A stretch of DNA of 32,982 nucleotides from Nitrospirota bacterium (GTDB lineage: Bacteria > NPL-UPA2 > JAADIA01): assembly GCA_013151555.1 (NCBI GenBank), contig JAADIA010000014.1, positions 1 through 32,982 on the forward strand. The letters run 5' to 3'. The translations under genes were made by a program, and so were the position numbers. Below the pieces are notes generated by a model that ran no database searches, was not told the DNA's origin, and saw only the letters and a list, made by a program, of their open reading frames with translations. Of this stretch, positions 1 to 32,982 are shown piece after piece; position 1 is the first letter of the stretch, and each line of letters opens with the position of its first letter.

Positions 1-110
1 TTTGTCCTATTACTACTTAAATAAATTATCCCGGCAATCAATAAAATTCCTAAGACCACAAGGGGGATATAATATTTCTTCTTATTTGTATTAGATGATT
101 TTTTGCTCAT
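1..110 (-). CDS. N-terminus of a single-pass membrane-anchored protein (partial)
   Basis: Thirty-six codons are visible before the window edge cuts the gene. The ATG at 110 is preceded by a GAGGAG Shine-Dalgarno sequence five bases upstream. The N-terminus is Lys/Ser/Asn-rich (MSKKSSNTNKKK), followed by a hydrophobic stretch (YYIPLVVLGILLIAGIIYL) that looks like an uncleaved membrane anchor with a positive-inside N-terminus. The domain that would identify the protein is outside the window. Anchored thioredoxin-like proteins and many other families start this way, so no function is proposed. Confidence 0.6.
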   Translation of the reverse strand, partial: MSKKSSNTNKKKYYIPLVVLGILLIAGIIYLSSNRT

Positions 111-362
111 TTTTTGCTCCTCTTTATTTTACATGCCTTAGAACCAAAAAGACTTTCTGAAACTTTATATGTTGAAAATAATAATAAAGCAAGACTCAAC
201 GCTTTTAATCTTCACCCTTATGTATGTTTCCAACGCTAATAGTGCATCAATAAAGATAAAAGAATAAGTTCTCTTATCAAATTGGCTATCATAATAGATA
301 TCCTTCGGTTTAAATGGATTTTATCAGAACCCTAAATGAAAATCAAGTTAAATCAGGAGTTA
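111..362. other. AT-rich spacer, no recognised gene
   Basis: No open frame with a plausible start and no recognisable RNA or strong sigma-70 promoter was found on either strand. It presumably holds the control region of the partial minus-strand gene ending at 110. Confidence 0.5.
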
Positions 363-401
363 TGTCAAGGCAAAATAGGACATTTCTATTTTGGCTTGAC
401 A
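363..401. repeat. 15-bp imperfect inverted repeat
   Basis: Arms 363-377 (TGTCAAGGCAAAATA) and 387-401 (TATTTTGGCTTGACA) are complementary except for one position and are separated by 9 bases. It lies just upstream of the recombinase fossil. It could be the abutted ends of a decayed mobile element or an operator; the sequence does not decide. Confidence 0.6.
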
Positions 402-424
402 TCCCATGAATGACATCCCATGAA
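397..424. repeat. Tandem 14-bp duplication
   Basis: Two perfect copies of TGACATCCCATGAA lie head to tail (397-410 and 411-424). The second overlaps the first readable codon of the recombinase fossil, so the duplication marks the broken 5' edge of that pseudogene. Confidence 0.7.
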
Positions 425-640
425 TGAGTTATTGACAAATACGCTAAAAGATGTTAAAAAAAAGACAGGGCCAATGTCTTTTGCAAGCCGGATGGAACGC
501 CTTATGGAGATATTAAGCCGGCTTTCCTTGTAGCTCTTAGTAAGATCAGGCATAAGCACTGCAGGTTTCATGATATGAGGCATAATGGACACCACGGCAG
601 GAAAGCCTTTTTCCGGAAAGCTATAAGTAATTCGAATTAA
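420..640 (+). pseudogene. Tyrosine recombinase/integrase fossil (frameshifted, truncated)
   Basis: Two adjacent frames join into the C-terminal half of a phage-type integrase. Frame one (420-476) reads MNELLTNTLKDVKKKTGP, like the segment after the conserved 'IPL' strand. A shift near 474-479 leads to VFCKPDGTPYGDIKPAF (476-526), the usual 'VF..DGKPY..I..AF' segment. This is followed by CRFHDMRH (560-583), the HxLRH catalytic box with Met for Leu. After MRH the similarity stops: there is no Thr-Phe-Ala continuation and no catalytic Tyr, and the frame ends at 640, eight bases before the tRNA. It lacks an N-terminus, has a frameshift and is surely inactive. The family match is made by eye. Integrases commonly sit beside tRNA genes, which agrees with the location. 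Confidence 0.75.
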
Positions 641-647
641 ATAAGTT

Positions 648-720
648 GCGCCCGTAGCTCAGCGGATAGAGCGATGGCCTCCGGAGCCAGAGGTGGGAGG
701 TTCGAATCCTCTCGGGCGCG
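648..720 (+). tRNA. tRNA-Arg, anticodon CCG
   Basis: A 73-base cloverleaf can be folded. The acceptor GCGCCCG (648-654) pairs with CGGGCGC before discriminator G720. The D arm is GCTC/GAGC. The anticodon arm is ATGGC/GCCAG (outermost pair A-G mismatched) with loop CTCCGGA, giving anticodon CCG (decodes CGG, Arg). The variable loop has five bases, and the T arm is GGAGG/CCTCT around TTCGAAT. The 3' CCA is not encoded. There is no obvious promoter immediately upstream, where the recombinase fossil lies. Confidence 0.95.
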
Positions 721-733
721 TTGTTCTGATTGG

Positions 734-823
734 ATGAAAATGGGTGAGTTTGTCCCGGGCAGAGCGAGGGAAATACTCATAGGCTCTCATTATCTCGGGA
801 AAGAAAAAGGAATTAAAATATGA
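734..823 (+). CDS. Possible 29-residue ORF coupled to cobS
   Basis: An ATG at 734 opens a 29-codon frame whose TGA (821-823) overlaps the next gene's ATG as ATGA, the usual geometry of translational coupling. There is no convincing Shine-Dalgarno sequence and the peptide is not recognised. It may be the tail of a gene lost when the tRNA-proximal region was rearranged, or a chance frame. Confidence 0.2.
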   Translation: MKMGEFVPGRAREILIGSHYLGKEKGIKI

Positions 824-1554
824 GAGGTTTCTTAGTAGCCTTACAATCCTTGACCATTATACCTACAAAGCTGCAAGGGACAGTTAGGGAAGAGGATCGG
901 ACTAAATCAAGGGTCTACTTCCCTCTGGTGGGACTGCTCCTGGGAGTAGTTCTGGTCCTGGTTAATCTTATAAGTTCCTTCTTATTTCCGCCTCTGGCAG
1001 CTAAAGCTCTGGTCCTGACGGCCCTTGTTATTCTCACGGGAGCTTTGCCTCTTGAGGGGTTTGCTAATGCTTGTGAGGGTTTTTTCAGCCGGAAGGGCAG
1101 GGAAGAGACCTTGTCTGTTATGCGAGAGAACCGACTTGGCGTTAAGGGAGGAATCAGTTTGATCTTCCTGTTATTAGTTAAATTAGCTCTCCTTTATGGT
1201 TTGGTTAAGGTTGTAGAGTTTAGGGCTCTTCTTCTCATGCCCGTCATCGGCCGCTGGGCAATGGTGATAATAGGAACTTATGCCGGAGAGATGAGCAAGG
1301 AGGACAATGTCTCTGCTTGCAACAAAAATGATTATCGAGGTCCCCTGAGAGCCAGCATTATCACTTTTATTATCTCCTTGCTGCTCTTCAGGTTTTTTGT
1401 TATTCCCCTTATGCTAATCGTTTATTTATCCATCCTGGCTGTTCGCTGGTTCAGCATGAAGAAGCTTGGAGGAGTAACCAGCGAGGTCTTGGGGGCAACG
1501 GTTGAATTAATGGAAGTAGTTGCCCTGATGCTGATTGTCTTCATGATTAAATAA
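820..1554 (+). CDS. cobS: CobS-like adenosylcobinamide-GDP ribazoletransferase, divergent at acidic sites
   Basis: This 244-residue polytopic membrane protein has the CobS length and order of motifs: N-terminal 'FPLVGLLLG' type segment (YFPLVGLLLG, about 44-53), a first acidic motif (LPLEGFANACEG, about 90-101), MRENRLGVKGG (about 114-124) and C-terminal LGGVTSEVLGATVEL. CobS joins adenosylcobinamide-GDP to alpha-ribazole at the inner membrane in the last steps of cobalamin assembly. The conserved acidic residues differ: the usual LDG.AD..DG is LEG.AN..EG, DSRLG is ENRLG and GDTLGA is SEVLGA, so each Asp is Glu or Asn. No other cob gene and no cobalamin riboswitch is visible nearby. The ATG at 820 is preceded by AAAGG nine bases upstream. 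The family is secure by overall pattern; activity on the usual substrate is less so. Confidence 0.8.
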   Translation: MRGFLVALQSLTIIPTKLQGTVREEDRTKSRVYFPLVGLLLGVVLVLVNLISSFLFPPLAAKALVLTALVILTGALPLEGFANACEGFFSRKGREETLSVMRENRLGVKGGISLIFLLLVKLALLYGLVKVVEFRALLLMPVIGRWAMVIIGTYAGEMSKEDNVSACNKNDYRGPLRASIITFIISLLLFRFFVIPLMLIVYLSILAVRWFSMKKLGGVTSEVLGATVELMEVVALMLIVFMIK

Positions 1555-1616
1555 CCTTTGCCCCTTTCTGTGATAGTGCCACCCTCTATTTTTATCCATC
1601 CGTATCCTGCCTTAGA

Positions 1617-1651
1617 CCGGATTCTGTTTTTTTATATAGATGGTAATCCGG
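1617..1651. terminator. Weak inverted repeat downstream of cobS
   Basis: A 7-bp perfect repeat, CCGGATT (1617-1623) and AATCCGG (1645-1651), is separated by 21 bases and followed by AT-rich DNA without a tight T run. It is a possible transcript end for cobS. Confidence 0.25.
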
Positions 1652-1679
1652 CATTTATTCGTAATTTTTTTGGGGGGAC

Positions 1680-1708
1680 TTGACAGGTTTTTTGCGAGGT
1701 GGTATAAT
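1680..1708 (+). promoter_or_regulatory. Consensus sigma-70 promoter of the marR operon
   Basis: TTGACA (1680-1685), exactly 17 bases, then TATAAT (1703-1708): both boxes match consensus perfectly. Transcription would start near 1715, just before the inverted repeat at 1722-1738 and about 40 bases before marR. Confidence 0.9.
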
Positions 1709-1721
1709 TAAGATAGTAAAC

Positions 1722-1738
1722 AGTTAACGTACTTAACT
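1722..1738. promoter_or_regulatory. Likely MarR operator
   Basis: Perfect dyad AGTTAA (1722-1727) and TTAACT (1733-1738) with five bases between, placed over the expected transcription start of the marR gene. Dimeric MarR proteins bind AT-rich dyads of this size and usually repress their own promoter. The assignment is by position and symmetry only. Confidence 0.7.
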
Positions 1739-1756
1739 ATTAAGGGAATCAAGGAT

Positions 1757-2206
1757 ATGCTCGATGATGCAGTAAGGAAGGATGCCCGAAAAATACAGGA
1801 TAGCTTAGAAAAAGTTCACCGGCGGCTGTTCTCCCGGATCCTGGGGGAGTTAAATAAGAATAAAATCAGTATTGCTCAGTATAACCTTCTTTCTGTTCTT
1901 GCCGATGAAGGAGTTTGTAAAATGAGCCGGGTTGCTGGCTGTCTTTATGTAACGACAAGCGCGGTTACGGCCATGACCGACAGGTTGGTGAAGAAGAAGA
2001 TGGTCAGGAGAAGACGAAGCCGGCGGGACCGGCGGATTGTAGAAATAGAAATTACCGATGAAGGCAAGGATATAGTTGTCAAAATCAGGCGGCAAATAGA
2101 GGATTTCTATATTCCTATTCTTGAATCCCTGGGAAGAAAGAAGAGCGGGGCGTTGGTTAAATTGCAGGAGAAAATGTGCCGGATCATAGGATGTTCCGAG
2201 ATATGA
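1757..2206 (+). CDS. MarR-family transcriptional regulator
   Basis: This 149-residue protein has the MarR winged-helix layout: an N-terminal dimerisation helix, a helix-turn-helix around residues 53-75 (LADEGVCKMSRVAGCLYVTTSAVTAMTDRLVKK region) and a very basic wing (RRRRSRRDRRI, about 84-94) ending in 'ITDEGK', which is typical of the family. It is first in an operon with tolC and lies behind a consensus promoter with a dyad at the start site, so it most likely represses the efflux operon until a ligand releases it. The ATG at 1757 has AAGGGA at 1742-1747. The stop overlaps the next ATG as ATGA. The ligand is unknown. Confidence 0.9.
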   Translation: MLDDAVRKDARKIQDSLEKVHRRLFSRILGELNKNKISIAQYNLLSVLADEGVCKMSRVAGCLYVTTSAVTAMTDRLVKKKMVRRRRSRRDRRIVEIEITDEGKDIVVKIRRQIEDFYIPILESLGRKKSGALVKLQEKMCRIIGCSEI

Positions 2207-3675
2207 AATTATTGTTTTCTGTAATGGTTTTTATCTTTGCCTTTTTCTTTATTGAGGATATCTATGCCTGGGGCTCTGAGCAAGGTCAGGAGGAAGAAGT
2301 TATTTACCTCTCGTTGCCCGAGGTTATCCAGAGGACTATAAATAATAATCTGGATGTGAAGCTGGCCCGCTTTGATGCCTCGATAAAGAAAACTGATTTG
2401 CCCTTTCGAAAGGCTATCTTTGATCCTATTTTAAAGGGGGGAGTAGACTATGCTGACGACCGCAGCAAGAGATCGAGCACTCTTTTAGGAACGGAAAACA
2501 CCCGGGCTGATTATAATCTGGGCCTATCAAAGAAATTGTCCCGGGGTACTGAGATTGACCTGGACTTCAGCAACACGCGGGAGTCAACCGATTCCTCTTT
2601 CGCAGCTTTCAATCCCAGTTACGAATCTACCCTGAAGCTTTCTCTGACTCAGCCTTTAGGTAAAAACCGGGGTGGTCTTATAGACCGGGGAGGTATCGAA
2701 ATAACTAAGCTTGATATTAAGAATGCCGATTCTGCATCTTTAGACCGAATTGAAACCGCTATAGCAGATACGGAGAAAGCCTATTGGAATTTGGTTCTTG
2801 CTTATAGGGAACTAAAAATTAAGGAAGGAATGCTGAAATGGGCAAAGGAACTTTTTAATCTGAATAAGGAGAGAATAAAAACCGGGTTAGTTGAAGAAAC
2901 GGATATCTATGCTTCGGAAGCCAACCTTCGCCTCCGCCAACTGGGGCTCCTTATCGCTAAAAACGAAGTTCAATCGGCTATTAAGAGGTTGAAACTCCTG
3001 ATGAATGATTCTACTCCTGCCCGGATTATGCCCCGGAACAAGTTAAAGATGGAAAAAGAAGATATCCTTTTAGAACCTAAATTGAGGGAGGCTTTTGCCC
3101 ATCGCAGAGATTATCAACGGGTTAAAAATGATATCAAAGCTAAAAACATTCGGTTGGACATGAAGGCCAATTCCCGTTGGCCCCAGATAGATTTAGTTGG
3201 CTCCCTGGCTCGAAATGGGTTGGATGCTCGGTATGGCACTGCTGTAGACGATATTTTCGGAGAGAATAATCCTACTTATTTCGTAGGGATAAAGTTCAGC
3301 CTGCCTCTTGGAAATCGGAAGGCTAAAAGCGAATATGATAGAGCCGCGTTGGAAAAAGCCCGGTCCCTGGTAGATATGCAGAAGATAGAACGCATTATCG
3401 TTACTGAAGTGGATGAAAGGGTAAGAGCCGTGAAGGTAAATCAGGAACGTGCCGGGCAACAACTTGAGGTAGAGAAACTGCAAAGATTGAAGTTGGGAGA
3501 GGAAGAGAAAAAGTTTAAACAAGGCCGGTCCGGCAGCGATATTCTCATCCGTTTTCAGGAAGACCTTTTAAAAGCAGAGATAGCGGCGGTAGAGTCATTA
3601 GTGGATTATCGCAAATCTCTAGTCGATTTAGAACGGACTCAGAATACTCTTCTCAGCAAATGGGGAATAAACTAA
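2203..3675 (+). CDS. TolC-family outer membrane efflux channel
   Basis: This 490-residue protein has a signal peptide (MKLLFSVMVFIFAFFFIEDIYA) and the two-repeat TolC organisation: the first repeat begins at 'LSLPEVIQRTINNNLDVKLARF', the usual outer-membrane efflux protein start, and long coiled helices end in 'SLVDLERTQNTLLSKWGI'. Trimeric channels of this family span the outer membrane and periplasm and serve RND or ABC pumps. I start it at the ATG at 2203, which overlaps the marR stop (ATGA) and begins directly with a signal peptide; an in-frame ATG at 2176 would add nine residues before the signal sequence. An RND pump follows after 286 bases, but no periplasmic adaptor gene is present. 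Confidence 0.92.
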   Translation: MKLLFSVMVFIFAFFFIEDIYAWGSEQGQEEEVIYLSLPEVIQRTINNNLDVKLARFDASIKKTDLPFRKAIFDPILKGGVDYADDRSKRSSTLLGTENTRADYNLGLSKKLSRGTEIDLDFSNTRESTDSSFAAFNPSYESTLKLSLTQPLGKNRGGLIDRGGIEITKLDIKNADSASLDRIETAIADTEKAYWNLVLAYRELKIKEGMLKWAKELFNLNKERIKTGLVEETDIYASEANLRLRQLGLLIAKNEVQSAIKRLKLLMNDSTPARIMPRNKLKMEKEDILLEPKLREAFAHRRDYQRVKNDIKAKNIRLDMKANSRWPQIDLVGSLARNGLDARYGTAVDDIFGENNPTYFVGIKFSLPLGNRKAKSEYDRAALEKARSLVDMQKIERIIVTEVDERVRAVKVNQERAGQQLEVEKLQRLKLGEEEKKFKQGRSGSDILIRFQEDLLKAEIAAVESLVDYRKSLVDLERTQNTLLSKWGIN

Positions 3676-3778
3676 AAAATTATGCGAAAAACATTCAGCT
3701 ACGATGAGTATGAGTTGAAGATAAAATAAAAAATAAGGATAGGAATTAAAATAAAAAAACAAAAATAATTTAAGAATA

Positions 3779-3883
3779 GACAGGATTAACACGATATACA
3801 AGATAGTTTTTTTAAGAATCTGCTTAGGTGGGAAAAACTTGTAAAAATTTTTTAAGAATCCGGTTTATCCGGTTAATCCTGTC
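3779..3883. repeat. Intergenic inverted-repeat element
   Basis: Within the 286-base gap between tolC and the RND gene, GACAGGATTAAC (3779-3790) and its exact complement GTTAATCCTGTC (3872-3883) bracket a segment that also carries two direct copies of TTTTTTAAGAATC (near 3808 and 3848). The arms and AT-rich flanks look like a non-coding interspersed repeat. Nothing else is seen in this gap apart from a 15-codon frame at 3682-3729 without a ribosome site. Confidence 0.65.
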
Positions 3884-3961
3884 ATATTTTTTTGTTTTGT
3901 CAGTATATATTGGTATCCATATTCATCAGGGTAAATGAGTGTCTAACCGGAGTACCTCTTT

Positions 3962-6900
3962 ATGAAATTAGCTGAATTTTCCGTAAAACATTCCCTTTTT
4001 GTCAACCTCCTCTCTTTATTTCTCTTATTAGCCGGCGTTTTTGCTATTTTCCATATGCAGCGGGAAGCTTATCCTCCGGTCTCCTTTAACCGGGTGATGA
4101 TAAATACTATTTATGCCGGAGCTCCTGCCGCAGAGGTAGAGAAGCTGGTAACTATTCCTCTGGAGAGGGAGTTGAAAAAGGTGGATGATGTAGAAGAGAT
4201 AAGCTCTTCTTCCTTAGAGAATTTGTCGGCTATCAACTTAAAGCTAAGTCCCGATGTGAAGAATGAGGATAAAGTAATAAACGATATTCAGCGAGCAGTT
4301 GATAGAGTAAGAGGTTTTCCGGAGGGAGTTGAAGATCCTGAAGTAAGGGAAATAGCCATGAAAGAGTTTCCCGTAATCGAAGTCTCTATGAGCGGTCGGC
4401 TCCCGGAAGGAAAATTGCAGGTGTATGCAGAAAGGCTCCAGGACAGGCTCGAGGATATTAAGGGGGTAGCGGCTGTCAATCGCCGGGGGTTCAGGGATGA
4501 GGAGATATGGGTAGAGGTTGCTCCGGAAAAATTGAAGGAATATCATCTTTCTCTGAGAGAGATAATGTCTGCTCTCCGTAGCCATAATGTAAATATCCCG
4601 GCAGGAAAGTTGACTACCTCTCAAAGAAAATTCAGTATCCGAACGACAGGCGAATTTCAAACCGTCGCTGAGATAGAAGATGTAATCATCAGAGCTAATG
4701 AGTCCGGCAATTATCTTAAAGTGAAAGATGTCGCTCAGGTTAAAAGGGCTTTTAAAGAAGAAGATGTTCTCAATAAGACCCTGGGTACCCGGGCTATCAA
4801 TCTCGTCGTTGTTAAAAGGGAATCCGGAGATACAATTAATATAGTGCGGGATATCAAAAGAATCGTTAGAAACTTCAGAAAAGATGCTTCCCCGGAACTG
4901 AAAGTTTCCTATGTCAATGATCTTTCCTTTTATATTCAACGCCGGCTGAATGTATTAAGAAACAATGGCTGGATTGGGGTAAGTCTGGTAATTATTTCCC
5001 TTCTCATTTTCTTAAACCGCTATGTAGCTGTTATGACGGCCCTGGGTTTGCCCATTGCTTTTTTCACTACCTTCGCCATTATGAGTTACCTGGGAATAAG
5101 CATCAACCTTATCAGTATGTTCGGGCTGATTATTGTCCTGGGAATGTTAGTAGATGATGGGATAATCATATCCGAGAATGTCTATCGTTACATGGAAAAA
5201 GGAATGCCTCCCCGGGAAGCGGCTATAGTGGGGACCCAGGAGGTGATGAAACCGGTTACTGCTACGGTGCTGACTACTATGGCAGCCTTCGGTCCTCTTT
5301 TATTTATGTCGGGAGTAATCGGCAAGTTTGTTCGTTATATTCCTATGGTGGTCATCATAGCCCTGGCAGTCTCTCTCCTGGAAGCATTTGTTATCCTTCC
5401 TTCCCATCTGTCCGATTTTGTAAAAGTAAGGAAAGACAAGTCCGGCCGTGTTCGGTCCAAGAAGGAATCTTCCTGGTTCAAAAAACTGTTGAATGGTTAT
5501 ACTCGCCTTCTCCAGGGAGCAGTGAAAAGAAGATATCTGGTAATCCTCTGCCTGTTTGTAGCCTCCCTCGGTATTGTATTTATTGCTGTCAAAAAGGGGA
5601 CTTTCATTCTTTTTCCCTCTGCAGGTATCGAATATTTCTTTGTGAAAGCTGAAGCCCCTTTGGGAACGCCGCTGGATAAAACTAATAAGTTAGTGAAGCA
5701 AATTGAATCCCTGATAGAGAAGCTTCCTTCGAATGAGCTCGATACTTTTGTTACGCAAGTGGGTATATTTCAGGAAGATATGACCGACCCTTATATTCGA
5801 CGGGGTAGTAATCTGGCTCAGGTTACCGTTTATCTTACCCCCCCGCGCCGGAGGAAACGGGACGCTTTTGAGATTAAGGAGAGCCTTCGGGAAAAGGTAA
5901 AAAATGTTCAAGGTTTTAAGCATGTTTATTTCGAGATGCCTCAGGCCGGTCCCCCGGTAGGGAAAGCGGTCGCTATCCATATTCAGGGTAATAAATATAG
6001 CACTTTGAAGAAAATATCCGGTCAGTTCCGGGATTTTATAAAACCTATAAAGGGGGCTATTGATGTCCAGTCTGACTACCGGCCGGAGCAAGATCAGATA
6101 AGGGTGATAGTGGATGAAGCCAAAGCTTCCCGGGCCTATCTTTCTATTGAAGATATCGCTGCTACGATCCGTAATGCTTTCGAGGGAGGAACAGCAACTT
6201 CTATAAAGCGAATCGAAGCAGAAAAAGCGATAGATGTTATTGTCCGTTTTCCCTCTTCGGAAAGAAGCAAGATGAATACCTTTCAGGAAATACTGATACC
6301 TAACCGGTTTGGTAATCTTATTCCTCTTAAGGAAGTGGGAAGGGTAGAGAAAAGGAAGGGAATGTCTGTTATTAATCATCTGGATGGAAAGAGGGTGATT
6401 ACGGTAAGCGCCAATGTAAATCCTAAGAAGATTAGTTCTTTAAGGCTCAATCAGATGGTAGCTAAACATTTTAAAAATATTGACTATCCCGGTTATGTCA
6501 TAAAGTATGGGGGGGAACAAGAGGAAACCCAGAAATCAATGAGAAGCCTCTTCCGGGCTTTCGCCTTAGCTTTCTTTTTGATATTTATGATCCTGGCGAC
6601 CAATTTTAATTCTCTTACTCAACCCCTGATAGTCATGTTGGCTATTCCCTTTGGTCTCATCGGGGTAATCATCGCTTTTCTGCTTCATGGAGAGCCTTTT
6701 TCTTTTATGGCTATTTTAGGGGTGGTTGGCTTAAGCGGAGTAGTGGTGAATGATTCTATCGTCTTGGTGGATTTCATAAATAGATTGCGGAAAAAAGGGG
6801 TTGACCGGCGCCATTCCATCATTGAAGCCGGACGGCTTAGATTGAGACCGGTAATTCTAACGACCCTAACTACTGTTCTGGGATTAGCTTCTGTTGCCTA

Positions 6901-7063
6901 TGGGATCGGGGGAGGGGATCCTTTCCTCCAGCCGGCCGCTTTGGCTATCGTTTGGGGCCTGCTCTTTGCCACAGTTCTGACTTTGATTATCATCCCTTGC
7001 ATTTATGCTGTCATTGATGACCTGACAATATTTTTAAAACGGGGAAGAAGAAGCACTTTTTAA
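3962..7063 (+). CDS. RND-family efflux pump (AcrB/HAE type)
   Basis: This 1033-residue inner-membrane proton-antiporter has the standard RND layout: N-terminal membrane helix, large periplasmic loop (about 35-335), helices 2-6, a second periplasmic loop (about 550-850) and helices 8-12. The proton-relay pair is present in helix 4 as GMLVDDGIIISENV (Asp near 398 and 399). Helix 10 reads VVVNDSIVLVDF (about 927-938), with Asn-Asp where AcrB has Lys-Asn, as in many environmental RND pumps. It belongs with the upstream marR-tolC pair, but the gap contains a repeat rather than a gene, so whether it shares the marR promoter is unclear. No membrane fusion protein is encoded beside it; a trans-encoded adaptor would be required for a tripartite pump. 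The substrate cannot be read from the sequence. Confidence 0.93.
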   Translation: MKLAEFSVKHSLFVNLLSLFLLLAGVFAIFHMQREAYPPVSFNRVMINTIYAGAPAAEVEKLVTIPLERELKKVDDVEEISSSSLENLSAINLKLSPDVKNEDKVINDIQRAVDRVRGFPEGVEDPEVREIAMKEFPVIEVSMSGRLPEGKLQVYAERLQDRLEDIKGVAAVNRRGFRDEEIWVEVAPEKLKEYHLSLREIMSALRSHNVNIPAGKLTTSQRKFSIRTTGEFQTVAEIEDVIIRANESGNYLKVKDVAQVKRAFKEEDVLNKTLGTRAINLVVVKRESGDTINIVRDIKRIVRNFRKDASPELKVSYVNDLSFYIQRRLNVLRNNGWIGVSLVIISLLIFLNRYVAVMTALGLPIAFFTTFAIMSYLGISINLISMFGLIIVLGMLVDDGIIISENVYRYMEKGMPPREAAIVGTQEVMKPVTATVLTTMAAFGPLLFMSGVIGKFVRYIPMVVIIALAVSLLEAFVILPSHLSDFVKVRKDKSGRVRSKKESSWFKKLLNGYTRLLQGAVKRRYLVILCLFVASLGIVFIAVKKGTFILFPSAGIEYFFVKAEAPLGTPLDKTNKLVKQIESLIEKLPSNELDTFVTQVGIFQEDMTDPYIRRGSNLAQVTVYLTPPRRRKRDAFEIKESLREKVKNVQGFKHVYFEMPQAGPPVGKAVAIHIQGNKYSTLKKISGQFRDFIKPIKGAIDVQSDYRPEQDQIRVIVDEAKASRAYLSIEDIAATIRNAFEGGTATSIKRIEAEKAIDVIVRFPSSERSKMNTFQEILIPNRFGNLIPLKEVGRVEKRKGMSVINHLDGKRVITVSANVNPKKISSLRLNQMVAKHFKNIDYPGYVIKYGGEQEETQKSMRSLFRAFALAFFLIFMILATNFNSLTQPLIVMLAIPFGLIGVIIAFLLHGEPFSFMAILGVVGLSGVVVNDSIVLVDFINRLRKKGVDRRHSIIEAGRLRLRPVILTTLTTVLGLASVAYGIGGGDPFLQPAALAIVWGLLFATVLTLIIIPCIYAVIDDLTIFLKRGRRSTF

Positions 7064-7074
7064 GGGGAGTGCTT
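7051..7074. terminator. Hairpin between convergent RND and rpoN genes
   Basis: AAGCACT (7051-7057) and AGTGCTT (7068-7074) form a 7-bp stem with a 10-base loop across the RND stop codon, in an 18-base gap between convergent genes. There is no strong T run on either side, so it is at best a weak bidirectional terminator. Confidence 0.4.
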
Positions 7075-7080
7075 TGCTTA

Positions 7081-8511
7081 TCAGTATCTTTTTCTCATGG
7101 TTGAGGGAAGTATTTTGAGGGATTCCCGGTATTTGGCTATGGTACGGCGGGCAATATTGATACCCTGATTAAGAAGAATTTTAGCTATCTTAATATCGCT
7201 TAGAGGATGTTGTTTATCTTCAGCCTCGATCAGTTCTCTAATTTTAGCCCTGATGCTCCTTGAAGAAAGAGAGCCGTTATCTTTGGTGATAATCTCGCCG
7301 GTGAAGAAGAATTTTAGCTCAAAAGTGCCTTGAGGAGTATCGATATACTTATTAGTTGTTACTCGGCTGACCGTAGATTCGTGCATCCCAATCTCCTTAG
7401 CGATCTCGCTCAGGGTGCAGGGTTTAAGATATTCTATTCCTTTGTCTAAGAACTCCCGTTGTTTTTTGACGATACATTCGGTTACCCGGCGGATGGTTTT
7501 TCTCCGCTGCTCGATACTTTTAATTACCCACATCGCCGATTTGAATTTTTCCACGAGGTACCTTCGAGCTTCCAATTCGGAATTTTCCTTTTTCATCAAT
7601 TTCCGGTAAAGAGGACTAACTCGCAATCGGGGGAGGTCTCCGTCATTAGTAATTATGTAATATTCTCCATCTATTTTTTTCAGGATGAGTTCGGGGATAA
7701 TGGGATGATTTTTTTCAGGGAAGAAATTTCTTCCCGGTTTAGGCTCGAGGCGAGATATGACTTTGGCGGCTTTCGTTACTTTATCCAGGGAGACTCCGAG
7801 TCGTTTGGTTATCCGAGTATATCTTCTCTTCTCCAGATCCTTTAAATGCTCTGCTATTATCTTTGCCTCTAAAGTATCTTCTTTCCCCTGGTTCTTTAAC
7901 TGGATGAGCAAGCATTCTTTCAGATTTTTCGCTCCTACTCCGGAAGGATCAAAAGATTGAATTAAGGAAAGGACTTTTTCTACTTCCTGATTGGTGGCGG
8001 CTATGTTTTTAGCCAAATCTTCCCTGGAAGCCCGTAGATAACCGTTCCCGTCAATATTCCCGATAATTGTTTCTCCTATCTCTTCTTCCCGGGGGGAGAG
8101 AGAAGACAAGCGAAGTTGGCGGAGGAGATGTTCCTGGAGGGAAGGTTGCTGGGTAAGGGAATTCTCAAAAAAACGGCGTTTTCCTTCATCTTCCGGCTCG
8201 ACTCTCTTCAAGGAACCGACACCTTTGAGGTATCCTTGCCATTCTCCGTTGAATCTGGATAACCGCTCCATCTCTTCTTTGATATCCGGTTCATAATCAT
8301 TGTCTTTTAACTCTATAGGAGGCTTTTCTTCTGAGAGAGAGGATTCCACGTTTTCTATCTCTTCCAGGACGGGATTTTGGACTAGTTGTTGCTGGAGAAA
8401 CTGTCTCAGTTCGAGCATAGGGACTTGAAGGAGGTAAATAGCCTGCTGCATTTGAGGAGAGAGAACTAATGTCTGGATATGTTTTTGTTCTAAAGATAGT
8501 TTAAATGTCAT
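7081..8511 (-). CDS. rpoN: RNA polymerase sigma-54 factor
   Basis: This 476-residue protein has all sigma-54 regions: an N-terminal Gln/Leu-rich activator-interacting region (LVLSPQMQQAIYLLQ and LRQFLQQQLVQNPVLEE), an acidic linker, the core-binding domain, a helix-turn-helix (SEIAKEIGMHESTVSRVT) followed by the usual NKYIDTPQGTFELKFFF, and the C-terminal RpoN box ARRTIAKYRE with the basic tail LPSTMRKRY. It directs polymerase to -24/-12 promoters and needs AAA+ activators. I start at the ATG at 8511, which has AGGTGA seven bases upstream; an in-frame ATG at 8538 lies upstream of that site and of the expected transcript start. A sigma-70 promoter overlaps the gap with the Memo gene. No activator is encoded here. 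Confidence 0.97.
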   Translation of the reverse strand: MTFKLSLEQKHIQTLVLSPQMQQAIYLLQVPMLELRQFLQQQLVQNPVLEEIENVESSLSEEKPPIELKDNDYEPDIKEEMERLSRFNGEWQGYLKGVGSLKRVEPEDEGKRRFFENSLTQQPSLQEHLLRQLRLSSLSPREEEIGETIIGNIDGNGYLRASREDLAKNIAATNQEVEKVLSLIQSFDPSGVGAKNLKECLLIQLKNQGKEDTLEAKIIAEHLKDLEKRRYTRITKRLGVSLDKVTKAAKVISRLEPKPGRNFFPEKNHPIIPELILKKIDGEYYIITNDGDLPRLRVSPLYRKLMKKENSELEARRYLVEKFKSAMWVIKSIEQRRKTIRRVTECIVKKQREFLDKGIEYLKPCTLSEIAKEIGMHESTVSRVTTNKYIDTPQGTFELKFFFTGEIITKDNGSLSSRSIRAKIRELIEAEDKQHPLSDIKIAKILLNQGINIARRTIAKYRESLKILPSTMRKRY

Positions 8512-8528
8512 TCTTATCACCTCTGTTA

Positions 8529-8557
8529 AATATATCACTATTTTGCAATCTTGTCAA
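8529..8557 (-). promoter_or_regulatory. Sigma-70 promoter of rpoN
   Basis: On the minus strand TTGACA (8557-8552), 17 bases, TATATT (8534-8529). The expected start near 8522 leaves a leader of only about ten bases before the rpoN ATG at 8511, just enough for its AGGTGA site. Confidence 0.8.
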
Positions 8558-8558
8558 C

Positions 8559-8587
8559 TTGAAAAAGAGAACCGGATGAGATATAAT
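8559..8587 (+). promoter_or_regulatory. Sigma-70 promoter of the Memo gene
   Basis: TTGAAA (8559-8564), 17 bases, TATAAT (8582-8587). Its -35 box begins one base away from the -35 box of the rpoN promoter on the other strand, so two polymerases could hardly bind at once. The leader to 8711 is about 115 bases and carries an AT-rich stretch (about 8600-8640) of the 'tata-gtct' word type. Confidence 0.75.
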
Positions 8588-8710
8588 AAATACCAAGGTT
8601 ACAAATTATAGATTATAGCATATAGTCTGTAAGATTTGGCTTCTATCTACAATCTCTGACAATTCGCTAAATCCGTGGTTTAACCTGAACAGGATGAGAG
8701 GAAAATAGAA

Positions 8711-9514
8711 ATGGATAGAGAAGCAGTAGTGGCGGGGCAGTTTTATCCTGATTCTGAGGAAGCTTTGAAGAAGCAAATCAAAAGTTTTATAGATAGAAGA
8801 GCGAAGAGCGAAGAGACGGTGGGAGTAGTTTCTCCTCACGCCGGCTATATTTATTCGGGAAAAGTGGCTGGAGCTGTCTATTCCCGGATAATTCCGACGG
8901 AGACGTTTATTCTCCTTGGTCCTAATCATACTGGTCGGGGAGTCCCTTTCTCTATCATGACCGGGGGTAGATGGAAAACTCCTCTGGGTTCGGTAGAGAT
9001 AGATTCTAAGATGGCAAAGGAGATTCTCTCAGAGAGCCGGAATCTGAGGGATGACGAGAAAGCTCATTGCTATGAACACTCTCTTGAGGTACAGCTTCCT
9101 TTCCTTCAATGCTTGAGGCAAGATTTCCGTTTTGTTCCTATTATTCTTTCTCCTGCGGATCTGAGCATCTATCGGGAGATAGGAGAAGCCATATCCCGGG
9201 TGATTAAATCCAGGAAAACAAAAGCTGTTATCGTTGCCAGTTCCGATATGACTCATTATGAGTCTCAGAAAAGTGCTGAGAATAAAGATGGGGAGGCTAT
9301 TAAAGCTATTCTGGAGTTAAACGAGAAAAAATTATTGGAGAAAGTGCATGACCTGGATATTTCTATGTGTGGTTATGCTCCCGTGGCTACGAATCTGGTT
9401 GTCTGTAAGGAACTGGGAGCTAAGAAGGCGGAATTAGTTCAATATATGACTTCAGGAGATACCAGTGGCGATTACGACAGCGTTGTTGGCTATGCGGGAA
9501 TTGTAATCAGATGA
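8711..9514 (+). CDS. Memo-family protein (AmmeMemoRadiSam system protein B type)
   Basis: This 267-residue full-length Memo homologue is related by fold to extradiol dioxygenases. Conserved features: VAGQFYP near the N-terminus, SPHAGYIYSG (His43), LGPNHTG (His73), CYEHSLEVQLPFLQ (Glu122, His123), SSDMTHYE (Asp179, His182) and SMCGYAPV (Cys220). His43, His73 and Cys220 correspond by motif to the metal-binding His49, His81 and Cys244 described for human MEMO1. In many bacteria and archaea it is found with AMMECR1 and a radical SAM protein; neither is in this window, so the biochemical role is not determined. The ATG at 8711 is preceded by GATGAGAGGAAA (GAGG, about ten bases upstream). Confidence 0.92.
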   Translation: MDREAVVAGQFYPDSEEALKKQIKSFIDRRAKSEETVGVVSPHAGYIYSGKVAGAVYSRIIPTETFILLGPNHTGRGVPFSIMTGGRWKTPLGSVEIDSKMAKEILSESRNLRDDEKAHCYEHSLEVQLPFLQCLRQDFRFVPIILSPADLSIYREIGEAISRVIKSRKTKAVIVASSDMTHYESQKSAENKDGEAIKAILELNEKKLLEKVHDLDISMCGYAPVATNLVVCKELGAKKAELVQYMTSGDTSGDYDSVVGYAGIVIR

Positions 9515-9521
9515 TAAAAGA

Positions 9522-9572
9522 TAGAAGACAGAGAACAGAAGACAGAAGACAGAAGACAGAAAACAGAGAACA
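9522..9572. repeat. Purine-rich heptamer tandem array
   Basis: About seven degenerate copies of AGAAGAC/AGAGAAC fill the gap between the Memo and DUF1844 genes. A complementary TGTCTTCTGCT follows at 9589-9599, so the transcript could fold back. It is not a CRISPR: there are no spacers. Confidence 0.75.
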
Positions 9573-9617
9573 GAAAAAATCTGATAGCTGTCTTCTGCTA
9601 TAGGGAGGGAGAAAGCA

Positions 9618-10001
9618 GTGGAAACCAAGAAGAAGGTGGATGAAGCCTGGAAAGCAAGAGTGAAGAAAGAAAAGCAAGAGGAAGAGATGGTTGGAGACTC
9701 TAAGGAAGCGAAGGAAACTTCGACAGGGAAAGAGTCGGAGAGCAAAGGATCTCTTCCCGAGCCTGATTTCGCCACCTTTGTCTCCGGGTTGGGAATGCAG
9801 GCTTTACTGTTCATGGGAGAACTTTCTGATCCTCAGGGGGAGGATAAGGTTAAGCCTGATTATCAGCAGGCGAGATATATCATTGACCTTATAGATATGC
9901 TTAGAAAGAAAACAGAAGGGAATCTGAATAAAGAGGAAGCTAACCTTGTGGAGAATCTTCTCTATGACCTGCGAATGAGATACCTTAAGCATGCCGGTTA
10001 A
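9618..10001 (+). CDS. DUF1844-domain protein
   Basis: This small 127-residue protein has a highly charged Lys/Glu-rich N-terminal half (about 1-50) followed by the DUF1844 domain: DFATFVSGLGMQALLFMGEL, then the acidic 'DPQGEDKVKPDYQQARYIIDLIDML' type region and the C-terminal ENLLYDLRMRYL. The family is widespread in delta-like and candidate-phylum bacteria and has no established function. I use a GTG start at 9618, because GGGAGGGA at 9603-9610 sits seven bases upstream and no ATG fits. It is separated from the Memo gene by the heptamer array and is convergent with the envelope operon. Confidence 0.85.
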   Translation: METKKKVDEAWKARVKKEKQEEEMVGDSKEAKETSTGKESESKGSLPEPDFATFVSGLGMQALLFMGELSDPQGEDKVKPDYQQARYIIDLIDMLRKKTEGNLNKEEANLVENLLYDLRMRYLKHAG

Positions 10002-10099
10002 TTAACCCTCGGGGCAGGCCGGTATTACTCAAAGTAGCAGCTATTTTATCTCTTGAGAGAAGATTTAAGATTCGTTACCATGTGATTTCGTTTACAAAA

Positions 10100-10603
10100 T
10101 CAGTAATCGGACCAGAGCTGTTTATCTACGTACTGGGCAAGAATTTCCTGCATCTTAGCCGGGGGGGGAGTGCCGAAATAAGAACTTATCACTGCATGAG
10201 CCATCTCATGAGCCAGAACGCCGTCGTTGGCATTGTCTACGACAATATAAATAGCGTTCTTCTTGTAAGAGTAGAAAGCCACCTTATTTATTTTTTTATA
10301 CATGTTAGAGAGAAATATATCAATATGCATGTCCTCCGGATGCATATCCAATATTGTCTGCACTCTTTCCATAATCCGATCTATTCTATATTTTGCCAGG
10401 GTTGTATCGCTCTCCAGATTGAGCCTTTTTCCTCCTATCCTCCAGATAAATTTGTCTATATCTTTATCATTGGAATAATGGATAGTAGTATATTTTGTCT
10501 CAAAGGTTTTGTAATCCTCCGCCGAAATAGCAGGTGAAAGATAGGTGGAAAGAAAAAGGAGAAGAAGAAGATGCTGAAAGAATCGGGGAGGTAGAGACAT
10601 CAT
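10100..10603 (-). CDS. Secreted HExxH metallopeptidase-like protein
   Basis: This 167-residue exported protein has a signal peptide (about 1-28, ending 'LSPAISA'), a domain reading TIHYSNDKDIDKF and, near the C-terminus, LAHEMAHAVISSYFG with the zinc-binding HExxH, followed by the downstream acidic candidate in MQEILAQYVDKQL. This pattern matches short gluzincin 'peptidase MA-like' proteins. It is last in the six-gene minus operon; its start overlaps the HAMP gene's stop by four bases (or one base, if the second of two adjacent ATGs is used), with GAAAGG just upstream. The substrate is unknown; within this operon a processing role at the envelope is reasonable but inferred. Confidence 0.75.
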   Translation of the reverse strand: MMSLPPRFFQHLLLLLFLSTYLSPAISAEDYKTFETKYTTIHYSNDKDIDKFIWRIGGKRLNLESDTTLAKYRIDRIMERVQTILDMHPEDMHIDIFLSNMYKKINKVAFYSYKKNAIYIVVDNANDGVLAHEMAHAVISSYFGTPPPAKMQEILAQYVDKQLWSDY

Positions 10604-11187
10604 CCTTTCTCTATACTTGAGGTTTTAAACGATTCCATCCCTTCTTTAAGTTTATTCAGTCTTTCTTCAAGGTATTTAAGGGATTGGGGGTCTTCTTTTT
10701 TTGAAAATAGCCGTAAGGATTCACTAACATCTACTTTCATAGCAATTATCTGCCTCTCCATGTTTTCCGTAAATTTATTCAGGGATTCCTGCAGGTCCGT
10801 GAGTTGGTCGGCAGATCTCAACTTTATTCTATAGGTAAGGTCCCCTCTGCTTATATTTTCCAAGCTTCTCTCAAACCGATAGAGGGGCCCGGCCAGCCGG
10901 TGAGAAAGAAGCATGAAGGTGAGCATCCCTGCCAGGGCTACAATTACTCCTACGATGAGGGCGATAATGAGAAAGGTGGAGGAGAAGAATTCGGACGTTC
11001 TTTCGATCGTCAACTGGGAACCTGAGTAACCTGTTGTCAGGGTGCCACTGGATAAATACATAAATAGTCCGGCTATGAGAAAGGATTCCAGAATTAGCAG
11101 AATAGCAAATCTAATAAAAAAGTTAGTCTGAAAGCGCTTCTTAATAAAATATTTTCTTCTTTTTTTAAGCCTTGCCTTAGCTGGCAT
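10600..11187 (-). CDS. HAMP-domain inner-membrane protein without output domain
   Basis: This 195-residue protein has a very basic N-terminus (KARLKKRRKYFIKKR), a first membrane helix (about 23-45), a short periplasmic loop of some 25 residues, a second helix (about 71-95) and a HAMP domain starting at SHRLAGPLYRFERSLENIS and running into ISRGDLTYRIKLR. The remainder is coiled coil to the end; no kinase, cyclase or methyl-accepting signalling domain follows. Such proteins resemble truncated chemoreceptors and could link a periplasmic state to a cytoplasmic partner. The start (ATG 11187, GGGAGA upstream) overlaps the preceding gene by 11 bases, so the two are translationally linked. Confidence 0.8.
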   Translation of the reverse strand: MPAKARLKKRRKYFIKKRFQTNFFIRFAILLILESFLIAGLFMYLSSGTLTTGYSGSQLTIERTSEFFSSTFLIIALIVGVIVALAGMLTFMLLSHRLAGPLYRFERSLENISRGDLTYRIKLRSADQLTDLQESLNKFTENMERQIIAMKVDVSESLRLFSKKEDPQSLKYLEERLNKLKEGMESFKTSSIEKG

Positions 11188-11983
11188 TGTTTTCTCCCGG
11201 AAGTATTTTCCTGTTTATTTTGATCTTTGCTTTACTCCTCATTTCTCCCAGCCATTCCTCGAAAGCCCGCCTCTGCTTTTCTTCTCTTATTCGCTCTTTT
11301 ATCCGGGGGTAAAGTTTGCTGAGGGGAGGTATGGCAAGAGATTCTTTTGCCGTCATGGAGACTAAATAGTATGAATTCTTATCCGGGAATATCTTTATTT
11401 CTCCTTGTTTCATAGAAAAAGCCTTGAGAAGGACTTTAGAGTTTATATCCTCATAGGTTACGGGACCAATCGTTTTTTCCCATTTTATGGACTCTTTCTT
11501 GTTAAGGAGATCTTCCAGGAACTTTTTGTCCTTACTTCTCAAAATTTTAAAGGTGACCCGGGAAGAAAGCTTCTGATAATAGTCTTTCACTTCTTCTTCG
11601 GTAACAAATATAAAGTTTTTCTCCTCCTCCTTTTTATAATCCATGAGGTCTCTGATGAGAGTCTGTTCCCAGAATGACCTTATGGTATTCACAAACCTTT
11701 TCTTTCCCGCCAATTTTTTCTTCATGGCTTCCTGGATAAGGAGACGTCTGTTTATCATAATATTGAGCTGTTCTTCAAATGACCGGGGAGTTAACTTATA
11801 GGAGGGGTCCTGTTGAGCCTTCCGGGCTATCTCTCTTTTCAAATCTTTTACATATATGGGCTCGCCATTGACGGTAGCTGCAATATTCTGGGGCGGCTTA
11901 TTCCGGGCACATCCGACAAGGATAAAGAAAAAAAGGGGAAGGATTAAGAAAGTTCTCTTCCCCATTATTTTTCTATTGGACAT
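11177..11983 (-). CDS. SurA/PrsA-like periplasmic chaperone lipoprotein
   Basis: This 268-residue lipoprotein has a signal sequence with lipobox FILVGC. The mature part begins with the SurA/PrsA N-terminal pattern 'ATVNGEPIYVKDLKREI' and a helical domain (FEEQLNIMINRRLLIQEAMKK), with a central region of parvulin size and a C-terminal helix rich in Lys/Arg. A clear parvulin active site is not obvious, so it may act as a chaperone rather than a prolyl isomerase. The ATG at 11983 overlaps the upstream stop by one base (TAATG) and has a GAGAAG site; an internal Met seven codons in is an alternative. In this operon it is well placed to escort the exported FecR-repeat protein or the barrel protein, which is inference. 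Confidence 0.8.
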   Translation of the reverse strand: MSNRKIMGKRTFLILPLFFFILVGCARNKPPQNIAATVNGEPIYVKDLKREIARKAQQDPSYKLTPRSFEEQLNIMINRRLLIQEAMKKKLAGKKRFVNTIRSFWEQTLIRDLMDYKKEEEKNFIFVTEEEVKDYYQKLSSRVTFKILRSKDKKFLEDLLNKKESIKWEKTIGPVTYEDINSKVLLKAFSMKQGEIKIFPDKNSYYLVSMTAKESLAIPPLSKLYPRIKERIREEKQRRAFEEWLGEMRSKAKIKINRKILPGENNAS

Positions 11984-13458
11984 TATATCTTCTCGTTTTT
12001 AAGCAAATAGCTTTCTTTCCGGGCCAGGAGGGCTAGCCCTATCAGTCCGAAACCAAGAAGAATTATAGTTGAAGGTTCAGGAATAACTGTCCAGGAGAGA
12101 CCGTAATTTTCTGTCCCTTCGTATGGTGTTGGCATAGATTCAACCTCCAGGACATATCTACCCGAACTCAGGTTGTTGAGATAAATATATTCCACATTAT
12201 CGATGTTGCTGCGGCTTTCCTGAATAATATCGTCCGGATAATAGAAGCTGTCAAAGCTTGCCAGAGAAATATCTTCCAGCCCGTCTTCTGGGGCTTTCCG
12301 AAGGACAAGGTCAAGATTCCAGAGCCGGGTTCCGTCCAAATTAGTTCCGTCCCCGTATGAGGTTATTTCTCGATTCCAGGTGAGGGCGGCCTGGAACGCT
12401 TGGTTTGTTCCGGTGACATTGAAGAAGTATTGGTTGATGTCATTGCCGCTTATAGAGCCAAAGTCCCAGCCTCTCGGGGTTACATCTTCGGTATCGCTTG
12501 CTTTCTGCTCTCCGGCGTTAAGGATATCGTAGGAGCGGTCTATACGCAGCGAGCCGGCTCCCTGTTTCCAATCCAGAGGAACACTGATATCATCGCTTGA
12601 GCCGGCATTTCCTTTGTGCCATCCGGGTAGTTTCTCCGCGCCGGCCATCAGAAGACTCTTTATTACCACGGGTGCTTGAGCATCAGATTCCTGACCCTTT
12701 TCCAGTAAGAGAGCTGCCGCTGCTCCCACCACCGGCGTAGCTCCACTGGTACTTCCGAGGGGAGCAACAATATCCGGCTTGGCGCGGGGGCCCTCAATAC
12801 TAGTAGGACCATAACTGCTGATTCCATCGCTACGCCCCACGGCAATTACGTTGTAAGCGCTAAAGGGTATTTTATTAGGTGTGCCGGACATAGAATCGGC
12901 TCCATTGCCTACCCCGGCTACCACTACTATATTTTGTTTCTCAACTACATCGTCAATCCTGCTCAGGCTTTTCAGGTTCCGGTAGGGCAGGGAAGAATAA
13001 CCTATCCAGCTATTATTTATTATCTTCCGGTCTCCGAAACTTACTGGTCCCAATCCCGAATCGACCCTTAAATTATTAAAGAGAAAATCACCGGCTTCAT
13101 AGTTCCAGATATCGGTAATTCCCGGAGCTATACTGGTCAGTCTTCCAAAGAAATTTTTTCCCACGCTTGTGGCATGGCTGCTATCGGTGCTTAAACCGGT
13201 CTTATCGGTGAATGTTTTGCCGGAAAAATCGGGGATGAGATTCACGTCCGACATATATTGCCCGTAAATATCCAGGGCTTCTACCTGCATCACCGGAACT
13301 CCGGTTCCGTCGGGGGTATTGCTTCCCAGGCGGTCTTTAAGGGCCGTGTAGCCGATGTCGTCCTCATAGCTATAAACATTAGCGGCAGAAAATAAAAGAA
13401 ACAGCAATAATAAGGGAAGGAAAAGTGATTTCTTAGGGAAAAGTGATTTCTTAGTCAT
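11983..13458 (-). CDS. Subtilase-like (S8) protein with PEP-CTERM sorting signal
   Basis: This protein of about 491 residues has a signal peptide whose basic n-region contains a duplicated KKSLFP unit. The S8 fold is indicated by GTGVPVMQVEALD (usual Asp position), SSHATSVG (His), VVVAGVGNGADS (oxyanion Asn) and GSTSGATPVVGAAAALLLE (Ser). The catalytic Asp position holds Glu. The C-terminus is a PEP-CTERM tripartite signal: VIPEPST, a hydrophobic helix (IILLGFGLIGLALLA) and a basic cluster, with an extra 11-residue tail. PEP-CTERM proteins are processed by exosortase, which is not encoded here. The ATG at 13458 is chosen because AAGGAG lies eight bases upstream; a GTG nine bases earlier would abut that site. 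It lies 29 bases after the FecR gene. Confidence 0.85.
   Translation of the reverse strand: MTKKSLFPKKSLFLPLLLLFLLFSAANVYSYEDDIGYTALKDRLGSNTPDGTGVPVMQVEALDIYGQYMSDVNLIPDFSGKTFTDKTGLSTDSSHATSVGKNFFGRLTSIAPGITDIWNYEAGDFLFNNLRVDSGLGPVSFGDRKIINNSWIGYSSLPYRNLKSLSRIDDVVEKQNIVVVAGVGNGADSMSGTPNKIPFSAYNVIAVGRSDGISSYGPTSIEGPRAKPDIVAPLGSTSGATPVVGAAAALLLEKGQESDAQAPVVIKSLLMAGAEKLPGWHKGNAGSSDDISVPLDWKQGAGSLRIDRSYDILNAGEQKASDTEDVTPRGWDFGSISGNDINQYFFNVTGTNQAFQAALTWNREITSYGDGTNLDGTRLWNLDLVLRKAPEDGLEDISLASFDSFYYPDDIIQESRSNIDNVEYIYLNNLSSGRYVLEVESMPTPYEGTENYGLSWTVIPEPSTIILLGFGLIGLALLARKESYLLKNEKI
13419..13454. repeat. Perfect 18-bp tandem duplication in a signal peptide
   Basis: Copies at 13419-13436 and 13437-13454 are identical (read GGAAAAGTGATTTCTTAG on the plus strand). 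They encode two KKSLFP units in the basic n-region of the S8/PEP-CTERM protein. The exact identity suggests a recent slippage event. Confidence 0.9.
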
Positions 13459-13487
13459 TTTATTCACTCCTTTCTTGATGATCTTAG

Positions 13488-15578
13488 TTAAAAAGTAACT
13501 CCAGGCGTAGGGATTTTCCAGGTTCCGGAACCTACCCCGGAGAAGTTGCCGGCATCGTAAGTTCCTCCGGCAGCCCCTTTAAAGTTAATATTTCCACCGG
13601 TGGAACCGGTTACCGCTCCAATCCATTTGCCTCCGGACCACTGTGCACCCGTTATCGTAACCGTGTCTCCACCCTTACTCATATTGAGACTCCAGTTGTT
13701 TCCGGTGGGTCCGGTGTGTGTTCCCTCTATCAATGATGCCCAGGCACCCGAGAAATGAGAGAGGAACTCGTTAGTGAAGAAGGTGGTATCCATGGTGCCT
13801 TCGATGCTGCCTCCGGCAGCAAATGCCCCTGCTCCTGTTAACAGCGAAGAATAAGTTTCGGAAACGGGAATGGAGACGAAGTTGTCCAGTCCGCCGATAT
13901 TATCGTAACCCAGGGCAGCAGCATCAAGGGTGGTTATTTCTACCCAGGTGCCCGCTCCGGCGGCCTGCCAGGTAGTGTCTTCATAAGTACCGAGGACATT
14001 TCCGGACATGGTACTGATAGCAATACCTGTTCCTACCGCTCTCATCCGATATCCTCTGAAGGTTCCGGAAAGTTTTCCGGCTGCCCAGTCGGTATCCGCG
14101 GTGCCCTTGATAGTTCCCAGCCAGCTTTCCTCTCCTCCGGCAGTAGAAGAACCTGCCGCCAGGGTCCAGGCAGAAATTAGAGGTGCATAGGAACCTTCAT
14201 ATTTTGCTCTCCATATACCCCAGCTTTGATTTTCTATTCCAATAGTTGCGCTTTCTATATTAAGAGCTTTGATAATACCCCCGTTATCAATTTCAAAGTT
14301 TCCGTTTCCGGCGCCGCTAAAGATTGAAGGCTCAGAGAGGGAGTTAGTTACCGTATCGGCCAGAGTAATGGGACCGACGGGACCAAGGGTAAGAATTCCT
14401 CCTCCGCTCATAGGTGAAGCGTGGGTTCCGGAAAGGTTCCCCGTTAAATATCCGGCTATGCCGTTTCCGTCAACATAAAGTCCGGCGAAAAAGCTATTCC
14501 AGGTTGCCGGAGGCCAATTCCCTGCCATCCATCCGTAGAAACTTCCTCCGTCATTTGAGGTTCCATTTATTGTGTGTAAGAGCCAGGTTGTTTCGCTTCC
14601 GGTGTAAACAGCGTTATTAAGAGTGAAGGGACCGGAATCTGCTCCGGCGGCGATAGAGCCGTTCAAGATACCGCTAAAGATGTCGCTAAAAAATCCTTCC
14701 AGATTGCTGCTGAAAAGAATGGGTGCACTGGTGATGCTGCCTCCGGGGCCGCTGCCTCCACTGGTGTTACTAAGAATGAACGGTCGGGAAAAAGGTTCCT
14801 TTGCGGCATTCGGAATTCGACGATTATCTCCCGGGCCTCCAATGGCCACCGTCTCTGCATAAGCCGTGGATTCTGCCGGAGTGTAACCGAATATGTCTTC
14901 CTTCTTTTTCTTCTTTTTCGGGGCTCGTTTTGCTAATATAGTTCTTTTTGTGGGCGAAGTCTCTGTCTCAAATCTCTTTCTTTCTACATCGAAATAGAAG
15001 CGGGGGGGGGCAGGTTTCTTATCCCAGGGTACTATTGCTGTTGTTCCTGCCGGTAAATTGATCGCCTCACCCGGAAAATTGGCTCCGGTAAGGGAAAGAT
15101 TTCCCTTCACCATCAGCATTCCGGTTGATTGTATCTGGTAAAATACAAATATATCCGAACCTTTAGTTTTACCCGAGGCATTAGGAGTATTAATTATAAA
15201 AGGAGATGAGGTTCGGGACCTTGTTACGATCATCCTTATTTTTCCCCGGGCCAGACTGATATCACCTTTTCTTCTCCTTCCCTTGTCGTCAAGGAGATAT
15301 TTTTCAATTTTTACTACCGAATTAGGGGCTAACCTCAGGATGCTCCCATCCTGAAAAGTTATCTCTGCCTTGGAGAGGCCTTTTGTCCTTAAAATATCAC
15401 CGGCAGAAATGTTTTCATCTACTACTGCCGGTGTGGCCGTTTCCGCACCTGCTTTAAACACATCCACTCTTCCTTCAATGTAGGTAAAATTACCTACTGT
15501 CCCGGCAGAGACAAAAGAAGTAGAGAAAAGCATGATCAAGAAAAACATTGTGGCTTTCCAGCTCTGTCTATTACGCAT
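13488..15578 (-). CDS. FecR-domain secreted repeat protein
   Basis: This 696-residue exported protein has a signal peptide (about 1-25) and a FecR domain (about 30-180) containing the diagnostic VVDENISAGDILRT, FQDGSILRLAPNS and the LARGKIRMIV strand. It continues with a Pro/Lys linker with six consecutive Lys (221-226), then about 450 residues of Gly/Ser/Thr/Trp-rich imperfect beta repeats built on 'W.G...GT' and 'AG..SG...G' units (for example SWLGTIKGTADTDWAAGKLSG). There is no C-terminal anchor. Proteins of this kind are surface or extracellular, with FecR often near an outer-membrane partner. It follows the TPR/barrel gene by 14 bases and starts at an ATG with AAGGAGG nine bases upstream. 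Function unknown; a displayed or shed surface protein is the best reading. Confidence 0.85.
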   Translation of the reverse strand: MRNRQSWKATMFFLIMLFSTSFVSAGTVGNFTYIEGRVDVFKAGAETATPAVVDENISAGDILRTKGLSKAEITFQDGSILRLAPNSVVKIEKYLLDDKGRRRKGDISLARGKIRMIVTRSRTSSPFIINTPNASGKTKGSDIFVFYQIQSTGMLMVKGNLSLTGANFPGEAINLPAGTTAIVPWDKKPAPPRFYFDVERKRFETETSPTKRTILAKRAPKKKKKKEDIFGYTPAESTAYAETVAIGGPGDNRRIPNAAKEPFSRPFILSNTSGGSGPGGSITSAPILFSSNLEGFFSDIFSGILNGSIAAGADSGPFTLNNAVYTGSETTWLLHTINGTSNDGGSFYGWMAGNWPPATWNSFFAGLYVDGNGIAGYLTGNLSGTHASPMSGGGILTLGPVGPITLADTVTNSLSEPSIFSGAGNGNFEIDNGGIIKALNIESATIGIENQSWGIWRAKYEGSYAPLISAWTLAAGSSTAGGEESWLGTIKGTADTDWAAGKLSGTFRGYRMRAVGTGIAISTMSGNVLGTYEDTTWQAAGAGTWVEITTLDAAALGYDNIGGLDNFVSIPVSETYSSLLTGAGAFAAGGSIEGTMDTTFFTNEFLSHFSGAWASLIEGTHTGPTGNNWSLNMSKGGDTVTITGAQWSGGKWIGAVTGSTGGNINFKGAAGGTYDAGNFSGVGSGTWKIPTPGVTF

Positions 15579-15592
15579 AATTTGTTCCCTCC

Positions 15593-17218
15593 TTAAAATT
15601 TATACTCAACACCTAAACTGTAGATATTTCTCTCATAATCATAGATAATGAGGTTGGAATCATCTCTTATATGAATATACTGAAGTTGTAATTCCAGATC
15701 CTTGCGTAGCTTGTAAGCAAGAAGAGTAGATATGGTATATATTTTATCTTTCCTTTTTTTATTAAAGATAGTATGAGTTTCTTGAAAGTCCTGAATAAAT
15801 GCTGAAGAGGAAACATTCAATCTGAATTTCTCTTTAAAAGGAACAAGCAGGCTTATCGTGCCTTTGTTTCCTATGTATCGCCAATTATTTCCATCCGTAT
15901 CCTCTTTGTTCAACTCATAACGCAGGCCGAAAAATCCTTTATTCCGGTTGAAAAAGCGGAACCATCCTCCTCCTACTACAAAATTGTCTGAATCCCGGTT
16001 TTCGTCCGCATTGAGAGGCGTTCTTAAAAAATCTTTTCTCTGAAATTTAAAAAAGACCTGGCCCATCTGAGTCATTCCTATCATAAAGTTATAAAGAGGA
16101 GTTATCCCGGCTGTACTCAAATAGTCCCGATCATCCACAAGAGTACGATTGTAAGTTAAAGGAAAACTCATCATGTTCTTACCCAGATAGTAAGTAGGTG
16201 CCATCGTAAAGTTGTTACTGAAGACATTATATTTCCCCAGGTCATGCTGGTGGGATCGATAAAGAGAATATTGAAGCTTAATTCCATAACGGTCGCTATA
16301 CCTTTTTCCATATTCCCCTTTGAAAGTCAGAACTTCCCGGAAATCATTCTCATCTGTTATGTTTGCAGCCACTGTTGCATCGCTTGGTTTTAAAAGAACA
16401 TTATCATCATATTGATAAGCAAGTCCTAAAGAAAACTTAAAAGGTTTGGCTTCTTCCTCTTCTCTGGCCATCATTTCTATGTATTGATCGGCAAAAGCGG
16501 CGATATCCGAGTTGGGATCAGTAATAACTACCTCCTGGAAAACCTGTTTAGCCGGGGAGAATTCTTTCTTCTTTAAATAGGCAAGACCTATCTGGTAATC
16601 TGCGGTCTGGGTAAGAGTTTTATCCAGTTCCTTAGCGGTGTTGAAAGCTTTAATAGCCTCGGGGTTCTTTCCTTCTTTAAGGAAAATAAGACCTTTTAAA
16701 AAAACTGTCTGGGCTGGCCTTATACCTTTTTCCTCAGCCAATTTCACATTTTTTTCTGCTTTTTTTAATTCATTGAGCTGGTAATAAAGTTCTGCTAATT
16801 CTAAAACTGCCCCGGGTATTTCAGGAGTTAAAGTAACTGCAGCTTCCAGATTAGGTTGAGCTTTCCGGTAGTTCTGAAGTTTTTTGTAGGTGATGCCTAA
16901 ATAATAAGCAGCCATAGAAGAATCCGGTTCCATTTTTCTTGCTTTCTTTAAGACTTTTAAGGCCTCTTCGTAACTTTCTGCTCTATAATAAGTTATTCCT
17001 TGCTCCAGAAGGGTTTGCTGCGCTATCACGGGAGAAGAAAAAGCAACGCCTATAAGTAGGGAAAACATAAGCATTATCCTTGTTACTGACAGTGTTTGCT
17101 TCTTTAAAGCCTCTGAAACCAAGTTTTTCATCTTTAATTCCCTGAATCCTCTGTTCTTTATCTTTAATTCACTGCAATTTTCGTGCCAGGAAAAGAAGAA
17201 AGTTCGCTTTCTCATCAC
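15593..17218 (-). CDS. TPR plus outer-membrane beta-barrel protein
   Basis: This 541-residue protein has the following order: an N-terminal segment, signal peptide (ending SSPVIAQQ, about residue 67), five or so TPR units (about 68-250, e.g. GITYYRAESYEEALKVLKKA), an acidic linker (MMAREEEEA) and a C-terminal domain of about 270 residues with alternating aromatic strands that ends SLGVEYKF, a terminal Phe typical of outer-membrane barrels. The TPR-then-barrel order recalls Slam exporters. The strongest ribosome site (AAGGAGGT) precedes the ATG pair at 17218/17215, which gives a 29-residue extension before the conventional signal peptide; an ATG at 17131 with AGGGA would start directly at it. 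It is first in the operon, so its product may be the export gate for the FecR protein behind it. Confidence 0.82.
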   Translation of the reverse strand: MMRKRTFFFSWHENCSELKIKNRGFRELKMKNLVSEALKKQTLSVTRIMLMFSLLIGVAFSSPVIAQQTLLEQGITYYRAESYEEALKVLKKARKMEPDSSMAAYYLGITYKKLQNYRKAQPNLEAAVTLTPEIPGAVLELAELYYQLNELKKAEKNVKLAEEKGIRPAQTVFLKGLIFLKEGKNPEAIKAFNTAKELDKTLTQTADYQIGLAYLKKKEFSPAKQVFQEVVITDPNSDIAAFADQYIEMMAREEEEAKPFKFSLGLAYQYDDNVLLKPSDATVAANITDENDFREVLTFKGEYGKRYSDRYGIKLQYSLYRSHQHDLGKYNVFSNNFTMAPTYYLGKNMMSFPLTYNRTLVDDRDYLSTAGITPLYNFMIGMTQMGQVFFKFQRKDFLRTPLNADENRDSDNFVVGGGWFRFFNRNKGFFGLRYELNKEDTDGNNWRYIGNKGTISLLVPFKEKFRLNVSSSAFIQDFQETHTIFNKKRKDKIYTISTLLAYKLRKDLELQLQYIHIRDDSNLIIYDYERNIYSLGVEYKF

Positions 17219-17427
17219 AACCTCCTTGTTTTTACAGAGTTACCCAATATTTTTTTACTGGCTTACATCCTTTCTTTTTTTAGAAATGTTTAATTTAATG
17301 TACAATGCGATAATAATGTTTAAAAATTTGAACATTTGAAGCATTTAAGTGCATTCTTACCTGAATTCTAAAATTACCAGACTAAACGTTTGAAACTATT
17401 TTTGAGACTATTAAGAACTACGAATAA

Positions 17428-17456
17428 AAGTTAGCACGCGCGGAAAAATCTGTCAA
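17428..17456 (-). promoter_or_regulatory. Candidate promoter of the envelope operon
   Basis: Minus strand TTGACA (17456-17451), 17 bases, TAACTT (17433-17428). The -35 is perfect and the -10 poor. It would give a leader of about 200 bases, AU-rich, before the ATG at 17218; a poor -10 suggests an activator or weak expression. Confidence 0.5.
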
Positions 17457-17521
17457 GGATTTTCTGCTCCCAAGACTTTGATACTGTAGAATTTATAAAC
17501 TTTTTTCAAAAGGAAATCATC

Positions 17522-17550
17522 TTGACGGGATAACTTTCAGGTGTTATTAT
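17522..17550 (+). promoter_or_regulatory. Candidate sigma-70 promoter upstream of the deacetylase operon
   Basis: TTGACG (17522-17527), 17 bases, TATTAT (17545-17550). A start near 17557 would leave a long leader of about 235 bases before the GTG at 17795, including the hairpin at 17580-17608. The rest of this 576-base gene-free stretch (17219-17794) shows no reading frame I can support. Confidence 0.6.
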
Positions 17551-17573
17551 TAAAGTTACTGAAAAGAAGAAAT

Positions 17574-17608
17574 AAAAACGGGAAGAAAATCCTCTGATTT
17601 TTTCTCCC
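17574..17608 (-). terminator. Hairpin with T run on the minus strand
   Basis: Arms 17580-17591 and 17596-17608 pair with one mismatch, one bulge and a 4-base loop. On the minus strand the stem is followed by G and five T, as in an intrinsic terminator, but no minus-strand gene precedes it. On the plus strand it would sit in the leader of the deacetylase gene. Confidence 0.4.
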
Positions 17609-17794
17609 CTTATTATTCTTAATCCTATCTGCAGAGTTTGTTCAATCGATATTTTATTTGGGTATCCTGTCAGAATAGTTTTCAAAGATTACGTTAAAGC
17701 TTAAAGGGTTGTCATAAGGATCCTCACATCTTTTTGATTCCGTGCTTTTGTTGTTAATACCAAGCATGGACTAAGGCTAAAAGGATTTCTGCAA

Positions 17795-18730
17795 GTGACT
17801 ATCGGTTTGGTCTATCATCCTGATTATCTGAAGCATGATTTGAAAATTCATCCGGAAAATGCCGGCCGTTTAAGAGAGATCATCAAAATTCTTGAGAAAA
17901 AGAGACTGATGGAGAAATTAAGGAGCATTTCTCCTCGAAGAGCAACTGTAGAAGAGTTGGAATATGTTCACCGAAGTGCTTACATCCACAAAGTTGCTTC
18001 TCTCTGTCGAGAAGGGAAAAGGCGGCTGGATGCCGACACTTATATTTCCCCCTTTTCTTTTCAGGTAGCTCTTCTGGCTGTGGGAGGACTCCTGAGCGCT
18101 GCCGACGCAGTTATCCAGGGAAAAGTAAAGAGTGCCTTAGCCTTGATTCGTCCTCCCGGCCATCATGCCGGTCCAGGTAAAGGGATGGGGTTTTGCCTTT
18201 TTAATAATGTAGCTGTTGCTGCTCGTTATGTTCAGGAAAGGTATCACCTTAAAAGAGTTCTTATCATTGATTGGGATGTCCACCATGGGAATGGCACCCA
18301 GGATATTTTTTACGATGACCCTTCCGTCTTTTACGTTTCTTTTCACCAGGCTTCTCTTTTTCCGGGAACAGGATTGGTTGAGGAGAGGGGAAGAGGGCAA
18401 GGGAAAGGTTACAATATGAATTTTCCTTTTCCTTCCGGGAGCACGGGTAAGGATTATCTGGATATCTTTTCCCGGGTTCTTATTCCCCGGGTGCGGGAAT
18501 TTGTTCCTGAGATAATCTTTATCTCCGCTGGATTCGATGGGCATAAGGATGACCCGTTAGGGGGAATGAACCTGACCGAAGAGGATTTCGGAAAATTTAC
18601 CGACTTAATCAGAGATATGGCTGAAGATGTCTGTGAGGGAAAAATTATATCTGCTTTAGAGGGGGGATATAACCTCCGGGTTCTTCCCCTTTGTATTCTG
18701 GCCCATCTCCAATCTTTAAGGGGAGAATGA
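17795..18730 (+). CDS. Histone deacetylase-family (AcuC/class II-like) hydrolase
   Basis: This 311-residue enzyme of the arginase/deacetylase fold has the full set of family motifs: IRPPGHHA (His123, His124), IIDWDVHHGNGTQD (zinc ligands Asp161 and His163), FISAGFDGHKDDPLGG (zinc ligand Asp248) and LEGGYN (Tyr292, transition-state position). Bacterial members remove acetyl groups from lysines, polyamines or other acylated amines; the substrate cannot be told here. The GTG start at 17795 is supported by AAAAGG about ten bases upstream and by the family's N-terminus (TIGLVYHPDY). Its stop overlaps the ATG of the M48 gene as ATGA, so the two are co-translated. Confidence 0.95.
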   Translation: MTIGLVYHPDYLKHDLKIHPENAGRLREIIKILEKKRLMEKLRSISPRRATVEELEYVHRSAYIHKVASLCREGKRRLDADTYISPFSFQVALLAVGGLLSAADAVIQGKVKSALALIRPPGHHAGPGKGMGFCLFNNVAVAARYVQERYHLKRVLIIDWDVHHGNGTQDIFYDDPSVFYVSFHQASLFPGTGLVEERGRGQGKGYNMNFPFPSGSTGKDYLDIFSRVLIPRVREFVPEIIFISAGFDGHKDDPLGGMNLTEEDFGKFTDLIRDMAEDVCEGKIISALEGGYNLRVLPLCILAHLQSLRGE

Positions 18731-19503
18731 AATTGACAAAGCTCTTTAAAATTGCCTTTCCTATCTTTCTCTTATTCCTGACCGGCTGCGCTACTACCTA
18801 TAACCCGGCCACCGGTAAAGAAGAGACAAGCATGTACTCTCGCGAGAAAGAGATTGCCATTGGTCAGGCCATGGCTAAGAAATTGGAGAAAAAATATAAG
18901 ATAAGTAAAGAGAAAGCTCAGTATGTGGAATGGATTGGGAGAAGGGTGGCTTTTGCTTCCGACCGAATAGCCCTCCCTTATAGCTTCAAGATTCTGGACC
19001 GGAAAGACCTTAACGCTCTGGCTCTTCCCGGGGGACCGGTATATGTTACCAAGGCTTTGGTAGACAAAGTGAACGAGGATGAGTTAGCGGTGGTCCTCGG
19101 TCATGAGATTGCCCATATTACTGCCCGCCACGGAGTAAAGAGACTCCAGGCCTATAAGCTCTATACTCTCCTTACCGTTGCGCTTATGGCTAAAAAGGGA
19201 ACCCGGGAGGCGGCAAAATTTACTGCCCAGGCCATTAATATTCTCTCCCTGGCGTACAGTCAGGAAGATGAACTTCTGGCGGACCGTTTGGGAACAGGTT
19301 ATGCCTACAAAGCCGGATTCGATCCGCGGGCAGCCTTAACTCTTCTGAAAAAGTTACAGGAAGAGGAAAAAAAGAGGGGGAGCAGACGCGGCTGGCTTTC
19401 CACTCACCCCCTTAGTTCGGAAAGAATCGCGGCTCTGAAAGAATATCTGAAGACGTTGCCTCTAAAAACGAACACCCTTTCTCCCGACTCCTCTGATAAA
19501 TGA
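18727..19503 (+). CDS. M48-family zinc metalloprotease lipoprotein
   Basis: This 258-residue lipoprotein has signal peptide MKLTKLFKIAFPIFLLF with lipobox LTGC (Cys21). The M48 catalytic domain contains VVLGHEIAHITARHG (His126, Glu127, His130) and the third ligand in EDELLADRLG (Glu182). The end 'LSTHPLSSERIAALKEYL' is typical of the M48C type (BepA/LoiP-like). Such proteases sit in the periplasm on the outer membrane and clear misfolded barrel proteins. The ATG at 18727 overlaps the deacetylase stop (ATGA) and has AGGGGA upstream; an ATG at 18691 lies inside the deacetylase gene and would put 12 residues before the lipoprotein signal, so I reject it. Confidence 0.93.
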   Translation: MKLTKLFKIAFPIFLLFLTGCATTYNPATGKEETSMYSREKEIAIGQAMAKKLEKKYKISKEKAQYVEWIGRRVAFASDRIALPYSFKILDRKDLNALALPGGPVYVTKALVDKVNEDELAVVLGHEIAHITARHGVKRLQAYKLYTLLTVALMAKKGTREAAKFTAQAINILSLAYSQEDELLADRLGTGYAYKAGFDPRAALTLLKKLQEEEKKRGSRRGWLSTHPLSSERIAALKEYLKTLPLKTNTLSPDSSDK

Positions 19504-19554
19504 AAAGTAGTTATCTCTTTTAAGAATCCTTCTCAACTCTAAAGGAAAAAGTCG

Positions 19555-21537
19555 ATGCCGGAGAGTGACCCGAAGCTATCCCGGGAGATTTCCTCATCCT
19601 CAACTGTGGATAAGTTCTTAAAATATATCCTTTTCCTCAGTCTGTTTGCCTTATTAGTAGGCCTTTCCGTTTACAAAGTAAGCGATCCGGATGTGGGACT
19701 GCATCTCAAGACGGGAGAACTGATCCTGAAGACCGGGCAGATACCTAAACAGGATGTCTTCTCTTATACCGTATCCGGCCGTTCCTGGATTGATCATGAA
19801 TGGTTGTTTCAGGTGGTTTTGTACCTTATCTATAAATTGATGGGGGTAAACGGTCTAATCATCTTTAAAGTAGCAACTTTAAGCGCTGCTTTCCTGATCC
19901 TGCTTAAGATAGGAGGGCGGAAAGTTAACTATGCCATAGTTGGTTTCCTTTTCCTCTTAACCGTTTTAGTCTCAAGCGAGAGATTCGCTGAGCGGCCCGA
20001 GATAATCACTCTCTTATTTGTATCTATCTATCTATTCATTTTGCATAGTTACAGACAGACAGGCAAAAAGTTTATTTTCTTCCTTCCTCTTCTCCAACTC
20101 CTCTGGGTGAATATACATGGGTATTTCATCGTGGGGATAGTGCTGATATTCAGTTATCTTCTGGGGGGATTAATGAGCGAAAGCAGTTGTCTTTCAAAAC
20201 GCAAGCAAAGTCTTCAACTATTGGCAGTGGGTTTAATCAGTATTCTTGTTTCTTTCCTGAACCCCAATACCTATAGAGGAGCATTGTTTCCTTTCCTAAC
20301 CCTGGCGCGGATAGAAAGCGGTTCAAAAATATTCATGAGCAATATCAGCGAACTTCGCCCCCCTTTTCCTTCGCATAATTATCCTCTTTCCCATTCTTTG
20401 TATTATGCCAGGATATTAATAATCTTATCGGCAGCCTCATTTTTCCTTAACTTGAAGAAGACGAATATCGGGAATCTTCTTGTTTATAGTATTTTTCTCT
20501 TTCTTTTTCTCTCTGCTGGGAGAAATATAGCCCTCTTTGCCTTTGTGGCTCTGCCGCTAACTCTTCTTAACCTAAAGAATATCTCCCCGAAGATACGGGA
20601 TGCGGTTAAAAGAATCGGGAGGGAGAAGCACAGACGGCTATTGGGCAGGATAGGGGCCGTTTTGCTTATTCTTGTAGTAACTCGATACCTGGTTCAGATA
20701 ATTTCCAATGATTACTATCTGAGAGAAGGAAGTTTAAGAGAGTTCGGCTTGGGGTTTTCAGAATTAGCATATCCTCGCAAAGCCGTTGATTTCATTGAGA
20801 AAGAAAATATCCCCGGTCCCATGTTCAATAATTTTGATATTGGGAATTACCTCATCTGGAGGCTTGCTCCGGAAAGAAAGGTCTTCATCGATGGACGAAC
20901 GGAGCTATATGGCGAAGGATTTTATAATTATTATCAGCGCTTAATGAGGGGGGAATTACCTTATGCCGAAGTAGTGAAAAGGTACAACATCAATTTTTTC
21001 TTATTGAGCCATGCCTCCTTGGATACCGGGAAGTTGATTGTAAAGCTATATGGGGATAGCTCCTGGAAAATGGTCTATTATGATGAAAACTCGGTAATAT
21101 TTGTAAAAGATGTGCCGGCTAACAGAGAGCTTATCCGGAAACATAAATTTACTATTCAGAGAAAAGAATTCCCCTCTCCCTACAGCCACTTCGATAAGGG
21201 GGATTTCCTGGGAACAATTGGATTTTATGACGAGGCAGAATATGAATTCAAGGAAGCTCTGAAAATTTATCCTCCCTTCAGCCAGGCCCATAATAACCTG
21301 GGAATGATTTATCTTATCAAGGGACGGTATAAAGAGGCTGCGGAGGAGTTCAAGGAAGCAATAAAGGTTAATCCCTTGTTTGCCCAAGCCTATTATAATC
21401 TGGGAATGGTTTATGAACGTAGAGGAGATATGAGAAAAGCAAGGGAAGAATGGAAAAGAACTCTGGCTATCGATCCTACCCACAAAGGTGCCAGGAAAAA
21501 ATTGAAAGGAGCCGTAAAGGGTGACCCCGGGATTTGA
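19555..21537 (+). CDS. Multi-membrane protein with C-terminal TPRs (GT-C-like)
   Basis: This 660-residue protein has about ten membrane helices in residues 22-390. Right after the first helix comes a luminal motif DPDVGLHLKTGELIL ... QDVFSYT ... WIDHEWLFQV. The 'DxDxxxHL..G......P..D.FSYT....W..HEWL' arrangement recurs in uncultured-bacterium membrane proteins that resemble GT-C glycosyltransferases, with the acidic pair after helix 1. A soluble extracytoplasmic region follows (about 400-545, NFDIGNYLIWRL, VFIDGRTELYG), then two or three TPRs (about 575-650). It may transfer sugars from a lipid-linked donor to an exported acceptor; this is inference from architecture. The ATG at 19555 has AAAGGA nine bases upstream. 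It lies 51 bases after the M48 gene. Confidence 0.7.
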   Translation: MPESDPKLSREISSSSTVDKFLKYILFLSLFALLVGLSVYKVSDPDVGLHLKTGELILKTGQIPKQDVFSYTVSGRSWIDHEWLFQVVLYLIYKLMGVNGLIIFKVATLSAAFLILLKIGGRKVNYAIVGFLFLLTVLVSSERFAERPEIITLLFVSIYLFILHSYRQTGKKFIFFLPLLQLLWVNIHGYFIVGIVLIFSYLLGGLMSESSCLSKRKQSLQLLAVGLISILVSFLNPNTYRGALFPFLTLARIESGSKIFMSNISELRPPFPSHNYPLSHSLYYARILIILSAASFFLNLKKTNIGNLLVYSIFLFLFLSAGRNIALFAFVALPLTLLNLKNISPKIRDAVKRIGREKHRRLLGRIGAVLLILVVTRYLVQIISNDYYLREGSLREFGLGFSELAYPRKAVDFIEKENIPGPMFNNFDIGNYLIWRLAPERKVFIDGRTELYGEGFYNYYQRLMRGELPYAEVVKRYNINFFLLSHASLDTGKLIVKLYGDSSWKMVYYDENSVIFVKDVPANRELIRKHKFTIQRKEFPSPYSHFDKGDFLGTIGFYDEAEYEFKEALKIYPPFSQAHNNLGMIYLIKGRYKEAAEEFKEAIKVNPLFAQAYYNLGMVYERRGDMRKAREEWKRTLAIDPTHKGARKKLKGAVKGDPGI

Positions 21538-21582
21538 GCATTAACTCACAAGAGGGTCTTTGTTTCCATGAGCTATAAAAAA

Positions 21583-21611
21583 TTGACAGGTGGATGCTGT
21601 CTTGATAGAAT
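21583..21611 (+). promoter_or_regulatory. Sigma-70 promoter of the zinc-ribbon/methyltransferase operon
   Basis: TTGACA (21583-21588), 17 bases, TAGAAT (21606-21611). The start near 21618 gives a leader of about 117 bases before the ATG at 21735. Confidence 0.85.
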
Positions 21612-21734
21612 AAACAGCAACAGGGTTGACCCGGTTGGCAAGCTGTAACTGTTTAATTGTTAAGAGAATGCTCAACTCTAAGCATTTCGTGAACTCGAAT
21701 TGCGAGCGAAGCGAATTAATTTAAGGAATAGAAA
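21612..21734 (+). other. Structured 5' leader
   Basis: The leader contains nested complementary blocks: AAACAG (21612-21617) against CTGTTT (near 21648-21653), with GGGT-TG-ACCC between them, then AATGCT/AGCATT around an 8-base loop (about 21667-21686) and an imperfect palindrome AATTGCG...AATT near 21698-21717. I do not recognise a known riboswitch class. Confidence 0.4.
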
Positions 21735-21902
21735 ATGGTTGAAGAAGTGAGATGTCCTTATTGTGGGAAGAAGAGTTATACTTCTTCGCCTCGTTTTATT
21801 AATAAATGCTCCTATTGTGGAAAACCTATTGTTAAATTTCCGGGCAAGAAAACCCCCGGGGGAAACCGTCGGGATGATAGAGGAAGTCGAGAGGGAAAAT
21901 GA
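21735..21902 (+). CDS. 55-residue zinc-ribbon protein
   Basis: This short gene begins at the ATG at 21735 with AAGGA seven bases upstream. It encodes two CxxC knuckles, RCPYCGKK (Cys at 7 and 10) and KCSYCGKP (Cys at 26 and 29), separated by 15 residues: a compact treble-clef or rubredoxin-like zinc ribbon. The tail is basic (KKTPGGNRRDDRGSREGK). It is directly behind a good promoter and just ahead of the methyltransferase, so the two are probably co-expressed. A nucleic-acid or protein-binding accessory role for the methyltransferase is possible but unproven. Confidence 0.75.
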   Translation: MVEEVRCPYCGKKSYTSSPRFINKCSYCGKPIVKFPGKKTPGGNRRDDRGSREGK

Positions 21903-21939
21903 AGGGAAGAAAAGGTTTGGGGGCTTGGGGGGAGTAAGA

Positions 21940-22791
21940 ATGCGGGAGGTTCCGAAGGAAGATTTTTACTTTACTTCGAAGATGGCCAGGAAGGTTCTTG
22001 GATCAATGGAAAGGGATGAAGATGCGATTGAGGTATCATTGGACCTTAACAGAAGTAGTCTGCATCTTCTTCTTCAAGGTAACTATCTGATTTTGCCTAC
22101 CGGTAAACAAGTAGAACGCTCAGCCTTGGAACATATTGCTAAGACGAATAAAATATACATTTATCGTCAAGATACATTTTCACCGTTGGAAATTATGAAT
22201 AATAATTACTATAAATTGGTTCCTACTGATAGGGCTCCTACCTTAGAAATTAGTGGTATCCAAATGCATAGAACGAAGAACTGTGAACCTTTTTCCGATG
22301 CCCGGCAGAAAGTCGGTGAAGCTGTCCGGAGGGGCGATGTGGTCTTAGATACCTGTGGCGGGCTGGGATATACGGCAATTTGGTCCCGGAGATTTGGGGC
22401 AAAGCAGGTGATATCTGTAGAAGTTGACGAGGAGGTAAGAGCTATCAGGAAGGATAACCCCTGGTCAAGCGAAATGTTCAGCGAATCCGGAATTACCCTG
22501 GTCGATGGTGATGTTTTTACCTATATCGGTTCGATACCTGACAACTATTTTAACTCTATCGTTCATGATCCTCCTCGCTTTTCCTTAGCGGGTGAGTTGT
22601 ATGGAAAGGAGTTCTATCGTCAGCTCTATCGGGTAATAAAACCCGGGGGGAGAGTTTTTCACTATACGGGCAATCCTTATTCGAAGGGTAAGAAGAGAGA
22701 TTTTGTCGGGGGGGTGACCCGGAGGCTGAAGGAAAGAGGATTCACCGTTTTTCCCCGGCCGGAGAAGCTGGGAGTGTTGGCGGTTAAATAG
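21940..22791 (+). CDS. COG2521-like class I SAM methyltransferase
   Basis: This 283-residue protein (from 21940) has a Rossmann methyltransferase domain in its C-terminal half: motif I VVLDTCGGLGYTA, the acidic end of strand 2 SVEVDEEV, the catalytic-type HDPPRFSLAGELYG and LYRVIKPGGRVFHYTGNP. The 'DPPRFSLAGELYS..FY.ELYRVLKPGGRLFHY' pattern is that of a family predicted mainly from archaea (COG2521). The N-terminal part (about 1-120) is a separate domain with 'LILPTGKQVE'. DPP(R/Y) motifs are associated with N-methylation of bases or amides, so RNA or protein is a possible substrate. I start at 21940 because GGGGGGAG sits five bases before it; an ATG at 21874 adds 22 residues and overlaps the zinc-ribbon gene. 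Confidence 0.75.
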   Translation: MREVPKEDFYFTSKMARKVLGSMERDEDAIEVSLDLNRSSLHLLLQGNYLILPTGKQVERSALEHIAKTNKIYIYRQDTFSPLEIMNNNYYKLVPTDRAPTLEISGIQMHRTKNCEPFSDARQKVGEAVRRGDVVLDTCGGLGYTAIWSRRFGAKQVISVEVDEEVRAIRKDNPWSSEMFSESGITLVDGDVFTYIGSIPDNYFNSIVHDPPRFSLAGELYGKEFYRQLYRVIKPGGRVFHYTGNPYSKGKKRDFVGGVTRRLKERGFTVFPRPEKLGVLAVK

Positions 22792-22800
22792 GGAAATAAA

Positions 22801-23454
22801 ATGATTATCAAAATTGCTCCTTCTTTGCTGGCGGCGGATTTCAGCCGTTTGGGGGAAGAGATAAGAGATGTGGAAAAGGCAGGAGCTGACCTTCTTCATA
22901 TAGATGTTATGGATGGTCATTTTGTTCCTAACCTTACGGTTGGAGTTCCGGTTGTTGCTTCTTTGAAAGGTAAGACAAAATTACCTCTTGATGTTCACCT
23001 GATGATAGATAATCCCCGCAAATTCGTTGAACCTTTTGCCCGGGCGGGGGCAGATATAATTACTTTTCATATCGAAGTTGTTTCTGCTCCGGAGGAGGTT
23101 TTAGAAGCCATTAAGAGCTACGGACTGAAAGCGGGATTGGCTCTTAATCCTTCCACTCCTTTGTCAAAGATTGAACCGGTCTTGAATGATTTGGATCTGG
23201 TTCTGCTAATGACGGTAAATCCTGGTTTTGGAGGTCAGAAATTCATGCCTGAGGTGATTCCTAAAATGAAAGAATTGCGGCAGATAATAGAGGGGAGGAA
23301 ACTCTCTTTGGATATCGAAGTGGACGGTGGTATAAACAGGGAAACGGCCAAGCAAATTATTGCAGCAGGAGCTAATGTATTAGTGGCCGGGACTGCCGTC
23401 TTTGCGAATCCGGATAGGAAGTCAAACCTGCATGCTTTACGATTCGGGCAGTAA
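22801..23454 (+). CDS. rpe: Ribulose-phosphate 3-epimerase
   Basis: This 217-residue (beta-alpha)8 barrel has all Rpe signatures: IAPSLLAADF at the N-terminus, HIDVMDGHFVPNLT (His33, Asp35), DVHLMI (His66), the LMTVNPGFGGQKF phosphate/active-site loop and IEVDGGIN (catalytic Asp). It interconverts ribulose 5-phosphate and xylulose 5-phosphate in the pentose-phosphate or Calvin-type pathways, with a divalent metal. It starts nine bases after the methyltransferase stop (AGGGAA upstream) and is probably in the same operon. Confidence 0.97.
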   Translation: MIIKIAPSLLAADFSRLGEEIRDVEKAGADLLHIDVMDGHFVPNLTVGVPVVASLKGKTKLPLDVHLMIDNPRKFVEPFARAGADIITFHIEVVSAPEEVLEAIKSYGLKAGLALNPSTPLSKIEPVLNDLDLVLLMTVNPGFGGQKFMPEVIPKMKELRQIIEGRKLSLDIEVDGGINRETAKQIIAAGANVLVAGTAVFANPDRKSNLHALRFGQ

Positions 23455-23593
23455 ATAATAGTCTCGGACTTAAATTAAATGTAGACCTTGAACCTCAGAC
23501 CTAAGGCGTTGCACGTTTTTTCATTCCTCTGCCTGTGGAGTTTGTGTGTTTAGTCTATAGTTTATAGTCTGGTATCTGAACGGCCTTGAGTGC

Positions 23594-23623
23594 TTGACAT
23601 TTATTCTTATTTAGTGGTATGAT
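23594..23623 (+). promoter_or_regulatory. Sigma-70 promoter upstream of 6S RNA
   Basis: TTGACA (23594-23599), 18 bases, TATGAT (23618-23623). A start near 23630 would give a precursor with about 60 bases 5' of the folded RNA; those contain a small AGCCT/AGGCT hairpin. The 130 bases before the promoter (23455-23593) hold AT-rich 'agtctatagtttatagtc' words and no gene. Confidence 0.8.
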
Positions 23624-23691
23624 TTCAGATGAAGCCATAACTTTAACAAGCCTCTTAGTGCTGTTAAATTATCAGGCTGAATTAAAGAAAA

Positions 23692-23881
23692 AATTCCCTG
23701 CCCTGTTTGTGTAGAATCGGTCATTTTGAGCCAACACTTAATAGAGAGGGAACCTGACTTCAGGTGTGGCGTGCAAGCCGCTTTTAGGGTGGAAGCATAA
23801 AACATCTGAGAGGGTACCCACTTGGAGAAACCGGTTCATAAGATGTCTTTTCACACGGCAGGTGCGGGGAAGTTTTTTTTT
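23692..23881 (+). ncRNA. ssrS: 6S RNA with intrinsic terminator
   Basis: The two ends pair over about 17 positions: TTCCCTGC...TGTTT.GTGT (23694-23712) with ACAC.GG.CA.G..GCGGGGAA (23853-23871), and the next helix GAATCGGT (23714-23721) pairs fully with ACCGGTTC (23830-23837). Inside lie a bubble around CATTTTGAGCC and a 3' strand GAAGCATAAAAC that recall E. coli 6S (CCCTGAGCC and GAAGCCTTAAAAC), plus internal hairpins (ACCTG-ACTT-CAGGT). Nine T (23873-23881) follow. Length (about 185), end pairing, a promoter upstream and linkage to rarA and the folate cyclo-ligase gene, known 6S neighbours in several phyla, all agree. 6S RNA mimics an open promoter and sequesters the sigma-70 holoenzyme in stationary phase. 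Identified by eye; a covariance search would settle it. Confidence 0.8.
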
Positions 23882-23896
23882 GAGGTTTTGGGGACT

Positions 23897-25225
23897 ATGG
23901 ATCTGTTTGAGAGAGAGAAAGAAGAAAAAGTAGGGAAAGATGCTCCCCTGGCTTGGCGGATGCGGCCGCGATCCTTGGATGAGTTTATCGGTCAAGGTCA
24001 TATTTTGGGTCCGGGTAAGCTTCTCCGGAGAGCTATCGAAGCTGACCGGATAACTTCTCTTATGCTTTACGGACCTCCCGGTTGCGGTAAAACGACTTTG
24101 GCTGCAGTGATTGCCAACGCTACTCAATCACATTTTTCTCGACTCAATGCGGTTACCTCGGGAGTTGCCGATATCCGCCGTATGCTGGAAGAGGCCAGGG
24201 GACGGAGAAGGTTGCGGGGGAAGAAGACTATTCTTTTTATTGATGAAATTCATCGCTTCAATAAAGCTCAACAAGATGCCCTGATGCCTGATGTGGAGGA
24301 GGGGACAGTTGTTCTCATTGGGGCGACTATTCACAATCCTTATTTTTCTATAAATTCTCCTCTCCTTTCCCGTTCTCAAATCTTTGAACTCGTTTCTTTA
24401 AGTGAGGATGAGTTAAAGATAATTATGGAAAGGGCTCTTAGGGATAAAGAAAGAGGATTGGGCCGGTTCAAGGTAAAAATGGATGAGGAAGCGTTTGCTC
24501 ATCTGGCCTCTGTTTCTGACGGTGATGCTCGTAGAGCTCTCAATGCTCTTGAGATAGGAGTGCTGACCACTCAGCCCAAAGATGGGATTATCCATTTCAC
24601 CCTTCCGGTAGCTGAGGAATCCATTCAGAAGAAAGCTGTCGTCTATGATAGAGACGGAGACAGTCATTATGATACGGCTTCGGCTTTTATCAAGAGCATG
24701 CGGGGTTCGGATCCGGATGCGGCCCTTTACTGGTTGGCCAAGATGCTCTATGCAGGTGAGGATCCCCGTTTTATTGCCCGGAGAATCGTTATCTGTGCTG
24801 CTGAAGATGTAGGTAATGCTGATCCCCAAGCTTTGGTTTTAGCTAATGCAGCTCTTCAAGTTTCCGAGTTCGTCGGACTTCCGGAAGCAAAGATTCCTTT
24901 GGCCCAGGCAACGGCCTATATTGCTTCTGCTCCTAAGTCGAATAGTTCTTATTTGGCTATCTCGGAAGCTTTGCAGGATGTGGAAAAGGAGAGAACGGAA
25001 ACTGTCCCCAAACATCTTCAGGATAGTTCTTACCCCGGGGCGGCTAAGCTCGGTCGGGGGGAAAGTTACCAATACCCGCATCAGTTCGAGGGTCATTTTA
25101 TCAAGCAGGACTACCGGCCGGGAAAAAAAGTTTACTATCGTCCTTCTGACCAGGGGTATGAGGTAAAGATCAAAGAAAGGTTGGATAAGTGGAGGAAAAA
25201 GAAAAACTCCGGAGAGAAATCTTAG
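23897..25225 (+). CDS. rarA: Replication-associated recombination protein A (AAA+ ATPase)
   Basis: This 442-residue RarA/MgsA/WRNIP1 homologue has the N-terminus MDLFEREKEEK followed by APLAWRMRPRSLDEFIGQ, Walker A GPPGCGKTT, Walker B ILFIDEIHRFNKAQQD, sensor 1 GATIHNPYFSINSPLLSRS (usually GATTENP), the arginine-finger region and the C-terminal tetramerisation part (ARRIVICAAEDVGNADP, YPHQFEGHFIKQDY). It acts at stalled forks with single-strand binding protein. The frame stays open upstream to a TTG at 23822, but that segment is the 3' half of the 6S RNA and its terminator; the family N-terminus begins at the ATG at 23897. The ribosome site is weak (GAGG at 23882 or GGGGA next to the ATG). 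Confidence 0.95.
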   Translation: MDLFEREKEEKVGKDAPLAWRMRPRSLDEFIGQGHILGPGKLLRRAIEADRITSLMLYGPPGCGKTTLAAVIANATQSHFSRLNAVTSGVADIRRMLEEARGRRRLRGKKTILFIDEIHRFNKAQQDALMPDVEEGTVVLIGATIHNPYFSINSPLLSRSQIFELVSLSEDELKIIMERALRDKERGLGRFKVKMDEEAFAHLASVSDGDARRALNALEIGVLTTQPKDGIIHFTLPVAEESIQKKAVVYDRDGDSHYDTASAFIKSMRGSDPDAALYWLAKMLYAGEDPRFIARRIVICAAEDVGNADPQALVLANAALQVSEFVGLPEAKIPLAQATAYIASAPKSNSSYLAISEALQDVEKERTETVPKHLQDSSYPGAAKLGRGESYQYPHQFEGHFIKQDYRPGKKVYYRPSDQGYEVKIKERLDKWRKKKNSGEKS

Positions 25226-25776
25226 CGGAAAGAGGAAAGTTGTCAGAAGAAGCCGTTACGGAAAAGAGCCGGAAGATAAAAGAGAATCTTTTTGGGTTGC
25301 CGGAGTTTGAGAAAGCTAAGATGGTTATGTTCTATGTAGCCAAAGGTAAAGAAGTGAGAACGGAAGAGATGATTAAAGAGAGTATCAAGACGGGAAAAAC
25401 GGTGGTCGTGCCCGTAAGCAAAGTGGAGGAGAGAGATTTAATCCCCTCGCTCTTGCTTGATTACGGGGAATTGGTTCCGGGAACTTACGGAATTTTAGAA
25501 CCCCGGGAGGAATGCCGGAGACCGGTTCCCCCGGAAAAGCTTGAGCTCATTGTTGTTCCCGGAGTGGCTTTCGATCGGCAGGGAAACCGCCTGGGATTTG
25601 GGAGAGGTTTTTATGACAATTTTCTTGGGAAGGTTCCTTCTCACGTTCCCTGCCTTAGTCTGGCTTTTGAATTGCAGATAGTTGAGGAACTGCCTTTTAC
25701 GGAGAAGGATGTTCCTGTAGATGGGGTAGTAACGGAAGAGGATATTTATCATAGAGATAAAGGGCAAAGTGACTAA
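25189..25776 (+). CDS. ygfA: 5-formyltetrahydrofolate cyclo-ligase
   Basis: This 195-residue enzyme of folate salvage converts 5-formyltetrahydrofolate to methenyltetrahydrofolate using ATP. Family signs are the basic N-terminus KLRREILAERGKLS, the central LIVVPGVAFDRQGNRLGFGRGFYDNFL (the glycine-rich RLG.G.G(Y/F)YD motif) and the end DVPVDGVVTEEDIY. The GTG start at 25189 (AAAGG eight bases upstream) lies inside the last 37 bases of rarA in another frame, so translation is coupled. 6S RNA-rarA-cyclo-ligase is a meaningful neighbourhood: in E. coli 6S RNA is co-transcribed with this gene. Confidence 0.93.
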   Translation: MEEKEKLRREILAERGKLSEEAVTEKSRKIKENLFGLPEFEKAKMVMFYVAKGKEVRTEEMIKESIKTGKTVVVPVSKVEERDLIPSLLLDYGELVPGTYGILEPREECRRPVPPEKLELIVVPGVAFDRQGNRLGFGRGFYDNFLGKVPSHVPCLSLAFELQIVEELPFTEKDVPVDGVVTEEDIYHRDKGQSD

Positions 25777-25789
25777 GGCGCAGGATGGG

Positions 25790-25912
25790 AAACTCGAAAT
25801 TCGAAGCCCGAAATATGAAACAAACTCTAATGACCAAAATACGAATGCTCAAAACCATGTTTGGGATTTCGGATTTGTTTCGAGTTTCGGATTTAGTATT
25901 TCGGATTTTTCT
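25790..25912. repeat. Intergenic inverted 'cgaaa' word repeat
   Basis: AAACTCGAAA (25790-25799) and TTTCGAGTTT (25878-25887) are exact complements. The right side (25863-25912) contains four copies of a TTTCGGATTT-like word. It fills the gap between the cyclo-ligase and phosphofructokinase genes and shows no coding potential. Confidence 0.7.
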
Positions 25913-25955
25913 AAACTGTGTATCTCTGCGCCCGGATAAAAAAGGGAGGTAATAA

Positions 25956-27173
25956 ATGACGGAGAAGTTAAAAGGAAATGTTCTTATTGGACAATCGGGG
26001 GGGCCGACTTGCGTAATTAATCAGAGTTTGGTAGGAATTGTTCTGGAGGCTCTTAAACATGAAGAGATAACCGGTATCTATGGAGCGGAGTATGGTATTA
26101 AAGGAATATTGAACGAGACTTTTTTCGATTTAGGTCGAGAAGATAAGGCTACTTTGGAGAAGGTAGCGGCAACGCCATGTTCTGGTCTGGGTTCGGTGCG
26201 AAAGAAACCTACCGGGGAAGAATGCCATAGGGTTCTGGAGATATTCAAGAAGTATAATATCCGCTATTTCTTCTACATCGGAGGTAACGATTCTGCTGAG
26301 ACAGCTCATATTGTTGCGGATATAGCTATTGCCCACAATTATGAGATGAGGCTGTTCCATGTTCCCAAAACTATAGATAATGACCTTTTAGTAACGGACC
26401 ATTGTCCGGGATATGGGACGGCAGCTAAGTTTGTAGCTATGGCTATTATGGGCGATAACCTTGATAATCGTTCCATTCCCGGCATTAAGGTAGATGTCAT
26501 TATGGGACGCCATGCCGGTTTTCTTACTGCTGCCTCCAGCTTGGCCAGAAAATATGATGATGATGCTCCCCATCTTATTTATCTGCCGGAAAGAGCTTTC
26601 CACGTGGACCGTTTCTTAGCTGATGTTGAGGAAGTCTACAGCCGGTTGGGCCGGGTGGTGATAGCGGTATCAGAGGGGATCAGCGGAGAAGGCGGGGAAC
26701 CCTTATATACTACGGGAGAGGTGGATTCACATGGGAACGTCCAGTTAAGCGGTACCGGGGCCTTGGGCGATTTCTTAACTAATCTCATTAAGACGAAAAT
26801 GAAAACAAAGGGAAGTCTCCGCGTGCGTTCGGATACATTTGGATATCTTCAGCGTTCCTTCCCCGGGATTGTCTCGGAAGTGGATGCTCGGGAAGCGCGC
26901 TTGGTAGGAGAGGAAGCTGTCAGACAGGCTCTTTCTTCCGGGGGGAATGGTAGTATTGCCCTGCGTCGTTTGAACAATGGTAAGGATTACCAGGTCGAGG
27001 CTTTTCTCACTCCTTTATCAAGCGTAGCCCGGAAGACTAAATTGATGCCTCCCGAGTTTATTGCTGAAGCGGGGAATGATATCACCGAGGCTTTTGTTTC
27101 TTATGCTCGGCCTCTTGTCGGTTCCCTGCCGGAAATAGGCAGGTTAAAGGGAATCAAGGTAGCGAAGAAGTAA
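25956..27173 (+). CDS. pfp: Diphosphate-dependent (PPi-type) 6-phosphofructokinase
   Basis: This 405-residue phosphofructokinase has LIGQSGGPTCVINQS at the phosphate-binding N-terminus, YIGGNDSAETAH (109-118) and PKTIDNDL (137-144). ATP enzymes carry GGDGS and GTIDND; an Asp after GG(D/N) and a Lys before TIDND mark the diphosphate-using type. The site VIMGRHAGFLTAAS follows as expected for that group. It would phosphorylate fructose 6-phosphate reversibly with PPi, saving ATP in glycolysis and allowing gluconeogenesis. GGND instead of GGDD is a variant in the first motif. GGGAGG lies seven bases before the ATG. It is convergent with the class II aldolase, the next enzyme in the pathway. Confidence 0.92.
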   Translation: MTEKLKGNVLIGQSGGPTCVINQSLVGIVLEALKHEEITGIYGAEYGIKGILNETFFDLGREDKATLEKVAATPCSGLGSVRKKPTGEECHRVLEIFKKYNIRYFFYIGGNDSAETAHIVADIAIAHNYEMRLFHVPKTIDNDLLVTDHCPGYGTAAKFVAMAIMGDNLDNRSIPGIKVDVIMGRHAGFLTAASSLARKYDDDAPHLIYLPERAFHVDRFLADVEEVYSRLGRVVIAVSEGISGEGGEPLYTTGEVDSHGNVQLSGTGALGDFLTNLIKTKMKTKGSLRVRSDTFGYLQRSFPGIVSEVDAREARLVGEEAVRQALSSGGNGSIALRRLNNGKDYQVEAFLTPLSSVARKTKLMPPEFIAEAGNDITEAFVSYARPLVGSLPEIGRLKGIKVAKK

Positions 27174-27250
27174 AGAGAAGCTGCAAGTGAATACATGTAT
27201 AAGAATTTGTAAGTTCTAAGTTACAAAATACAAGCAAATTACAAAATTAC

Positions 27251-27316
27251 CGCCGAGATCGCAGAGATTACTTGCTTTTTATCAATATTATTCTTATTTT
27301 CTCTGCGATCTCGGCG
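27251..27316. repeat. Perfect 17-bp inverted repeat between convergent genes
   Basis: CGCCGAGATCGCAGAGA (27251-27267) and its exact complement (27300-27316) are separated by 32 AT-rich bases. It lies between the convergent pfp and fba genes and could form a long hairpin in either transcript, but it lacks the T run of a standard terminator. It resembles dispersed 'accgccgagatcgc' intergenic words. Confidence 0.85.
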
Positions 27317-27354
27317 TTCTCAGCGGTGAAAAATAAATGGGCGATGTTTGCCTA

Positions 27355-28353
27355 TTACCTGTTGCTATAGAATTTCTTCATATCTTCGAGAGTGAGCGGT
27401 TGGTAATCATGGGCATGCCCGGCTGTTCCGAAATCGATCATCTTACTCTTTACCCATTTGTGAATGGCTTCTCTTCCCTTACCTAAATACTTACGCTGAT
27501 CGAAGACCTCGGGGTGCTCATGGAAATACTTCCGGATAGCCCCGGTAAAGGCTAACCGTCCGTCGGTATCAATATTTATCTTCCTCACTCCCAGCCCGAT
27601 GGCTTCCTGGATTACTTCTATGGGAACGCCCATAGCTTTAGCTACCTTGCCACCGTAAGCATTGATTTCCTCTACCAAATCCTGAGGCACACTGGAAGAA
27701 CCGTGCATTACCAGAAATACGTTCGGTAAATCCTGATGTACCTTCTCGGCAATGTCCAGAGCCAACTTGGGAGTAGCTTTAAATTTATAAGCCCCGTGGG
27801 AGGTTCCGATAGCTATTGCTAAGGCATCTACTCCGGTCTCTTCCACAAAGCGTTTGGCGTCGTCCGGATCAGTGAGGATTACTTCGCTGGCAGCGATCCC
27901 GTCTTCTATTCCTCCCAAAGTTCCAAGTTCTCCTTCTACGGTTACGCCTAACGGATGAGCGTATTCCGCGACTTCTTTCGTTACTCTTACATTATCATCG
28001 AAAGAACGAGGGGTTTTCCCATCTTTCTCGAGAGAACCATCAATCATTACAGATGTGAATCCCAAATCTATTACTTCCTTAACTAATTCTAAATTAGAGC
28101 CATGGTCGAGGTGAAGGGCAATAGGAATATCATTATATTTATTGGCGATCACTTTCACCATAGCTACCAGCAGTTCTTTGTCTGTATACTCCAAAGCCGT
28201 CTTGCTGACCTGAAGTATTACCGGAGATTTAGTCTCCTCTGCTGCCCAGAGGATTCCTTGAAGCTGTTCCATATTATTTACATTATAAGCTCCTACTCCA
28301 TATTTACCTTTTTCTGCTTCTTCCAGTATCTGCCGCATGGGTACTAAAGCCAT
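27355..28353 (-). CDS. fba: Class II fructose-bisphosphate aldolase
   Basis: This 332-residue zinc aldolase has GVGAYNVNNMEQ near the N-terminus, LHLDHGS (Asp83, zinc His84), VTVEGELGTLGG, AIAIGTSHGAYKF (zinc His), FLVMHGSSSVP (zinc His) and KINIDTDGRLAFTGAIR. The enzyme splits fructose 1,6-bisphosphate into dihydroxyacetone phosphate and glyceraldehyde 3-phosphate. The ATG at 28353 is chosen because AAAGGAGGAGGTT directly precedes it; an upstream in-frame ATG at 28380 lacks such a site. A near-perfect sigma-70 promoter lies about 180 bases upstream, with a hairpin in the leader. Confidence 0.97.
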   Translation of the reverse strand: MALVPMRQILEEAEKGKYGVGAYNVNNMEQLQGILWAAEETKSPVILQVSKTALEYTDKELLVAMVKVIANKYNDIPIALHLDHGSNLELVKEVIDLGFTSVMIDGSLEKDGKTPRSFDDNVRVTKEVAEYAHPLGVTVEGELGTLGGIEDGIAASEVILTDPDDAKRFVEETGVDALAIAIGTSHGAYKFKATPKLALDIAEKVHQDLPNVFLVMHGSSSVPQDLVEEINAYGGKVAKAMGVPIEVIQEAIGLGVRKINIDTDGRLAFTGAIRKYFHEHPEVFDQRKYLGKGREAIHKWVKSKMIDFGTAGHAHDYQPLTLEDMKKFYSNR

Positions 28354-28411
28354 AACCTCCTCCTTTAATGAGCACATCATCTGCTTTAGGCGGATGATAA
28401 GTGCGAATGAT

Positions 28412-28439
28412 CCTGAAAAATTCTTCTGAATTTTACAGG
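28412..28439 (-). promoter_or_regulatory. Hairpin in the fba leader
   Basis: Arms 28412-28423 and 28428-28439 pair over 12 positions with one mismatch and a four-base loop. It lies between the fba promoter and ribosome site and has no T run, so it is more likely an RNA-stability or regulatory structure than a terminator. About 30 open codons precede it in the leader without a good start. Confidence 0.55.
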
Positions 28440-28537
28440 GCGCAGCGCTTAGCTATTTGGATAAACTCAGCCTTAAGCTTAGCCTGGCTAATAATTTGCC
28501 GAGTCACATCTTCATTTAACCTGTTTAACGAGCCCCT

Positions 28538-28567
28538 ATTATAGCCAAATCTTTCCAACCGTGTCAA
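28538..28567 (-). promoter_or_regulatory. Consensus sigma-70 promoter of fba
   Basis: Minus strand TTGACA (28567-28562), 18 bases, TATAAT (28543-28538). Both boxes are perfect; the start near 28531 gives a leader of about 178 bases. Confidence 0.88.
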
Positions 28568-28610
28568 CTTTTTTCTTGGATTTCTTTGCCCCGAAGGAAA
28601 AATTTTCTTC

Positions 28611-28639
28611 TTGACAACTGCTACGCTATGTGGTAGCCT
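28611..28639 (+). promoter_or_regulatory. Promoter and candidate operator of the BlaI-type operon
   Basis: TTGACA (28611-28616), 17 bases, TAGCCT (28634-28639). A dyad GCTAC (28620-28624) and GTAGC (28633-28637) with eight bases between lies between and over the boxes, the usual place for a BlaI/CopY repressor site. The -10 is weak. Confidence 0.6.
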
Positions 28640-28678
28640 TTTCAAAAAGATGATGGAAGAGGGAAGGAGACAAATTAC

Positions 28679-29098
28679 TTGAAATATAAATTTACTTTTG
28701 ATCCTCATAAGAAGGGATTAAAAAAGATTCTTGGTGAGCTGGAATCGGAAATCATGGAGGTTGTCTGGCATCGGGGGGAAGCTACAGTGAGGGATGTTTT
28801 TTCTATTCTTTCCCGAAAGCGGGAGATTGCCTACACTACTGTGAAAACGGTAATGGAACGTCTCTCGGCGAAAAAGTTGCTCTATCAATTGAAACAGAGC
28901 AATGCTTTTGTCTATACTCCCAGGCTGTCAAGGGAATCTTTTACCCGGTCCACGATAAAGGAGATTCTCTCCGGTTTGCTGGAGGACTTCTACGAGCCGG
29001 TTACCACTCAATTTATTGATTCTATAGACGAAGTGGAAGAAGAAAAGATTGAAGAACTGGCGGCTTTAATTGAGAAAAGAAGGAGAAAAAAAGGTTGA
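28679..29098 (+). CDS. BlaI/MecI/CopY-family transcriptional repressor
   Basis: This 139-residue protein has the BlaI family winged helix: LGELESEIMEVVWHRGEATVRDVFSIL, then the recognition helix REIAYTTVKTVMERLSAKKLLYQLKQSNAFVYTP, and a C-terminal helical dimerisation part. In BlaI and MecI this region is cut by a partner metalloprotease; the next gene encodes one. A TTG at 28679 is the best start, with AAGGAGA eight bases upstream; no ATG fits. The stop overlaps the next gene by one base (TGATG). Confidence 0.92.
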   Translation: MKYKFTFDPHKKGLKKILGELESEIMEVVWHRGEATVRDVFSILSRKREIAYTTVKTVMERLSAKKLLYQLKQSNAFVYTPRLSRESFTRSTIKEILSGLLEDFYEPVTTQFIDSIDEVEEEKIEELAALIEKRRRKKG

Positions 29099-30009
29099 TG
29101 CATCTGTATATAAAATCCGGATGTAATCTCTATGCTGCTCCACCTCTCATTTCAGGAAGTCAGGCAGGAGGCGGGCGGTTTTCCGGGGTTATTATTGTTG
29201 CCCTGGCCGTGATTCCGGCTCTGTTCCTCTTGAAGATGTTTGCCAATATGCGGTTTACTGCCAAGCTGAGGAAGCGTTTAGGAAAAAGAATTTGTTGGGA
29301 AGACCATCCTCAACTTGGACCGGTACTGGGAAAATTATTGAAAAGATTGAAGATCCGGAGACCGGTATCTGTCTTTATTTTTCCCGGGTACAAGCCGTTA
29401 ATATTTAATTCCGGCTGGCTCAGGCCGGCCATATTTATCTCTCCTCTTCTTCTGGAAAAGCTCAACCGGGAGGAACTGGAAGCAGTATTAGCTCACGAGC
29501 TGGCTCATGTTGGCCATTATGACCAGCTTATTATCTCTCTGGCCGGGGTGTTAAAAGGTCTGTTTGTTGTTGTCCCGGGCCGGGATGGATTGTGGCGGAA
29601 GTTTATGTTGTCCCGGGAGATATCCTGTGACGAAACAGCGAGCAGGGTTACCAGAAAACGGTTGGTCCTGGCCGAAACATTGATAAAGATATGGAAAATG
29701 GGGAAAAGCTTTCCTGTTCATGCCTGGTTAGAGAGACAGGTATTTTATTATGCTTTATTGGAGAAAGAATCGTCCCTGGAACTTAGGGTCAGGAAGTTGT
29801 TATTGGAAGAAGGAAAAACTCCGGCCCGGCATAGAAATGTGGGCTCATCAGGGATGAGAAAAGGGCTGATTATTGCTCTTATGGCGATTGCTTCGGCTAT
29901 GTTTTTTCAGCAGATTGCGGGAGTAGGGGAGAAAGGCCGCTCTCTAAGAATGGGTGAGGGATATGTCGGGGGGCAGTCCCTGTCGGATTGTCACCGGGCG
30001 TTTAAGTAA
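29098..30009 (+). CDS. M56/BlaR1-like membrane metalloprotease without sensor domain
   Basis: This 303-residue protein has one membrane helix (about 30-52), then a cytoplasmic zinc protease domain with AVLAHELAHVGHYD (His133, Glu134, His137) and SREISCDETASR (third ligand, Glu174), hydrophobic segments (about 143-160) and a C-terminal helix (about 247-270). BlaR1 and MecR1 have the same protease domain but end in an extracellular penicillin-binding sensor; here only some 30 residues follow the last helix. In BlaR1 systems activation leads to loss of the repressor. The ATG at 29098 overlaps the blaI-type stop. The signal sensed is unknown. Confidence 0.85.
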   Translation: MHLYIKSGCNLYAAPPLISGSQAGGGRFSGVIIVALAVIPALFLLKMFANMRFTAKLRKRLGKRICWEDHPQLGPVLGKLLKRLKIRRPVSVFIFPGYKPLIFNSGWLRPAIFISPLLLEKLNREELEAVLAHELAHVGHYDQLIISLAGVLKGLFVVVPGRDGLWRKFMLSREISCDETASRVTRKRLVLAETLIKIWKMGKSFPVHAWLERQVFYYALLEKESSLELRVRKLLLEEGKTPARHRNVGSSGMRKGLIIALMAIASAMFFQQIAGVGEKGRSLRMGEGYVGGQSLSDCHRAFK

Positions 30010-30031
30010 GTATCAACTTTGTTTATTTTGG

Positions 30032-30050
30032 CTTCTTGGGTGACAAGAAG
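30032..30050. promoter_or_regulatory. Short dyad before the Met-rich gene
   Basis: CTTCTTG (30032-30038) and CAAGAAG (30044-30050) are perfect complements with a five-base loop, 41 bases before the TTG start. No promoter is evident here, so it may be an RNA hairpin within the operon message. Confidence 0.45.
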
Positions 30051-30091
30051 TAGTAGGTAGGAAGAAAGAATCAGAGAGGAGGTGAACTAAG

Positions 30092-30727
30092 TTGAAAATG
30101 ATAAGTAGAAGTATGGTGATAAGCCTGAGTGTGCTGTTCATGCTATTCGGGACCACTACGGCCTTTGCTCATATGGGTGATAAGGACTCCGGGAAGGCGA
30201 AAGGGATGATGCATTCCGGGATGATGAAAGGTTCCGGGACAGGAGAGTCAGATAAGACGGAGTCTGATGAGTCCGGCCATAAGGGATGTCCGAAGATGAG
30301 CTCGGGAACGATGGGTTCCGGGATGATGAAAGGGATGATGGGTTCCGGGATGATGAAGGGCATGAAAGGTTCCGGAATGATGAAGAAATGCCGAGGAATG
30401 ATGGGATCACACGAGAAGGATGGTGGTATCCAAACCCTCATCAACCATCGGGATAAGATGAACCTGACGGATGAGCAGGTAGCGGATTTGAAGTCCCTGA
30501 ACTCTTCCCTGGTGAAAAAGACTATTCGGAACAAGGCTGATCTCCAAATAGCAGAGATGGACCTGGAAGAGCTTTTAAGCAAAGACGTAGTTAAAATGCC
30601 TTTGGTGGAGTCTAAGCTGAAGCAGATTCAGAATTTGCAAACGCAGATTCGGCTAAGTCGGATAAAAGCTCAGCTTAAGGCGAGAGCCCTTTTGGATGAA
30701 GTGCAGCAGAAAGATTGGAAGAGCTGA
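30092..30727 (+). CDS. Met-rich LTxxQ (Spy/CpxP-like) periplasmic protein
   Basis: This 211-residue exported protein has a signal peptide (about 1-26, ending TTAFAH). Residues 36-108 are Gly/Ser/Met/Lys repeats with seven Met-Met pairs in SGMMKG-like units plus four His and two Cys (66, 100), a composition expected of a Cu(I)- or other soft-metal-binding segment. The C-terminal half is a helical domain with MNLTDEQVADL (LTxxQ motif), as in Spy and CpxP chaperones and CnrX-type metal sensors. The TTG start at 30092 follows GAGGAGGTGA by six bases; an ATG at 30098 is further away. It is third behind the repressor and protease genes and is the likely output of that circuit; metal binding is inference. 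Confidence 0.8.
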   Translation: MKMISRSMVISLSVLFMLFGTTTAFAHMGDKDSGKAKGMMHSGMMKGSGTGESDKTESDESGHKGCPKMSSGTMGSGMMKGMMGSGMMKGMKGSGMMKKCRGMMGSHEKDGGIQTLINHRDKMNLTDEQVADLKSLNSSLVKKTIRNKADLQIAEMDLEELLSKDVVKMPLVESKLKQIQNLQTQIRLSRIKAQLKARALLDEVQQKDWKS

Positions 30728-30748
30728 AGTAAAGTGGATGGAGCAAAA

Positions 30749-30787
30749 GTGGCTCCTTCCGTGCTTGCGGGAGGAGCCACCTTTTTT
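30749..30787 (+). terminator. Strong intrinsic terminator
   Basis: GTGGCTCCTTCCG (30749-30761) and CGGGAGGAGCCAC (30768-30780) pair over 13 positions with one G-T wobble and a six-base loop, followed by six T (30782-30787). It closes the repressor/protease/Met-rich operon. Confidence 0.93.
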
Positions 30788-30819
30788 CTCGAAGACACCA
30801 GGAGGAGGAAGAAGAGAGA

Positions 30820-32490
30820 ATGTTGATGGCTATGAGAATTAGACTGCTTATTTTGGTTATGGTTGGCGGACTGGTGGTAATGCTCGTCGGATGTTTCAGT
30901 GGCGAACCTGTCTTGAAGTTGCCATCTATCCCCGGCCTTGATTTCTCAAAAGCTTCCGGCTCGATAACGCGTATGAAACCTAACTCTGAACCTCAGCAGT
31001 TGCTCTCGCAACCCGTGAAGATTACGGCCCCTTCTGAGGCTTGGGCCGTACGGATATTTTCTATTCTACCTGACTATCAGGGAGCGGTGGCGTCCATTGA
31101 TTTTGATACCGAGTGGAGTGACCGCAACTCATTCCAAGTAGGGGTGGCAAACTACCAGACCCATGAGTGGGAAATGCTGGAGGTAAATAGCGGCGGAGCT
31201 CATACTCTAACACTTGATCCTCTCAGCTCTTACCGTTCCTGGAATGGTGGCGGTGAGGATGAGAAGACCTATTTAGTCTTTGCCGTGCCGCCGGGAGAGA
31301 CGCTTACGGTGAATTCTATCCAAACTAACCAGCGCCGCCTCTACGAGCACGTACCGCCGGGCTTCGTTGCCAACCGGTTCTTATCGCTCTCCGGCTCTCG
31401 CGATATCTGGACTGACAGTCGTACCGGAGTTACCTATGTGATGCGCCGAAGCGGCTCCGGCTGGGAAGTGTGGTGGATGCAAGATGATAATGGCGACGGG
31501 AAGGTAACTACTGGGGACAAGGAAGCCGGAATTCTGATTTCCGGCTCGGGCAAGGCAGCTCACGGAGTGACCGTCTATGGAAATGCCCGGGAAGGCTACT
31601 TCCTCTACGCCGGTGTCTTTGACACTATCTATCGGGTCAAACTCTCTGCCAATGGGCGTTCCCCTCAGGGTTCCCTTGAGACCTGGCTTACGGGGTTGCC
31701 GGCGGGGAGAGGCCATACGGCTAAGTCTATTCGCTTTGATTCCAGTGGTAATGCCTATATCGGTGTGGGAAGCTCCGGTAATATCTCTACTGAACAGAAC
31801 CGGGCTGCCATCTATCGGGTGCCTGCCGGGTCAAACCGGGCCAAAATCTGGGTGCGTGGCATCCGTAACCCGACTGCCTTGCTCATCGAGGGGAAAGACC
31901 TGTTAGTATTCAGTGTGGAGCGTGACCGGCTGGGGAACGAGAAGCCGGTAGAGCCGCTATACCGTATACCGCTCAGCACGCCTTCAGGCGTGGACCATTT
32001 CGGCTATCCTTGGTGGATGTGGGATGGTGTGGCGAGGGATTATGTCAGAGACGACCGGGTAGGTGGAGCTCCCATTCCCCTGAGTGCGGATCAGATTCCT
32101 TTCGCTCCGGAGGCCTGGATCCCGGCCCACAATACCCCCCTGGGGATGGTGCATGCGAACGAGACTAATTTCCCGGCACCTTGGAACAAGGGTATCTTCG
32201 TTGCTGCCCGGGGAAGCTGGAACTCTGATGTGAGGACAGGTTACCGGGTTTTTTACATTGATGACGGGCAGACTATTCCTTTTACCGGGATGTTTCTCAA
32301 TGCCAACTCCTTGCTATTTAAGAATTTGGTAGGAGGCTGGTTCCGTCCTGTCTCGGTAGCCGCCGCGGCCGATGGCAGTTTGCTGGTTACGGGCGACGCC
32401 ATTAGTGGCCCGGTTAAACCGGGGGAGGGTTTCCGGGGTATTTACCGGATTAGCTATGACCAAACTCCTTACCTGACCATCTCACCTTAA
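30820..32490 (+). CDS. Lipoprotein beta-propeller of the sorbosone/PQQ-glucose dehydrogenase type
   Basis: This 556-residue protein has lipobox LVGC (Cys25). An N-terminal beta domain of about 150 residues is followed by a propeller carrying GRGHTAKSIRFD (His299, position of the catalytic His), AYIGVGSSGN, RGIRNPTALL (Arg349, Asn350), PAHNTPLGMVH and FVAARGSWN, with the C-terminal RPVSVAAAADGSLLVTGD: the order of L-sorbosone and soluble glucose dehydrogenases. A perfect EF-hand-type loop lies at 222-233 (DDNGDGKVTTGD). It may oxidise sugars with PQQ outside the cell; PQQ genes are not seen. The DNA looks more GC-rich than its neighbours. It begins 33 bases after a strong terminator with no promoter visible between; GGAGGAGG lies 11 bases upstream of the first ATG, and ATGs at 30826 and 30832 are alternatives. 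Confidence 0.82.
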   Translation: MLMAMRIRLLILVMVGGLVVMLVGCFSGEPVLKLPSIPGLDFSKASGSITRMKPNSEPQQLLSQPVKITAPSEAWAVRIFSILPDYQGAVASIDFDTEWSDRNSFQVGVANYQTHEWEMLEVNSGGAHTLTLDPLSSYRSWNGGGEDEKTYLVFAVPPGETLTVNSIQTNQRRLYEHVPPGFVANRFLSLSGSRDIWTDSRTGVTYVMRRSGSGWEVWWMQDDNGDGKVTTGDKEAGILISGSGKAAHGVTVYGNAREGYFLYAGVFDTIYRVKLSANGRSPQGSLETWLTGLPAGRGHTAKSIRFDSSGNAYIGVGSSGNISTEQNRAAIYRVPAGSNRAKIWVRGIRNPTALLIEGKDLLVFSVERDRLGNEKPVEPLYRIPLSTPSGVDHFGYPWWMWDGVARDYVRDDRVGGAPIPLSADQIPFAPEAWIPAHNTPLGMVHANETNFPAPWNKGIFVAARGSWNSDVRTGYRVFYIDDGQTIPFTGMFLNANSLLFKNLVGGWFRPVSVAAAADGSLLVTGDAISGPVKPGEGFRGIYRISYDQTPYLTISP

Positions 32491-32583
32491 AGGTTGAGTG
32501 CCCAGCCCCGAAATCTGATATGAGGGACTTTTTTCTTCCCTTACAGTTTCCCTGTTTCCTCTTCAAAAATTGCAACTTTTTTC

Positions 32584-32611
32584 TTGATTTCTCTAAGATA
32601 TGTGTTATTAT
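32584..32611 (+). promoter_or_regulatory. Candidate promoter of mreB
   Basis: TTGATT (32584-32589), 16 bases, TATTAT (32606-32611), about 120 bases before the mreB ATG. The remaining spacer is AT-rich and includes another 'cgaaattcgaga' word near 32670. Confidence 0.5.
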
Positions 32612-32719
32612 CATTAAAGTCATGGAATTTATAGAAGTTGATGGCCTCTAATTTCAAATTACAAGACCGAAATTCGAGATATTCGTTTACACTTTAAGTT
32701 AGTTTCTGAACAGAGTTAA

Positions 32720-32982
<263 letters not shown>

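Follow-up and report, generated by a model that had tools for sequence, protein, structure and literature searches.

In the Campylobacterota, a CHASE2 adenylate cyclase is encoded in a cluster with a FecR outer-membrane protein, a TPR protein and a cAMP phosphodiesterase (PMC9239204). The CHASE2 domain is common and serves as an extracellular sensor, for which the input has been described as unknown, and it occurs in the Burkholderia BiofilmReg operon, which encodes a response regulator, a LysM-FecR protein, a CHASE2 histidine kinase and a DUF4136 protein (PMC5192318). A CHASE2 cyclase gene also comes after that for MtxA, a periplasmic protein with TPR and Ig domains (PMC4439547). Slam, or type XI, secretion (DUF560) has TbpB-type clients (PMC8406197, PMC9090332), for which Skp acts as a holdase (PMC9090332).

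The locus described here is an operon of six genes on the minus strand of the window, by which we mean the whole 32,982-nucleotide stretch of DNA that was analysed. It appears to be a variation on a signalling and surface-assembly unit that has been little studied, and not a new invention. In order of transcription, its genes are:

15593..17218, minus strand: TPR-barrel outer-membrane protein (hmmscan; 20 homologous loci; AlphaFold2 model of the TPR part)
13488..15578, minus strand: secreted FecR-domain protein (FecR PF04773, 1.4e-11) with a C-terminal repeat domain
11983..13467, minus strand: secreted subtilisin-like protease with a PEP-CTERM sorting signal (Peptidase_S8, 1.1e-10)
11177..11983, minus strand: SurA/EpsD-like lipoprotein chaperone (SurA_N_3 above cut-off; 36% homologue in genome G181)
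10600..11187, minus strand: two-TM HAMP protein with a coiled-coil tail and no output domain (HAMP 6.4e-8, above cut-off)
10100..10603, minus strand: small secreted HExxH protein, gluzincin-like by motif (HEMAH, E 16 residues on, AQYV)

The spacing of these genes is that of a single transcription unit. The TPR-barrel and FecR genes are separated by 14 bases, the FecR and subtilase genes by 20 bases if the latter starts at the GTG at 13467 or by 29 if it starts at the ATG at 13458, and the last three junctions (subtilase/SurA-like, SurA-like/HAMP and HAMP/HExxH) overlap by 1, 11 and 4 bases. The first gene probably starts at the ATG at 17215, behind AAGGAGG, or at an internal ATG at 17131. A divergent gene (17795, plus strand) lies on one side of the operon and a convergent gene (ending at 10001, plus strand) on the other; a scan of the operon for promoters and terminators gave no clear signal above shuffled sequences. 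The initial annotation had claimed one unit of envelope proteins with these gaps and overlaps, and the reading frame layout and domain profiles bear it out: profile HMMs recovered TPR, FecR, Peptidase_S8, SurA_N_3 and HAMP, and the HExxH protein gave no match in Pfam or in a profile search of the PDB.

The TPR-barrel and FecR proteins are a conserved pair that recurs across many unrelated bacteria. A profile of the barrel found homologues in 21 genomes from 17 families. A FecR-domain protein adjoins the TPR-barrel in all 19 loci that could be assessed (21 less the window locus and one cut by a contig end), in 18 of these the two share a strand, and in 16 the FecR gene is also the downstream one. 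The distance matrices of the two proteins are correlated (Mantel r = 0.81, a value reached in 0 of 5000 shuffles), which shows that the two are inherited together. The special link proposed between the two proteins is thus supported by their adjacency. The initial annotation had named as a refutation that the barrel matches an unrelated family and that the FecR protein is found elsewhere without it. This applies in part: FecR proteins occur without the barrel on contig C30 of the window's own genome (G000), and a repeat protein is present in G244, where the barrel is not detectable.

The TPR-barrel protein carries a signal peptide, TPR repeats and a C-terminal beta-barrel; profiles match it to TPR and to the C-terminal portion of a barrel of DUF2860/BBP2_2/EpsL type. 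An AlphaFold2 model built from two sequences only is confident in the TPR part (blocks mostly at pLDDT 85-95) and, with pLDDT below 50, too weak for the barrel part to be judged. PDB matches to the model found by Foldseek were TPR proteins only, and a PDB profile search with the barrel gave no match. When a three-sequence alignment of the barrel was compared with named genomes, the sole full-length homologue was in Deltaproteobacteria bacterium RBG_13_61_14, the remaining matches being short and confined to the TPR region. A "barrel" match in G006 is an EpsL-like barrel beside what appears from its sequence to be a Wza-type export protein, and lies outside the TPR-barrel family. The FecR protein ends in a Gly/Trp-rich repeat domain (about residues 285-696), which was also found in G270, G181 and G244, making four of the 341 genomes searched. 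Pfam gave no match for the repeat domain even at E = 10, a PDB profile search with FecR found nothing, and an AlphaFold2 model of the repeat domain alone (pLDDT 34) was unusable.

CHASE2 enzymes are associated with the pair. A CHASE2 sensor enzyme is encoded in 21 of 21 genomes with the barrel and in 2 of 14 control genomes, a loose comparison, and it adjoins the pair in nine loci. Eight of these nine proteins were scanned with Pfam; seven have a Guanylate_cyc output domain and one HD-GYP. This second-messenger enzyme had been missed by the initial annotation. No CHASE2 gene is present among the six reading frames of the operon, and hence no CHASE2 cyclase of the Campylobacterota kind. The only CHASE2 protein of the genome, a CHASE2-GAF-HD-GYP protein on contig C30, comes after a pilin-FecR fusion and a HAMP protein belonging to the family of the one in the operon. 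Because the operon lacks CHASE2 and the enzyme on C30 has FecR and HAMP partners of its own, a direct link between the two is in this genome no more than a possibility, which counts against the explanation that we prefer.

Among described systems, the Campylobacterota cluster shares with these loci the grouping of FecR and TPR proteins, and with many of them the CHASE2 cyclase; in the window operon the secreted FecR protein also stands beside a TPR protein, the likeness of the TPR proteins being one of domain content. The window locus differs in having no cyclase, in the fusion of FecR to repeats, and in its additional SurA-like, HAMP, HExxH and subtilase genes. The earlier statement that no such system had been described therefore holds for the exact set of six genes only, since a cluster of FecR, TPR and CHASE2 cyclase genes is already in PMC9239204. 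The Burkholderia operon, like the FecR-CHASE2 loci here, combines a secreted FecR protein with a CHASE2 sensor, but it has a kinase instead of a cyclase, no TPR-barrel, and no chaperone-HAMP-HExxH block. By analogy, FecA-FecR signalling also partners a FecR domain with an outer-membrane barrel that has a periplasmic domain; in the window, however, the FecR protein is secreted, and neither a FecA-type TonB-dependent receptor nor a FecI sigma factor is found among the six reading frames.

The tail of the operon is not unique to the window, but is a conserved block. In the unrelated genome G181, Skp comes next after the Gly/Trp repeat protein, and then SurA-like (36%), HAMP (42%) and HExxH (38%) proteins. 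The initial annotation would have been refuted had the genes been adjacent in the window's genome alone; with this block in G181, they are not. The FecR part of the G181 repeat protein was not seen and falls in a masked or unassembled stretch. Its gene and that of the TPR-barrel, which is followed by a Crp regulator, are on separate contigs, which counts against the explanation we prefer. In G270 the order is TPR-barrel, FecR-repeat protein and Skp, with CHASE2 adjoining, and in G244 the repeat protein and another secreted protein are followed by CHASE2. Because sub-blocks of the operon reappear in unrelated genomes, its gene order reflects more than chance.

In the reading that we propose, and to which we give a probability of about one half, the operon is an envelope module with the conserved outer-membrane pair at its core, the assembly state of which is read by signalling proteins at the inner membrane. 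The barrel would lie in the outer membrane with the TPR superhelix in the periplasm, where it may bind the FecR protein and hold or deliver it at the outer membrane, a contact that goes beyond what adjacency and co-inheritance show. The FecR domain would then be the docking and relay part, and the Gly/Trp repeats the surface or outer-periplasmic part. The SurA-like lipoprotein may keep the repeat protein foldable, with Skp acting beside it or in its place in relatives, and the HExxH protein and the subtilase could trim or clear the repeat protein. In many genomes a CHASE2 enzyme next to the pair, either an adenylate cyclase or an HD-GYP protein, would read the state of assembly; in the window genome the readers would be the HAMP protein and possibly the lone CHASE2-HD-GYP protein. 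If so, CHASE2 signalling would in many bacteria begin at the outer membrane with this pair, which offers a testable route from the cell surface to cAMP or c-di-GMP. The rare repeat protein, its dedicated chaperones and the HAMP protein without an output suggest that surface-protein assembly itself may be sensed. More tentative, and in our view rather unlikely, is the proposal of an unrecognised assembly line at the outer membrane. In it, TPR-barrels of a family distinct from DUF560 would export FecR-repeat surface proteins or display them, served by Skp/SurA chaperones of their own and by a HAMP/HExxH pair for surveillance, and would report the status of assembly to cAMP or c-di-GMP enzymes.

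The alternative that survives best, though we think it unlikely, is that the TPR-barrel is a dedicated translocon of a Slam or type XI-like kind, with the FecR-repeat protein or the variable third product as its client, SurA and Skp as delivery factors and signalling secondary. As in Slam, TPR repeats precede the barrel, both in the profile matches and where the model is confident, and a secreted partner adjoins it. The secreted proteins that come after the constant pair differ widely (Ig-like/carboxypeptidase-regulatory-like proteins, C11 peptidase, unknown lipoproteins and fused repeats), and in both G181 and G270 the gene of the repeat protein has an Skp gene beside it. A TPR_Slam model matches 11 of the 21 family members, but TPR models cross-match. 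The identification of the barrel as Slam is contradicted by profiles, which place DUF2860, BBP2_2 and EpsL nearest: at E <= 0.001 the window protein matches no SlamB/DUF560 profile, and by Pfam the FecR protein lacks a TbpB-type domain. A tally of families over the members lists 25 of 36, so that up to four members other than the window protein could match SlamB. The G244 repeat protein without a detectable barrel and the association with CHASE2, which points to signalling, also argue against a translocon.

It is improbable that only the TPR-barrel and FecR genes form a functional unit, the other four being co-transcribed genes for general envelope quality control. Such a loose collection would be consistent with the SurA-HAMP pair in G034 and the HAMP-HExxH pair in G006, which lie away from any repeat protein seen, and with the HAMP family, which occurs in 50 of 386 genomes and is widespread beside cytochromes and pseudopilins. 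It would also fit the subtilase, which had no homologue in the other loci searched with it and appears to be lineage-specific. Against this explanation, the SurA-HAMP-HExxH block of G181 likewise comes after the rare repeat protein, and the HExxH protein itself is found in only 5 of 386 genomes. Its HExxH motif and downstream E are invariant in three homologues, as would suit a putative metallopeptidase. The SurA-like lipoprotein has a lipobox (LVGC) and a parvulin-type Rotamase_2 match just under the cut-off.

Polysaccharide secretion by a PgaA/EpsL-like exporter, with the operon part of an exosortase/exopolysaccharide system, is suggested by weak likenesses, to EpsL at the end of the barrel and to EpsD in the lipoprotein, in a genome that has exosortases and PEP-CTERM proteins, but is very improbable, as these matches are far below the curated cut-offs (32.8 of 275 bits for EpsL and 42 of 108.9 for EpsD), the unit has no glycosyltransferase or polymerase, the constant partner of the barrel is FecR and not a synthase, and both exosortases are on other contigs (C15 and C51) with none of these genes nearby.

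The subtilase has the features of an exosortase substrate. Its PEP-CTERM signal scores above the cut-off with both PF07589 (26.9 bits over 20.7) and TIGR02595 (22 over 16), and 17 PEP-CTERM matches accompany the two exosortases in the genome.

The open reading frames of the six-gene operon (window:10100-17218, minus strand) match the initial annotation in number, order, gaps and overlaps. The operon is flanked by a divergent histone-deacetylase-like gene (17795, plus strand) on one side and a convergent DUF1844 gene (9618-10001, plus strand) on the other. Profile searches gave the following content, in operon order:

First gene, minus strand: TPR repeats, then a C-terminal barrel end like DUF2860, BBP2_2 and EpsL
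Second gene, minus strand: FecR protein
Third gene, 11983-13467, minus strand: subtilase, Peptidase_S8 with PEP-CTERM
Fourth gene, minus strand: SurA-like lipoprotein, SurA_N/Rotamase_2, top NCBIfam match EpsD
Fifth gene, minus strand: HAMP protein
Sixth gene, minus strand: HExxH protein without a Pfam family

Right after the histone-deacetylase-like gene, and upstream of a 660-residue TPR protein, lies an M48-family metallopeptidase lipoprotein (window:18691-19503).

The TPR-barrel and FecR genes form a pair that extends well beyond the window. A first search found a full-length TPR-barrel homologue in genome G050 (29% identity, 5.5e-66), with a FecR gene immediately downstream. The profile A2, built on the barrel part, matched in 20 of 386 genomes across the domain, which with G061 makes 21 genomes in 17 families; among the nine genomes of the window's own phylum, the window's genome alone has the protein. 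Hits were selected independently of FecR adjacency, although the first search had supplied the five seeds of the profile. A FecR gene adjoins the TPR-barrel in all 19 assessable loci (the window itself left out, and the twentieth, in G181, not assessable since a contig end cuts its neighbourhood). In 18 of these loci the two genes share a strand, with FecR downstream in 16 and upstream in two; in the remaining one they lie on opposite strands. Barrel and FecR distance matrices for 20 pairs are correlated (r = 0.81, a value that none of 5000 permutations reached), which shows co-inheritance as distinct from contact. The present work adds that the TPR partner has a barrel-type C-terminus and that, throughout 17 families, its pairing with FecR is near-obligate.

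On the best-supported reading, the operon encodes an envelope module: the TPR-barrel handles the FecR protein, whose state is read at the inner membrane. The gene-level facts are observed, and binding, topology and signal direction are inferred. The outer-membrane TPR-barrel would hold or deliver the FecR protein, aided by dedicated chaperones, and inner-membrane proteins, CHASE2 enzymes in relatives and HAMP in the window, would read its state. Structure prediction was confident for the TPR part alone, and the repeat-domain model was unusable. A CHASE2 protein adjoins the pair in nine loci; the eight scanned by Pfam carry Guanylate_cyc (seven) or HD-GYP (one) output domains. CHASE2 is present in 21 of 21 barrel genomes versus 2 of 14 control genomes, a contrast that is supporting evidence only, because the controls are unmatched.

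The sole CHASE2 protein of the window's genome, a CHASE2-GAF-HD-GYP protein, is encoded on contig C30. Two genes precede it: one for a member of the HAMP family to which the window's protein belongs (28%), the other for a FecR protein fused to a pilin-type N-terminal methylation signal (N_methyl). The three are consecutive (L117:2812-6752), and the row is possibly a pilus-linked c-di-GMP sensor.

Related arrangements have been described. A FecR-TPR-CHASE2 cyclase cluster in Campylobacterota was noted as a probable signalling pathway (PMC9239204), a Burkholderia biofilm operon joins a LysM-FecR protein with a CHASE2 kinase (PMC5192318), and in magnetotactic bacteria a CHASE2 cyclase gene follows that of the periplasmic TPR/Ig protein MtxA (PMC4439547). 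The cAMP regulator Clr of Sinorhizobium meliloti has both a FecR and a TPR protein among its targets (PMC5498481). The initial annotation had likened the TPR-barrel to Slam exporters (DUF560). Both G181 and G270 have Skp next to the repeat protein, which parallels its role as a holdase in Slam function (PMC9090332), but the barrel and cargo domains that define Slam are absent from the window operon. Given this absence and the FecR, TPR and CHASE2 precedents, the operon is best regarded as a variant of an already known, little-studied kind.

The genes that follow the pair differ between loci: the phylum of G050 has secreted Ig-like and carboxypeptidase-regulatory-like proteins, G260 a C11 peptidase, and other loci lipoproteins with no assigned family. 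In the window and G270, the FecR protein also carries a fused Gly/Trp-rich repeat domain. This domain occurs also in G181 and G244, and was found in just 4 of 341 genomes overall. The proteins bearing it vary greatly in length: the window's has 696 residues, that of G270 about 2033 and that of G181 at least 1228. In the G181 protein the repeats alone are visible; its FecR domain is not seen, the sequence there being masked or unassembled. In G244, a genome with no detectable TPR-barrel, the gene for the repeat-domain protein is followed by one for a secreted protein of 425 residues and then by a CHASE2 gene (L183:1-4937).

The chaperone-HAMP-HExxH block accompanies the repeat-bearing form, a further addition of this work. 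Downstream of the G181 repeat protein come, in order, Skp (OmpH, 3.5e-26) and SurA-like (36%), HAMP (42%) and HExxH (38%) proteins; the TPR-barrel of G181 (49% identical) is on a different contig. Immediately after that barrel gene is a Crp-family cNMP-binding regulator gene (L118:1881-4082). The SurA-HAMP pairing recurs in G034 and the HAMP-HExxH pairing in G006, of the window's phylum. The HAMP family is broad (50 of 386 genomes); few genomes (5 of 386) have the HExxH protein. In several genomes, small HAMP-only membrane proteins of this widespread family adjoin multihaem-cytochrome-like or pseudopilin-like genes, a frequent setting for the family (L151, L153, L155, L157, L161, L165).

The subtilase had no homologue in those of the other fetched loci against which it was searched. 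Read from the sequence alone, it retains the His (SSHATS) and Ser (TSGATP) motifs and has Glu at the usual catalytic Asp position (GVPVMQVEA); as a protease it may be atypical or inactive. The window's genome encodes two exosortases and has 17 PEP-CTERM matches, and therefore offers a possible partner enzyme for the subtilase's sorting signal.
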